Assembly (NCBI GenBank): GCA_030062745.1
Contig: CP099842.1
Coordinates: 9,679,838 to 9,743,837, forward strand
Direction of reading: 5' to 3'
DNA from: Capitulum mitella
Lineage: Eukaryota; Arthropoda; Thecostraca; Pollicipedomorpha; Pollicipedidae
Length of the DNA: 64,000 nucleotides
The notes under the pieces were generated by a model. It worked only from the letters and a program-made list of their open reading frames with translations, made no database searches and had not been told where the DNA came from. Shown piece after piece: positions 1 through 64,000 of this stretch. The first letter of the stretch is position 1, and each line of letters opens with the position of its first letter. The position numbers and the translations under genes are program-made.

Positions 1-1035
1 AGCATTTTGAAATTGTGACAGTATTTGGATGGTGAAAAGTTACAGTCACAGTCAGCCAATGCAGGTGCAGCTCTGTGTTGCCTGATTGTATGCGTTCTGC
101 AATAAGTACTGATAGGAATAAATGCTGGCAGATGAATTAAGATGCATGTTTACCTGGGGGGGTGTACGAGAACTTTCTCCAGTGAGTGGTGAATGTCTTC
201 TTGTGCATTTTTTACATGCAACAGGTTGACTGGGCCTGGGAAGAGCTGCAGAGCATCCTTGTGCCCTGTTTGGAATCACAAGGTGACACTAGTCACTTTG
301 ATTGGCTGGGGCTGCAGACAAAAAATCAGTGTGTTCAATTGTGGTGCATTAGGGGCAGAAAATGGCTCATCATTGTTGTATGATGTAGTGGTACAAGGTT
401 GTAGCTGGCTGCATTTGAACAGGCAATGACTCAAATACTTTGTTGTATTCCTTTGTTGTTACTCTTTTCTTAGTCCTTGTATGGATTTGTATGTGAAACT
501 AGGTCAATACCTTAGGTTTAACTGGAATTATTAGTAGAATGCTTGTCTGAAACGCCACAGGCCCATACGTGGGAGGACATTTTTGAGAATTTGTCTTCTA
601 AATTTTGGAATTACCTATCCACATGTTTTGGTGTTAAAGCACATAAATTTGCCGGAATCCTAGACACAACTGCCCAAATACTGTGGAGTCCAGAAACAAT
701 ATATGCCCTTTTTCATGTTTCCAAACTGTGTTTTATAATGATTTTGTTATTTGTTTTGTGATGATTATTTTACTGATTTATCTTTGCAGGCAGAAAACAT
801 GCTACATGCAGATGAAGACCTAACAAGCAGGCCTGATTATGTTTCTGTGCCTGCAAACATTGCAAGTCCTGTCAGTATGCTATGCATTATGTTACTTCAA
901 AAAATATCTTTTTTTGACCAGGCTGCATTTCAACTAGTCAGACTGTGTTGTGATGATAATTATCTCCAACATCTTTTCCAATATACTTTTTCTCGCAGCA
1001 GCAGTGGAACCTCTATGCAGAGGGGAGGGGGAGTG
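1..1035. other. AT-rich stretch without an assignable gene
   Basis: No known protein family is recognised here. Short open stretches follow acceptor-like sequences, for example after the tttgcag near 784 and the tctcgcag near 1000, and could be exons of an unknown + strand gene. They share no recognisable domain and I cannot connect them. A purine-rich run lies at about 1017-1035. Confidence 0.3.
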
Positions 1036-1386
1036 TGACAGACACGATCTGGTCTGGTTCAGCCTGGTCCATTCCTACCACCCCAATGCATCAGTCCTTT
1101 TTCACTACAGTCAAGTACCGATAACCGTGCCCCGCGTCCGGTGCTGGCGATGTGACTCCTACCGCAGTGCTTAAGGGCACTGGCTGGCGCTGCCACGTGC
1201 AACACTGGCGCAGCTCCTCCATGTCCGGTGCCGCTGTCACTATAAATTGGAAGCTGGCTGGCACGGGATCATCGTTTGAAATATGACGACTGGACTATTC
1301 GTCCAGTCCAGAGGACCTGATCGTCATGACATTGACCCACCTGCCAACGAGCAGAACTATCGACCTACCGTATACTATTACACACA
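1036..1386 (+). mobile_element. possible solo or 3' LTR of a Gypsy-like element (weak)
   Basis: A purine-only tract ends at 1035 and is followed directly by TGTGACAG, which looks like a polypurine tract next to an LTR start. A TATA-like CTATAAAT lies near 1240, where an LTR promoter would sit. The 3' edge is uncertain; ACACA near 1386 is one possible end. No target duplication, internal region or second LTR was found, so this is a fossil candidate only. Confidence 0.18.
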
Positions 1387-1826
1387 AGTTCACGGCGCTG
1401 GTTGAGCAGGAGCAGGAGCAGCAGCAAACTTTCCATCAACTCGAGAGCGACTTTTGCGCCCACCATGCCCTGCAGCCGGACCATCTCAGCCGCGACTTGG
1501 CGTGGTGGCAGGGCTCACCCCGTGTGCTGGAGAGCAAGCACCCAGACATGGTGAAGGACATTGTCCATTCTTTTGTCCGGACCCGCACATTTATTCGTTT
1601 GAGACATGTTAAACCACGCGACGGGAGGAGACGCTTTGGCGCAGGGAGATGTGCAAGTGCAGGGGTTATGCCCTGTAGGTGGCAGCAGAGGTCTTGGAGT
1701 GTTTCATTTAACTTATTTCACTTACTTATTTTATTCAGGCCATTTAAGTCAAATATATGGCAAAATGGGCACAAAATTTGTTTGCTGTTCACTTCTGACA
1801 TGGCTTGGAAGGGGGACATTTCATGA
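1326..1826 (+). other. unidentified 166-codon open frame
   Basis: The frame starts with MTLTHLPTSR and contains a Gln-rich stretch (about residues 36-45) and a basic aromatic segment with FVRTRTFIRLRHV (about residues 83-95). That segment faintly recalls C-terminal regions of transposase-derived proteins, but I cannot name the family. The last part of the frame is low-complexity and probably not coding. It overlaps the weak LTR candidate, and the two readings exclude each other in part. Confidence 0.2.
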
Positions 1827-1849
1827 CATGATAATATTCATTCATTCAT

Positions 1850-2480
1850 AACATTCATCCTCCCAGCCACACCAGAATCAGAAGCCATGATGAGACAGTG
1901 CACAAGACCTTTGGCATTTGGGTCAACAGCTCCAGACAATCAAAAACTGCTGTGGTTGAAGCACCAATAGTGGCATTGAGCCAGAGGCCTTTAAAATGTT
2001 TAAATAGAAGTTGTAAATGTACGACATTGTGTTTTTTTACATACATACTTGGTTTATCTCAGGTTAACGGGCATGGCTTTAAGTCTCTCAATCACCATTT
2101 GCCACAATATTGTTATGCATAACCAAGTAAATACTTAAATTCAAATCAAGGTCAAAGACCTTGCCAATCACGTCTTTTCCAGTTATAAATTTGTTGTGTT
2201 CCCATTAACAATGGTATGTAATTTAGACGTAGGTGCTTACTATTACCTTTATTCATTGTATCTTCCTTGATAATGGATCCCATAAAATTCCAATGATCAA
2301 ATGCTGTATTCATATGGAGGGCTGCATGAAGGAGCTGTCATATTAGCAGAACTGACTTGAGCATTAGATATGTGATTTGTTTTCATAAATTGTATTTTTC
2401 ATTCCAAACAATGACTTGTTATCAGCCATTTTCAAGCAACAAATTTATATTTTATGTTTTTTAAGGCCCATTCTTTTGTT

Positions 2481-2482
<2 letters not shown>
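1850..2482. other. AT-rich non-coding DNA
   Basis: No gene, RNA gene or recognisable repeat is visible in this stretch. Confidence 0.5.

Positions 2483-2542
<60 letters not shown>
2483..2542. repeat. (TA)30 microsatellite
   Basis: About thirty uninterrupted TA dinucleotides. Confidence 0.97.
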
Positions 2543-2545
<3 letters not shown>

Positions 2546-3654
2546 AAACAGTCATGCTTGGAACAGTGTACACCAATCAAACCCCAGCTGTAATAATACA
2601 TGTCAGTTACTTTCATGTTTTATCACATGCAACAATTCTCAGTCTACTGCCCATTCCAGAATAGCATGATGATGTTTCTGAAGCCTCAGTTTAGTTTTGT
2701 ACTATACAAATAAATCTGGATCCACATTTTGTAAATATTGTTCATAACATTGGCCTCTGCACACAACACAATTGTACCTGTCACTTTGATTGTTGTCATT
2801 TTTTGGTTTCATTCTCATTCTTCAGGCTACTAAAGTTAAATTGTAACATGTAGCCACATGTTGCAATTCAACTTTGCTGGTTATCACATGCAATTATTAG
2901 ACAACCAAACACAAAACACAAGACACAAAAAGAAAACAAAAAGCATAGGACAACAAGTTCCCACGGCAATAAATTGGCTTCATCACACCTGGCAACAGGA
3001 AACAAATGGCACACCATGTCCTTTTCAATCCAAATATTACTCTAAGAAACTATAATCTGATAGGAGCACCTGACACTGCTTACCCTGGTTTTGGCGCGAA
3101 ATGTATAAAAATTTGTTTTGGCCTCATTTTTATTTGGTCAGCAGACATGAGAGAAAATGGATATTGGAACACGCCTTATCTCCGATCTACAAAAAGCAGC
3201 CACAGGAGCGCGCTAAAATTCCTCCAGCAACATTGTATCAATGAACTGGACCCCTCACGCGAAATCTTCTTCCCATAGGTGCACCAAAATTAGCTCTCAT
3301 AAACTACGCTTTTCTCATACTATCCGTAGGTCTGGAAATGGTAGCAATAATTGCGCAAACACAGAGAGGAATCTTCATATGGCAGCAAGCCTTTTCCAAA
3401 AGTACTTCGTATGCTGAAGGGATCCCTTTACTGGTATTTCGCTGTGTTGCAGATATTATGGAAACATCCTCTTCAGATATTAAGAAAAAAAATTAAGCCG
3501 TATTTTATGCCACTTTTAAGAATTTCATGAGTTAAAAATCGTTATGAAGCTTACATCTCATTTAGAGACAGCCTAGTTTTCTGCCGACTGCCCTTCAAAC
3601 ATTGGCTTGATTCCAATAGTTTAGCATGGACGAAGGGATTTACTCATGCCCGGG
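2543..3654. other. AT-rich non-coding DNA
   Basis: Only short, non-conserved open frames occur. An A-rich segment lies at about 2905-2945. Nothing else is recognised. Confidence 0.5.
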
Positions 3655-3662
3655 TGACGTCA
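3655..3662. promoter_or_regulatory. consensus CRE palindrome TGACGTCA
   Basis: This is a full 8-bp cAMP-response/ATF-type palindrome at the edge of a locally GC-richer patch (about 3650-4220). No gene start can be tied to it, so a promoter role is speculative. Confidence 0.25.
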
Positions 3663-4329
3663 CAGCTCGGAGAACGGTTGAACGGGGCCTGCCTTCAGGG
3701 CAGCCCAGCCCCCTCTCAGTACGTTGTGATGCTCCACCGCCCCAGCCTTGAACACCTTTATCACGCAATTCGGCGCCGCTGAGGCAATCTCTTGGCAGAA
3801 TGGTTTAAAAACAAAACAAACAAAATCACGATAGCTTGCTCCTCTTTTTTTGTCAATATTACCTCTAGTCTGCACCAATGAAGGGGAAGTTTTCACTTTG
3901 TCATTAGCAAATCCTGTGGACAAATGTTGGAAAAAATATCTAAAACAATTCTCCCTTGTGACGTATTTAATCAGCTGACAACACCCGATTAATCCAAATC
4001 TCGTGTTCGGCTGTGCTTGCTCCTTGTCAGGAGCACGGCGCCTTGAGCATGTGCGGTGTGGGCGACGGGCAGGGTGGTGCGCTTGCTGTCGGGTACTTGC
4101 GTCGGACTGTCACTGAAAGGTAAGCTGTAAGATTGCTTCCGGAAATAGCATGCACTATGCTGCCCTCGAGTCGCTGTAATGTGTTTCCACGCTCGTCCCC
4201 CTTGACTGGCCGGGCTTTCGCCGTGTACAATCCTACTGTATTCATAAAGAAAAGGGCAGTGCAAATGTTGACGGGAACGTTCTGCTGCACTTGTAGGTAT
4301 TCTTTGGGACAGCTGATGGTATATTACTG

Positions 4330-6318
4330 ATGCGGTTATGCCGAAAAAAGGCGTTTGCTTGCTCTTATAGATATGCCATAAAGTGAAAGATAATAACTAA
4401 GGGTTCTCTATTGTTCAAGCATGCTTTTGCAATGATCCTTTGTCACAAAAACAGCAGAACAGCTTTCTCTGGGTAAGCATTGGTATTTTCCCCATGTAAG
4501 AACTACAGTTGTGCCTGAATGTGAACTTGGACCTGGATGCTGCTTGTGGTGTATGATCAGTAAGGATTACCAGTCATGGTCAAAGAGGAAAGGAAGGGAA
4601 TTTTTAGTACCAGCTGCTGAACCCAGCCCTCAAAACATGAATCAGTTGTGCTTTCAGATTTGGTGATGGGGGACATTGGTGCTTCCAAGGCCAGCTGTTT
4701 CCTGCTTTACTGGGATGCTTTTTGTATGGAAATCACAGTCTGTAGGTGCCTGCAGGCTGTATCAAGAATTTGGCTGCATCAAGAATTTAGTTGATGCCTG
4801 TGACATGGTTTTTAAACTGGCTAACAGAGACATAGAGACCAAGCTGTGTTCAAGTAACAATATTCCATATACATTTGTGGTTTTGATGTGCCATTCTAAT
4901 ATTGCAAGTTTGCATTCCCAGCATGGAAAAACAAAGGTTCTATTCCAGTGTTAAAATTCAGATGTGGCGGATGTGTTTCATGTGGTAGTACTGTCTTGCA
5001 GAAAAAAAATATGCTAAGTCAGGGGTAAAGAAAAAAATTGATTTATGGTAGGGTTGGTAATGACAGGGCAAAATTTAACCCCCACTGGAGAGATGCCCCC
5101 CCCCTGCAATGCTTCCAGCACCACAAACTATAACACAGCACAGCAAAATTTTGCATGGCTGGTGATACATTCATTGTGTGGGGTTTGAAAAAATGGCCCT
5201 AGGTCATATCAGGTCACTGAGCTATGAGGTCACTGTATTGTGATATTACTGAAGGCTTGCAGAATGGTTCTACACCAGATATTGTCTTTAACTGTTTTAG
5301 GGCAAAATATTATATATGTAAGCAGCAGATGACATGAATAAAATGGGCTCAACATAATAGTCCAGGTGTGAGTGAGTCACTGCATAGATTAATGACCTTT
5401 TCAAGGTCAAAGGAAGTTAATGACCCAAGGTGACATTTTTGATCTTAGAGTATTTCATTACTAATTTTTGGTACTGGACATGGCAGAAGAGGTCATTTCA
5501 GGACCATTTGATCCCAGATGTGCCATTTTTAACTCTGGAAAGTCAACTTATAGCATATAAGCATAAGGGTTGGCATAAGCTAGGTCACTGGTTGTCCTGA
5601 CAGGATCAAATAGGGTATCACTGGATTCCTTGGACCTGCAGCTATCAAATGTTTTTTTTTGTAGCACTAGCTTGACCATGACTGCCTGCTACCCCACCCC
5701 CTGCCCCCTTGGTGCGAGCAGGAATTTGTCCAGTCTGGTGAGAGTTAAAGTTGGGAAAAGGAGTGAAACTGGGAAGGTGTAGGTTCAGTTTGATTATGTA
5801 AGTTGGTCATGTTAAATTAGGTTAAGTTGTAGCTTCTAGTTACATTGCCTAGACCCATGGAAGACAGCACACAAACAAATGTTTTCTGCAGCTGGGCAAG
5901 GCATGGCACTTAACTCAGAGTCTCAGTCTGAGACTGTATTGCATTGTTCAGCATTGCACATGCTTCCATGCTCTGCTGTATAATTATTTCTGAGTCGCTG
6001 GGGGCCCAAAATGGCAACTTGCACCCTTTGTGTGAACCTTTGGGGACTGCATTTATCCACACTGGGCACTTACTGGTTGTGCGGGGCCCTTCAGAATGCG
6101 CGGGAAGGGGGAAGAAGCGCTCTACAAACCAGGTCTTTGTCAGACTTTGCCAATATCTTTTGTGCCCAGCTTCACCTTGTTGTCAGCCAGTTTAGTGTTT
6201 TGGGTTCATATGAAACCAAGCAAGATACATGCAACGAAATGGGTATTTTTTGGTTACCTTGCTGCTGTATGCCATAAAAAGTACCTAGATAAGTTCTTCT
6301 TGTCCTTGGACGCCTGCG
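4330..6318. other. non-coding DNA rich in AGGTCA/TGACC half-sites
   Basis: No gene is recognised. Between about 5190 and 5560 the sequence is full of GGTCA and TGACC hexamers, including AAGGTCAAAGG near 5403. A C-run occurs at 5096-5105. The style resembles the inside of the 1.2-kb TTAA elements further on, and this may be an old diverged relative, but no ends could be found. Confidence 0.35.
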
Positions 6319-6447
6319 CAGGTACGTACCACTTCGTACGTACGTACGTGTACGTGCGAACGTACGTGCACGTACGTATACCTACGAACGTGTACGTACA
6401 CGTACGTATTACGTACGTGTACGCACATAGTACGTAATACGTACTTC
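6319..6447. repeat. self-complementary TACG/GTAC simple repeat
   Basis: About 130 bp are made almost only of permutations of TACG, with interruptions such as TACCTACG. The unit is its own reverse complement, so both strands read alike and show spurious Tyr-Val-Arg-rich open frames. Hairpin or cruciform formation is possible. Confidence 0.9.
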
Positions 6448-8190
6448 GTACATGCTACTGTCACGGTGCAGTGCCGATTGAAACAGGACTGTAGGAGTGG
6501 AAAGACCAACAAGTTCTGAGGAACTACTGTGTTTCACACCTCAATATTAACTAGGATATGAGAGCAACAACAGCTGCTTGTGATGCTTTTCCCGATGATA
6601 TCTGAAATCCTTGTAGCTTTTACAGGGTTTGAAAGTTTGATTTCCAAATTGTTCAAAGAAATATTCCCATTACAATAGGAACATTTTTTTCTAGACCTGT
6701 GAGGTTTGTAGGAAATTCAGAATCTTAAAACGGACTCTCCTCAGCATAGTTCAATGCTTCCGATAGGGAAAATGGGACATACGGTATGCGTGAAAATGGA
6801 AAACTATCGTGGACCGGGAGACGAGAATTGGAACCTGACTTGGACCTCGATGATTGGACCAGGAGTGGCTGTGATGAACGACTACCCTGGATTGTTTGAA
6901 TTTGGTTCCGTCCGACATTCCCTAAGCCGATGGCGGTCCACGTCTCACATGACTAGTTTTTCTCGGAGCCGGTTGTGCTCCATTCAGTCGGAGAGCTTTG
7001 GATGTTTCAGCAGCAGGCAGGATTGATACTGTACCATCATCCTTGCTGTCACCAAGGCAATTAACTGCGACGCGCATATCCGTCCTTTGTGTGGCTAGAC
7101 CTAAAACCATGTTTTTCGTCACGTATTTTTACGTGATGAGTTATATGGTATGGTTTTAATATATGACGTACGTTATTCTGATCGAACATGGCAGCTAATG
7201 TCTGACCACCTTCTCGCATAATTTGCTAAAACAGGTGAGGTAGACGTCGACCTATTGCTTCTCCGATCTGACCGGTTTCCCGCATTAACATTAAAGTCTC
7301 GTTAACAATATCAAGTCATCCTTTAATATGGCCAGTACATCTTCAGAAATCAGAGAGTTGTTTATAGTAGGCCAGAGATGGCGCCCCACCGCAGCAAAAG
7401 TCATTGTCGGCCTTTGTAGAGGGATGCCGGCCAGGGTTGGAAATTTGGTTCCGTTCTTGTTGTCTGAGTATAGTTTTTGTTATGGAGTACAAAATTTTGC
7501 AAACAGTAATACTGGTGTAAGCTGGCACTCTTGGTGCAAATCAGTCATGACTTCACACCTGCGTCTTACTGCATGGAGACAGAGTCATTTGCTTGCAGTG
7601 TTAGAAATTTGTTAATGTGGTTATAATGTAGCTTTCCAATGGAGGCACAAAATCAAACTTTTGGAGTATAAATTGTTTTTGGAGTGCGTATTTTCTGATG
7701 TTCTTCAGCAACAAAAAATGCCACCTTTTCCAACCCTGATGCCGGCACTACCACTGGCACGCGATGCCTCCATTTAATATTGCCATGGACTGCCCAGGCA
7801 GCATGACGAATCGCACCCGAAACAGGACGCTACATCGTACCGGTGGTCGGGGAAACAAAGACTATCGGCTACTGACGGGAACAGCGCATGATTTGGAACG
7901 ACATTCAGAAAGCTTTCAATTTATTCAGCGTTTATTTTAGTTTTGCGAAAGAGTTTCGGAATGCTGCCACGCTGTAAAATGTAAAATCGGAACAAATATC
8001 TCCTTTGTGACTCGTGGGCCCGGATTAGACCTGAGGCCTCGTACGTTGCGTTTGGAGCACTCCTGCAGGTCTCAGTAACCGGCATTTGCAGACAGAATGA
8101 TTGACGCGCCTGCACTTTAATCAGCTCAGTGGCATATGCATTACGTGGGCTGCGTGGCGGGTTAAATCGCACCCGGTGGCCCTGACGAAA
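6448..8190. other. no assignable gene
   Basis: Open frames of 60-95 codons occur on both strands (for example 6754-7026 +), but none shows a known domain or neighbouring splice sites that would make a gene. Confidence 0.4.
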
Positions 8191-8194
8191 CGCA

Positions 8195-8640
8195 GCGTAT
8201 GGCCCAGGCTTTGTCCCTGGTAGGGCGTCATCGGTGGCTGCGGACCGTCCAGAAGCCTATTGACGGCGAGGCGGGCGGTGTGAACAGCAGACCGGGTCTG
8301 CTTACTCTCTGTTACCACCGACGCCGGTCCGCCCGGCGCGGCGGCTGGTCGGCGCTGGCTGCTCGGCGCGGCCGGCTCGGCCGCCGGCACCTGCCAGGTG
8401 GGGCTGTTTTGCGGCCGTGTTTTGGTCGCGCGGTCTGAAGGGCGGCCGGGGCCGCTGGAGCGTGAGCTGCTGTCGGCGCAGACGGACGCGGTGTGGGCGG
8501 CGGGCGGAGCGGCGTCCGGCGGCCGTGACTCACGGGGTGACGTGACTCAGGCGTCACTCGGGAAACTCGGCAGTCGACCAGCGCCGTCTGCTGCCCCGGC
8601 CGCGGGTTCCAGCTCTGTAGGGTGAGGTCGGGGGCCTCTC
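8195..8640. promoter_or_regulatory. CpG-dense island
   Basis: GC and CpG density rises sharply, with many CGGC, GGCCG and GCGCGG words, against AT-rich flanks. It may be a promoter island for PDZD8 (start codon 2.7 kb downstream) or for an unrecognised gene. All six frames look open here because of base composition, not coding. Confidence 0.4.
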
Positions 8641-9660
8641 ACAGGGCGCTGTCGTGCGAGCGATCCTGACAGATGACGTCATTACGGCCAGTCCCCTCTC
8701 TGATGTCACTGGACGTGGCCTGGACCGGATCTCTGGACTGCTGATGAGCGACAAGATAGGGACCGGGCCAAGACAATTTAGACGAATGGCATTGCAATGT
8801 GGGGGCTGGTGAATGCTAGGAGGAGCTGCTTTGTTGCGAGAAACTGCGTGCAGGTATTCTATCGGTCGGTTCACAAACGATTGGCGTTGGCATTTTGGGA
8901 GGTCAGCATCGCTGATTGCTCTTCGATCGCCGAGATGATTTGAAATTGGGCCACCGCATTGGCGTGAGATTCGCGAAATAGTGTGAGATATGATCAGACT
9001 AGTATGATAACATTCATATTGTTTAAGGATTTATTTTCCCACACCCCTTTCTCCTCATTTCGTAGTAATGGTAGTTATAAAATCTGGCTTTTCGTGAATC
9101 AAAACCAGGAACGTAGGAGCATTCATAAATGCCTATGCATTTGGGGGAGGGACAATTTTTTAGAGAACTAATGTTAAATTTTGTCAAGAAGGGGGACGGG
9201 CAAACCCCCCGCCTACCTCTTCCTTTCCTTCGTCCATGATCAAAACAACGTTGTGACCATCATCGCTTCAAGTAAGAAGAAGGTTAGGTAATGATGTGCT
9301 TTTAAATGTTCTGCTGCGTTTCGTGGGAGTATGTCGTGGGAAGACTGACTGAGTAGAAAACTTACAGTCGTTTTCCGTGATGGTGCTGTCTTTTATTTTT
9401 CTGAACTTCTTGGTGGTGATTAATTTCAGGAACAAGGCTTTTCCAAATGGTACTGCGCTCCAGTTAGGGCAGAGGGCTAAATTTTTCGAGGAAATTTTAC
9501 ATAGGTTGACCGCTTCGTTACCATTTGAGAAAATGACTACGACAGCAGTCAGTCGAGTCAGGTAGCAGGCATCGCAGAAATTCGCCCGTCACTGCCTCGG
9601 GGAACGGATGCCCTTGGCCTTGCGAACACACGTATTGACGCCTTTGTCCGTGGCCGGTCC
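8641..9660. other. no assignable gene
   Basis: This is ordinary non-coding sequence between two CpG-dense patches. A C-run lies near 9206. Confidence 0.45.
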
Positions 9661-9664
9661 CGGA

Positions 9665-10990
9665 GTGCCCCGTCAGCGTTGTGTGACCACACAGAGAAGG
9701 CCGTTACGGACGCGGTCGACGGCGCGGCGGCGGCGGCGCCCGGTGATGAGGTCCGTGGCCGGTGTGCCGCCGCGCTGACTCACCGGCCCGAGCGGGGCCG
9801 GCGGCGGCCCGAGCCGGCGGCCGTCAGTCGGCCCTCGGCGTCCGGAGCAGCGGCCCGGGACCGGGCGGCGCTGGTGAGCGGCCTCCTGACGGCGGGGAGC
9901 CGGGCGCCGCGTCTGCCCGACCCTTGTTCGGCTGTGTTTGTCCCGCGGTGGCGGCTGCGCTCGGATGCGATAGTCTTGTCACGGTGACTTGCCTGAGGCG
10001 GGCCCCCGCCGTCGGCAGCCTCCTTTGTCAGACCGTCGTCTGGATCGTTCTGTGACGTGACCGGCATGCGACGGCGCTGCTCCCCCGAGGTTACCTTGTT
10101 AGACTCCTTTTGGCGAACTTGCAGCGTGATTCTCCGCTTGACCACTGCTGCACGCCCACACGGGCTCCTGACCACAAGAGGTCAGGAGTTCACTCAGTCG
10201 CACAGCGCAGAGAGGCCTGGCCCGGTCACACAGCGCAGACAGGCCTGACCCGGTCACACAGCCTAGAGACCCGACCGGTCACTACGGCTGTGCAGAGGTC
10301 TGACCCGGTCACGGCGCAGACAGACTTCACCCAGTCACACAGCGTAGAGGCCTTGCCCGGTGAACAACGCAGACAGAGCTAACCCAGTCAGACGGCAAAG
10401 AAGCCGAACCCGGCCACATAGCACAGACAGGCGGTCACACAGCGAAGAGGCGTGACCCGACCACAGGAGCCCGGCCGTGGACGATGACCCGCCCCGCCAT
10501 CTGGGTCGCAGCGACCCGTGGGCCGCCGGACCGCGACGCGGGCGACGGTGCGGCATTTTGTCTCGGGAACGGCCGGTCGGGGGGTCGTAGGCGGCGCGCC
10601 GGTCCCTGGCCGGCGGCCCACCGCGGCCGTGCCGGGCCGCCGCCGCTGTATAATGAACAGCGCCGCCACGGCCGGCCAAAGGGCGGCCGGCGGACGGGCG
10701 CCTGTCCGGGCGCGGTCGGGCCGCGCCGCCGCCGCGTGCGGGGGCGAGGCGGGGGCGTGAAGCGATAATCGGCGCGTGACCGGCGGCTAAACAGTGCAGC
10801 GGCTGGCTGCCGTCAGCGCCTGTCGCGCTCGCCCCGGCCCGCCGATTCGGGGACGGTGGCCGCCACTGGCACTGACCGGCGGCTGGTCGCTCGGGCGCTG
10901 GCGATGGGCAATTTGGGCGGCCGCTCGTGCATTGATTGCTCTCGGCGTTCGCGGCTCGCGGCATTTCGGAGCTCGTATGGGCTCGTCAGA
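9665..10990. promoter_or_regulatory. large CpG-dense island upstream of PDZD8
   Basis: About 1.3 kb of very GC- and CpG-rich sequence ends about 380 bp before the PDZD8 start codon. It is the best candidate for the PDZD8 promoter and 5' untranslated region, although no core promoter motif or noncoding exon can be fixed by eye. A 28-bp minisatellite sits inside it. Confidence 0.4.
10185..10465. repeat. diverged 28-bp minisatellite
   Basis: About ten imperfect copies of a unit built around CACACAGCGCAGACAGGCC and TGACCCGGT. Copies vary in length and sequence. Confidence 0.75.
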
Positions 10991-11369
10991 GAGACGTGAC
11001 GCTGCCTGAAATTAAGTTTATGCTTTAGTAAGTTCGGCTGTTCCCAGGGGTGGTTATAAGGTATTTTTAACGAAGTAAACGACATTGGTTGCGCTAGTAT
11101 GTTTAAGTTTTAGATGAAGGCTCAAGATGAACGGTGAAGAGTCAGCAGGCTTTCAGCACGGGAAGCTACCGGTGAATGACCCCATTTCACGATATGGTGG
11201 GTTTTTCCTGGTTCATTCTTTGCGTGAACGTGCCGTCGGGCGCCGTATGACGTCACGCGTGATGGCTTTCCCCCCTGCGGCCGGCCGGCGGGCGGCTGCT
11301 GCTCGGGCGCTGACGGCCGTGCCCCGTCGGCCGCAGATGCTGTGACCGCGGCCGCGCCAGCCGTCCGTC

Positions 11370-11525
11370 ATGATCGGCACGCTGCTGCTGGTGGTATTCT
11401 GCGTGGTGCTGGGCGTCGTGCTGACGCTGGCCGTGCAGTACTATGTCCTGGAGAACTACTTCGAGAGTCTGCCGATCGTCGGGCCGACGGACAAGCCGAC
11501 CGTCACGCAGCCCAGGCTGCCGGAG
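11370..11525 (+). CDS. PDZD8: PDZD8 exon 1: start codon and membrane anchor
   Basis: 52 codons. The hydrophobic run after MIGT (about residues 3-25) is a single membrane segment as in PDZD8 and other SMP proteins. It ends GAG|GTGAGG in phase 0. This ATG was chosen because the anchor must be at the extreme N-terminus and an in-frame stop lies shortly upstream (TGA at 11343). Confidence 0.9.
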
Positions 11526-14500
11526 GTGAGGGCATGCACAGTGGACGTCGTTTGACACCTAATCGGCACGAGAACCGTGCGTGTGTGATTGTGGCTTTAG
11601 GGCGCTCCGACCACGTGGTCCTACGGCGCCCGCGGCACCAGGGCGGAACGTTGATGTGGAGCTTTATGACTTCTGGAGGAGGTTGTTTGTTAAACCGCCC
11701 GCAGCAGAGGCGCAGCGACCGCACTGTCGCGGTGACGGCTGCAGTGTTCTGTGATGTTATGGACAGGGGAAGTGTGGGCCAACTTCCCTCCCCACGGACT
11801 CCAGTTTCGTCCGTTCGGATGTCACATTTGCATCTGTAGACTGATATCATGGGAGCTCATTTCTGGGACGTCGGTACCGTCGTACCGTGAATTTGCGGCG
11901 TCACCGTCGTAAATGCCGGGGCAGCTCGTATTGGCGCCTCGGCGTGTCGTCCCGCCGTGACGTTGTTACGTTTTGTTCCGGCCGCAGGAACTGGTCGAGG
12001 AGGTGCGCAAGGAGACGTACCAGCGCAAGGAGACCTGCCTGGCCATCAACCTGCTGGTGCAGATGCTGTTCGGAGACCTGGTGCACACGCCGCGCCTGCG
12101 CCACTGGGTCCTGAACAAGATCCACCTGGAGTTCCAGGAGCTGATGGCGCGCACAAGCGTCGGCAAGCTCTTCCACAATATCAGGGTAAGCTGGCCGTGG
12201 CGGCTGTCCAGGTCAGCTGCGTTTTGTCGACAGGGCAGTCTATAAATAGGGGTTTGTCGGTGTAATTTGGAAACGTAGCTAGACTACGATGTATGGTCGC
12301 TTCAGACGGAACCTTGATAATTGACGTTTGGCGTTGCTGTGTGCTGCAAACGAATACATTTTGCATTTGCGACGTCACGTAATTAAGTTCTTTGCAGTGT
12401 GCAGCTGTGCGATTAAAACATCGCAGAATTTCGGGATTCTTGTGGAACACCGGGCATTCGACTCTGGCCGCAAAGCTATTCCCGGTGACGATGTGTTGAT
12501 GCCACTGTCGTATTGTGCGCACATCGATTTTTACCGTGCGTTGTATTCGGCATACCCCTGTTTGGCCAGCATTAATTGACATGATCTGACCTAATCTGAT
12601 CTGCCTCACTGGACCTGCCTTGATCTATCTATGTGTCTTAATCTAATCTGGGCTGAGCCAATCTAACCCAAAAGATTCTTGCCCGACTTTGAGATGTGGG
12701 GCGTTTACATTTCATAATAGACGTGGGCAGGACATGATGCAACCTCTAGCGTCTTTTTTACATAAGTTTGTGACGCTACTAGGGAGTAATTCATCAGAAC
12801 ATTGCAGCTGTTCCTCATCATGCACATTTTGGGCTTCCCGACTTGCTGACCTGCCGTCAGCCGAGTTGACCTGAACGGAACTGCCCTCCGGCAGATCAAC
12901 GAGCTGGATCTGGGCGGCCAGATGCCCGTCTTCAAGAGCGTCACCACGCAGTACGTGTCGCTACACCCGGTCACCCAGACCATCGAGCAGCTGGACCTCA
13001 AACTGGACGTTGAGTACAACGGTGGCCTCAAGCTTAGCATTTTGGCGGACATCGTGCTCAATAGGAAGGGCTTCGTCTTCCTGAAAAGTGAGCTGGGATG
13101 TTGGCCGTGATGTCTGTTTTTTTTCAGGAGACCGTCCATACGTACAGCAGCCGAGGCTTATTGGGTTACATTCGCCCGGATGCTTGTATGGGCCACGTTG
13201 CCCTCCAACCTTGTTCGCCAGCGTAAAGGAAAAACACTGATGCTTTCGTGTTCCTTGTCTCGAGATGAAACGACACCTATTGCTTCTGCCCACGTCGTTC
13301 ATCTAATATGTTTGATTCCGAAAGAGCCTGGTGTCAGTTTCGCTTTGAAATGTTCCATTCGTCTGGTCTTGTGCCATTTCATCTGATTGTTACCATCCGG
13401 GAGCATACGGAGTCCAGCCCGGATGCACTGTCTGGGCTGTTTTACATCCAAGAACAGCCGCGACGAGGCAGGCTCCTTTCCGTCATCGCTTTCCGCCTAG
13501 TCCCCCGTGATGGGGGGATCCCGTCGTGATATGTGTATCCCCTGTGACGGCTGGTTTCCGCTGTGATACGCACGACCCCTCGGTATGTATATATGTATAT
13601 AAGTACGTCTATATATACGTCCCCCTCACAGCGGGGTCTGACCCCGCTGTTATCTGTACGTCCCCTGTGACGGTCGGACCCCTGTCTGATCTGTTCTCTT
13701 CTGACTGTCAGATCCGGCTGTGATATGTACCTCCCCTGTGACGGTCGTCTCCCGCTGTGATCTGCACGTCCCCTGTGACGGTCGTCTCCCGCTGTGATCT
13801 GCACGTCCCCTGTGACGGTCGGTCCCCGCTGTGATCTGCACGTCCCCTGTGACGGTTGGTTCCCGCTGTGATCTGCACGTCCCCTGTGACGGTCGGTCCC
13901 CGCTGTGATCTGCACGTCCCCTGTGACGGTCGGTCCCCGCTGTGATCTGTACGTCCCCTGTGACGGTCGGTCCCCGCTGTGATCTGTACGTCCCCTGTGA
14001 CGGTCGGTCCCCGCTGTGATCTGTACGTCCCCTGTGACGGTCGGTCCCCGCTGTGATCTGTACGTCCCCTGTGACGGTCGGTCCCCGCTGTGACCTGTCC
14101 GCGATCGTGTGTCGACCGTCGCCGTCGCCGGCTCGGACCGGCGCCCTGACGCTGCCGCCCGTTGCCGGCAGTTAACCGGCTGTCGGGCCAGGTTCTGCTG
14201 CGCTTCACGCGGCGGCCTTTCTCGCACTGGGCGTACAGCTTCATCGGCGACCCCACCATCGAGGTGGAGGCCGAGTCGCAGTTCCAGGGCCGGCCGCTGC
14301 CGCGCGTCACGGCCGTCATCGTCCGACAGGTCAGTCGGGGGGGGAGGGGGTCTCTCCGTTGGGCACGGCCCCAGTGCCCCGTGCCTGGTGTCTGTCGGTG
14401 ATTGGTGTGCGGAGATCGCCGGGTGATGTACCGCCGGTCGTGGCAGGCCGTCTGGACTGTTGCCAGGTGGCCAGGGGTGTAGCTACGGCTCAGGCATTTG

Positions 14501-17500
14501 GGGGAGGACGAGCTCACTGCAGTGCTCCAAGAATAGGTAGGGTGGGGGTGAGGTAGAAATCACTTTTTTGTGCGTTGCAGGCCAAACTGCGGTTGAAATG
14601 CCTTTTGTTAAATAACAAAGCTCAAATTGTGTCGCCATTGGGAAATGCCTATTTGATCCCTTAAAAAGTGGGGAAGGGCAAATCACCTTTTCTGGAAACC
14701 TACGGGAGTGCCCCGCAGCCCCCGCTGACATCCGTGCAGGTGCCGGCTGGTTCAGCGCGAGAGGCAGAGAGGACGCGCTTCAGTCGGCCGTGGTCCGCTC
14801 GCCCTGCCTGGCGGCGCGTGCTGTGCATGGCCGGCCGGCCGGCGGACGATTTTCACTATCATGGCGATTTCCGCCCTCTGCCGTCGGACGATTCCCAGCA
14901 GTCCGCCACCTGCAGTCGGGCCGTGCTCTGTCCCCGTCGGCTGACTGTTCTCCGTTGTCCGTCGTGTGACGATTCACCGCCGTACGCCGCAGATAAAGCG
15001 GACGATTCGCAAGCGTCACACGTTGCCCAACTACAAGCTACGCTACAAGCCGTTCTTCACGTCGCGGCTGCAGCAGCTGGTGCCGGACGCGGCGCTGCCC
15101 GAGCTGAGTTCGCTCGGCCAGCTGGAGGTGACCGTGAAGCGGCTGTCGCGGCTGCGACCCAGCGGCCAGCTCTCGCACGTCTATTGCCAGCTCGCCGTCG
15201 GTACGACGCGTGGGGGGGGGGGGAATAGTGTGGTGGATAAGGTGGCAGTTGAAGGCGTGTTTCTGGGTGCTTGGGGTTCGAACGTAAGGTTAAGTGAGGT
15301 TAGTTGCAAGGTTGGTGGAAAAGGCTCTCTTAAATATGTTTCGGTTTGTCCCTTGAGCGCAAGCCATTTTTGTTGCGCTTGATGCAGACTGTTGCGTGCG
15401 GTATGGTAAGCTTAATTTCGCTTATAATGACAGCCGTAAACATTGATTACACATAGTTTATTGCTACTGTCGGACGTCACTGGTCAAGGCTGAACGTTCA
15501 TCCCTGCCCGGTGTCGATCCTAGAACTAGATGTATTTGGCGTGTCGCTTGGACATAAAAGTAGCATGCGCTTGGTGTGCAATAATAAAAAAAAATCCCGT
15601 AAAAACAAGAGCTTGACATCTTCGCCTCGGCTGTCGCGTTTTATTGAGTAGCGTCGTCTGACGTGTGCGGACCACGCGGCGCCTTACTCTTAGCAGCGTC
15701 GCCTGACGTGTCCCGGTCGGCCAGGCGCCGACCCGCTGTTGCTCGACACCTCCCACGTGAGCTGGAGCCGCGAGGAGATCCAGGTGCCGGCACACCCGGG
15801 CCAGGCCGTCGGCCTGCTCGTCAGGGACACCTTCGTCATGGAGAAACAGCGCAACTGCATCACCATCTTCATCGTGGTGCACAACGCGCCCGCCTACAAA
15901 GCCGGCCTCAAAGGTAGCGGTCGGAGGCGACAATGTTTTCGGAATGTGGTGTTGGTGTAGGGGCCGGATTGTGGTATCCTCTGTGTTGTAGTGAGTGCGG
16001 GTTGACGACTTTTCTGTTGCGTATGATTTTCTCCGTGTGGTTGTGTAAGAGAGAATGTACCTTTTTGGCGATCGTGGGCTTTTTGTTTGTTGCGTCTGGC
16101 AGTAATTTCTGTCGGTTTTCACCAATAACTCCGTGTAACAGTGATTTTAAGCTGGTGACGGTTTTGCTGTTCGGTTCATGGGTAGCCTGTTTCTCTGGTT
16201 AGGCCGACAATTGGCGTAACAGTCGGAACAGTGGGGCTAGCTCCGGTGGCCGGAGTAGGTCCGTGTTCTGCGTGTTCGGCGGCGTCTCTGTCTCGGTGAC
16301 TGGTCTCGGTTGGGAGGCGTGTGCAGCCGCCGATGCCGGGGGTCCTCGCGCCTGTGCCGGTGACTGGTCTCTGTGTGGGCGCTGGCGGCCGGCTGGCCGT
16401 GCGGCTTGTGCCGGTGACCGGCCTCCGTGTGGGGCGCCGTGCTGCCGGCCGCCGACGCTGACCGTGCGTTGGTCGGTAGCCGGGGACATTGTGGACGCCG
16501 TGGACGGCGAGGCCGTGCGGGACCTGGCCACCGCCAACCGCCTGTTGCGCCAGCCGGCCAAGGACATCACCGTCACCGTGCTGCGCATGAGCGAGAACAA
16601 GGAGGCCCGGGCCACCGCCGTACGTTGCGGCCGCGCCGCTGACCTGGTAACACTAAAGCTGTGTGGAGGGCTCGGGTGAGGGGCCCGGATCCTGGTCCAG
16701 GGCCTGACGGTGCCTGGGAAATGAGGGCTGTGGTGGAGGTAGGTTTATTCCTAGTTGTGAGCGACAGCCTTCAGGCAATGCGTGTGACTCTTTGCGTTGC
16801 CAGGTGATTAGGTTGATACAGATTTCGTGTTTGTTTTCGAAAGTTCGCTGAGCGTAGCCGCACGGTATAAAGTAGACCTGGGGATGGGTAGCGCAAACTC
16901 ATTCGGTCAGCCGAGTGGTTGGGTGCGTTGCTTTACAATGTCCGCCAGTTCCTTGGGAGTTGTTTTCTGCAGTCACGTGGCAGTTGGAAGGACGGCCAGA
17001 TGCTTACAAATCACACCTCTCCGTGACTGGTCTGCCCGTAACGCCCGTTCGCCGCCGTCTGCCGTCCGTCTGTAGCTGTCCGTCTGTCGCCGTCTGCCGT
17101 CCGTCTGTAGCCGCCTCTGTCTGCCGTCCGTCTGTAGCCGTCCGTCTGTCGCCGTCTGCCGTCCGTCTGTAGCCGCGTCTGTCTGCGGTCCGTCTGTAGC
17201 CGTCCGTCTGTCGCCGTCTGCCGTCCGTCTGTGGCCGTTTCTGTCTGCGGTCCATGTACTGCCGTCGCTGACCGGGCGGGCCGATCCGCAGAAGCGGTCG
17301 TCGGTGAGCGCGCGGCCGCCGGCGCGGCCGCCCGCCTCGCCGGAGCGCCGGCTGCACAGCTCGGCCAGCGAGAGCCTGCTGCTGGACGAGTCGCCGGTGC
17401 GCCGCCGCCGCGGCACCAAGAGCGTCAGCGTGGGCCTGAGCTCAGGTACGGGCGCCGAGCCGGCCTGGGCCGGCTGGGCGCGACTCGGGGCGACGGCGCG

Positions 17501-20500
17501 CGCCGCCGGCCGCGCCGGCCGCCCCCACCTGTGCCGGCCCGAGGCGGCGCACCAGGCGCAAGGTAGGCGCGCCTGGCTCGGCGGGGAGGCCGCATGCCGC
17601 CCGCCCGGAGCGTGAGGCGACTAACGAGGGTCCCGTGCCGACCGAGAGGCGGCAACACTAACGACTGAGGTATGCGTTGTCGAACGGTGCCCGGCACGGA
17701 GAGCGTTCGTCTGTTTTTAGGACGGGCATGCGTGGTTGGCATGTTGAGGCTGGTTAGTTTGTGCACTCCGAGAACGCGAAAAGTTGGCATGGGCCTTTGC
17801 TGGAATTAAAGGGTGTGCGCCTCGTTTTTTATTTTTGTTGTATCAGCTCTGCAGTTACGCAGTTATGCGAACATTCTTCCATTGTCTCACAGCTGTTTTC
17901 CCAAAATCTCAGATGTTCTTTGCCTTGCCATCACATGCACGGGAAGTGGGTTGCGGCACTGAATACCATGAAGCGGCTCACTTGTGGAGCATGTAGGTCC
18001 TGTAGCTGATTTTTCGTCCGGGCGTTGACGGCCGTGGTTTTTCCAGCGGTGGATAGGGAAGACAACAGCTCGGAGGTGAGCCTCCCTGCGGCACTGCACT
18101 GCTGCCTCTCCGACCAAGAGAAAACCACCAAATGGGCACGCTGGAATCAGGTTTGTTTCTCCGAGTCGTGCCGTTAACATGGGTCATGTAAGGCAAGGAG
18201 GTTGGCGAGCGTCACGTTTTGTATGTTGTTTAGTCACCAATGTTTTGCATTGTGCGCGGAAAAGGTGTTCACACTGACGATGTTTACTGCCGCACGATTT
18301 GTGAACGCCAGGATTGTTGATTAGAACCAAGAGAACGGAGCGGGTAGGGCCAAGGCAAAACACCTTTGGCGAACGTTCGCGCGCTTCCGTCTGAAAAAGC
18401 TAAACACTCGTTCGTAGGGAGTTGGCACGCCCTGAGGCCCGTTATGCACGATGGGCTCCTGTGCGACAGGGCCCTGGACTCGGGTGCAGTGCGGGTTTTT
18501 ACCTCAGCTCACCAGTGCTCGGGCGGGCCGCCGTGTGTGCGGCCGCCGCTGTGACCCGATGTTGTCCGCCACGCGCCCGGCAGGACCCGGTGATGAACGA
18601 GACGTTCCAGTTCACGGTGGGCCGGCCCCACCGCTACCTGAACCTGTCCGTGCTGGGCGTGCCGGAGACGGCGCTGGGCGAGCCGACCGCCGAGCCGTGC
18701 CAGCACGTGCTGCTGGGCCGGCTGAGCCTGCCGCTGGCCGAGCTGGTGGCCTGCTGCCGGCTGACGGCCATGGGCCACCACGTGGAGTCGTGCCGCCTCC
18801 TGCCGCCGTCCATTGCCGCCGTCAAGGAGTGAGTGGCGCGGCGCGGCCGGCTGTCTGCACGCCGAGCAGGCGGTGACGTTGGGCGGCGGCAGACGCCCGG
18901 AGGCGCGCCGTGCTGCCGCGATATGTTTGTGCGGGAGGGGAGGGCCGGCCGGAGGCACAGAGTTCAGTCGTCGCTGCCAGATACGCGGCGGACTCTGTCC
19001 CGCAGTCGGGCGATATTTCCACATGTTCTTACATTCCGGAAAAGCTGATGCTACGAATGTATCGGAAATGCCATCCTGTCCGGGTGTCGCGTGGTCTCGT
19101 TTCTTTTTGTTTCTTTGCTATGGCATAAAGCATTCTCTGTCCACTTACTCTGACCGGATCGGCCGCCCGACAGCGTCGACCACGAGCTGTCCGTGTTCAA
19201 CGCGTTCGAGCCGACGTTCTGTTTCGGCGACGTGCTGCTGTCGTTCCTGTGGAGCGCCGGCCCGGCCGAGAACGGCGAGCCGGAGCCGGCCGCCGAAGAG
19301 GACGGCGCCCGCCTCCTGGAGCGCATGGACGTCGACGACTCGGAGCCGGACGACGACGAAGAGCCGCCCGAGATCCGCGTCGGCCACCAGTTCGCCCGGA
19401 TGAAGTTCACCGCCTCGACCGAGTGCGACTTTTGCAAGCGCAAGGTGCGCGTCGTCCGCGGTGTAGTGTCGGCGGGCGGCGCGGGACACTGCGTGGTACG
19501 GCGCGTGGCATTTTAAGTTGGTTTTAAGAGGTTCTGTTATGGAACTGGTGGATTCCGTGGCATTCTGAATGCGGACATTGCTACCGTTCGACAGACACTC
19601 TTAAATTTGACGGTTTTCAATTTTGGATAGGTCACTGAATCTCCCGCCGGCTGGGAATTTTACTATCTTGTGTATTTGTCCTTTTTATTTACTAGTCATG
19701 TTTTTCCATGCTTGGGATTTAGAAATGGAAGCAGTCGTGCTTGGTTTCCTCCGGACGCTATGCGGTCGCGGGTTTCACCTGGCACAGCTGGTTGCGGTGC
19801 CGCAGATCTGGCTGAAGGACGCCTTCCAGTGTTCGGCCTGCCTGATGACTTGTCACAAACGCTGCATCGCCCGCTGCCAGAGTCAGACCACCTGCCAAGT
19901 GAGTGCCTTATCTGCTGCCGAGTCAGAACACGTGAGTACCCTGCTCGCTGTCGAGTCTGACGACGTGCCACGTGAGTATCCTGCCCGGTGCCGAGGCAGA
20001 CCACGTGCCGCATGAGTGCCTTGCCCTCTGGCAGTCAGACCGTCTGCCACGTGAGTACCCTGCCCGCTGTTGAGTCTGACCACGTGTCACGTGAGTGTCC
20101 TGCCGCTGCCAGAATCAGACCACCTGCCACGTGAGTGTCCTGCCCCCCGTAGAGTCAGACCACCTGCCATGTGAATGCCCTGCTCTCTGTCGAGTCAGAT
20201 AGCCTGCCATGTAAATGCCCTGCTCTCTGTCGAGTCAGACCACCTGCCACGTGAATGTCCTGCTCCCTGTCGAGTCAGACCGCCTGCCAGTTGAGTGTCC
20301 GGCTTGCGGCGGCGACGTGGTTGGCCGGCTTGTCCCGATACACTGCATGAGTCCAACGCAGCATCACTCTGGCTGCTCATATGATGGGTTTTGTAAAGAG
20401 CGTTATGTAAAAGGTTAAAAAGGCGTGATTCCTGTCCTGGCCGTGTCTGTTGGGTACTCCCCCTGTCTCGCGCTGTACGATGTGCTGGGGCGGCAGCCGT

Positions 20501-23500
20501 GAGCTGACGTCTGCCGTGTGCGGCGCCGCTGCCGGGATGTCTGTCCGGTACTCCCCTGCCTCACGCCCTGCGATGTGCCGGGGGGCTGACGTCTGCTGAC
20601 GTGAGCTGCCGTGAGCTGACGTCTGCCGTGTGCGGCGCCGCGGCCAGGCGGAGCTGAACCGCGGCTGGCGGGACTCCATCAGCGACAGCCACCTGCCGGA
20701 GATCGTCACCAGCTCCGAGGACACCGACCCGCCCGCCGACAAGAAGGTACGGCCCGGCCGGCCCGCGGACGACGGCTCGTGGAGCGCGGCCAGCATGGGA
20801 CGGGTTAACAGCGGGGCACGCGGGACCGGGGCCCGCCGCGGCCGCGCAGCTGCACGCGCCTGGGCGGACCGGCACCGGGGGCCGGTCGGGACGGTCGGCG
20901 GCGCGCAGCGGGGTGTCCTGATCTCTGATCGGAGTCTGACCGTCGTGACCCGTCGGGCTGCTTTCAGCGCTCGGGTGTAGCCCGGCGAAAGGTAAAGAAG
21001 GTGCTGCTCGCGGCCCGCGCCGTACGCCAGGTGAGGATGGTGGTGTAGCCCGCCGCGGCGCTGCCGTGGCGCTGGCCAGCTAACGCAGCCGCTGACTGAG
21101 CCTCCCGCCCGGCGCCAGCTGATCGAAGCAGAGCTGGAGCGCCGGAGTAACAGGCGTTTGGCGAAATGGACCCACTCGTGCACGGACTTATCGCGCTTCA
21201 GCGTCTCTTAGGCGTGATCACTTTTTGGTTTGTCACTGATTTTAGAAAAAAATGGTTCATTTAACACCTAGCAAAACCTAGCTACCCAGGAGTGCAGTGA
21301 ATTTCACTTGCCGTTGCGCCTGGACACGCATAACTAAAACTGATTCACTGACATGACGATGGATTTTTCATAACCTTTCACAAAGCGGGGACTTACTGCT
21401 TGCTTCCAACGTTTCTGTTTGGTCGCCGGTACTTTGGAAAGAATAGCCGGCACCGTTACATTCGTCTGTGAGCACACACCAGTAAGAGTTGTTCGTTTAA
21501 AAATCAGTCGTTTAAGGACTCCGTCTCCAACATCGTCTGCTCAGAAGACTGAGTGCCGGGGTATCCCAGAGGCGGCTGCAGCCTTTTTGACGTTGCTTCT
21601 TCCCTTTCTCCGTTTTCGGTTGACTTTGGACATTTCCTTGTGTGAAACTTTGCATCATTTTGCACATCCACGTGCGGGTATCCCTACCTAGCCGTTCATT
21701 CAGCCCTCCTGTCGTGAAATCTGGTGCCTGTGCGATATTTGATCGACACGAAGGCTGTCTTGGTTTGCCGTATCAGCTGACCCGAACCCTGTGACGGAGG
21801 AATGGGACGGACTTCAGCAGTCGTCGGTAAACATTGCCAGGCATGGATGTGTGGTTCTGATGTCGTATCCTTAAATAGGAGGGTAGACCGTGTTCCGAAT
21901 CACACTTTTAACAATTGTCGTTGCAAGCGGCCCAAGCAGTTTGTTGCCTTTGGAATTATTTTGTGTCTATTCCAATTATTGTTCAGGGATGCAGAAGGGG
22001 TGTGATATAGTATGAACACCAAAGCCGTTGCCGCTGCACATTCTTATCACATAGTGGCATAACGAGACATAAGCTGAAGGTAAAGGCGGGCACCATGTAT
22101 TTCCTAATCTTCAGGATCGCATTTTTGTCATCGTAGTTAAAAAGTGGACCCAAGATGACGTATTATTTTGCTAGGTTCATATCGATTTTCGAGATTAATC
22201 GTGTACTGGCATGTGCCTGGAGTGAGGCTTGTTGTCACTGCAATTGCCACTAACGCTGGTCGCCAGCCAGGCATCTCGCACCCATCGGCTGAGCTCTTCC
22301 CTAACGCATGTCTGTCTTTCAGAGGGCGACGGGCTCCCGACGCTTGGGTTTTGTTGTGCCTGATGTCATGGCGTAGCACGGGGGCTTACTGTGTCCGGCG
22401 GGGCCGCCTGTGGTCGGGCGTCGGGTGTCGTAGTGTGCTGTCGGGCGGCTTGTGTCGGGCTGGCGGGGTGTGTCGGCCGCCGCGGTCGAGCCTGCGCGTG
22501 CACGTGTGGCCGGACGTAACGGGCGGCTGGCGCGGGCAGCGTCGCCGGCGGCTCAACAACCTGATCGCGTCGCTGTCGTCGAGCGGCCTGAAGCGGACCG
22601 GGTCCGCGCAGAGCCTGGCGCCGCCGGCGCCGGCCCTGCAGCGCGGCCTGTCGACCAGTCTGCCGCCGTCGCCGCAGCGCTCCCCGGCCGCCAGCAGGAA
22701 GGTACGGCCGGCGGCGGCGGCCCGCGGCCGGTGGCGGCCCGGCTTCTGGTTCACGGCCGGCCCCGGCTGTCTGCGGCTTGGCCTGGTGCAGTGCGTCTTG
22801 TGAATCGGCGTTGTATCATCGCGTTTTTCGTCTTTCAATAACGTTTTACACAGTCTTTGGTAAACTTATTGTCAGTACTAAAACTGTCCTTACCTTATGC
22901 ATGAACACGTTTTGTTTACGTGACTCACATTGGCGAGTTTGCCGATCATTGTTACGATTTCTTGTGGCTGCTGAGGCGCCGAACCTTTCAGATGTCGGTG
23001 CGATGGCGTTAGGCATGCGGCATGTGTTGGGTGACGCACGGGGTGTAGCGAATTAACGCCTGTTTTGTTTGACTAATTGGGTGACTCATTTAACACGCCA
23101 GGTACTGACCTTGTTTGTTCCTCCCCCTTGTTGTGGACTGAACGGTCAATGACACTCTGCTCGTTTGAGCCTTCTGATAGTCTGATTTTGTTGCCTACCT
23201 GCCGTCGTTGCTGTCAGCCATTCCCACGGTTACGCCTGTGCCCGCGGAGCCAGTGACGGCGGCCCCCTCGGTCTGCCCGCCCCCGCTGACGCCCTCGCCC
23301 GGCGACAGAACTCGCTGGCGACGTCGCCGTTCGCGGCGTCGGCGGCCGGCGAGTGCGACAGCGACGAGGAGCTGGACGTGGCCCTCTCCAACATGCAGCG
23401 CTGCGCCAACAACGAGAACCTGGTGCTGGCCGCGCGCGAGCTCGGCTGCCAGCTGTACGTCGAGATGGAGCCGGCCGCCCGCCGCGACCGGCTCGAGAAC

Positions 23501-24178
23501 ATGGTCAGTCGGCCGGGGACCGTCGCGCACGCACGCCGCGCCGTGTGAGCCGCCCGTCTTGCTGCAGCAGGCACTGGCGTCTGTTCAGGCGGCGGCGTCG
23601 TCAGCGCACATAGGCATTGATTTTGTTATGCTGTGTTGCTCATCTGTAGGAAATTGCTTTGTCGAGAGTCAACAGAGTCTTGTGGTAGAGGGATTCAGCG
23701 GTATATATTATGTCACGTCGGTTTCGACGTTGGAACACCTTCAGCAGATGTGGCCTAGTCTTACACCTTGGTAATGCGAAAAGTTTTTTGTATCTAATCA
23801 AGTTAGGTTTCATATCTCAATAATATAAAATCTGATGTATGGGTGACATGGAGCGCCGAACAGTGTGTCTGGCCAAACAGCTGACGGTACTTTATCAGCC
23901 CAGGCGCGGTGTGTCGGTCCCGGTGGTCGACGGCGCTGATTGGTGTGCGCGGCCGCCGCCAGGTGTCGAAGCTGCAGGCCGAGCTGGACAGCGAGGAGAG
24001 TCGCCGCCAGGAGCTGCTGCGCGCCGACCGCCAGGCCGACCAGCCGACCACGCACACCCGCTGCGCCCTGCTGCTCGCCCAGTCCGACGAGAAGACCAAG
24101 ATGCTGGGCATCCTCATGGTCTACTACAACGCCGGCCTGCAGGACGCCGAGCAGGCGGTACGGCCGGCCCAGCCCTGA
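11370..24178 (+). CDS. PDZD8: PDZD8: ER SMP-domain lipid-transfer and tethering protein (gene span)
   Basis: Exons read by eye: 11370-11525, 11988-12185, 12895-13087, 14172-14329, 14993-15200, 15725-15913, 16480-16619, 17292-17445, 18047-18150, 18584-18828, 19174-19444, 19806-19898, 20648-20746, 20968-21030 (weak), 22540-22701, 23309-23503 and 23963-24157. Phases agree throughout and give 941 codons (human PDZD8 is about 1150). The order is membrane anchor (residues 3-25), SMP (about 60-300), PDZ (about 325-412), linker, C2-like fold (about 470-600), C1 finger (about 645-703) and acidic/coiled-coil tail. The segment HTLPNYKLRYKPFF is nearly the human one. In animals PDZD8 anchors in the ER, moves lipids and tethers ER to late endosomes and mitochondria. 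The true C-terminus is unclear: reading through the last donor gives six residues and a stop at 24176-24178, while a further exon may lie beyond (25562-25681 is one weak option). Confidence 0.93.
11988..12185 (+). CDS. PDZD8: PDZD8 exon 2: SMP domain, first part
   Basis: 66 codons after GCCGCAG, ending AGG|GTAAGC. It contains ETCLAINLLVQMLFGDLVH, typical of the start of the SMP fold. Confidence 0.92.
12895..13087 (+). CDS. PDZD8: PDZD8 exon 3: SMP domain, middle
   Basis: 193 nt after CCGGCAG, ending AAAA|GTGAGC in phase 1. It includes DLGGQMPVFKSV and a beta-strand-rich ILADIVLNRKGFVFLK, the SMP core. Confidence 0.92.
13515..14092. repeat. 37-bp minisatellite in a PDZD8 intron
   Basis: Tandem copies of a unit with CCCCTGTGACGGTCGGT and CCGCTGTGATCTGTACGT. 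They are nearly identical from about 13730 to 14090 (roughly ten copies) and diverged from 13515 to 13725. The unit lacks stops in several frames, so long antisense open frames (13442-14227, 13708-14517) arise without coding meaning. Confidence 0.92.
14172..14329 (+). CDS. PDZD8: PDZD8 exon 4: SMP domain, end
   Basis: 158 nt after GCCGGCAG, ending CAG|GTCAGT in phase 0. RRPFSHWAYSFIGDPTIE matches the human segment with FTHWFFSFVEDP. Confidence 0.93.
14993..15200 (+). CDS. PDZD8: PDZD8 exon 5: post-SMP helix and beta region
   Basis: 208 nt after CGCCGCAG, ending GTCG|GTACGA in phase 1. It begins IKRTIRKRHTLPNYKLRYKP, the most diagnostic PDZD8 stretch in the window. Confidence 0.95.
15725..15913 (+). 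CDS. PDZD8: PDZD8 exon 6: first half of the PDZ domain
   Basis: 189 nt, ending AAAG|GTAGCG in phase 1. NAPAYKAGLK is the usual PDZ segment before the second alpha helix. Confidence 0.9.
16480..16619 (+). CDS. PDZD8: PDZD8 exon 7: second half of the PDZ domain
   Basis: 140 nt after GGTCGGTAG, ending GCC|GTACGT in phase 0. AGDIVDAVDGEAVRDL is the classical PDZ motif that follows AGLK of the previous exon. Confidence 0.92.
17045..17255. repeat. CCGTCTGT-based minisatellite in a PDZD8 intron
   Basis: Irregular nested copies of CCGTCCGTCTGTAGCCG and CCGTCTGTCGCCGTCTG end about 35 bp before the next exon. Confidence 0.85.
17292..17445 (+). CDS. PDZD8: PDZD8 exon 8: basic, Ser/Arg/Pro-rich linker
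   Basis: 154 nt after ATCCGCAG, ending TCAG|GTACGG in phase 1. It is low complexity, with SESLLLDESP and SPVRRRRGTK, probably a disordered and phosphorylatable linker. Confidence 0.8.
18047..18150 (+). CDS. PDZD8: PDZD8 exon 9: start of the C2-like domain
   Basis: 104 nt after TTTTTCCAG, ending CAG|GTTTGT in phase 0. EKTTKWARWNQ leads into DPVMNETFQF of the next exon, a C2-type beta-strand arrangement. An internal GAG|GTGAGC at 18075/18076 would also keep frame and could give a shorter exon. Confidence 0.75.
18584..18828 (+). CDS. PDZD8: PDZD8 exon 10: C2-like domain
   Basis: 245 nt after CCCGGCAG, ending AAGGA|GTGAGT in phase 2. It begins DPVMNETFQFTVG and continues with YLNLSVLGVPE and LLGRLSLPLAEL. 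Confidence 0.88.
19174..19444 (+). CDS. PDZD8: PDZD8 exon 11: end of C2-like domain and start of C1 finger
   Basis: 271 nt after CCCGACAG, ending AAG|GTGCGC in phase 0. PTFCFGDVLLSF closes the C2-like fold, an Asp/Glu-rich segment follows, then GHQF and CDFC give the first zinc ligands (His-X12-Cys-X2-Cys). Confidence 0.92.
19806..19898 (+). CDS. PDZD8: PDZD8 exon 12: second half of the C1 finger
   Basis: 31 codons after GTGCCGCAG, ending CAA|GTGAGT in phase 0. Cys-X2-Cys-X4-His-X2-Cys (CSACLMTCHKRC) completes the C1 ligand set. The gap from CDFC to CSAC is 11 residues, a little shorter than the usual 13-14. Its 3' end and donor are the seed of the array that follows. Confidence 0.93.
19880..20305 (+). 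repeat. 40-bp minisatellite that repeats the exon 12 5' splice site
   Basis: About eleven copies of GAGTCAGACCACCTGCCA followed by a donor-like CGTGAGT and a CTGCC-rich tail. The true donor is at 19899; donor-like positions recur at 19932, 19972, 20051, 20091, 20131, 20171, 20211 and 20251, with exact 40-bp spacing from 20091 on. The first unit is the exon 12 end itself, so the array arose from the exon-intron junction. Confidence 0.88.
20648..20746 (+). CDS. PDZD8: PDZD8 exon 13
   Basis: 33 codons after GCGGCCAG, ending AAG|GTACGG in phase 0. It encodes an acidic, Ser-rich segment with SDSHLPEIVTSSEDTD. Confidence 0.82.
20968..21030 (+). CDS. PDZD8: possible PDZD8 exon 14 (basic 21-residue cassette)
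   Basis: 63 nt, phase 0 at both ends, after GCTTTCAG and before CAG|GTGAGG. It encodes RSGVARRKVKK and a short hydrophobic run. An inner donor (AAG|GTAAAG at 20991) would leave 8 codons. It can be skipped without changing frame. Confidence 0.45.
22540..22701 (+). CDS. PDZD8: PDZD8 exon 15: Ser/Pro-rich segment
   Basis: 54 codons after GCGGGCAG, ending AAG|GTACGG in phase 0. It begins RRRLNNLIASLSSSGLKR and continues with SLPPSPQRSP, a disordered, probably phosphorylated stretch. Confidence 0.75.
23309..23503 (+). CDS. PDZD8: PDZD8 exon 16: acidic helical segment
   Basis: 65 codons after GGCGACAG, ending ATG|GTCAGT in phase 0. It contains CDSDEELDVALSNMQRC and LVLAARELGCQLYVEME, likely amphipathic helix. 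Confidence 0.82.
23963..24157 (+). CDS. PDZD8: PDZD8 exon 17: C-terminal coiled coil
   Basis: 65 codons after GCCGCCAG, followed by GCG|GTACGG. The heptad-like VSKLQAELDSEESRRQELL and the later KTKMLGILMVYYNAG suit the C-terminal coiled coil, which in human PDZD8 binds Rab7. If the donor is not used, the frame continues six codons to TGA at 24176-24178. Confidence 0.8.
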
Positions 24179-26749
24179 CCGCGGGCCGCGCCCCCGCGCC
24201 GCCGCCCGCCCGCCCGCCGCCCACCCCGCGCCGCGCCAGCTCGCGCTCGCCGCGGTCACGGCGCGGCGTCGAGCGGACTCGTACTCATGTGTTCTCCCGC
24301 GCGACGGTCCGTTCTCTCGTATCCTTGGTCACGTTTTTCCGCCTGTTCGGTGGTACGGTTCGTAGTCACAGTGTGCTCCGTCTGGTGCCCTCTCCTGTAG
24401 TGATGTGCCATCTCGTGTTCTCTCCGCTACCGCTGCGATGCCAAGATGTCTTGACTCACAGGTTAGCTCGACGTCCCGGCCTTTGAGCGAGAATCCGGCT
24501 GGTCCCCTGGGCTGAATACTGGCGGCACCACTGACGGCCCGTGTTTGCGTCAAGGCGGTATTAGCCAGGCGTCTTTGATTACTTTCTGCCAGCTGCATTT
24601 ACGGCGAGGGTAAGATGACTGAGGATGAGATATTGCGAAGCAAGGATGATTTCTGGCCGCGACGTGGCCGGCGTTGGAGCGTGCCCTGACGTGGCAGTGC
24701 TCGTTTCCTTTCGTCTGTGATAGTGGCCAATGCCCGGCCGGCCGGCTTGTCCGTATTCTGGCGGTCCAGGAGGTTTGCCGAAGACCGACAGACTGCACAG
24801 TGTGTTAGCTTCGAAGTTCTGACTGCTGTCCGCGGTCTGGCGGCCTGTAACTTTCCAGTCTGTCAGCGTGCGAAGACTGGCATTAGCACGGCCAGTGGGA
24901 CCAGTCTGCCGGCCCTCTGACGGTCTGCCGGGTCTACCAGTCGGGTCGGCCGTCATGTCCGGCGGGTCTGCCATTCAGACAGTCTATCTGTCTGAATGGT
25001 TAACGGCAATGGAAACAAGCCGGTCCGCCGGGCCGCACGCTGCGCTTGGTGGTGGTCCACGCTCGCTCCCTGCCGCACCGCGTAGTTAGCATGGGCGCTG
25101 GTTGGAGGAAGACCGCCTTCAGGAACGGCCCGGGACGTCGTCCTTGGGCGCGTGCCTGGGCGGTCTCGCATATCTGCTTACGGAAGTGCTGTGATGCTGT
25201 TGGTGTCACCAGGGGTCGGTAAAATTGAGATGTGCAGGCCAACGCCTGGGTGGTGTATTTCTCTCTTGTGGGGGCTATGTATGCAGGTATTGGTGCAATG
25301 CGGTACTCGTTCGATGTAGACGTGCTGACGACGTGTTCGCCCTTGTCCCGGCTCATATATTTGTTAGATGTACTTATAACTTCTGTGCAATTAACTTTTC
25401 TATTTTATGTGCGTTATAATCATGCATTGTGCGTCTTTTGTAATTGATAAGCTCTGTACGGAAACGGTATTCCTGTGGTTTCGTAAGAATGTAACGACGT
25501 CTGTTTTGATACATATTTGTCTGCGTCTATACTCATGCGAATGACTGCGTTCGGACTCCAGGTCAACTCCCGACAGCGGTCGGCGAAGTTCAACCGCGGC
25601 ACCCGTCTTCGTTGTCCTACGAGGGCTATTTTCTGTCGTGTCGGTCACACCTGTTACGCTCTGGCTGAGCCAAGTGAATGAGTTGTCTGCATGTGTCGGT
25701 CCCAGCGGATATCGCCGCCGCGTCGTGCTCTGTTCGTCGTGCGCTGGCGGCTCTCGGAAGCTGGCCGTTGCTGTTCTCTGTGTTGGCCGCCTGCTGGGAC
25801 CAGCCAGTCCACCGCCATACCTGAACCATGACACACGACTGTCCAACGATGACCTCAATCGGCTTTTCAGTCCCGTGAATTTGCCCGCGTTTGTGGTTGC
25901 GCGTTGTGCCGAGCGCCATTTCGAGCTCTAATACAGCAGATGGATAATGTTTTAGATGTTTTTTTTTGTGTGTTTGACGTGTGTCAATGCATAAACGGTA
26001 GTTCGTTGAAAATCTCAACGAGCACCGAACATGTTATACGAGCACCGAACGGGATAGACGCGAACGTCGGAACGGGACACTGGTTGGTAGATGTTGATGC
26101 ATGTTCCTGCACCTGGTAACACCGAACTGCGTCATCAATGACTCAGCATAAGGACATTTTCTATGACATGAAATTAGCATTCCTTGTAAACAGCATTACA
26201 TTTACTTATCCAGCTAAGATTTGTGCACGGCGTCAGAGCATGATACTCCGAAGAGCATGTATGGAAAGAAATCGCCCCAAAATGGCTTCGGCTTTGAAAA
26301 CAGATTTATGACCTATGATGACATTTATGACCTGTTTATGAAAGCAGATATATAATATGACCTACGAACTTCGCGAGCACTCTTAACCCGCGCCCGACTG
26401 GCGGTCGGCGCCAACCACGCCTTACGGGGGGAGGGGGGCTGCCCCTTCTAACCCACGAACGGTTGGTCACGTAATAAAAAATAAACACACCATTGGAAAG
26501 CATGACAAGCAGAGCTCGAAACTGGTCTCATTTTTAGTTTCGGACAATATGTAAGCCATTTACGCTCTGTATATGTTTTTCCACAGCCGACTGCATGGGA
26601 CCGAGAAGCGACCTGGATCTCCGAGGCTGTGATTAGCAAAGTCTAGATAAAGGTACCAACGAACAGGTAAAAGTCCGCAGGTGCCGATTCATGTCTAATG
26701 TCTCTGATTTGTTTAACATATATGCCAAGACGTTGAGTTTTCATGCGAT
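24179..26749. other. PDZD8 downstream region
   Basis: No second gene is recognised. A terminal PDZD8 exon may lie here: an open segment at 25562-25681 follows an acceptor and stops at TGA in phase 0, but it shows no family signature. Overlapping AATAAA and AAATAAA signals at 26473-26485 on the + strand could end a transcript. Confidence 0.35.
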
Positions 26750-28675
26750 CAGTGGCGGCGGATCGTATTTGATCATGGGGGGCAAAGCAAAATTTCGAGG
26801 CCTCTTGATCTTGAGAAGCCCCCTTTCCTAAGACGGGCCATCATCCCCAAAAAAGTCCTTGTTTCACTTAATGGAAGTCGTATTTCGCCCGACCAGGACG
26901 GGTAAGTCCACGATCCAGTCGTGCGTTGTGCGAACTCTGGCATTAACCGGTAAACTCGGCAGGTGCGGCACAGCTTGGTTCCACCGTGAACTCCTGACGT
27001 CCACAGCCAGTCTACATGTCCACATGTCCACATGTCCACATCTCCACTTTTGTTTCAGAACGCCGTTAACTAACCCAACAACCAACCAGACACTTCCGGA
27101 CGGAAGCCGAGGCCCCGAGGCAGGGTCGAGGCAACGATCTGTTGAGAGAATGGACGCAGGCCACCCAGGTCCTTTCTGCGAGGCCCGTAGCAATATTAGA
27201 TTCCCGGTCTCTACGCTGCTTTTAGCTGTAATCTGTATGGGGCCCTCACACGGACAGAAGCCGGGGCCCTTTAGCAGAGCGGGGTTGATTCCGGTTCAGT
27301 GCAGGCCACCCTGATTTATTCTGCGGGGCCCCATAAAAATTCATATTTCCACCAGTCTCTTGGTCACTTTTGAGTAAGATTGTCACAAGGCCCTCTTACG
27401 GACGGGAGCTGGGACACCCTCCAAGATCCGAATGTTGCTTCAACGCACGCATTCCAACTCCATTCTGTGACTTCCTCTAACAATTGTCAGTTCCTGGTCT
27501 CTGGACCCCTTATGAGTATAATCGACAAGAGACCCTCTCTCGAATGTAAGCCTGGGGCTCCCTAACATGGTCCGAACTCTGTCAGAGGCCTGCCGGGTCC
27601 ATTCCGCGAGGCCCCTTAATAGCTGTAAGTTCCTGGTCTCTGGGTCCTTTTTGAGCGTAACTCGCGCAAGGCCCTCTTACGGATGGATGCTCGGGCGCCC
27701 CCGAGACCCAGACTGGTTTAGCGTAGGCCTCCTGGGTCCATTCTATGAGGCCTCTCAAAAAACTATACGTTCCCGGACCCTGTTTTGCTTTTGGGTGATA
27801 ATCGGTATTAGGCCCTATTTCGGACCTAAGCCGGAGCCCCCTAGCAGGGTTCGAACCCCGGTTTAGTGCAGGCCACCCCGGTTCATTACTTCTGTAAGGC
27901 CCCCTGAAAATTGTGAGATCCTGGTCGCTGGACCACCTGTAAGTGTAATCGGTACGAGGTTCTCATTCGGACCTAAGCCGGGGGGCCCCTAGCAAGGTTC
28001 GAACCCTGGTTCAGAGCAGGCTAGCCCTGTCGATGAATTCTGTGAGGCCCTCTGATAATTGTGAGGTCCTGGTCGCTGGACCACCTTTGAGTGTAATCGG
28101 TACGAGGCCCTCTCTCGGACGTCAGCCAGGGCACCCTAACATGGTTCGAACCCCGGTTCAGCGCAGGCCACCCCGGTCCGTTACTTCAGAGGCCCTGAAA
28201 ATTATGAGTCCTGGTCGCTGGATCACCTTTGACTGTAATCACCACCAGGAACTCTATTGGATGGAAGGCGGGTCCCCTAGCAGGGTCCGAACTGTGTGTA
28301 AGGGAGAGTAGGCCAACCGGGTCCATTCCGCGAGGCCCATTAAAAATTGTAGGTTTGCAGTATCTGGTCAATTTTAGACCCAACCTGTTCTAGGCCCCTA
28401 CCGGAAGAAAGCTGAAGCCTCTAACAAAGTAAGACTTGAGAGAACACGCACGCCATGTGCTTACTTCCTTGCCTACATGGTTACATTTCCCTTTCTTTTT
28501 TGTTTTTTTTAGTATGTTCGTCGCTTTTATTCCTATTTCCTTTTCTGTTCAATTTCTTATGAGGCCCCCAAGATCATAAATGGAGGGGGGGGGACAGAAA
28601 CGTAGTCTTGCTCCAGACCCATCGGAATTTGGGGGCAGCTGTCCCCCTGCCCCCCCCCCACTTCCATCGCCCCTG
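26750..28675. mobile_element. 1.9-kb hAT-like non-autonomous DNA transposon
   Basis: The left end reads CAGTGGCGGCGGA and the right end, reverse-complemented, CAGGGGCGATGGA: 10 of 13 positions agree, with the CAG(G/T)GGCG start common in hAT elements. The element is flanked by CATGCGAT (26742-26749) and TATGTGAT (28676-28683), an 8-bp target duplication that differs only by two C-to-T changes. There is no transposase frame. Most of the inside is a tandem repeat. Confidence 0.72.
27080..28435. repeat. diverged ~146-bp tandem satellite inside the hAT-like element
   Basis: About nine monomers share words in order: GTAATCGGTACGAGGCCCTC, CGGACGTAAGCCGGGG, CCTAGCAGGGTTCGAACCCC, GGTTCAGTGCAGGCCACCC and GAGGCCC-TTAAAAATTGT, then TCCTGGTCGCTGGACC. 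The three central monomers (27800-28240) are the most alike; outer ones are eroded. Confidence 0.82.
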
Positions 28676-28683
28676 TATGTGAT

Positions 28684-29275
28684 ATTCCTTGATCCTAGTG
28701 GTTCCTGTGATGATTTCTCATGCTAAATTTTTTTTTACAAATTCAGTAGTTGTCAATCTACACAACTGGCAAAGGTTTATTCAAGAGAGGCTGTTTATTT
28801 CCAAAATATGCAATTTTTCAAACTTTTTGAACTTCCCCGTATTACTCAAAACTGTACGAGCCAGTTCTGCCACATTCTACCCGTTCTGAATAATTCATCG
28901 CTGATTTTGACGGCGGTGAATTCTGGCTCATAACAGTTATTCGTGATATGACCTCAGATCAATGGCTGGGAGTCACTGATACTTTGTCCATTGACGGTAA
29001 CTGGATGTCTGCATCACCCGACGCTAAAATGTTATAAAAATTGCGTCAATTTCTGTTTCATGACACGTCTTGAAAATGGGCTTGACCTTGGGTCAATGAC
29101 CCAGAAAGTTCCAAAAAAAACTTGAGATGGGAAGTTTGTTACATCTATCAAGATGTCTAATCCCTGAAACTTTTATTGCGATATCACGTTTTCCGAAAAA
29201 GTTACAGGACGCTTAACTTTTTTGGACAGAGGTCTATTTGACCTGACCTAGGTCAAGCACCTGACTTGACCTGAG
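28684..29275. other. AT-rich intergenic DNA
   Basis: No gene is seen. The last 200 bp are rich in GACCTGA and AGGTCA words, like the inside of the TTAA elements. Confidence 0.4.
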
Positions 29276-29283
29276 GTCTAAAC

Positions 29284-29441
29284 TATAGGCGCAGCCAAGG
29301 GGGCCGGGGCCCGGCTCCCTGAGGTCCGCATTTTTGTGAAAACCATTGCACATCGTCTTCCCGGCAGGCGGTTTTCGTATGATTTCAGTTCACTCCCGAG
29401 TTCCGCCCCCCCCCCCCAAGAAAATTTTGGCTGCGCCCCTG
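29284..29441. mobile_element. hAT-type MITE, copy 1
   Basis: A 158-bp element with ends GGCGCAGCCAAGG and TTTTGGCTGCGCCCCTG, flanked by GTCTAAAC and GTCAAAAT (6 of 8 alike). Its core matches the reverse complement of the copy at 31056. It carries G- and C-runs. Confidence 0.8.
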
Positions 29442-29605
29442 GTCAAAATTTTGACAGGTGTACGCTTTCTTGCAGTCTTGGAAAAACCTCACCCCACCCC
29501 AGTTGGGGGCGGGTTAAAAAAGCAAGGCTGTGAACGGTACTGAAGATCTCATAAATGAAACTACTTTCGGTTTCGGTAGAAAGATACATGCACCAGGATA
29601 CGATG

Positions 29606-29660
29606 CAGGGGCGTAGCCAGGGGCAAGAGACCCGTGGTCCCCCTTTGCGTCGAAAATTTA
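29606..29660. mobile_element. end of another CAGGGGCG-type element
   Basis: CAGGGGCGTAGCCAGGGGC starts here and looks like one terminus of the same broad hAT MITE group. No matching second end was found, so the element is probably truncated. Confidence 0.4.
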
Positions 29661-31055
29661 GCGTTTCTTTACGCAGCAAAAACTAAAATAAGTAACCAAA
29701 ACTCGAAAGTAATGTGGCCGAAATCCGAGGAGTTCTCAGTTTTGAGGGTGATGTCTGTCAAGACAGCCCACGCTCAGCCCACGGTCAGCCCACGCCTCTC
29801 TCCCCTAAGAAAATTCCGCCTTGCTAACGGTGTCAGTGGTCCACTGGAACTCCGTCCCGAATTCAGCAAACGAGGACACAACTGCCGTTCATAACGGTAA
29901 CGTCGTCATAGGGGAAGGGAACGTGTCCATCTCCTCCGAACAACGCTAATGCGCTTATGTTAAATTCTCCAAACCCAAAGTTGTCATCCTACTTGCCCTT
30001 CATCGTTCATCGTCCACTACACCCATACTTACGACGTTTGTGCTTAATCCGTGGTGTGGCTCTTGGTTCGGACTTAGACGTGCTTCAGACAAGGATGGCT
30101 CAATGTGATCTTTGGAGGGGCCACACATTTTGGCCACGATGCTGGCCTTCGACCCAACCGCCTTTCCTCGGCTAACTGTCGTCACTGAATAAATACGCAT
30201 GTGTTGGGTACTCTTCTGCAGAAAGCTTCAAATATTTCGGCAAGCTTCTTCATAAGCTGTCTATACTATGTGAAAATCTTACAAAAGCAAAACATTTCCA
30301 CCTCACATCTGTGTTCTATTCCGTCATGAATAAATTCTCTTCAGTGTGCATGTCCATTCATGGTACTTTCACTGCTTTAACTTTGGGGTTCTCTGTGGAA
30401 GAAAACAATTTCTGTAGACCGCCAGATTCAAGGCTGAGAATGGCGATATTCGTAAACATTGGTAAATATCGTGTTCTGCTTCGATTGAATTACACAGTAC
30501 TTGAAACAGTTACCAAGGTTGCTACCGTTGCTACCGGGTTAGTGCAAAGAACTGCGGGGAGACGTTGCGGCTGGAGTCCCTGGTAAGCGAAAGGAATATC
30601 TAAGAAAGAGTTAAATTTCAAAGATTTCGCGGAAGGAACAAATCGGAGATTTTCTGGATGTGAGTGAAACCAGATGAGTGCTCCTAACGACATTAGTTTG
30701 AAACTTCCGAAATGCTTAGGTTAGTACACAGGTGCCTACTTCATACATACAGGACTAGTAGCAACAATATTGCGCGGTATTTTATGGGATAATGGAATTA
30801 AACAACATATCTAGTTTATTTGCTATGTTTGGTTTCTGTTGTAGCCAAAGATGTAACCACGTCCCAAACATTGGAGGGGACAAATCAGAACCCGGCGGGG
30901 CAATCCGACCCAAAATGTTATTTTGGAACTGGAAAGTGTGAAAAATGTTGGTCACCGGTCCGGGCACGTACAGATTACGATGCTGAGGAAAAAGAAACTT
31001 AAAACGGCGAATGTGTGGTATTGTTCTGAAAACATTTCATTTCAGACATGAAAAG

Positions 31056-31216
31056 CAGGGGCGCAGCCAGGATTTTATTAAGGGGCCCGGAGCTCAGGGT
31101 GAACTGAAATCATACGAAAACCGCCTGCCGGGAAGACCATGTACAATGGTTTTTGCAAAAACTGCGGGCCCAAGGGGGGGAGGGCGGGCCCTCGGGCCCA
31201 CTTGGCTGCGCCTCTG
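31056..31216. mobile_element. hAT-type MITE, copy 2, with perfect target duplication
   Basis: A 161-bp element with ends CAGGGGCGCAGCCAGG and CTTGGCTGCGCCTCTG. Both flanks are ATGAAAAG (31048-31055 and 31217-31224), a perfect 8-bp duplication, which is the hAT hallmark and suggests a recent insertion. There is no coding capacity. Confidence 0.93.
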
Positions 31217-31586
31217 ATGAAAAGATTGTAATTTCCATGCAAACAGCATTTCAGCAACGCGCCGCTCTACCCTTACTGCCGTCTGAGATCCCTTTTTGTT
31301 GTTGTCTCATCGAAAGAAGAGTGGGTTGTCATCGCACTCCTGTTCATTTGTTGATATCGACATATGCTGTGAATACGCTTCATAATGAAACTTAATGAAT
31401 GATCAACAGGATAGGGAAATAGAATAAAATAGATATGATATAGTAGTGAAAATAGAATAAAGAAAAAGGCTGAAATATCAACGAAATATTACACAAATAC
31501 AGGTATAAAATTAAACAAAAATATCACTGAAAATTAACACAGAAAATAATTTTGTTAGAATTTAACACAGAATACGGAAAAAAACG

Positions 31587-31685
31587 TTGGACAGAGCCAA
31601 ATCCAGTCGCACCCGTTATCGGCCTGTAGCCTCCACTATCCTACACCCCGCCTCTGGCGCAATATTACGCCCCCATCCGTGCTGT
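31587..31685. repeat. ~95-bp dispersed repeat, copy 1
   Basis: A segment with ACAGAGCCAAATCC, TTATCGGCCTGTAGCCTCC and CCCCGCCTCTGGCGCAA. A second copy in the same orientation lies at 33198-33292. Family unknown. Confidence 0.8.
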
Positions 31686-31711
31686 TTGCCGCCAATACAA
31701 CTTCAGCTTAA

Positions 31712-32924
31712 CCCTATTCCCGGCAGGGGGGCTAAAGCCGCCCCCCTCGGGTTTTTTGCTTGTCAATTCCAGGCTTTTTAACGCAATTTCATCAGTTTCA
31801 CGGCTTTTCCTAGCTATTCTTTCTACGTACGGTGACAAAATTTCAAAATTCCGTTTTGCTCAGGGGCGGAGCCAGGCAACGTTTTCGGGAGGCACCTCAG
31901 GCCATTTTTGGTCATGTTGAGGGTAAAAGGAAAATGTCCGCCAAAACAGCGTTTTTAAGGTAGAACTTAAAATTTTAAATGGATGTATAGCTCGATAGTT
32001 GGGCAATGTGCAGATATAATTTTGTTCATCTGAGGTCACTTTACAAGATGAGGTCAAGGTCAAAAGTCAAAGTTTGGTTTTATTGCAATAATTTGGGCGC
32101 TATTCTGTCAAATGCCAAACCCAGGATACACATGACGTAGAAAGGTGTCTTCTAGTTGTGTATCGAGTTTCAGCTTGATATCAGGTCGGGTCACGGAGCT
32201 ATAATCTAAAATGTTGGTGCGCCTAGCCTATATTGCAATAGCCATAAAATGAATTTTTGAAAAAGAGTGAATTTAAATTATTGAAAACGTTTACAGATAA
32301 TATTAAATGCACACGAGATCATTCCAAGTGACTCCAAGGTCACTGGAGGACATTTAAGGTCAAAGGTCACAAGTTGATCTGAAGAACGTGTGACCATGAC
32401 AGTTCCCCCTTTTTCATGTCCCTGGCAAAGCCTATGCTAACATTATACAAACATTGTAATGCGATTTGTATTTCTTTAGTATAACATGACAAGCAGAAGC
32501 CAAAAAAGTGTTTTTGCCTTTTTCGTTCATTCAGTGGTTGGAAGAATAATCCTCCTATTTTTGAAACCCTGTGAACCCTGTGAACGAATGAATTTTCTCA
32601 AAATTTCAGATGTGTGTGCCAATGGCAAAAGTCCCATCCATAATCTCTCGATTCACGCCAGTTTCATCGAAATCGGTCCATAAACAACGGAGTTATAAGA
32701 AGTCCAAAAATACCCCTGATTTTGACATTTTGGCCTCCTGTATCCACACCTTTCAAAATTTAGAAAATTTCTTTTTATAAAAATGTAGTTCACGTCATGG
32801 CTAATCGATTGCCGTTTGTTGCGATGAAATCGGATGTGTAGTTCTCGATATCTCGTGGGGGGGGGCCGAATCGGTCTCCCCCTGCCGGGAATCGACCACA
32901 CCGTCTAGCCCTCCGGGAATAGGG
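31712..32924 (-). mobile_element. 1.2-kb TTAA (piggyBac-like) non-autonomous element, copy A
   Basis: It is bounded by TTAA on both sides (31708-31711 and 32925-32928) with terminal inverted repeats CCCTATTCCCGG and CCGGGAATAGGG. TTAA duplications and CCC-starting ends are piggyBac-superfamily features. There is no transposase frame. It runs opposite to copies B and C near 60 kb, and the inside carries runs of AGGTCA half-sites. Confidence 0.88.
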
Positions 32925-32935
32925 TTAAGGAAGAA

Positions 32936-33020
32936 ACCTAACCCGACCCAACCTAACCTAAGCTAACCTAAGCTAAACTAACCTAACCTAACTGAACCAC
33001 TTCTCTAACCTAACCTAACT
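32936..33020. repeat. degenerate (CCTAA)n telomere-like block
   Basis: About 80 bp of AACCTAACCTAAGCTAACC-type sequence, i.e. the complement of degenerate TTAGG, the arthropod telomere unit. It lies exactly between copy A of the TTAA element and the next hAT MITE. Confidence 0.7.
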
Positions 33021-33022
33021 AC

Positions 33023-33190
33023 CAGGGCTGCAGCTAAGATTTTCCTAAGGGGGGGGGGGGGCGAAGCACAGTGAGACCTGTAATGACACGAAAACCGCCG
33101 TTGGGAAGATTATGTGCAATGGTTTTCGCAAAAAATGCGGGCCTAAGGGGGCCCCGGCCTCCCGCCCCCCCCCCCATGGCCGCGCCGGTG
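33023..33190. mobile_element. hAT-type MITE, copy 3
   Basis: A 168-bp element starting CAGGGCTGCAGCTAAG and ending GGCCGCGCCGGTG, with the same core as copy 2. Flanks CTAACTAC and CTGACTGC agree at 6 of 8. Its left target copy lies in the telomere-like block, so it inserted after that block existed. Confidence 0.75.
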
Positions 33191-33197
33191 CTGACTG

Positions 33198-33292
33198 CTG
33201 AACAGAGCCAAGTCCGATCGCACCCTTTATCGGCCTGCGGCCTCTAAAATCCTACATGCCCCGCCTTTGGCGCAACACTACACCCATACCCC
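33198..33292. repeat. ~95-bp dispersed repeat, copy 2
   Basis: It matches copy 1 at 31587 in order and orientation (ACAGAGCCAAGTCC, TTATCGGCCTGCGGCCTC, CCCCGCCTTTGGCGCAA). Confidence 0.8.
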
Positions 33293-33603
33293 CCCTTCCA
33301 GTTAATGGAACGTGACAGAATACCCCAGTCCATGCATCCCGCTAGGTCAGTATGGAAAGCGTTCACCGATAACACCGGTAGCAATCATCGGTCCGATATA
33401 GAAAAGCTCTCTAAAACTTGTTCTGATAGAAAAAATTAACCCCATTCAGACTTTCCTGTTCCCAGCCTTTATCATGTACTACACATACCAATATCGCGGA
33501 AAACGGCACTCGCACTGCAATCAACATTCATCTTGTTGTTGCTAACAACATCATGAATACTTACTGATCACCCCGAACTATTTTAAATTCAGTATGGGGC
33601 CGC

Positions 33604-33665
33604 ATGACGCAACTGTAGCTCAAAGCTTAAAGGACCCCAGGCCGTGGGTTCTAAGCCCGTGCACG
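33604..33665 (+). repeat. possible tRNA-derived SINE head or tRNA relic
   Basis: TGTAGCTCAAAGC resembles a Pol III A box and GTGGGTTCTAAGCCC a B box, about 30 bp apart. The stem pairings of a tRNA are not convincing. Confidence 0.25.
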
Positions 33666-33899
33666 AACATAAGCATGGGACTGGGAATGTTGCTGACCAC
33701 ATGACTACATGGGTCATGCGTGTACGAGAGCCCCAATCCATTTAACCCAGTTTCGTTCCTGTGATGACTGGAAGGGTTGGGTTCTGCTTGGGGTTCTGGT
33801 ATCCAGCTCTCGGGCTATCGCCTAGCTGACCTGTCGCGAGTTGATCAGGACATTCACTTTTATTTACGATGGATGGTTTTCCAGAGCTGAGCTGCGACC

Positions 33900-35101
33900 A
33901 TGGGTGATCCAGATCCAGCCGCAAATCCAGACGAATCTGGGGAGAAATCGCACAAGCACAAGGACAAGAAAAAGAAGGAAAAGAAGGAGAAAAAAGAGAA
34001 GAAGAAAAAAGACGATGGCGGAGACGACTCCAAGGAGCACAAGCACAAGAAAGACAAGCATAAGAAACACAAGCACAAGGACAAGGGCGGCGTCATCGGG
34101 GACGACGACGTGGTTGAGGGCGGCGAGGAGGCTCCTGAGCCCGGCAGGAAGGGCACGGAGGAGAGCCGGCGCTACTCGGTCATGGTGCAGGGCACGGAGG
34201 AGCTGGACGGCGGTCCAGGACTTGCGTACATGGCCTACGTGGTGATGGACGACCTGACCGACAAGCTGAAGCTGCTCGATTACGAGCGCGACTTCTGCAA
34301 GTCGCTCAAGATGAAGCCGCTGAATCGGCATTACTTCGTGTTCTCGTTCAACGTGGGCGAGCAGTTTTACATTTTCACGTCGCTGGCGGCCTGGCTCCTG
34401 CGCAAGGCCGGCCGCTCCATGGAGCAGCCGCAGGAGTCGGACGACCCGAACGTCACCGTCTCCACCATCCTGGACCACTGTCGCCAGCTGGAGCTGCGCG
34501 TCGACTTCCCGCCCAGCAAGCTGAAGCAGGGAAGCGGCGAGCAAGTCATCTACGTGGCCGACCGGCTGGCCGACTTGGCCATGAAGGCGGCCAATTTCCA
34601 GTGGAAGAAGCCGATCGTGCCGACCGGCCCCGAGGCCGATGAGGACGAGGACGAGGCCGAGATCACCACGGAGAAGATGGAGGAGGAAATGTCCTCCTCC
34701 TCGTCCGAAGAGGAAGACGAGGGCGCCGTACTGAATCTGGAGGATCTCAAGAACCTGTCCATCCAGGGTCTGGACCTGCAGATGGAAATCCAAAAGCCAG
34801 ACGAAATCCTGGAGTCGACCACCAACACGGAGGAGTGGCGGCTGGAGATGGAGCGCGTGCTGCCGCAGCTGCGCGTGCAGATCGACTCGGACACGCGCGA
34901 CTGGCGCAATCACCTGGACCAAATGCACCAGTACCGCGGCGCCATCGAGGACTCGCTCTCCGACACGCAGGCCCTGCTGGACAAGCTGCACGCGGAGGTC
35001 AGCGGCACCCTGGACAAGATCAGCAACCGTGAGAAGTACTTCAACTCACAGTTGGAGCGCTGCCTGGGCGAATTTAAGTTGGTCGTCGAGGACCGCGACA
35101 G
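33900..35101 (+). CDS. IFT57: IFT57 exon 1 (400 codons plus 2 nt)
   Basis: It ends GACAG|GTGAGC in phase 2. Without splicing, the frame would stop at the TGA inside the donor (35103-35105). The antisense 375-codon frame over it is a composition shadow. Confidence 0.93.
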
Positions 35102-35863
35102 GTGAGCGTCCGACGGCCACAGCCAACCGTCTCAGTCATGAAACGCTGCATTCATCAAGCCTAGTGCCTGGGCGCCGTGAGCACCCAGCCTTATTTCCGG
35201 CTCTCAGGAGCAGAAACAGTACAGGTCTGTGAGCAGCGGCGAGGCAAAGCTCTCCTGACTTCATGTCCGGTGCTCATGGCTCCCAGGAGCAGTAAGCCTG
35301 TGAGCGGCGGCGTGGTGGGCCCTCCTGACCCTGTGTCCGGTGTTTACAGCTCACAGGAGCATTACAAATCTGTGAGCGGCTCTGGTGGACCCTTTGGCCC
35401 TTTGTCCGGTGTTTACAGCTCACAGGAGCATTACAAATCTGTGAGCGGCTCTGGTGGATCCTTTAGCCCTTTGTCTGGTGTTTACGGCTCACAGGAGCAT
35501 TACAAATCTGTGAGCGGCTCTGGTGCGCCCTATGACCCTTTGTCTGGTGTTTACAGCTCGCAGGAGCAGTACAAGTCTGTGAGCGGCGGCGTGGTGGAGC
35601 GCTCCCGACAGCTGGCGCAGCTGACGGACGAGCTGGAGTCGGTGAAGCAGGAGCTGGAGGAGCGCGGCACCAGCATGACCGACGGCACCCCGCTCGTCAA
35701 CATCCGCAAGGCGCTCAACCGGATCAAGCAGGAGGTGCAGGGCATGAACGTGCGCGTCGGCGTGGTGGAGCACACCCTGCTGCAGTACCGGCTGCGGGAC
35801 AAGGAAACGCACCAGCAGGAGGCCAACGTCCAGTACACCTCGGAGAGCATTGGAATGTTCTGA
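33900..35863 (+). CDS. IFT57: IFT57, intraflagellar transport IFT-B subunit (gene span)
   Basis: Exon 1 is 33900-35101 and the terminal exon 35557-35863, giving about 502 residues (human 429). The start ATG sits in GACCATGG. Residues about 10-65 are an unusual Lys/His-rich low-complexity tail. Then comes the conserved N-terminal domain (YERDFCKSLKMKPLNRHYF, GEQFYIFTSLAAWLL, EQPQESDDPN, DFPPSKLK), an acidic stretch, DEILESTTNTEEWRLEMERV and a C-terminal coiled coil ending GVVEHTLLQYRLRDKE. These match human IFT57 closely. The protein joins the IFT-B complex that carries cargo to the tips of cilia and flagella, and the human homologue also binds HIP1. In vertebrates the gene has many introns, whereas only one is seen here. 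Confidence 0.95.
35190..35610 (+). repeat. 69-bp minisatellite that repeats the IFT57 3' splice site and exon start
   Basis: About six units. Four have exact 69-bp spacing with acceptor positions before 35350, 35419, 35488 and 35557; the two upstream units are more diverged. Each unit carries GGTGTTTACAG, then codons for SSQEHYKSVSGSG, so the last unit is the real intron end and exon start. 69 is 23 codons, and the frame is open from 35177 to the stop. The third unit has ACGG in place of ACAG. Confidence 0.93.
35557..35863 (+). CDS. IFT57: IFT57 terminal exon (coiled coil)
   Basis: It starts after GTGTTTACAG; the first base completes a Ser codon from exon 1. SSQEQYKSVSGGVVERSRQL aligns with human ERYQQGNGGVTERTRLL, and MTDGTPLVNI and RVGVVEHTLLQ match the family C-terminus. 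The stop is TGA at 35861-35863. Upstream acceptors in the array would add 23, 46 or 69 residues in frame. Confidence 0.92.
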
Positions 35864-37440
35864 GGCTGTCCTAACAGAGTCAGGGTCTATCGAGGTGAAC
35901 CCCGCAGCGTTGGCCTGCGTACGGACGTTGGACTGATCTGGAATTTTTTCGACTTCGGTCGAATCTTCAGGAACAATCTGGAAAGTTACAGTGTTCCATC
36001 GTTTTCGACCCGGCTCTCTGCCAACGTCGCGGCGTTCGCCGTGCCGCGTTTGTGCGTTCACTGCCGAGTGCGCGAGAGCCCGGTAAGCTCGTCCCTGCCT
36101 CGACTTTCAAGCGCCGGCGTGACGCGCCTGTCGTGACGGCGGCGGCCTTAGACCTCTGGCAAGTTGGCCGCCGCCATTGTCATCCAACCGAATTCTCGAC
36201 GTACCTCGCCTCGGCCAGCCTACGGTACTCTGGCGAGGCTGGCTGTCTCATTAATCCTTGCGTTGCTGTTAGTGCTGTTCAAATGTCAGTACCCCTTGTG
36301 TGAAACGGAAGGGTAGCATATGGGAGGCGAGGATGTGTGGGGTTCGTCAAATGTCGATGATTCTGTCAAAACATCTGCAGTATTAACACATTATCGCCTT
36401 TGGTCATATGCTCAGGGGTTATGTGGGCCTTGGCAACGATGGGAGCATGTGATAGGCTGTGCCATTTTGTGCATGTTAATGACTTCATTTGCTGGCCATG
36501 TTTGCGCTTATCTTGCATTATCGCAGATGCAGTTCCTGGTCGCTGGCGTATTCAGTCGCACGTTCCAAATACATCGCCACCCAGATGTTATGAATTAGCC
36601 GTATACAACGTGGAGAAATGGGCACCACGATCTCAGTGTAATGGCTAACCCACAGGCTACCTTACCATTTAACATGACGGTAGCCTTTTGATACTGGAAT
36701 TCTGCTTAATCCGGTACCTCTAATCCTGCCTGATCAGCGTTTTCTTTTCGCCATCGCCATGCCAGAGGCTAGCGTCATCGTCGGCGGTCATGCGATCCGT
36801 TAAATGTGAATGGAGAACGGGAACGGACGGCTGCGGCTCTTCCGTGGTTGCGTTATAGCCGAGCACCGTTTTCTGAAAGCGAGACAAAGCTTGCCGGTAG
36901 TTCGACACGTTCTGACGCCTGTTGGAAACACCCGTCGTCCGGCTCTCGAGATAATTCAACTCGTCGCTTAGTCTTTGGCGTTGTGCCTCAAGGCGATGTC
37001 AGTGTCAAAATGCCACATCGTGCCATCATCTGACACATCTTATCGTCGCGGACTCAAGCTTGTCAGCTTAATTACGCAATCACATACAATGCAAGTTGGC
37101 GCCTGATACCATTACCAATAGTTTTCTCACATTGTTTCGCGTCATGTGGTCGTCTCTTGGAATGAAGACCACCAGTACGTTGACAGAAATGATCGGTGGT
37201 CGTCTAATGGCTCTCTCGGTGCCCTGCGCGTCCGCCGTTGCATGGTCGTCAAGCTCACGTCCTGGGCTAGATAACTCCACTTGTTTACAGAATCTAAGGC
37301 TATTATGCTGCTCCCTTTTAGTAGTACCAAGCGCTGGGTGCGACGGGGCCGGCTCTCCGTGCTGTGGCAGCTCCCGAGAGCGCTATCGCGTTTCCTCAGC
37401 CAATTCACGAATAAGTTTGGCGGCTCGGCGGGTGGCTGTC
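35864..37440. other. intergenic DNA between IFT57 and troponin I
   Basis: It holds the IFT57 3' untranslated region, but no AATAAA was found in the first kilobase. No other gene is recognised. Confidence 0.45.
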
Positions 37441-37444
37441 ACGT

Positions 37445-37569
37445 GACCTGGCTATTGGCCAATCGGGGTCGGTGCTGAGGGGGAGGGGAGGGGCGGCAGG
37501 GTGGTTCCGAGCGGCGCTCAGTGGCTTGGCTGCTCCCGTGCTTCCCGGCTCTCCCCTTCTTTTTCTCAG
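37445..37569 (+). promoter_or_regulatory. candidate troponin I promoter and noncoding first exon
   Basis: In order: an inverted CCAAT palindrome ATTGGCCAAT (near 37455), a GC-box-like GGGAGGGGAGGGGCGG (near 37481), an Inr-like TCAGTG with A at 37520, then a GC-rich leader ending CTCAG|GTACGG at 37569/37570, a good donor. It could splice to the acceptor before 40283. This is inference from motifs only; a second candidate lies at 39223-39250. Confidence 0.35.
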
Positions 37570-39030
37570 GTACGGCAACACCAGCTGTGAGGCTGTTGTT
37601 CTTGCAAGGCTAATGCCAGTCCTCCGAGGTTTGCTAGTTGCGTGAGCGATCGGTCCTACGTATTAGCATACTGCTTGAGGAGTGGATTTACCAGGACATT
37701 GAAACTTCTCCGCGGTAATTATACCGTTGATGGCGAACGTATCATGGGCATCATGTTTTGTCGGAAATATGTCGGCATTTCTTCCGTATGGGACTGCAGA
37801 GAGACCATTAGCTGGGTAACGTCGGGATTCACGGGGTGGGACAATTTTCTAGCCATTTCTTTCTTGTCAACGCCACAGGGTTAATACTGATTTGTAGTGT
37901 TCTATCCTTAATTTACCATTGCGACGGGGCAGCGCCGCATTGTCGCAATGGTTCGGCCGCTCCTGGTGTTATTTAAATCTGAGCGACGCAGTGCAATAAA
38001 TTGGATACCAGAGAATTGGCAGTGGATTATGGAGAAAGAAATTTGTGTAGTTCACGCCTGTGCCATCGTCTGCTGATCGTGCGCGAAATATTGCAGTGCG
38101 ATTTTTTTTATATCGTTCTAGTAAATGAATTCGCAATTCATTCGATGTGCGCGCCTCGTGCATTTACTGCCAATCAGCGCAGCAGTGCAAGCGTCGCTTT
38201 CACTCGGCGTATGAAAACGTAACGTAGTAGGGCAAGTCACATCTTCATAGGGAAGCGAAGATTTCCAGGTCACCGGAACTTACGATTTTCTTTTATTTTT
38301 TTTTGGCGGGGGCATAATAACCAAGTTTGCCTCAAGATGATGTCACAAGCAACACCGTTGTAGGAGCCTCTATGTGTGTTTATTTTGAGCCCCCGAATAT
38401 GCAAATTTTCTCAGGACTTCTGCCTTGATTTGGAGTTCCATTTTGTAACAAATGTTAAGCCGTGTACGATCCCTGGGGTCCTTCGGGTTCTGTAGGCCTC
38501 TGTCTGTCAGAGGTGCCCAATTTTTAGGCGTGGCCTTTGCAGGAACCTCTGTCGCTCTAGGATGCGAACGTATTCAGAACGGGGACTCATGATGCTTCAT
38601 AGTGACGCTGCAAAAATTCTGTTCGCACCACTGTCAAGGCGCAACCCTTAAACTCGCCGTATTTGATTCATAAAGCCCCCTTGACGACAGTCGCCTGCAG
38701 AACAGTCTGTAACTGCGTATCATCCTCAGGTCGTTCCGGCAGGTTTCATAGATCTTTATAAACGCCCAAGCCCCCCCATGCCGGTTGATAATGGTTTCTT
38801 TATTGACGTTGCCGTCAAAATTCTCAAAAAACCTCTTGTCTTGGCTACATATGAGTCAGCTTAACCTTGAACTGCGGATTCAATCAAATACGTTCCGCTC
38901 TGGCAAGCTGTATATACATCTAACGTAAACAGCCGGGGATGACCGATCGACTGATCTCGTTCTAATCTGCTGAACAAAACAAACGTTTCGCTGGTCGAAA
39001 GCATTCTGTTCATTGAAGTGATCGAAACAT
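37570..39030. other. AT-rich stretch, probable troponin I first intron
   Basis: No coding sequence or known repeat is recognised. A GA-rich run of about 25 bp begins at 39053. Confidence 0.35.
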
Positions 39031-39084
39031 ACTACGTAGGCGAACCCCATCAGAGAGAGAGAGAGAGGGAGAGGGAGGGAGCCG

Positions 39085-39310
39085 TGAAACTGCCTCGGCC
39101 CTCGGTGACGGCGGCTCGGCCGGCCGCGTCCGACCTTCGGCCACCCGTCTGCGTGACCCGGTGCCGCGTCACCGCCGGCGGCGGCCGCCGCTGGCCGCCC
39201 GCCAGTCGGCGCGTCACATGACTAAATATGGCCGGCGGCGGCCGGCTCAGCTAGCGTTACACCGGCGCGGCGGCGTCCGGCCGGTCCCGGGGCCCGGGCC
39301 CGGACGGCTG
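39085..39310 (+). promoter_or_regulatory. CpG-dense patch with CArG/TATA-like site
   Basis: A GC-rich island contains a lone AT-rich CTAAATATGG (39222-39231), one base from a consensus CArG box and also TATA-like. A CTCAGCT follows 20-25 bp later. It may be an alternative promoter of troponin I. A second GC-rich patch at 39890-40130 has two CACCTG E-boxes. Confidence 0.25.
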
Positions 39311-40282
39311 GGTCCCAGGGCCGCGAACACTGTCGGATGCCTGCTGAGCCCCGTAGAAGGTCCAGGCCTGCTGGTGCTGTTCCCGCGTCTAGCTATTTCT
39401 CGGTCTGAGGCAGCTTCTTTCCAGATATGGTCTGCGATGTTTTGCGATGCCGAACTTCAAAAATAACCAGTCGTGCTCAAATGTAGCAAATGTATAGCAT
39501 ATGAGTTTGCCAGCTGCCTCCAAATCGTTCGTGGTTAATTTCTTTATAACATACTTCCGTGCTTTGGGAAGTTAATCGCGTTAGTTATCAGTGGTTTTCC
39601 TACTCATTCCAGATCTTTCTTCGACCTAATACTAATTCCAAAGCATACATAATCATACCAAAGTCCGAAAGACAACGACAAGGAAAAGCTGTGTGCCCGT
39701 TTCTCATGCACCGTCGCAATGGACTTCTGTGTCCCTTACCTCTGTGACCTGGTGCAGGCCAATCATAATTTCACGTGCAAGAAGTCCTGTGTGATGGTGC
39801 AGACTCCATGTGTAACCACTGTTTGATCGAATTCGACACTGCGGCGATTCACAGCGGCGATTCCCGTTTCCTTACTGCACGTTCTGTCTTTGACTGACGC
39901 GGGAGCCTCGGAAGTGTCGTTGAACCCGGCAGTCGCGCCCTGCCGCCTGGACGCCACCTGGGCCAGCCCGGCCGCGACACAACACGGGTGTGGGAGGTGC
40001 TGTCGCTGCCAGCGGCGGCTGCCAAAAACCACCTGCCCTCAGCCGGCTGGAAAACACGTCCGGCCAGGCGCGGCTGGCTCGGGCGCGGAGACCCCGGGGT
40101 GCTGACGCCGCGGCGGAGCGGCCGCCGAACCGGAACCACCGCACGGCACTGGTCGGTCTGACACGGACACGCGCGCCAGTCAACAGCAGACAGACACCAT
40201 GTCTTCCAGGCTGCTGACAACGATGTGCCACAGAGTAAGGTCTGACCTTGCTGTATTCGTGATGCGGTTTGTCTTGTTCCAG

Positions 40283-40333
40283 GTCTTGTCAACCTCACCC
40301 GACAACCAAAATGTCCGACGACGAGGAGTACAG
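40283..40333 (+). CDS. wupA-like TnI: TnI first coding exon (start codon at 40311)
   Basis: It follows TTGTTCCAG; 28 nt of leader precede ATG in ACCAAAATGT. It encodes MSDDEEY plus two bases and ends TACAG|GTAAGC in phase 2. MSDDEEY is identical to the start of Drosophila troponin T as I remember it, whereas Drosophila TnI starts MADDE. Confidence 0.85.
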
Positions 40334-43300
40334 GTAAGCGAGCGGACATATAACGAAAAGCTGCATATATCCAGTTAGCGCTGCATGTTTTGATTATGAT
40401 TCAGGTAGCGGGCGATACTTTAAACGCAGAATAGTTGTTATGTTGCGATTGCTGTAAGAGCAGAGATTTTCCCATGGTGCAGAAGGAGCTCCGCCAAAGG
40501 AAATGAGTGAGACATCCGGAAATAAACCAGTGCTGGTATAGGGAATGTACGCATGCGTGGAACTAAAGAGTACATGAGGATGCAGATGCATCTCGATATT
40601 TGCAAAAAAGTCGATATGACTATGACGCTTTATGAAAAGAATGGACCTCAGAATGGCATATGATGATCCCATGAATTATGAGAAAGTTTCACCCATGAAA
40701 ACGCGTACCATTTAACTGCATCAACCACAACGGAAGTACTTAACTTCGTGGCATTCGTCAGTTTTAGACCCATCAGTGGGGTGACGCCAAACGTCCGCTT
40801 AAAACTATCTATACATCCTGACTCATGACGTTGGCTTTGAAGGTCGGTGCTTTGATCCATGACTAACTTGCGGAATATTTCGAACATGCACGGCCTTCCA
40901 ACGAAAGCAAAGCTGTCTCAGCCGGGACCCGCAAGCACGGCGGAAGCGGGGCAGTAAAACGAACGAACGGCGACTCTGGTCCCAATCTCTCGCTCCTCTA
41001 CGGAGTCAGGCCGTTTCTGCGGTTCCTAGGCGCCGTTAGCCGTTTGGATCTCTGCGCAGAGAATTTCCAGTTATTTCCATGAGCGTATCGAACGGCACTG
41101 GATCACTGCATGCCATCAAAGGAGGTCGGCCTCTGTCGGAGCGCGCGGTCGTCACCTTCTGACGGGGTCACCCAGCCGGCAGTCGAGGCGCAGTCACTAC
41201 AGGACGAACCTGGAGGAGCTGACCGATGACCAGATCCTGGCCAGGATCGCCCAGAGGAGGCAGGAGCGCGCTCTGCTGAAGGCGCTCCGGAACGAGTACG
41301 GCTGCTCTGAACACTCGGCACTATGCACCGGCACGGAGTCTGCTGTGCTAGCAGAACTCAAATCTTGGAAATGAAAACTCACAGCACCTTTGCCCTTTTA
41401 CTCTTCCGAAAAGTTCCTGCGATTCCCTGAAAAAGAATGCTACTGCTCAAAGCATGTTTTACTGATGAAACCACTTCATTTACTTTCTTCATGGCCGCTT
41501 TAAAACGGGCTAACAAGGTCATGCAGACATTATCGCATAGAACGATTTCCAGCTGTGCGTGTGTCTGAATTGTACAATTGCCAAGAGAAATAGCTATTAA
41601 AAGTTTGAGATGATAGTCAGAGCTGCTCACATCAGGTCAGGGTGTTTATTATAATTGTGGCTAAATGTCACTTGGTATCTGTTTATGTTCCGTTGCGTAC
41701 GTCCATGTCCGTGTTATAGCCGACCTCTGTGTCAATACCGCAGCAGTTGTTCGTTTCTGTACCGGAGCCAGCGTTTGTAGTGTAACTGGCGTCTCTGTAC
41801 CCGAGCCGGTGTGTGTTTGCCTGGAGCCTGGGATGTTGTACATCTCCCTACCGGAGCCTGAGGTGTTGTCTGTCTCTGCACCGGAGCCTGAGGTGTCTGT
41901 CTCTGTTCTGGAGCCTGGCGTGTTGTCTGTCTCTGCACCGGAACCTGAGGTGTTGTCTGTCTCTGCACCGGAGCCTGAGGTGTCTGTCTCTGTTCTGGAG
42001 CCTGGCGTGTTGTCTGTCTCTGCACCGGAACCTGAGGTGTTGTCTGTCTCTGCACCGGAGCCTGAGGTGTTGTCTGTCTCTGCACCGGAGCCTGAGGTGT
42101 TGTCCGTCTCTGCACCGGAGCCTGAGGTGTTGTCTGTCTCTGCACCGGAGCCTGAGGTGTCTGTCTCTGCACCGGAGCCTGGGGTGTTGTCTGTCTCTGC
42201 ACCGGAGCCTGAGGTGTTGTCTGTCTCTGCACCGGAGCCTGAGGTGTTGTCTGTCTCTGCACCGGAGCCTGAGGTGTTGTCCGTCTCTGCACCGGAGCCT
42301 GAGGTGTTGTCTGTCTCTGCACCGGAGCCTGAGGTGTTGTCTGTCTCTGCACCGGAGCCTGAGGTGTTGTCCGTCTCTGCACCGGAGCCTGAGGTGTTGT
42401 CTGTCTCTGCACCGGAGTCTGAGGTGTTGTCTGTCTCTGCACCGGACCCTGAGGTGTCTGTCTCTGCACCGGAGCCTGGGGTGTTGTCTGTCTCTGCACC
42501 GGAGCCTGGGGTGTTGTCTGTCTCTGCATCGGAGCCTGACGTGCTGTCTGTCTCTGCTCCGGAGCCTGAACTGCAGTCCGTCCATACGCTGGCCCCGGTA
42601 TTCGTGTGTATGCCGGAGTCGGCCTCTGTGCCGGCTGTGTAGTACGGTCTGTACGCTGGCCCCGGTGTCCGTATATATGCCGGAGCCGGCTTCTGTGCCG
42701 GCTGTGTAGTGCGGTCTGTGCGCTGGCCCGGCGTCCGTGTGTTTTTCGGAGCCGGCCTCTGTGCCGGCTCTGCAGTACGGCCGCCGGCGGCGGTCCGGTC
42801 GGCTCGGGCCGTCCGGCCGTCGGCGGGGCGGCTGCGGCAGCTCGCTCTGCGCTGACCCCAGGGGCGCGGCCGGCGCGGCGGAATGGGGCCGCACGGCCGG
42901 CCCGGAATGCGCCGGCGCCGACAGAAATAGCGGCGGCGGCGGCGCGCCGGCCGACTCCGCGCGTCCGCTCGGCGCCGAGGCCGGCAGCGCGGCGCCCTGG
43001 CGGAGGACCGCCGAAGCCGAGCCGACCGCAGAGGTGTACACGCCAGCTGAGCCGCACGCTCCGGCCGGCGCCTGGTGCTGGGGACGGCACTGGTGCCGAG
43101 CTGCGCACTCTGTAGTCCGAGTCGCACCTGATAGTGGGCAGCGCACTGCGCATTCCATGTACTGGGCAGCGTCACTGCGCGCCAAACGGCACTGTGCACG
43201 TGCATATCGCAGCGAGCGCTGGCTCGGGCCGCCTGTAGTGCACCTAATTGCAGAGTCCGCACCAGACTGCGCACCGTTCTTGACTGTGCTCATAACGCTG

Positions 43301-46300
43301 GATAGGAGGACCGGCCCGAAGCGTCACGTCAGGTCGCAGCATGACAGGCGCCCGGCGGGGCAGGCCGTGCTTCGCCGTCTGCAGTTTTGACTGAGGTCCA
43401 GCCAGCTCGCGATGGCACGAATCTTGGCACATCTGCCGCGGGGGTCAGGGGCTCAGTCAGTTGTTTGTCTCGTTCGACTTAGAAAGGTCACGACACCAGA
43501 CCGGGCGAATATTTTTAGGACCGTGACGCTGCTTCGGACCTAAAGGGCTACGCCAATGACCCCGGCAGCTACAGGTCTCGTCACATGAAGACGTAGCAAC
43601 TGTCGCATCTTTGAATCATTTTATGCTTGGATGGGTTGGTTGAAGGCGTGACTCTGCAACTCTGGCTCCTCGCCGCCCGGAATCATTTTCCCGAAATCCT
43701 CGCCCGAAATTATTTTGGCATAACTGTTGGCTAAGGAGAGTCTGGCCGGTCCCAGCGCACAGACATGATGGAGAGTTATGCCTCATATCTTTGATGTTGC
43801 CTTCAAAACGTCCGACTCATGCAGCCTTGACGTCTGACAAGTTCCTAGTTTACCCATAGACGAGACACACTGATCATCGCAGAGCGGGATCTTGTACGTT
43901 TATAATATGATTTTTGTTGGGTTAATAAAGTTGAAAAATTGATATTAAGTTGAATAAACCTAATCGACCTTATCCGTTTTGAAATGTAATATTTGTGGAG
44001 ACTTGGTGTGGTGAGCGGCCCATTTTTTTCTCTGTAGAATCGGTCCTGCTGCCATGACGAGACGGCTTCGTTTGGTGTTGGTAATCTGTACGTAACTGAG
44101 GGCCAATCGGATCATGCTGCCTGCCATGTGATGGCCGCACTATCTGTCACACTTGACGCCACGTTAAACTTTCGGCGCAAAATTCGCCTGCGTCCTGGAA
44201 AAACACGGTTATGAGAGGGGTCATTTCGTCACACGAATCGTGACCCCGATCCCAATGCCACGACATTTTGATTGAATCTACTATAAAGAGCTCGGTTCCA
44301 CGCCGGAATGCTTCGGTCACCAGTGTGGGTAATGTCGTGGTCTCGACATTCTAGACCATTTTAATACGGTCATACGCATCATCGCCACGTCTGCATTGTG
44401 CTGCACGCGCTGTACTGGTCCAAGCACCGCTGTTTGCTTTTAAAGCCATTTACACTGACCGCTAAAAGCTGTTCATTGTTCCGAATGTTTGCCAGTTGTT
44501 TTCATATAGAAGCGGAGCTGTCCGAATACGGAAAGTCCTAAACGTGCGTTGATTGCGAATGTGCAGTACTACGTAATGATCGATGCTTTGCAGAGGCTCC
44601 AGTATTATGCCTGGTCAGAGTTATGTTTTCTTCAATTTGCCTGCCTGCCAGTGAATTCTGGCGTCCATTAGGCGGTGCAAAATGTCCTTAGCCGTTCTTT
44701 CATTTGGAAAGTTAAATGCTACAAAAGTGGTGCGTAATCTGGACCTTTATTTTGCTTTGCTGACGGTCTGGCTTAAATGATGCTGTGTGTCTTGCAGGAG
44801 GAAAGCCACCAGCTTACGGCCATTAAAGTTTCCGTTGTCGAGAGGTAGATATTTGGAGGACTTTTATTGTTTCGCATCTGCCGGTCTCATCTTGGCTTCA
44901 TAACAAACTAACAACCATTAGTAACGATGTGCGCCGCCACACAATGGAAATTGAGTTAAAGGAATGTTTAGTATCTCTTCTAGGTCATTACGATACCGTT
45001 CCTCTTTTTCGCAAGTGCCATGGTCCGATCGGAATTAGGAAATCAGTACATTTAGCCATTGAATCTCATATCACTAACAAAACCGGTGAAAGTCATAAGA
45101 ATGGTAAGAATCGAAATGAGGATCTCAAGATCATGTTTCAGGTCGTGTGTCACACCAAAGGTCAGTATCTGGCCTGTTTGGGGAATACCGCATTTGCATA
45201 CAAATCGGAGATTGCAGACATCGTTAAGCCGACATACATTTAAAAAGATATGCAAAGGTATCAAAAGACATCTGTCTGAGCAAAAGAGCAACCCAGGTCA
45301 AGCTAGTTCATGCGAAGTTTTTAATTACTTAAGAGTAGATTAGTCAGGAATGAAGAGCTAGTTTTAAAAATTCATGAACATCGCAGCCGTCCATTATGGG
45401 ATGTTTTATCCATATGACATGCAGGGTGTTGATCATGCCAGCTTCAGCAAATTTTAAAAGTTCTGCGGCACTGCGTCGAAAAAAATTTCCTCGGAGTTAT
45501 TACAGCCCTAAGAACCCGAAGGACGCTCCAAAACCTTTACTTCCAATGTTGTTTAAGTTTTTAACTGAAACTTGGGATTCGGCAACTCTTAAGCCGACAG
45601 TTATACACTTGCTTGTGAGATTTTCGTCTTGTCATGCAATTTATGGTCGTGCCCCGCTGTCTTTTGTTGCTAGAAATTTTCAGTTGCCATTGTTTAAGAA
45701 TCCATGACGCATTTTAGCGGTTCGGGTATCGTGTTGTGGCCATGCACATTAGCCTCCTCGGTCTGGCAGTCTTGAACTGCCCTCGTTCTCGCCACCTGTT
45801 CGCCGCGCTCCACTAACCCTACTCTTTGTCTCCGACCCAGCTCCGAGGAGGAGGTGGATGAGGTAGGATCCCGGAGCATGCTGTCTGAAGCGTTCACTCG
45901 TCACGTGTCCGTACGCGTTGACGCAGCGACGATGCGTGTTGCGTTGGCGCCTTCTCGGGCAGCCGCGCTACCGCCTGCGTGGCCAGTGGATGGTGTCCCG
46001 CCTCACAGCAGTGTGTGCGGCACAGTCTACTCACGCTGATGTCTGCGGCGCAGTCTGCTCTCGCTAACGTGCCGACCTCCTGTTACCGACTGCTGATGCG
46101 GTGCTCTGACACGTGCATGGTTCTTTCTTCTCTAAAATGCTTACAAGCTCTTCCAAATTGTCGCGAGGCTTTCTTCTTTGGAATTAATTCAGCGTTGTGA
46201 ACTATCAAGGAATGCGATTGGCCGATTCTTTTTACGGTGTCTCAATTTTGGAGGACGCGGCGTGTCGCTGAGTGCGTGTGGCCGGTAACACTCGCCCAAT

Positions 46301-49300
46301 GATCGCCAACCGATGACGCTGCGATGCCCCTGACCGGCGCTCCTGTTCTGACTTGCAGCTCCGAGGAGGAGGAGGAGGAGGACGATGAACAGGTAATGGC
46401 GTCCGCCTGCTCGGCGCCGCCGCCGCACGTGCTCTGCCGCTTAATGTAGTCGCGAGGCGGCCGCGCACGGGTCGGCCCGCTCGGCGCCCGCCGACCAGAG
46501 CCGCTGTCTCCGCCCGCCCCGCGGACCCGCTCCGCCCGCTCCCGGCCCGGGCGTTTCTCGCCCCGGACGTCAGAGCGGCGACCTCCCGCCGCGGCTGGCG
46601 GGCCCCGACACCAGCCTGCCGCGGAGCTCTGGTGGCGGACGCCGTGCCGGGCGGGCGGCCCGTGCGCGGCGGCCCCGCCTCCGGTCGGCGACGTCCTGTT
46701 CCGGACCGCGGAGCCGGGCACTCCGCGGCATAGCGACGACGTGTAGAGGGGGCGCCGCGACGGCCCCACCGCGGCCGCGGCGCCGCGCGCGCTGCCATGA
46801 CTCCAGTCCTAGAGCGTGTCGGCCTAGCGCCGAGTCCGGCTGGGTCGCGCCGGACTCGGCGTGGTCTGTGACGTGACGTGTGGGGGTGCGGTTAGCCCGG
46901 GCGGCGTGCGCCCGGCGGTAGATGCAGCGGGGCGCGCCAGACCGGCGTCCGCTCACGAGCCCGCTCTGCCGCGTGTTTCAGGCCCAGAAGGCGGCAGAGG
47001 CACGTAGACGTTTGCAGGCCGTAAGTGTGGTGTGCCGTTCCACTAACATCTGCCCGGGCTTTGTGGGATGACGGGCGCGGAGCCGAGCCATACCCTCAAA
47101 AACTGAGAGTGGTCAAGGTTTAAAAGAAAAAAATTTCCCTCCCGGCTGATTCAAAAATGCCCACCGGTCAAGGTTACGGGCCGCGCGCAGATTTGTGTTC
47201 TTCCCGCGCGACGGACGGACCAAACAGTTGTCTTAAGAACATAAACTTCGCTAGATGTGTTTATTTCAGTCCCAGGTTGACTCCGAACAAAAACCAAGTA
47301 GTATTTCTGCCTTCCATAGTTGGTCCGTTCGCTTATTTCTTAGTTTTGAGCCCTATACTATATGTCCGTTTTATTTGGCTGGACATGACTCATGATGCAT
47401 TGCTCAAGTATATCTATTTGAAATGGTAGGCTCGGTGCTTTCGTTATGGAAATGTGGCAGTCAGCTATATGGCCATGATCCACTTCTTATGATTAGATAC
47501 TGCTCTGCTGAAGATATTTGTTGTCGTTTATTCGGTCGACCGATGAAATGTTTCGTGGGTATGTCCACTAAACGTTTTGCTGAAATCTTTCTAGCCGTCA
47601 GATCCCAGTTCAGGTACGAGGCAGATTCGTGTCCCTGTAGTGCTCAGTTAACCAGTAGCATAGCTATCCAGGCTAGCTGGGATATAGTTAGTCTAGCCTA
47701 GTCAGTAGTTTGTAACCTGTTTTGTGTTATTTGCGCTGGCTAGGCGTGTCTTTGGATAGAGGGCGCTGGCATTGCTTGCATCGAACAGCAACCAAAACCA
47801 GTCCGTGGGCCATGGGTGTTTTCTCGCAATGTGTTTGACCTGGCGTGCATTCCTGGGTGTGGTCTTTTATGTGTGTGACAAGAGGTGAGCAACAATATTG
47901 GGCACTGTTTTGACCAGAATGTCCAATTTCATGTCAAACAGCACTAGTGAGTGCAAAGGTCGCTTGCGTAGATACGCAACGGCGTGGTCTTGAAGGCAAT
48001 GAGAGTAACTTGCAATACTGCCTTGCAATATAAGGACACTGACTCTGTGATTTCACACACGCTAAGAATGCTGTTTAGTCCTTAAATATTGTCCCAAATT
48101 GATTGCTTGTGAAACTGGTTCTCCTAAATCTTGTGGCGTGCAGCAGAAACGTTTATGCATGTATTGCTGATACGACGCCGTTGACAGTGCTATAGGCCGG
48201 CATGATTTGTGCAACATATTTGTTATTGTTTTCAGCAGGATTGTAGGTTAGCTGGCGACGTCTTTCAACATAACTGAACCTGAATGCACTATAGACTAAT
48301 TAATTAAACATCGCGTAGCCACATGCATGCTAAGCACCAACTACGACGAGCCACCAGATCCATACCTGCTCGCTGCCATAAGCACGGCACGGTGGTGCTG
48401 AGAAAAAAGCGTCATCACGATTAGGTCATAACTAGGCCCACAGTTGAATCGCGAAACGCTGTTCCAAACCAAACACAGGAAACAAAATGTCAGGAGAAGC
48501 CCAGTATGCGTTCATGGGTACAGCATTTGTGACAGGTCTTATCTATCTAAAACATTCATAAATGGGTGATAAATTATCATTCAACTGGAAATTACTTTGC
48601 TCCCGCCATTGGTGATCGTCAGTTGTTCTCCACCGTCATTTCCTACAAACTAGACAAATAAGTTTTCTCTTCTGCAGATCATGCATTTTAAAATAAACTA
48701 CCACTTTTGCCTGTCGTTTACCGTTGCAAAACTAAGTAAGACTGCAGGGATTTGGTAGGGAAACAGCCAAAATTGACAAGTGATAAATTGTCAGCACATG
48801 CGACGACAAAAATGACCATACACATTAATTACAGCAGTGGCTAGATAAAATATATCCGAATTAGTCTTAATTGTATCATTCTAAATCTTCAAACTGATGG
48901 ACCAAAAACAGACTGTTCTGACTAGATTCACTGGGATCGTAGGCGGAGAAGCAGAAAAGGGCGGAGGTGGACAGGAAGAAGGCCGAAGTCAGGAAACGCC
49001 TGGAAGAGACCTCGGCTGCTAAGAAGGCCAAGAAGGGTTTCATGACACCTGAAAGGAAGAAGAAACTCCGGGTAGGCAACTTAAACTGATCGGACGATTT
49101 TTGCTGTGATGACACGCGACAATCATTCTTCGCGTACAGCGTAACGAAAGTAATGTCATTCCTAAAGATTGGAAGGGGACCAATTAAAGCGGAGCTACAC
49201 TGCATATGCTTTTATACACACAAAGGATACAGCAACCCATGTATGTTCGAGAAAACGCTTTGTAGAGTTAAATGCTTTCATGCATGTGATTATCAGGCAA

Positions 49301-50898
49301 TGGAATCGCCTTCGTGTTCAAGTCCGTCCTAAGTGAGACAGTGTGCGTGCATAAGAGCGATGCTTCTGCGGTGCGGGAATCAACACCTCTCGTATCTAAT
49401 CAGAACATTAGCGGCCAGTTCTTGTCAGGCTCACGGAATATCCAAGACAATTCTCATTTCGAATTTGCGGCCCACTAACGGTCTGCCACGTGACGGCTGA
49501 TTCCCTTTGACACGCGGCCATCGTTCCCAGCTACTCCTGCGGAAAAAGGCCGCCGAGGAACTGAAAAAAGAACAGGAAATCAAGGCCGAGGAGAGGAGGC
49601 GAATCATCATCGAGCGGTGCGGTCAGAAGAAGAACACAGATGGCGCCAACGAAGGTAAGGGCTGGGCGCCTCCACTACATGCAGGGTGAAGGAATGCCGC
49701 GTAAGAGGACCAAGAATGTCACAAGCCGATCTTGAAGAAGTGGCACAAGAGCGATAAGCATAGGTTCTGCCAGAAGAAAGTGTGCGTGGGGGTGGGGTGG
49801 GGGGGGGGAGAGGCGGGAAGTGTCACTCTCGTCCCAACATATTTTTTGACACCATTAAAGGTCACTGACTCTTCGCCATACCTTATGCTGATGATGATGT
49901 CGTTGAGCGTGGTCGGGCTAGCCGCTTAGGTTGCATGTAGTTGTTGACAATATCGTTGCGGTCGTTTCTTAAGTAGTGGCATGCACTGCCTTGTTTTGCT
50001 TTCAAGCTAAAGTCGAAAAGTTTCTTTTGTGTTTTGTCGTTCGTCTGCTAGTTAAAAATAATCGTGTAGTCCAAGTTGGTGTAGTTCGAAATTCGCAGTC
50101 ACGATGGATGGAAAATCACCTGGAGAACGGCGCCTTGTACACGAAAGGTCTGCTGATTTGGAGAGAACTCGTTTCATCTTGAGTTAATGACCAGGCGATT
50201 TGGCCATGTAATCATCAGACCGTAATGCTTAAATAAGGTCAGACAAAAGCACTGCGTGAGAGAGGTCTGCACCAAAGATTTTCTTCATTTCACTGCGGAC
50301 ATCAGTTCTCATGGCGAGCGCCCTCGCGGTCTGGTAACATCTGTTCGGCTCGATTTCCGATTGATGCGATTAGAAGACGTTAATAGTGGCCACGCATGTC
50401 CTCCTTCTAGCTCAGCTGACCCAGTTGTGCCAGTCCTACCAGGACAGGATTGAAAAGCTAGAGAACGAAAAGTGGGACCTGGAGCAACAGGTGGCGGAGA
50501 AAGACCACCAGGTTCGTAGGAGACTAACTACCTCCCACTCCTTCGTGATCTTGGAATACACTGACGCTGGATGGCACCATTTGTGTGATATTCGTTGAGA
50601 GTAAGTCATCGGGCACCTTTTGCCGCCAATGTTGTCAAAATTCTTCTGTTTTCTTCCCATTTCCTTTCTGGTTTCCAGTCCGTCGCCAAAAATTCCCGTC
50701 TTTGTCTATTTCCCATATAGGAATGTCCGATATATTTCACCTACTTGAGGAGAAAGTGTAAAAAATGCCAGTCTCTCCTGCCGGTGTCATGTCATACCTG
50801 CTAATGTCAACACGTACTAGCCGGAGAGTCAAGTGTCGCACCTAACACTTGAACTAACACTGTTGCTGTTGCATGTCTGCGTTCTTGTCCTTAGGGGA

Positions 50899-50993
<95 letters not shown>

Positions 50994-51087
50994 CCGGTGT
51001 AGGCCTTTGCGGAAAGGGTGAAGCTGTGAAGGGTGAGAGTGAAAATGCTCACTTATGTATAACAAAACTCCAGTTTCAAACATGTCT

Positions 51088-51153
<66 letters not shown>

Positions 51154-51236
51154 ATGTATATATACATATATATATATACATTATATATATATAATGTCGT
51201 ATATAATCGGAACAATAATCTTATTTATTATGTGTG

Positions 51237-51290
<54 letters not shown>

Positions 51291-54200
51291 TTTTAAATGC
51301 TTTAGTCGAATGCCAGTTTACGATCCGTTTGTGATTCTGTCCTTCAGGTGAGAGTTTTGTCGGTTTCTGAGTGCCCGTTAAGTACATTACCAAAGCTTGA
51401 CTTTAAAGCTCACCTCAATGTCCCGCCCTACCACTGGACGTCGTCAGAAATTCTTTACAACAAAAAGTAAATGGCAGAATACAGCATGAGAAGGCAAAAT
51501 TCAAACGTAAAAAACGTATTTTTTTACGATGATCCTTATCTCACCGCGACTACTCTACATTACTAGCATAAACAACAATGATAACAATGACTTGTTGACA
51601 CATAACGTTCTTCAGCCTAAGATCCAGTCGGCAAGACTCAAACAATTTGAGTGTTCCCCTTGCGTTAACCGGGCGATTAATGAATGGGTTCATTTATCGA
51701 ATAAGCACGGCTTCCAGGACTTCAAGACGTTGTTTGTGTTATGCCCTTGACGAGATTTTGATATCGGATGCCATGGTGTTATGGGCTGTTCTGCGGGAGT
51801 ATTTTTGGGTATGATTAAACATTGCAGATCCCGCCGTATACTTTTTGCTGCAATGAATTCCTGACGATGTCCAATAATAGGATGAAAGAACGGAGACTTT
51901 TACGCACTTTCAGACGAATCACTCCAGAGTTTTAATGGAAAGCTGCGGTGGTACAATAAACGAACACTCCAGAAACGCAAAAACCCATTTGCAGGGGAGA
52001 AGGCACCACAAAACGAATCTTATCCTGGCATTCAGCAGGAGTGCTAGATGTTTGTTCTGAAATGAACAGGAATGGGATTGGTATGTTTTTGTTTCATCCG
52101 CGAAATCGCAGGACAAGTTAAAAGCTTTTAAGATATACTGGGTTAATGAGGTCCTAATGCTGATCAACGTCCACCTTTTATAGAGGATCTTATTGCCATA
52201 TGCAAGGATTACCATGACCGTGTCTACCTGTGCGAGTCCCAAAAGTGGGACTTGGAACACGAAGTTCTTCGCCTGGGCGTGGAGGTTAGTCGGTTGCACT
52301 GGAGGCTCCCCAGAACTTCCCGAGGACCAGCTGTGATGTGAAACGCCCCAGTGAAAACCCCTAGTTAGTGTAGCCGGAGCGCATGCGCAAGGAGTAGAAT
52401 GGTGAACCGTTTACCCAGCACGTCCCCCCTCCCCGTTTTCTGGCTGACAGGACCGGATGGAAAGATGGATCGGCGAGAATCCGCCTGGCAGCCTCGCCCT
52501 CTCCCGGTATCCCAGGCAGCGTTCAGTTGGCCGCCCCTGTCCGCGCAGCCGCGGCGCTTGCGTGAACCCAGAGCATGCGCCCGTCAGAGCCGGCTGTCAG
52601 CCGGCTGGCGGTGCTCGGCCGTTGGCCCGGCCGTCGCGCCGCATGTGACGACACCCGAGTCTGACCGTGGCGCGCCTCTGAACGCGTCCTCAGGCCTGCC
52701 GGCCTCGGCGCCCGCCCGTCTCCGCTCCTCAGCCTCCCGTGGGTCGCGCGCCGCCGATGTCTCGGGCGCGACGGCTTCGAGCTCTCCTCACCCAGCGCGC
52801 AGTCAGCCGGTGTCTGGCTGGCGGCCCCGGCTGCCGCGCCAACCGCCGGCACGAAGAGGCTTTAGTCGTCTCCCGGTAGACAGCAGCGGCTTCCGGCTTC
52901 AGTCGTCAGCCGGTAGACTAGAGCGGCTCCCGGCTTTAGTCTATTTCTAGTAGGCCGGAGCTGCTCCCGGCTTCAGTCAACGTCTAGCAGACTGGACCTG
53001 CTCCCGGTGCAGCAGACTGGAGCTGCTGCCGGTTCTGACTGGCGCGCGCTCTGTTACCAGTTCCGGTCCCGGCCAAACTTACCAACAGTGCGGGCTAGCT
53101 GGGCGCCCGGCTATATTTTCCTCGCCGCGGGCGGAACGTTGTCATTTGACCCTTGGCAGCCGACGCCGTTGGCAGCCACGTGAGGGCGTGTTTTGAAATA
53201 GCTTGTAGGTGCGCGTGATGTTGTCGTTTGGTTACCAATCCGCTACTCTGGACAATACGTCTTAGCACTGCTAGCTCACTGTAGTAGCGGTAGGTGAAGA
53301 GCGTGGAAAGAACGAGAGAAGACATGGGGCGTGCAGGGTAACCAGACCGCACCAGGCGTAGCATAAGTGTGGCACTCCATTTCTTTTTGCATGTTGAAAA
53401 ATCGAATAGAAGTGCTTTGGTTGAGACTACAAAACCTTTTTAGCACCTTTCAGTGTTGTGTCCGTGACTTAATTTGAAGCATGGAAGGTCTCCGAGGTAT
53501 TTATTTTTCCCCGAACCACTATAAATTTGATTTGAGATCAGTTGTCTGATAATCCGACTTTTAGGCGTTATTTTTTAGTAGGCCGCACCCATTTTCACTC
53601 ATGAAGCAATAAATAATCATTGCTGCAAGCATTAGCAGTCCTCTTGAACACCTCTGTCTCAGTTTCGGTGTACTGATGTAAGCAATGCCCAGCGTCCCGT
53701 GAGAGCAGTGAAGTTACGAGTAGTACAGCAGCACTGGAACGTCTTTGAGAAGCGGAAGAAATGGGGCATTTGTTCCAGTGTTGGAAATTCGTATCTTTTC
53801 TTCGCATTTCAAGTGCATGCATAGCACTTTTTTTTTTTAAATAATGCCGCTGTGTTTTCTTGACTTATTTTAAGATCATGCCAGACCAGTCTTTGCTGCC
53901 GCCGCATGATGCATGCATTGCATTTTATGGTGAGTTTGTCAATGCCCTGACGACTTTCTGTTAATTGTTCCATTTACGTCTGTCGGATCAGAACAGCGCC
54001 ATGATCACGTAACGTGCAGGGCAGCCCCTTTGTTGATTGAAGTTCGACAGGGCACCTTCACTGCACTGCTGGTGATATGACCAATACCATCCATCTTTCA
54101 GATCAACGAGCTGAACATCTCCGTCAACGACTTGCGTGGCAAATTGTAAGTAGTTCTGGAATAGTTTCTTTTTGTCGTGAGTTCCCTTGGTCCTCAGTGC

Positions 54201-57200
54201 ACTAATATACGTTCTTGTAAGAGGGACATTTCAGCCTTTTGAAGTCTTTGATGTTTTCCTGGAAATCTCACCGTGGCTTCGAAATTTCTGAATGCAGTCA
54301 CAAGGTTCGCCTGTTTCGGAAGCACTACTGTGTTCATAGTCAACGCAAGGTAGTTATGGACAGCGCTTAGTTCCTAGTAATGCAATTCTTGATTGATCTC
54401 GTCGGTTTCCTCGACGTCACTGAACGAGTGAACGACGAAGAATATCACCGCAAGTGTCACAACTTGCATCGTAATTTCAGTATTAAGCCAACGCTGAAGA
54501 AGGTGTCGAAGTACGAAAACAAATTCGCTAAGCTTCAGAAGAAGGCCGCCGAATTCAACTTCCGAAACCAGCTGAAGCAGGTCAAGAAGAAAGAATTCAC
54601 CCTCGACGACGAAGACAAAGACGTAAGTTAGGCTGGCGTAGGACAATGGCTGCGTCACGACGAGAAATCGCACTCCGTGAATGTGGACGTTGAGTGCTGC
54701 CCCTAGAAAGGATACGTATTTCAGTCGTATCGTTCACGACCACTGAAACTCTTTGCGCTGCTGATTTGCAGAGCTAGCCACTTTGGATAGATGGCCCTGT
54801 ATAGACATTTAGATCCGTGTAAAATTGAGTAGTTTCCGTCGTTTGCACATTGTAGTGTATGTATCGTTTGCTTGCATGAATTCCAGTTCAAAGGTAACGT
54901 AAACCAATCAGTCTGCTCCGCACTCCAGCTCCTTCCATAAAAAACGACCGATGTAAACCTTGTGCTTTTTTAGGTCTCTGGACCATGTTTCGAATGTTTT
55001 TGTTTCGGGCTTCACCTTCAGTTTATTCCAAAGACCAACGGCACTTATTAACCGAGCCGGAAAATTTTCAGATGTGATTTTTTTAGCGTCTCGAGAACCA
55101 AACAAACGCGTCCGCCACCGGCTCGCGGATCAACTTTTTTATTTACTCGAAATCAAAATGACTTTGCCATTCATCTCAGGTAAATCAGATCGATGGCTCA
55201 CCATGACGTGCTATTCGGAGACCAGAAGGTCTCGACACGCCAATAACCGGTCAAGAAAAACGCACTATGATTTGACGAAACCTTTCTGTGGAGACTGGAG
55301 CACCTTTAGATGCTAGGCGTTACTTAGTGTATTACACGGCACTTAGTCTGCAGTACATGTAGAAAGTTGTGTGGACTGCCCTAAAACCCCTGCGGTACCT
55401 TCACACAGCACCTTGAGTAGTTATAGACAGTGGATGGCTGCCGCACCGTTGTGCAGCTGCCGTAGATAGCCTGATCAGCTGCCGTGAATAGCCGCCGGCG
55501 GGAGCCAGTGTACACAGGCGCCATGCTCCTGCTCGGTGCCGCCGGCCGCCGTCGGCGCCGCTTTCGGCCGGCCGTGACGGCGGCGGCGGCGGCGGCGCTG
55601 CCGAAATAGCCCGGCTGGCGGCCGGCCAGCCGCCTCCCCCGCCCGCCGTGAACGCCGCCCTGCTTTCAGGTCAAGGAGAAGGCGGAGTGGCAGCAGAAGA
55701 AGGCCGTGTAGGGCGCCGCGCCGTCGCCGTCGTGTTCGGCCGCCGGCCGCGGCTCGGTCCGGTCCGGGCCGCGCCGGGCCGGCCGCCCGCCGGGAGTGTT
55801 CCCATCTCCGCATATCACAGCACTCATGACCGCAGCCGGCACTCACCGCCTGGGAGCGTAATTTTCTACTTTGCAAGCGATGTCCGTCGCCGAATGAAAT
55901 ACACGGTTATTTAACATTGCCGGTGGTATCGAGGGTTCACTGCAGAGGCCTCACGAAGGTTCAGCTTGATCTAGAGCAAGCGGTCCTCAGGAGGTGAGAT
56001 TTTCCGTCGTTGTTTTGTCTTCTCACGCTTGGCTCCTTTTTATTCAGTCTTTCAGCACGGTTTTTACATCGCCAACAGCTTTCTCTCGACGGAGAATGGT
56101 ACGATGCTGATGACCAGAGGACTGCACTATAACAAAGAACCGCAGCAAAACTTTCCAGCTTTATTCCAGTTTCCTAACACGAAGCGCTTACTAACACCAT
56201 GCCACACCAGCTTATCATACTGTTTTAACAGTACTGCTAATCGTTCTAGCATTTTCTTCACAGTTTTCTTCCTCCAATATCCAGACATTTCAGTGCCGCC
56301 TTCGGTTGATGGCGTGGCTTTTCGTTGTCACATTATCCGCTGCAACATTTTTTTTTTTAACATGACACCGTATTCTCTATTCCGAACAGACGCCGTGCGC
56401 ATTTGGTAATCTCCGCTCCGTCCGTATGCTGAGTGGGAAATAACCATGTTCCGTCCCTCCAAGCCAGGGCATTTCGTGTCGGCGCGGCAACGGAGGCCGT
56501 CCGTTGATCAGAGCCCTGTTCTCAGGCCGGGAAACCTGACTGGGCCCCGAAACACGAAGGCGACGAAGAGAAGAAGGTAAACAGTCGGGGCCTGCAGTCA
56601 TGGCGTTGTGCCAGCTTGTGATTTCCCGGATTCGAGTCATTGAACTGTTTCATGAGGCGTCGGTCATTGTAGCAGCAAGCCATAAAGAGGCTGCTGAGGT
56701 TCAAAAAGGAAGCACTCCACCGATGTGTTATAGAGTATGGACATTTTCGTCCCACCCTGCAATCTAACGTCCTCGCGTAGAATTTATTTTGGAAGATACC
56801 TGCTGGTTCTCTTCTGTCCTCGCTGTCTTGACCTTCACAGCAAGCATGCGGTTGTGAGAAACTGAAACGTTTGCGCTCGGACGTAGGCCATAGTCATGTC
56901 TCACCTCTTGTTTCCAGGCTGCGGATCAGGATCTTGTGCATGCGTATTTTATACATTAAACTCAGCCGTTTCCGAAAGGCCCCTTAACAGTCCTGGCGTG
57001 ATGTAATTATTAACATCCTTAGCCCCCATGCTATGCACAATATTTCCTGGAAGTACTACACTAACAATATTTCAATCAGTCCTCGAAACTGCATTTTTGT
57101 AGCTTGCTCCGGACGAAGGAATAACTTTCGCTATCCGCCGTCTCTCTCGGGCAGTTGTTGTCCTTCTCAGGCTATCGGTTCAGCGCGGTGCCGTGATTTT

Positions 57201-59315
57201 GATAAAATGAATCAGAGCTTTGCTGTGGTTTCGACGCCAGATAATTTCCAGGTATTAAGTCCCATTTGGATTTTGGTGGCAAAAAAACAAGACTGAAAAG
57301 CAATGTGTTCGGAATCCGAAGTCCAGATCAGCATCTTACGTTATCTAAATGCAATATCACAAAAAGTCGTGCACTGTGGAGGAAGGCGAAATAAGTGATA
57401 TTTGGAAATGGTTGTAACAGTGCTGTTGATGTCTGATCACAAGACACTGATGAACAATTAAGGAGGAACTGGCAGTCTGGCGCCGAGTCAGGCTGTGACC
57501 TTTTTACGAACCAGTCGTGCAAGACCGAACGGAAACGCCTTAGAAAACCCCAACTGCAGCAGCTGAGGCGCCGCTGCTCCCACCGCGCCTGATCGCCGGC
57601 GCCACCCCCGTGTCCGCGAGCCGGACGCCCCAGGGGAGGCAGCCGGGGTCCGCCGCAGGCCGGGCGGCGCTCTGGCTCGGCCTTTCGGGGACCGGATCTG
57701 GGGAGCCGTGGATGCTCTGTTGTGTACTGACCGCCCGTGTGTTGGCCGGCAGGAGGGCGAAGAAGGAGGGGCGGCGCCGGCCGAGTCGGCACCGGCGGAA
57801 GGTTCGTACTCGCGCTGGCATCGAACAGTCTTCTGCCGGGGCGCTCAGAACGGAGCCGTGGTTTGGACATCGTGGATCGTTTGGTCTGCATGATTTGCAC
57901 ATACGTGCCATGTAGAGGAGATGACGTTTCGTGCACGTACGCATATTTTAGCTTAACATCTCTGCTCAGATCAGTCAGCCAAATGATTTATTGAACGGTA
58001 GAATCTGGCCAAAAATGAACTCGTTGCATTTTGTCTGGTTTAACTTAGGTTGCGCATGCACGCAGTCCTGCTGCACGTCCATTCTGGACAAGGGTATTGG
58101 TGCATCTGGCGGTAGCGAATGGTCCTGAGTCGTTGGTCATGAGCAAAACTTGGTTGGATCACTGACTGTATGGCTCGCTTAGTAATTAACAGCAAGACTG
58201 ATCGCATCACCTCTTCGGGAGAGGTGCAAGTGCACCTGGTATCTGCCTGACATTTTCGTTGACAGGGATGCACACCATTCCAGGATACCTGAGCCAGTTA
58301 TCGATTCTACGAGGAGCAGACAATTGTGCGGTTTTTTCTTTGTAAGAATAGCGGTAGACATATTCTGTGTTACGCTATCTAATCTGTGCTTTAAGCCCGG
58401 TGTAATTCAGGATGACTTGAAACAAAAAAGGTGGTTGGTTCGAACAGCATGGTTGGACGCCTGTTTCGCTACCACCGCCGGGTTTCAAGGCTGTGTCTTT
58501 ATGACGCTGCCGCCTGTTTGACGGCGATGAGAGCTTGTTCCAAACGACATCGAAACGGCAGACGGATCGGATGCCACTCAGAGGCGGCTGACGTAAATAG
58601 CTGGCGCGGGCGCCGGCTGGTGGGAACAGGCCGGCGCCGCCTCCGGCCGGCCGACGATGAGACGGCGCTAAATTTATCGCAGCTCCGGCCGAGGGCGAGA
58701 ACACCGACGGCCCGACCGCCGACGCCACGCTCGCGGCGCCAGCTGACGCGGCGCCGGCTGACGCAGCGCCAGCTGATGCAGCGCCGGCCGACGCGACGCC
58801 GGCCGACGCGGCGCCAGCCGAGCCGGCCCCTGCGGACGCGGCGCCGGCCGAGGCGGCTCCCGCGGAGGAAGCGCCGACTGAGACAGCCGCAGCTGAGGCG
58901 CCGGCCGCCGCCGAGTGAAGAAGCCTGTGCGGTTCTTCGCCTCAGGATATCCTCAATCAAACCCTGCCGTTTCTTTGTCCTATTTATTTCCTTCGTTTCT
59001 TCTGTTTTCCTCGGAGTCCTTCACCGTCCGTGGCACTGTCTTCCCTTCGTCTATTCCACATTCAATCTGTACTTTTTCTCTGTATCCTTCATTTCTTCCC
59101 CTCACATTCTGCCTATCCTTTCTTTCCTCCGTTTTCTCCCTCGCCTTCGATTTTCTGTCCACTGCGTCAGCTGACTTATGCTCGATGTGTAAGATTCTCG
59201 TATGAGGCATTGCGTTGCAGCAAGTGGCCAACCAAGCTGCGCTCGGAGCAAAATTTGCTAATTTGTATCGATTCACTGCAGTGGGTTGACAATAAAATAT
59301 ACATTTACGTCGTGA
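40283..59315 (+). CDS. wupA-like TnI: troponin I, arthropod type, with alternative N- and C-termini (gene span)
   Basis: Coding exons: 40311-40333, optional 41194-41295, either 45841-45862 or 46359-46392, 46982-47020, 48943-49071, 49531-49654, either 50411-50511 or 52184-52284, 54102-54145 and 54481-54622. The end is either 55670-55711 (stop) or 56526-56576, 57753-57801 and 58683-58918. All joins keep frame. Without the optional exon and with the 22-nt exon, the short form is about 221 residues and the long form about 319. Hallmarks are [33 protein letters not shown], the two KWDLE exons, VNDLRGKF and [13 protein letters not shown]. Troponin I is the inhibitory subunit of the thin-filament troponin complex: it binds actin, troponin C and troponin T and blocks myosin until calcium rises. 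The acidic MSDDEEY start resembles arthropod troponin T, and the long form ends in a Pro/Ala-rich tail like Lethocerus troponin H. Confidence 0.95.
41194..41295 (+). CDS. wupA-like TnI: TnI optional cassette exon (predicted)
   Basis: GC-rich coding-like sequence encodes [18 protein letters not shown] and [11 protein letters not shown]. Two acceptors 9 nt apart (before 41194 and 41203) and a GA|GTACGG donor at 41296 keep phase 2 at both ends, so it can enter before either acidic exon. If the donor is ignored the frame runs to TGA at 41372-41374. The motif faintly recalls smoothelin-type EELTDE helices. No RNA support is available. Confidence 0.4.
41820..42565. repeat. 30/27-bp minisatellite in a TnI intron
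   Basis: About 25 units of CTGAGGTGTTGTCTGTCTCTG plus CACCGGAGC, in 30-bp and 27-bp versions. Both lengths are multiples of three and lack stops in most frames, so frames of 300-540 codons appear on both strands. Part of the array shows a higher-order 87-bp period (30+27+30). Confidence 0.95.
42583..42780. repeat. three ~67-bp repeats next to the 30-bp array
   Basis: Three direct copies of a unit with GCTGGCCCCGGT, TATGCCGGAGCCGGC and CTGTGCCGGCTGTGTAGT. Confidence 0.8.
42781..45840. other. remainder of the large TnI intron
   Basis: A CpG-dense patch lies at 42780-43050. CTAAAAATA on the minus strand at 43510-43518 is one edge base from a MEF2 consensus and could be a muscle enhancer site. 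Open frames at 44929-45243 and 45396-45707 show no known domain. Confidence 0.35.
45841..45862 (+). CDS. wupA-like TnI: TnI acidic microexon A (22 nt)
   Basis: After TCCGACCCAG it adds one base to complete Ser, then SEEEVDE, and ends GAG|GTAGGA in phase 0. Its length is 3n+1. Confidence 0.8.
46359..46392 (+). CDS. wupA-like TnI: TnI acidic microexon B (34 nt)
   Basis: After GACTTGCAG it completes Ser, then [11 protein letters not shown], and ends CAG|GTAATG in phase 0. It is also 3n+1, so with microexon A it must be mutually exclusive to keep frame. Confidence 0.82.
46395..46960. other. CpG-dense intron patch
   Basis: Extremely GC- and CpG-rich intron sequence gives open antisense frames of up to 188 codons with no domain. 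It may mark an internal promoter or simply the GC-rich halo seen around many exons here. Confidence 0.3.
46982..47020 (+). CDS. wupA-like TnI: TnI exon with [13 protein letters not shown]
   Basis: 13 codons after GTGTTTCAG, ending GCC|GTAAGT, phase 0 at both ends. It is a basic, helical lead-in to the next exon. Confidence 0.85.
47021..48942. other. TnI intron
   Basis: Ordinary AT-richer intron; no repeat or other gene is recognised. Confidence 0.5.
48943..49071 (+). CDS. wupA-like TnI: TnI exon with [11 protein letters not shown] (troponin C/T-binding N region)
   Basis: 43 codons, phase 0, ending [25 protein letters not shown] and [14 protein letters not shown] are near-identical to crayfish and fly TnI. 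Confidence 0.96.
49531..49654 (+). CDS. wupA-like TnI: TnI exon with [16 protein letters not shown]
   Basis: 124 nt after CGTTCCCAG, ending GAAG|GTAAGG in phase 1. It carries [14 protein letters not shown], part of the troponin T-binding coiled coil, with the conserved Cys. Confidence 0.96.
50411..50511 (+). CDS. wupA-like TnI: TnI alternative exon 6-like, version 1
   Basis: 101 nt after CCTTCTAG, encoding [17 protein letters not shown] and [16 protein letters not shown]. The donor CAG|GTTCGT is weak but recurs in this gene. Confidence 0.93.
50903..50992. repeat. (CT)n microsatellite
   Basis: About 44 CT units with one TT interruption. Confidence 0.97.
51090..51195. repeat. (AT)n microsatellite with inverted ATGTATATATACAT segments
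   Basis: AT repeats, then ATAATGTATATATA mirrored by TATATATATACATTAT, forming a potential long hairpin. Confidence 0.93.
51240..51287. repeat. (TA)n microsatellite
   Basis: About 24 TA units. Confidence 0.95.
52184..52284 (+). CDS. wupA-like TnI: TnI alternative exon 6-like, version 2
   Basis: 101 nt after CTTTTATAG, the same length and phase as version 1. It encodes [18 protein letters not shown] and [15 protein letters not shown] and ends [20 protein letters not shown] resembles the Drosophila YICEGQKWDLE version. Confidence 0.93.
52440..53080. other. GC-rich TnI intron patch with minisatellite
   Basis: CpG-rich intron whose 183-codon + frame (52399-52950) has no domain. From about 52855 to 53035 there are about five diverged copies of a unit with GACTAGAGCGGCTCCCGGC and TTCAGTC. 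Confidence 0.6.
54102..54145 (+). CDS. wupA-like TnI: TnI exon with [14 protein letters not shown]
   Basis: 44 nt after CATCTTTCAG, ending AAATT|GTAAGT in phase 2; the split codon becomes Phe (GKF). Confidence 0.96.
54481..54622 (+). CDS. wupA-like TnI: TnI exon with [14 protein letters not shown] (actin/TnC-binding region)
   Basis: 142 nt after GTAATTTCAG, ending GAC|GTAAGT in phase 0. [17 protein letters not shown] and [14 protein letters not shown] match arthropod TnI. Confidence 0.97.
55670..55711 (+). CDS. wupA-like TnI: TnI alternative terminal exon, short C-terminus
   Basis: After TGCTTTCAG it encodes [13 protein letters not shown] and stops at TAG (55709-55711). Using it removes the Pro/Ala tail. 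No strong AATAAA is seen; AATACA near 55897 is a weak variant. Confidence 0.8.
   Translation, partial: VKEKAEWQQKKAV
56526..56576 (+). CDS. wupA-like TnI: TnI long-form exon with [16 protein letters not shown]
   Basis: 17 codons, phase 0 at both ends, after TGTTCTCAG and before AAG|GTAAAC. It corresponds to the KKPDWSKGKPGD end of fly TnI. Confidence 0.88.
57753..57801 (+). CDS. wupA-like TnI: TnI long-form exon with [16 protein letters not shown]
   Basis: 49 nt after GGCCGGCAG, ending GAAG|GTTCGT in phase 1. It starts the Ala/Pro-rich tail. Confidence 0.78.
58683..58918 (+). CDS. wupA-like TnI: TnI long-form terminal exon, Pro/Ala-rich tail
   Basis: After AATTTATCGCAG. About 78 residues, mostly repeats of [10 protein letters not shown] and TPADA, ending EAPAAAE and TGA at 58916-58918. 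Phase 1 of the previous exon gives Ala at the junction. The frame is free of stops only on this strand and phase over the repeat, and Asp/Glu recur every fifth residue. Confidence 0.85.
58919..59315 (+). other. TnI 3' untranslated region
   Basis: A pyrimidine-rich trailer (many TTCC and CTTT runs) ends with AATAAA at 59291-59296. Confidence 0.75.
59291..59296 (+). terminator. poly(A) signal AATAAA of TnI
   Basis: A canonical hexamer about 375 nt after the long-form stop codon, preceding the transposon cluster. Confidence 0.75.
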
Positions 59316-59448
59316 CTTTTGTCGAATCTGCTTTGTAGATAAAGATCCTGGTTTGAAGAAGAGTGGCGTTTCTTTTTCACACAAATTCGCAGACTAGCCT
59401 GGAAGCAGACACTTCTGATGCCTCTGCGACACAACGAATACGCTTTAA

Positions 59449-60652
59449 CCCTACTCCCGGAGGGCTAGACGGTATGGTCGATTTCCGGCAGGGGGGGGCG
59501 GATTCGGCCCCCCCCCGAGATCTCGAGAACTACTCGTCCGATTTCATCGCAACAAACAACAATCGATTCATCGTGACGTGAACTACATTTTTATAAAAAC
59601 AAAGTTTCAAAATTTTGAAATTTGTGGATACAGAGGGGCAAAAATGTCAAAATGGGGGGGGTACTTTTGGACTTCTTATAACTCCATTGTTTATCGATCG
59701 ATTTCGATGAAACTGGCAGGAATCGAGAGATTTTGGATAGGGCTTTTACCATGGATCCGCAAATCTGAAATTTTGAGGAAATTCATGGACGTTCACAGGG
59801 TTTCAAAAATAGGAGGATTAGTTTTCTAACAACTGAATGAACAAAAGACGCAAACACCTTTTTTGGCTTCTGCTAGTCGTGTTATACTAAAGAAGTACAA
59901 ATCGCATTACAATGTTTGTATAATGTTAGCATAGGCGGTGTCAGGGACATGAAAAAGGGGGAACTTTCATGGTCACACGTTTCTCAGATCAACTTGTGAC
60001 CTTTGACCTTAAATGACCTCCAGTAACCTTGGGGGCACTTGGAATGATCTCGTGTGCATTTAAGATTATCTGTAAACGTTTTCAATAACTTGAATTCACT
60101 ATTTCAAAAGTGTCATTTTAGGGCTATGGCGATATAGGGTACGCGCAGACATTTTAGGTCATATCTCCGTGACCCGACCTGATATCAAGCTGAAACTTGG
60201 TACACAAGCAGAAAGCACCGTTCTACGTCACACATCTTCCGGGTTTGGCATTTGAAAAAACGGCGCCGAAATAATTGCAAAAAAAAACAAATTTTGACTT
60301 TTGACTTTGACCTGACTTTGTAAAATGATTTCAGATAAACAAAATTACATCTGCACATTGCCCAACTATTTAGCCATACATCCATGTAAAGTTTTAAGTT
60401 CTATCTTTAAAACTCTGTTTTTGGCAGACATTTTCCTTTTACCTTCAACATGGCCAAAAATGGCATGAGGTACCTCCCAAAAACGTTGCCTGGTTCCACC
60501 CCTGAGCAAAATAGAATTTTGAAATTTTGTCACGGCAGGTAGAAAGAATAGCTAGGAAAAGCGGCCAAGTTTGGTGAAGCTGCGTTAAAAAGCCTGGAAT
60601 TGGCAAGCAAAAAACCCGAGGAGGACGGATTCAGCCCCTGCCGGGAATAGGG
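59449..60652 (+). mobile_element. 1.2-kb TTAA (piggyBac-like) element, copy B
   Basis: TTAA at 59445-59448 and 60653-60656; ends CCCTACTCCCGGAGGG and CCTGCCGGGAATAGGG. Same internal order as copies A (reversed) and C. No transposase. Confidence 0.88.
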
Positions 60653-60656
60653 TTAA

Positions 60657-61844
60657 CCCTATTCCCGGAGGGCTCGACGGTATGGCCAATTCCCGGCGGG
60701 GTGGGGACGGATTCGGCCCCCCTGAGATCTCGAGAACTACACATCCGATTTTATCGCAACAAACGGCAATCGATTTGCCATGATGTAAACTACATTTAAA
60801 AACAAGAAACTTTCAAAATTTTGAAAGGGGTGGATACGGGGGGCAAAAATATCGAAATGGGGGGTGCTTTTGAACTTCTTATAACTGTGTTGTTTATGGG
60901 CTGATTTCAATTAAATTGACATGAATCGAGAGATTATGGATAGGAATTTTACCAGTGATACACACATATGAAATTTTGAGAAAATTCATAGGCGTTCACA
61001 GGGTTTTAAAAATAGGAGGATTAAATTTCCAAGAACTGAATGAAGAAAAGGTAAAAGCCCTTTTTTGGCTTCGGCTAGTCATGTCATGCTAAACAAGTGC
61101 AAATCGTATTACAACGTTTGCATAATGTTAGCATAGGCGGTGCCCGGAACAGTTATGGTCATACGCTCTTCAGGTGAACTTGCGACCTTTGACCTTAAAT
61201 GACCTCTAGTGACCTTGAAGTCACTTGGAATGATCTCGTGTGCATTTAACATTGTCTGTAAACGTTTTCAATAATTTGAATTCACTTTATTTCATAAACT
61301 CCATTTTATGGCTATTGCGATATAGGGTCCGCGCACTGACATTTCAGGTCATAGCTCCGTGACCCGACCTGATATCAAGCTGAAACTTGATGCACAAGTA
61401 GAGGGCACCCTTCTACGTCATGTATATTCCGGGTTTGTCATTTCAGAAAATACCGCTGAATTTATTACTATAAAACCAAATTTTGACTTTTGACCTTGAG
61501 CCTGACCTTGTAAAGTGAACTCAGATGAACAAAATTCTATTTGCACGTTGCCCAACTGTTAAGCTATACATCCATATAAAGTTTTAAGTTTTATCTTAAA
61601 AACGCTTTTTTGAAGTCATTTTCCTTTTATCCTCAAGAGGGCCAAAATTGGCCTGAGGTGCCTCCCAAAAACGTCGCCTGGCTCCGCCCCTGAGCAAAAT
61701 AGAATTTCGTAATTTAGTGTCAGTACATAGAAAGAATAGCTAGGAAAAGTCACCAAGTTCCGTGACGCTGCGTAAAAAACCCTGAGATTGGCAAGCAAAA
61801 AACCCAAGGGGAGGCGGATTCAGCCCCCCTGCCGGGGAATAGCG
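60657..61844 (+). mobile_element. 1.2-kb TTAA (piggyBac-like) element, copy C
   Basis: It starts CCCTATTCCCGGAGGG straight after the TTAA that ends copy B and finishes CCGGGGAATAGCG before TTAA at 61845-61848. It is in the same orientation as B, sharing one TTAA with it. Confidence 0.87.
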
Positions 61845-61848
61845 TTAA

Positions 61849-62265
61849 AACACAAATTTGGTCTTATGGTAGCACCACCAAAGATCTGCTTTAATACCGC
61901 ATTCCACGAAAGGTGAACCGAAGACACCGGTAATGTTTTCAGATCACGTAATGTTTCCGGAGGACTGAACGTACCATAAAACAGAGTTGTCTCTAGAAAG
62001 GGAGACGTAACCGCGAAAATATGCGGATTTCGTTTCGCGTGCAACGCTGATTCCGGACATGGAGTCAAAACCAGCTCGGACCCTATCGCAGGTTTTGCTC
62101 CGGTAGAACCCGGACATCTCGTCGAGAGTGACGCTGATGTCAGACACCAGCACGGCAGGTCCGTCGTTCCGTGCTGCTCCCACACTAATCGCACGCATGC
62201 TCCTCGGCATGCAGTTTGAAGCTGCATCCGGTGCCAGACGTCGGTTGAATGTTTCCGAGCTTCGC
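61849..62265. other. no assignable gene
   Basis: Antisense frames extend over this stretch and the next minisatellite (61820-62479 and 61944-62411, minus strand) but show no known domain. Confidence 0.35.
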
Positions 62266-62269
62266 AGAG

Positions 62270-62520
62270 TACCAGCGACGGTCGCCCAGGCGCAGGCACG
62301 GGATGCCCAGGCGAGACTAAGATCACCCGGGCGGGGACGCCGGGTGATCTGACCGGGAGGGGGGGGGGGCACGGGCACCCAGATGAAGCGCTGACGCCCG
62401 GGCGGAGACATTGGGTACCCAGAGGGAGTCGCGGGACATTGGGCGGAGGCAGGGAAATCTCGGCGGAAGCGCGGGACACCCAGGCGGGAGCACGAGACTT
62501 GGCTCAGCAGAGGAGGAGAG
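62270..62520. repeat. diverged GC-rich minisatellite
   Basis: Irregular units of about 20-25 bp built on GCGGGACACCCAGGCGGGAG, e.g. CACGGGATGCCCAGGCGAGA, with a G-run near 62358. Confidence 0.65.
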
Positions 62521-64000
62521 GGTTACTTGGCGACACAGGCTACAACACGTGACACATGGATATCTAAAACGCAGTATGCACTCTGTAACTTACAATGTTA
62601 GACACGATTTGTTTCAAACGTTAAATCCGGTGTGAAATGACTCATAAGCCTCCAAACGGACGAAGGATCTTATTATTATATTTTTTAGATTGATGCAGAA
62701 AACTGGACCAGGTACAGCTTGTGATAGGGCGTTGTCTGAAATTCCACTATGCGTCAGCAACAGCGTGCTTGAGATGTGAGTTTCCACCAGTGACAGGCCC
62801 CATGTCGCTAGTCCTTTTCGCCCGCCATACTCTAAACTAAATCTTGGTTTCTCCTTCGGCTTCCGCCAAATTTGATGCTCTGTCTTTATCCGGAATGCCA
62901 CACTCATACAAAGCCAACGATGCACAAGTTGAACCAGAAAGTGAAGTGCTCTAATGGAAATCGAAATGAAATATTCTCAAGATGCTCTTCATAGTGTTCA
63001 GCCGAAAATATTCTAGTCAGCTGCCTCGCGCGGCCTGATCTGATGAAATCTGACGGCCGCACCAAAGTCGATGCAAATCTGAAAGACTTGCGCTCAGTAG
63101 CAAAATTAACTTGTATTATTTATTTATTATTTATTAATCATTCTTCCCACATTCGACGGTTTACTGTGGGAGTCCATCATTTTCACTGAGACGTCGATGT
63201 GACACTTACAGCTATTGTCCAGTGGTCTTGGTTATTGAGACAACTGTGCAGAGTCATGCGCTCGACAGGTGAACGAATTACGTCGGTTGGCCACAGGTGC
63301 GATGACGTCACGAGCCATCCAGCGTCAACGACTGCACATAACGGGCTGGAAACGACCCCCTGCGTCTCCTTACTGTCGGCGCTGCCTACAGATAGGGATC
63401 CATGATGTTCCGCGCTAAGAACTTTATTGTCTGATGGTGACAGTGCAACATAGAAGACATGATGAAACAACACCAACGTGGAGTTCAGCATCTCCAGTTC
63501 AGCTGGACAAAGCCAGAGCTGGCTCTCCGCCCAACAGCCGTACACCACAGCCATATGTCGGGGACAGGTGCAGCAACAGACACTTAGGATTACCTGCAAC
63601 CTGACAGATGCACCTGCAAACCGTACATCATCCACCACACAACACTATGTCTAAAACGACCGCTTCGACTGATCTTAGGAACAAAACATGTGTGTCCGTG
63701 ACAATGCTGTTCTAACATTCAAAGAGGTACACCTGGAATGCGCCACACAAACACAAATACCCAAAATTGGTCGGGAAACCTCGTTACTGCTAGTCATGCG
63801 TCATTTCCAATCACATCGTACGCGTTATCGAACGAACACTGACCACCGATCATCGGTTAGTCATCGCCATAAAAAGATATATAGGAAAAAGTCGGTAAAC
63901 GGACAATCGCATTAATTAGGCGCGCAGTTCGTAATACGCCAATGACGATACACGGCAAAGTCACAATGAGCGCAGAACTCTGCCACGCAGCCCAACACAA
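62521..64000. other. unassigned right end
   Basis: A short TTTA repeat lies at about 63116-63136. Minus-strand frames 62614-62925 and 63183-63638 show no domain I can name. Confidence 0.35.

Follow-up and report, generated by a model that had tools for sequence, protein, structure and literature searches.

Tandem copies of an exon–intron boundary make up most of an IFT57 intron and probably form a non-coding, mirage-type minisatellite

Mirages, known from lancelets, are tandem duplications of exon–intron boundaries that have been described in the BflGb6, BflGb9 and Adh3 genes, with similar repeats in PGBD5 and troponin C (PMC3087553, PMC3902484). The BflGb6 mirage spans the intron's 3′ end together with the 5′ portion of exon 2, that of BflGb9 the 3′ boundary of exon 2, and, in the sections of the two reports considered here, copy number varies between haplotypes and the authors conclude that the repeats seemingly leave regular splicing undisturbed (PMC3087553, PMC3902484). 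In a limited literature search, covering titles and the openings of abstracts, we found no report of mirages outside lancelets. Here we describe an array at the last exon boundary of a cilium gene, IFT57, encoded in a 64,000-nt stretch of DNA (the window), and a related array in a paralogue of that gene. We consider the IFT57 array probably a mirage-type non-coding boundary minisatellite that undergoes turnover and whose copies are normally spliced out, a reading supported by the undisturbed splicing reported for the same class of repeat in lancelets (PMC3087553, PMC3902484).

The coding part of the IFT57 gene extends on the plus strand from an ATG at 33900 to a stop at 35861–35863 and is interrupted by a single intron of 455 nt (35102–35556). 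The gene had been named as IFT57 in the earlier note, an identity borne out by Pfam (PF10498, E 1.7e-134), with 360 positions of the model matched by 360 residues. Coding exon 1 (33900–35101), delimited by its open reading frame and the Pfam match, ends in GAC AG and is followed by the donor GTGAGC, which scores 9.45 (15 neighbouring donors span 4.4–11.3). As the frame of exon 1 meets a TGA directly past this donor, removal of the intron is obligatory. The terminal coding exon (35557–35863), whose acceptor restores the conserved protein length, is the source copy of the repeat.

Within the intron there are five copies of the start of the terminal exon, each behind a 3′ splice site or its remnant. 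Their exon-derived parts start at 35201, 35280, 35350, 35419 and 35488, with spacings of 79, 70, 69, 69 and 69 nt from 5′ to 3′ up to the authentic exon at 35557, and 356 of the 455 intron nucleotides lie from 35201 onward, in agreement with the earlier description of an intron largely built by copying its own 3′ splice site together with the exon start. That description had also counted four exact 69-bp steps; the tandem array stands, with three steps of 69 nt between copies that are not exact, and the two more diverged units placed upstream are indeed there, as older copies at 35201 and 35280 (steps of 79 and 70 nt). TRF reports a period of 69, 4.2 copies and 90% matches, and the 121-nt copies share 96% and 91% identity with the first copy. 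When the 30-nt exon start is compared with the intron, its best score is 24 against a maximum of 14 in 300 dinucleotide shuffles, which rules out a chance origin of the copies. The 30-nt 5′ exon edge scores 7 (shuffle mean 7.7), and we rejected the idea that the intron was born by duplication of both of its boundaries.

A young unit consists of a 37-nt exon-derived part and a 32-nt spacer ending in a 3′ splice site, and the intron's authentic 3′ end (35525–35556) serves as the spacer of the third young copy. The older units resemble the exon over a longer stretch (80% identity across 50 nt at 35210); translated from their boundaries, they read SSQEQKQYRSVSSGEAKLS and SSQEQ, each up to a stop, and are out of the exon frame. 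In the window gene and in the paralogue alike, the tandem units of intron end and exon edge adjoin the authentic boundary. Short tandem arrays are readily misassembled and the copy number comes from a single assembly, but the copies differ from one another, the older ones are diverged and a related array lies at a second locus, and we regard an assembly artefact as extremely unlikely.

Contrary to the earlier description, not every unit carries an acceptor. The AG is kept before 35350, 35419 and 35557, and GG stands before the oldest copy (35201–35279, preceded by CCGG and out of frame), the second old copy (35280–35349, preceded by ATGG and with a TAA in the exon frame) and young copy 3 (35488–35556, preceded by TTTACGG). 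AG thereby survives in two of the five window copies and two of the three paralogue copies, that is, in many but not all, as in lancelet mirages; its loss from the remainder (three of five and one of three), together with the broken frame of the older window copies, argues for the mirage-type reading. A branch-point-like TGAC lies 21–24 nt upstream of 35280, 35350 and 35557; none precedes 35201, and the motif is altered to TGGC before young copy 2 (35419–35487) and to TAGC before young copy 3. In the form CTGAC at −22 it occurs for 35280 and 35350 only, 35557 having ATGAC, and young copy 1 (35350–35418), with its TTTACAG acceptor, is the sole upstream copy in which both AG and CTGAC are intact.

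We scored acceptors with a matrix built on 15 introns of the adjacent gene, which we take to be PDZD8-like and name accordingly. Both 35350 and 35419 score 2.47 and 35557 scores 1.77, whereas the 15 real acceptors of the PDZD8-like gene, scored leave-one-out, range from −4.0 to 15.0, the next value above the minimum being 3.0, and a YTNAY match is found at −45 to −15 in 12 of these 15 introns. All three IFT57 acceptors are rather weak, and 35557 does not stand out by the strength of its signals; we therefore dropped the argument that 35557 is the strongest of them. By its score and branch-point match, 35350 appears to be a credible acceptor, and the fact that it outscores 35557 and has CTGAC where 35557 has ATGAC counts against the mirage-type reading. 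Nor do we claim that selection silenced the upstream copies: four of the five lack AG or TGAC, yet 35350 and the first paralogue copy (P1) keep both.

The arithmetic of the upstream acceptors given in the earlier note holds, in that use of 35350 would add 69 residues and use of 35419 would add 46, with the frame kept. Functional alternative acceptors at these two positions would yield a longer IFT57 with a flexible, Gly/Ser-rich insert in its coiled coil, and such use would draw on an intact and higher-scoring 35350 with CTGAC at −22, on the AG of 35419 and on a frame that is open from 35350 to the stop. The conserved length of the protein speaks for the last acceptor instead. Two PDB entries matched at E 0.001 or better, 8ruy and 8bd7 (both chain M), and the product of joining 35101 to 35557 aligns to their IFT57 with no gap between residues 305 and 492, junction included; this restored length argues for the mirage-type reading. 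We take the IFT57 of these structures to be from Chlamydomonas and the junction region to be coiled coil. Through 35350, 69 residues would be inserted into a region that is gap-free to this distant relative, with 18 Gly or Pro in the 70 residues translated, and none of the possible increments (23, 46 and 69 residues) is a multiple of 7, which likewise weighs against functional alternative acceptors. Judging from the sequence, splicing probably joins 35101 to 35557 as a rule, with the copies discarded and not made into protein, and an isoform with 69 extra residues through 35350 is possible; functional use of the upstream acceptors seems to us improbable.

An open frame through the whole array had been noted. 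The frame is in fact open from 35165 to the IFT57 stop, although the two older units within it are out of the exon frame. We simulated units in which the 37-nt exon start was joined to 32 nt picked at random from intron sequence of this neighbourhood, ending in CAG, and in 72% of 20,000 draws the exon frame stayed open through three identical 69-nt copies. Because the period is divisible by three and the last three copies are young, an open frame follows, which is thus little remarkable and largely automatic at period 69. Between successive young copies, ten pairwise differences are distributed 5:3:2 over codon positions 1:2:3 (they fall in 8 variable columns, so that some sites are counted twice); although the numbers are small, this argues against coding constraint, under which mostly third-position changes would be expected. 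The simulated frequency and the codon pattern both favour the mirage-type reading, and the latter, with third positions accounting for only 2 of the 10 differences, also speaks against functional alternative acceptors.

The same data bear on where the intron ends. If its true end were 35349, the three young copies would be coding repeats present in every transcript, and the intact 35350 does divide the array precisely into frame-broken copies upstream and in-frame copies downstream. However, this would place 69 extra residues in a conserved region, where neither the paralogue (with its last acceptor) nor the solved relative has them, and there is no surplus of third-position differences. We rejected a coding repeat in all transcripts on the conserved length and the codon-position pattern, and consider an intron end at 35349 very unlikely. 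Harder to reconcile with the mirage-type reading is the distribution of the variable sites among the three young copies, with none of 37 columns variable in the exon-derived part compared to 8 of 32 in the spacer (Fisher p 0.0013; small numbers). Uniform neutral drift does not predict an invariant exon-derived part, and local gene conversion or some constraint could lie behind it; the identity of these parts is also a point in favour of functional alternative acceptors.

Searching the genome from which the window comes (477 Mb in 16 contigs) with the array at the DNA level and with the protein, where all six candidates were scored and two exon matches were obtained for each of two genes, we found one further IFT57 gene, on the minus strand of contig C5. 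It has an intact ORF, with 365 of 499 alignment columns identical (a 73% identical protein), and differs from the window gene at 31 of 159 fourfold sites. Its single intron of 1251 nt, bounded on the minus strand of C5 by the donor at 22877147 and the last acceptor at 22875895, with candidate acceptors at 22876114 and 22875968, has the same position and phase, and at its 3′ end carries a boundary array of three copies (P1–P3) with a period of 73 nt. All three have an in-frame TAA (STQEQ from the boundary and then the stop), so that the C5 copies cannot lengthen the protein. AA replaces AG in one of the three; P1 retains both AG (score 0.91) and CTGAC at −22, P3 retains AG (2.44) without CTGAC, and the last C5 acceptor scores 2.14. 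As use of P1 or P3 would truncate the protein, productive splicing of the C5 gene should use the last acceptor. An array at the same boundary with period 73 and a TAA in every copy supports the mirage-type reading and weighs against functional alternative acceptors. The earlier note had named copies in related species that do not come in multiples of three as evidence against its functional idea; the 73-nt period and the TAA of each copy come close to this, in a related gene rather than in a related species.

In both IFT57 genes, exon-like sequence runs down to TGAC and is then followed by CCYGTGTCCGGT before an acceptor (read by eye); CCYGTGTCCGGT is diverged in the last spacer of the window array, and the TGAC-CCYGTGTCCGGT fusion is absent from the exon. 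Given this common breakpoint, the array appears to have started before the two genes separated, its first duplication being older than their split. The two arrays might instead have arisen independently at the same boundary, with no common ancestor. Young copies group by gene, at distances of 0.08–0.14 among those of the window and 0.04 between P1 and P2, compared to 0.26–0.56 for intronic copies between genes (for the older copies, these values come from a rough automatic alignment), but this grouping would equally be given by concerted evolution. P1 and P2 lie 0.07 and 0.10 from their own exon, outside the arrays the two introns are alignable over their first 17 nt only, and intron 12 of the PDZD8-like gene shows that such arrays arise elsewhere, all of which would suit separate origins. 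The shared breakpoint speaks against them, as does the older window copy at 35280, which is nearer to P1 and P2 (0.26 and 0.27) than to the young window copies (0.31–0.37). On balance, we find an independent origin unlikely. Distance from the exon rises along the C5 intron (0.07 for P1, 0.10 for P2 and 0.29 for the outermost copy; P3 is 0.21–0.22 from P1 and P2), and in the window array (0.24, 0.24, 0.26, 0.23 and 0.35) it rises at the outermost copy only. A tblastn search with the first part of the PDZD8-like protein gave no match at E 0.001 in the 210 kb around the C5 paralogue, so the duplication did not visibly include PDZD8.

In the mechanism we propose, a segment across the intron-3′/exon-5′ boundary of IFT57 would have been duplicated in tandem, after which unequal exchange or slippage would have driven turnover of the array, anchored at its end by the exon edge, a copy held fixed through selection. 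A more far-reaching version, to which we give little credence, would make that edge a permanent master copy that re-seeds 3′ splice sites in an array outlasting gene duplication, with stop-free 69-nt copies that let 35350 add 69 residues to some of the IFT57 produced.

A mirror-image array in the neighbouring gene, which matches PDZ and MMM1 above the Pfam cut-offs and C1 just below, copies the other side of an intron. The end of the exon encoding the C1-like domain (19806–19898, plus strand; exon model and Pfam) is repeated downstream, in intron 12 (19899–20304), as copies of about 40 nt composed of exon end and 5′ splice site (GAGTCAGACCACCTGCCACGTGAGTG). TRF places this array at 19929–20304 (period 40, 9.4 copies), and the exon-edge score is 25 against a shuffle maximum of 15. 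Eight copy donors match GTRART, five of which, with CACGTGAGT, score 6.52 compared to 7.53 for the real donor; by length, their use would keep the frame in three of the eight and lose it in five. A DNA search of its own genome, with very common words skipped, found no relatives of this array other than itself. Such a period-40 donor array is a further argument for the mirage-type reading of the IFT57 array.

Across the 16 introns of the window, clear exon copies are present at 2 of 32 edges (0 of 300 shuffles reach the score), with one marginal edge on the 3′ side of PDZD8-like intron 4 (3 of 300 shuffles). Elsewhere, in 12 stretches of kinase genes picked by hand from neighbouring match pairs in a list of 138, none of 24 edges showed exon copies (lowest 13 of 200 shuffles); exon ends were taken as the ends of profile matches, without a splice-site check, and in two stretches (L035 and L036) both matches lie in one open frame and the intron is doubtful, which leaves 0 of 20 edges in 10 stretches. 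Arrays of this kind are uncommon in this small survey, which counts against the mirage-type reading.

The window contains other repeats. In the PDZD8-like gene, a 37-nt minisatellite (13635–14098, 12.6 copies) lies in intron 3 and is separated by 73 nt from the next exon, and a 62-nt minisatellite in intron 7 (17050–17253), which stops 38 nt short of the exon, repeats an acceptor-like TCTGTAG; the edge-copy test found no exon copy in either. Within 41823–42780, 24 copies of a 30-nt unit give way to a 67-nt array; both strands carry long open frames there, and the three frames tested gave no Pfam match. At 27790–28240, a 148-nt unit is present in about 3 copies, and the preceding sequence resembles diverged relatives of it. 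A degenerate AACCT repeat, which we take to be the arthropod-type telomere motif, is located inside the chromosome at 32935–33019. Pfam detected no family at E 0.01 in ten other ORFs of the window, and neither Rfam (gathering scores) nor ARAGORN returned a match in it.

The structure of the IFT57 array is thus confirmed, whereas the function first attached to it, a coiled-coil hinge whose length is tuned by copy number and acceptor choice, is unsupported, in view of the length restored by the last acceptor, the stops and 73-nt period of the paralogue, the period-40 PDZD8-like array, the expected open frame and the codon pattern. If the mirage-type reading is true, boundary-copying minisatellites also occur outside lancelets, can form at either end of an intron and can persist through gene duplication. 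They would place spare splice sites beside conserved exons, from which alternative exons or new introns could arise, and offer a natural test of how the spliceosome chooses among near-identical acceptors, for which the two IFT57 genes, one with copies in frame and the other with stops, would be a matched pair.

Like the lancelet mirages, as far as the sections considered describe them, the IFT57 and PDZD8-like arrays are tandem units across an exon–intron boundary that come in a 3′ and a 5′ kind and in which AG or GT is retained by many of the copies, though not by all; unlike them, they are found in a host that is apparently no lancelet, and in two paralogues with related arrays. Human introns described by Zhuo et al. 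in 2007 reportedly derive from tandem arrays whose repeats supply both ends of the new intron; if so, they share with the IFT57 array tandem repeats that carry splice signals, and differ in that the 5′ exon edge is uncopied in the IFT57 intron. Internal tandem repeats modify human genes in segmental duplications, where, as here, minisatellites alter gene structure, often in frame; that work concerns variation between paralogues in exons and introns, and boundary-copying units are not described in the section of it considered here (PMC2812944). A further comparison is with Drosophila introns gained through tandem exon duplication, where, according to the part of the report considered, exon sequence becomes intron after a tandem duplication, as in IFT57 (PMC2891723). 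Unlike in those gains, no new intron position arises in IFT57: a pre-existing intron grows at its 3′ end.
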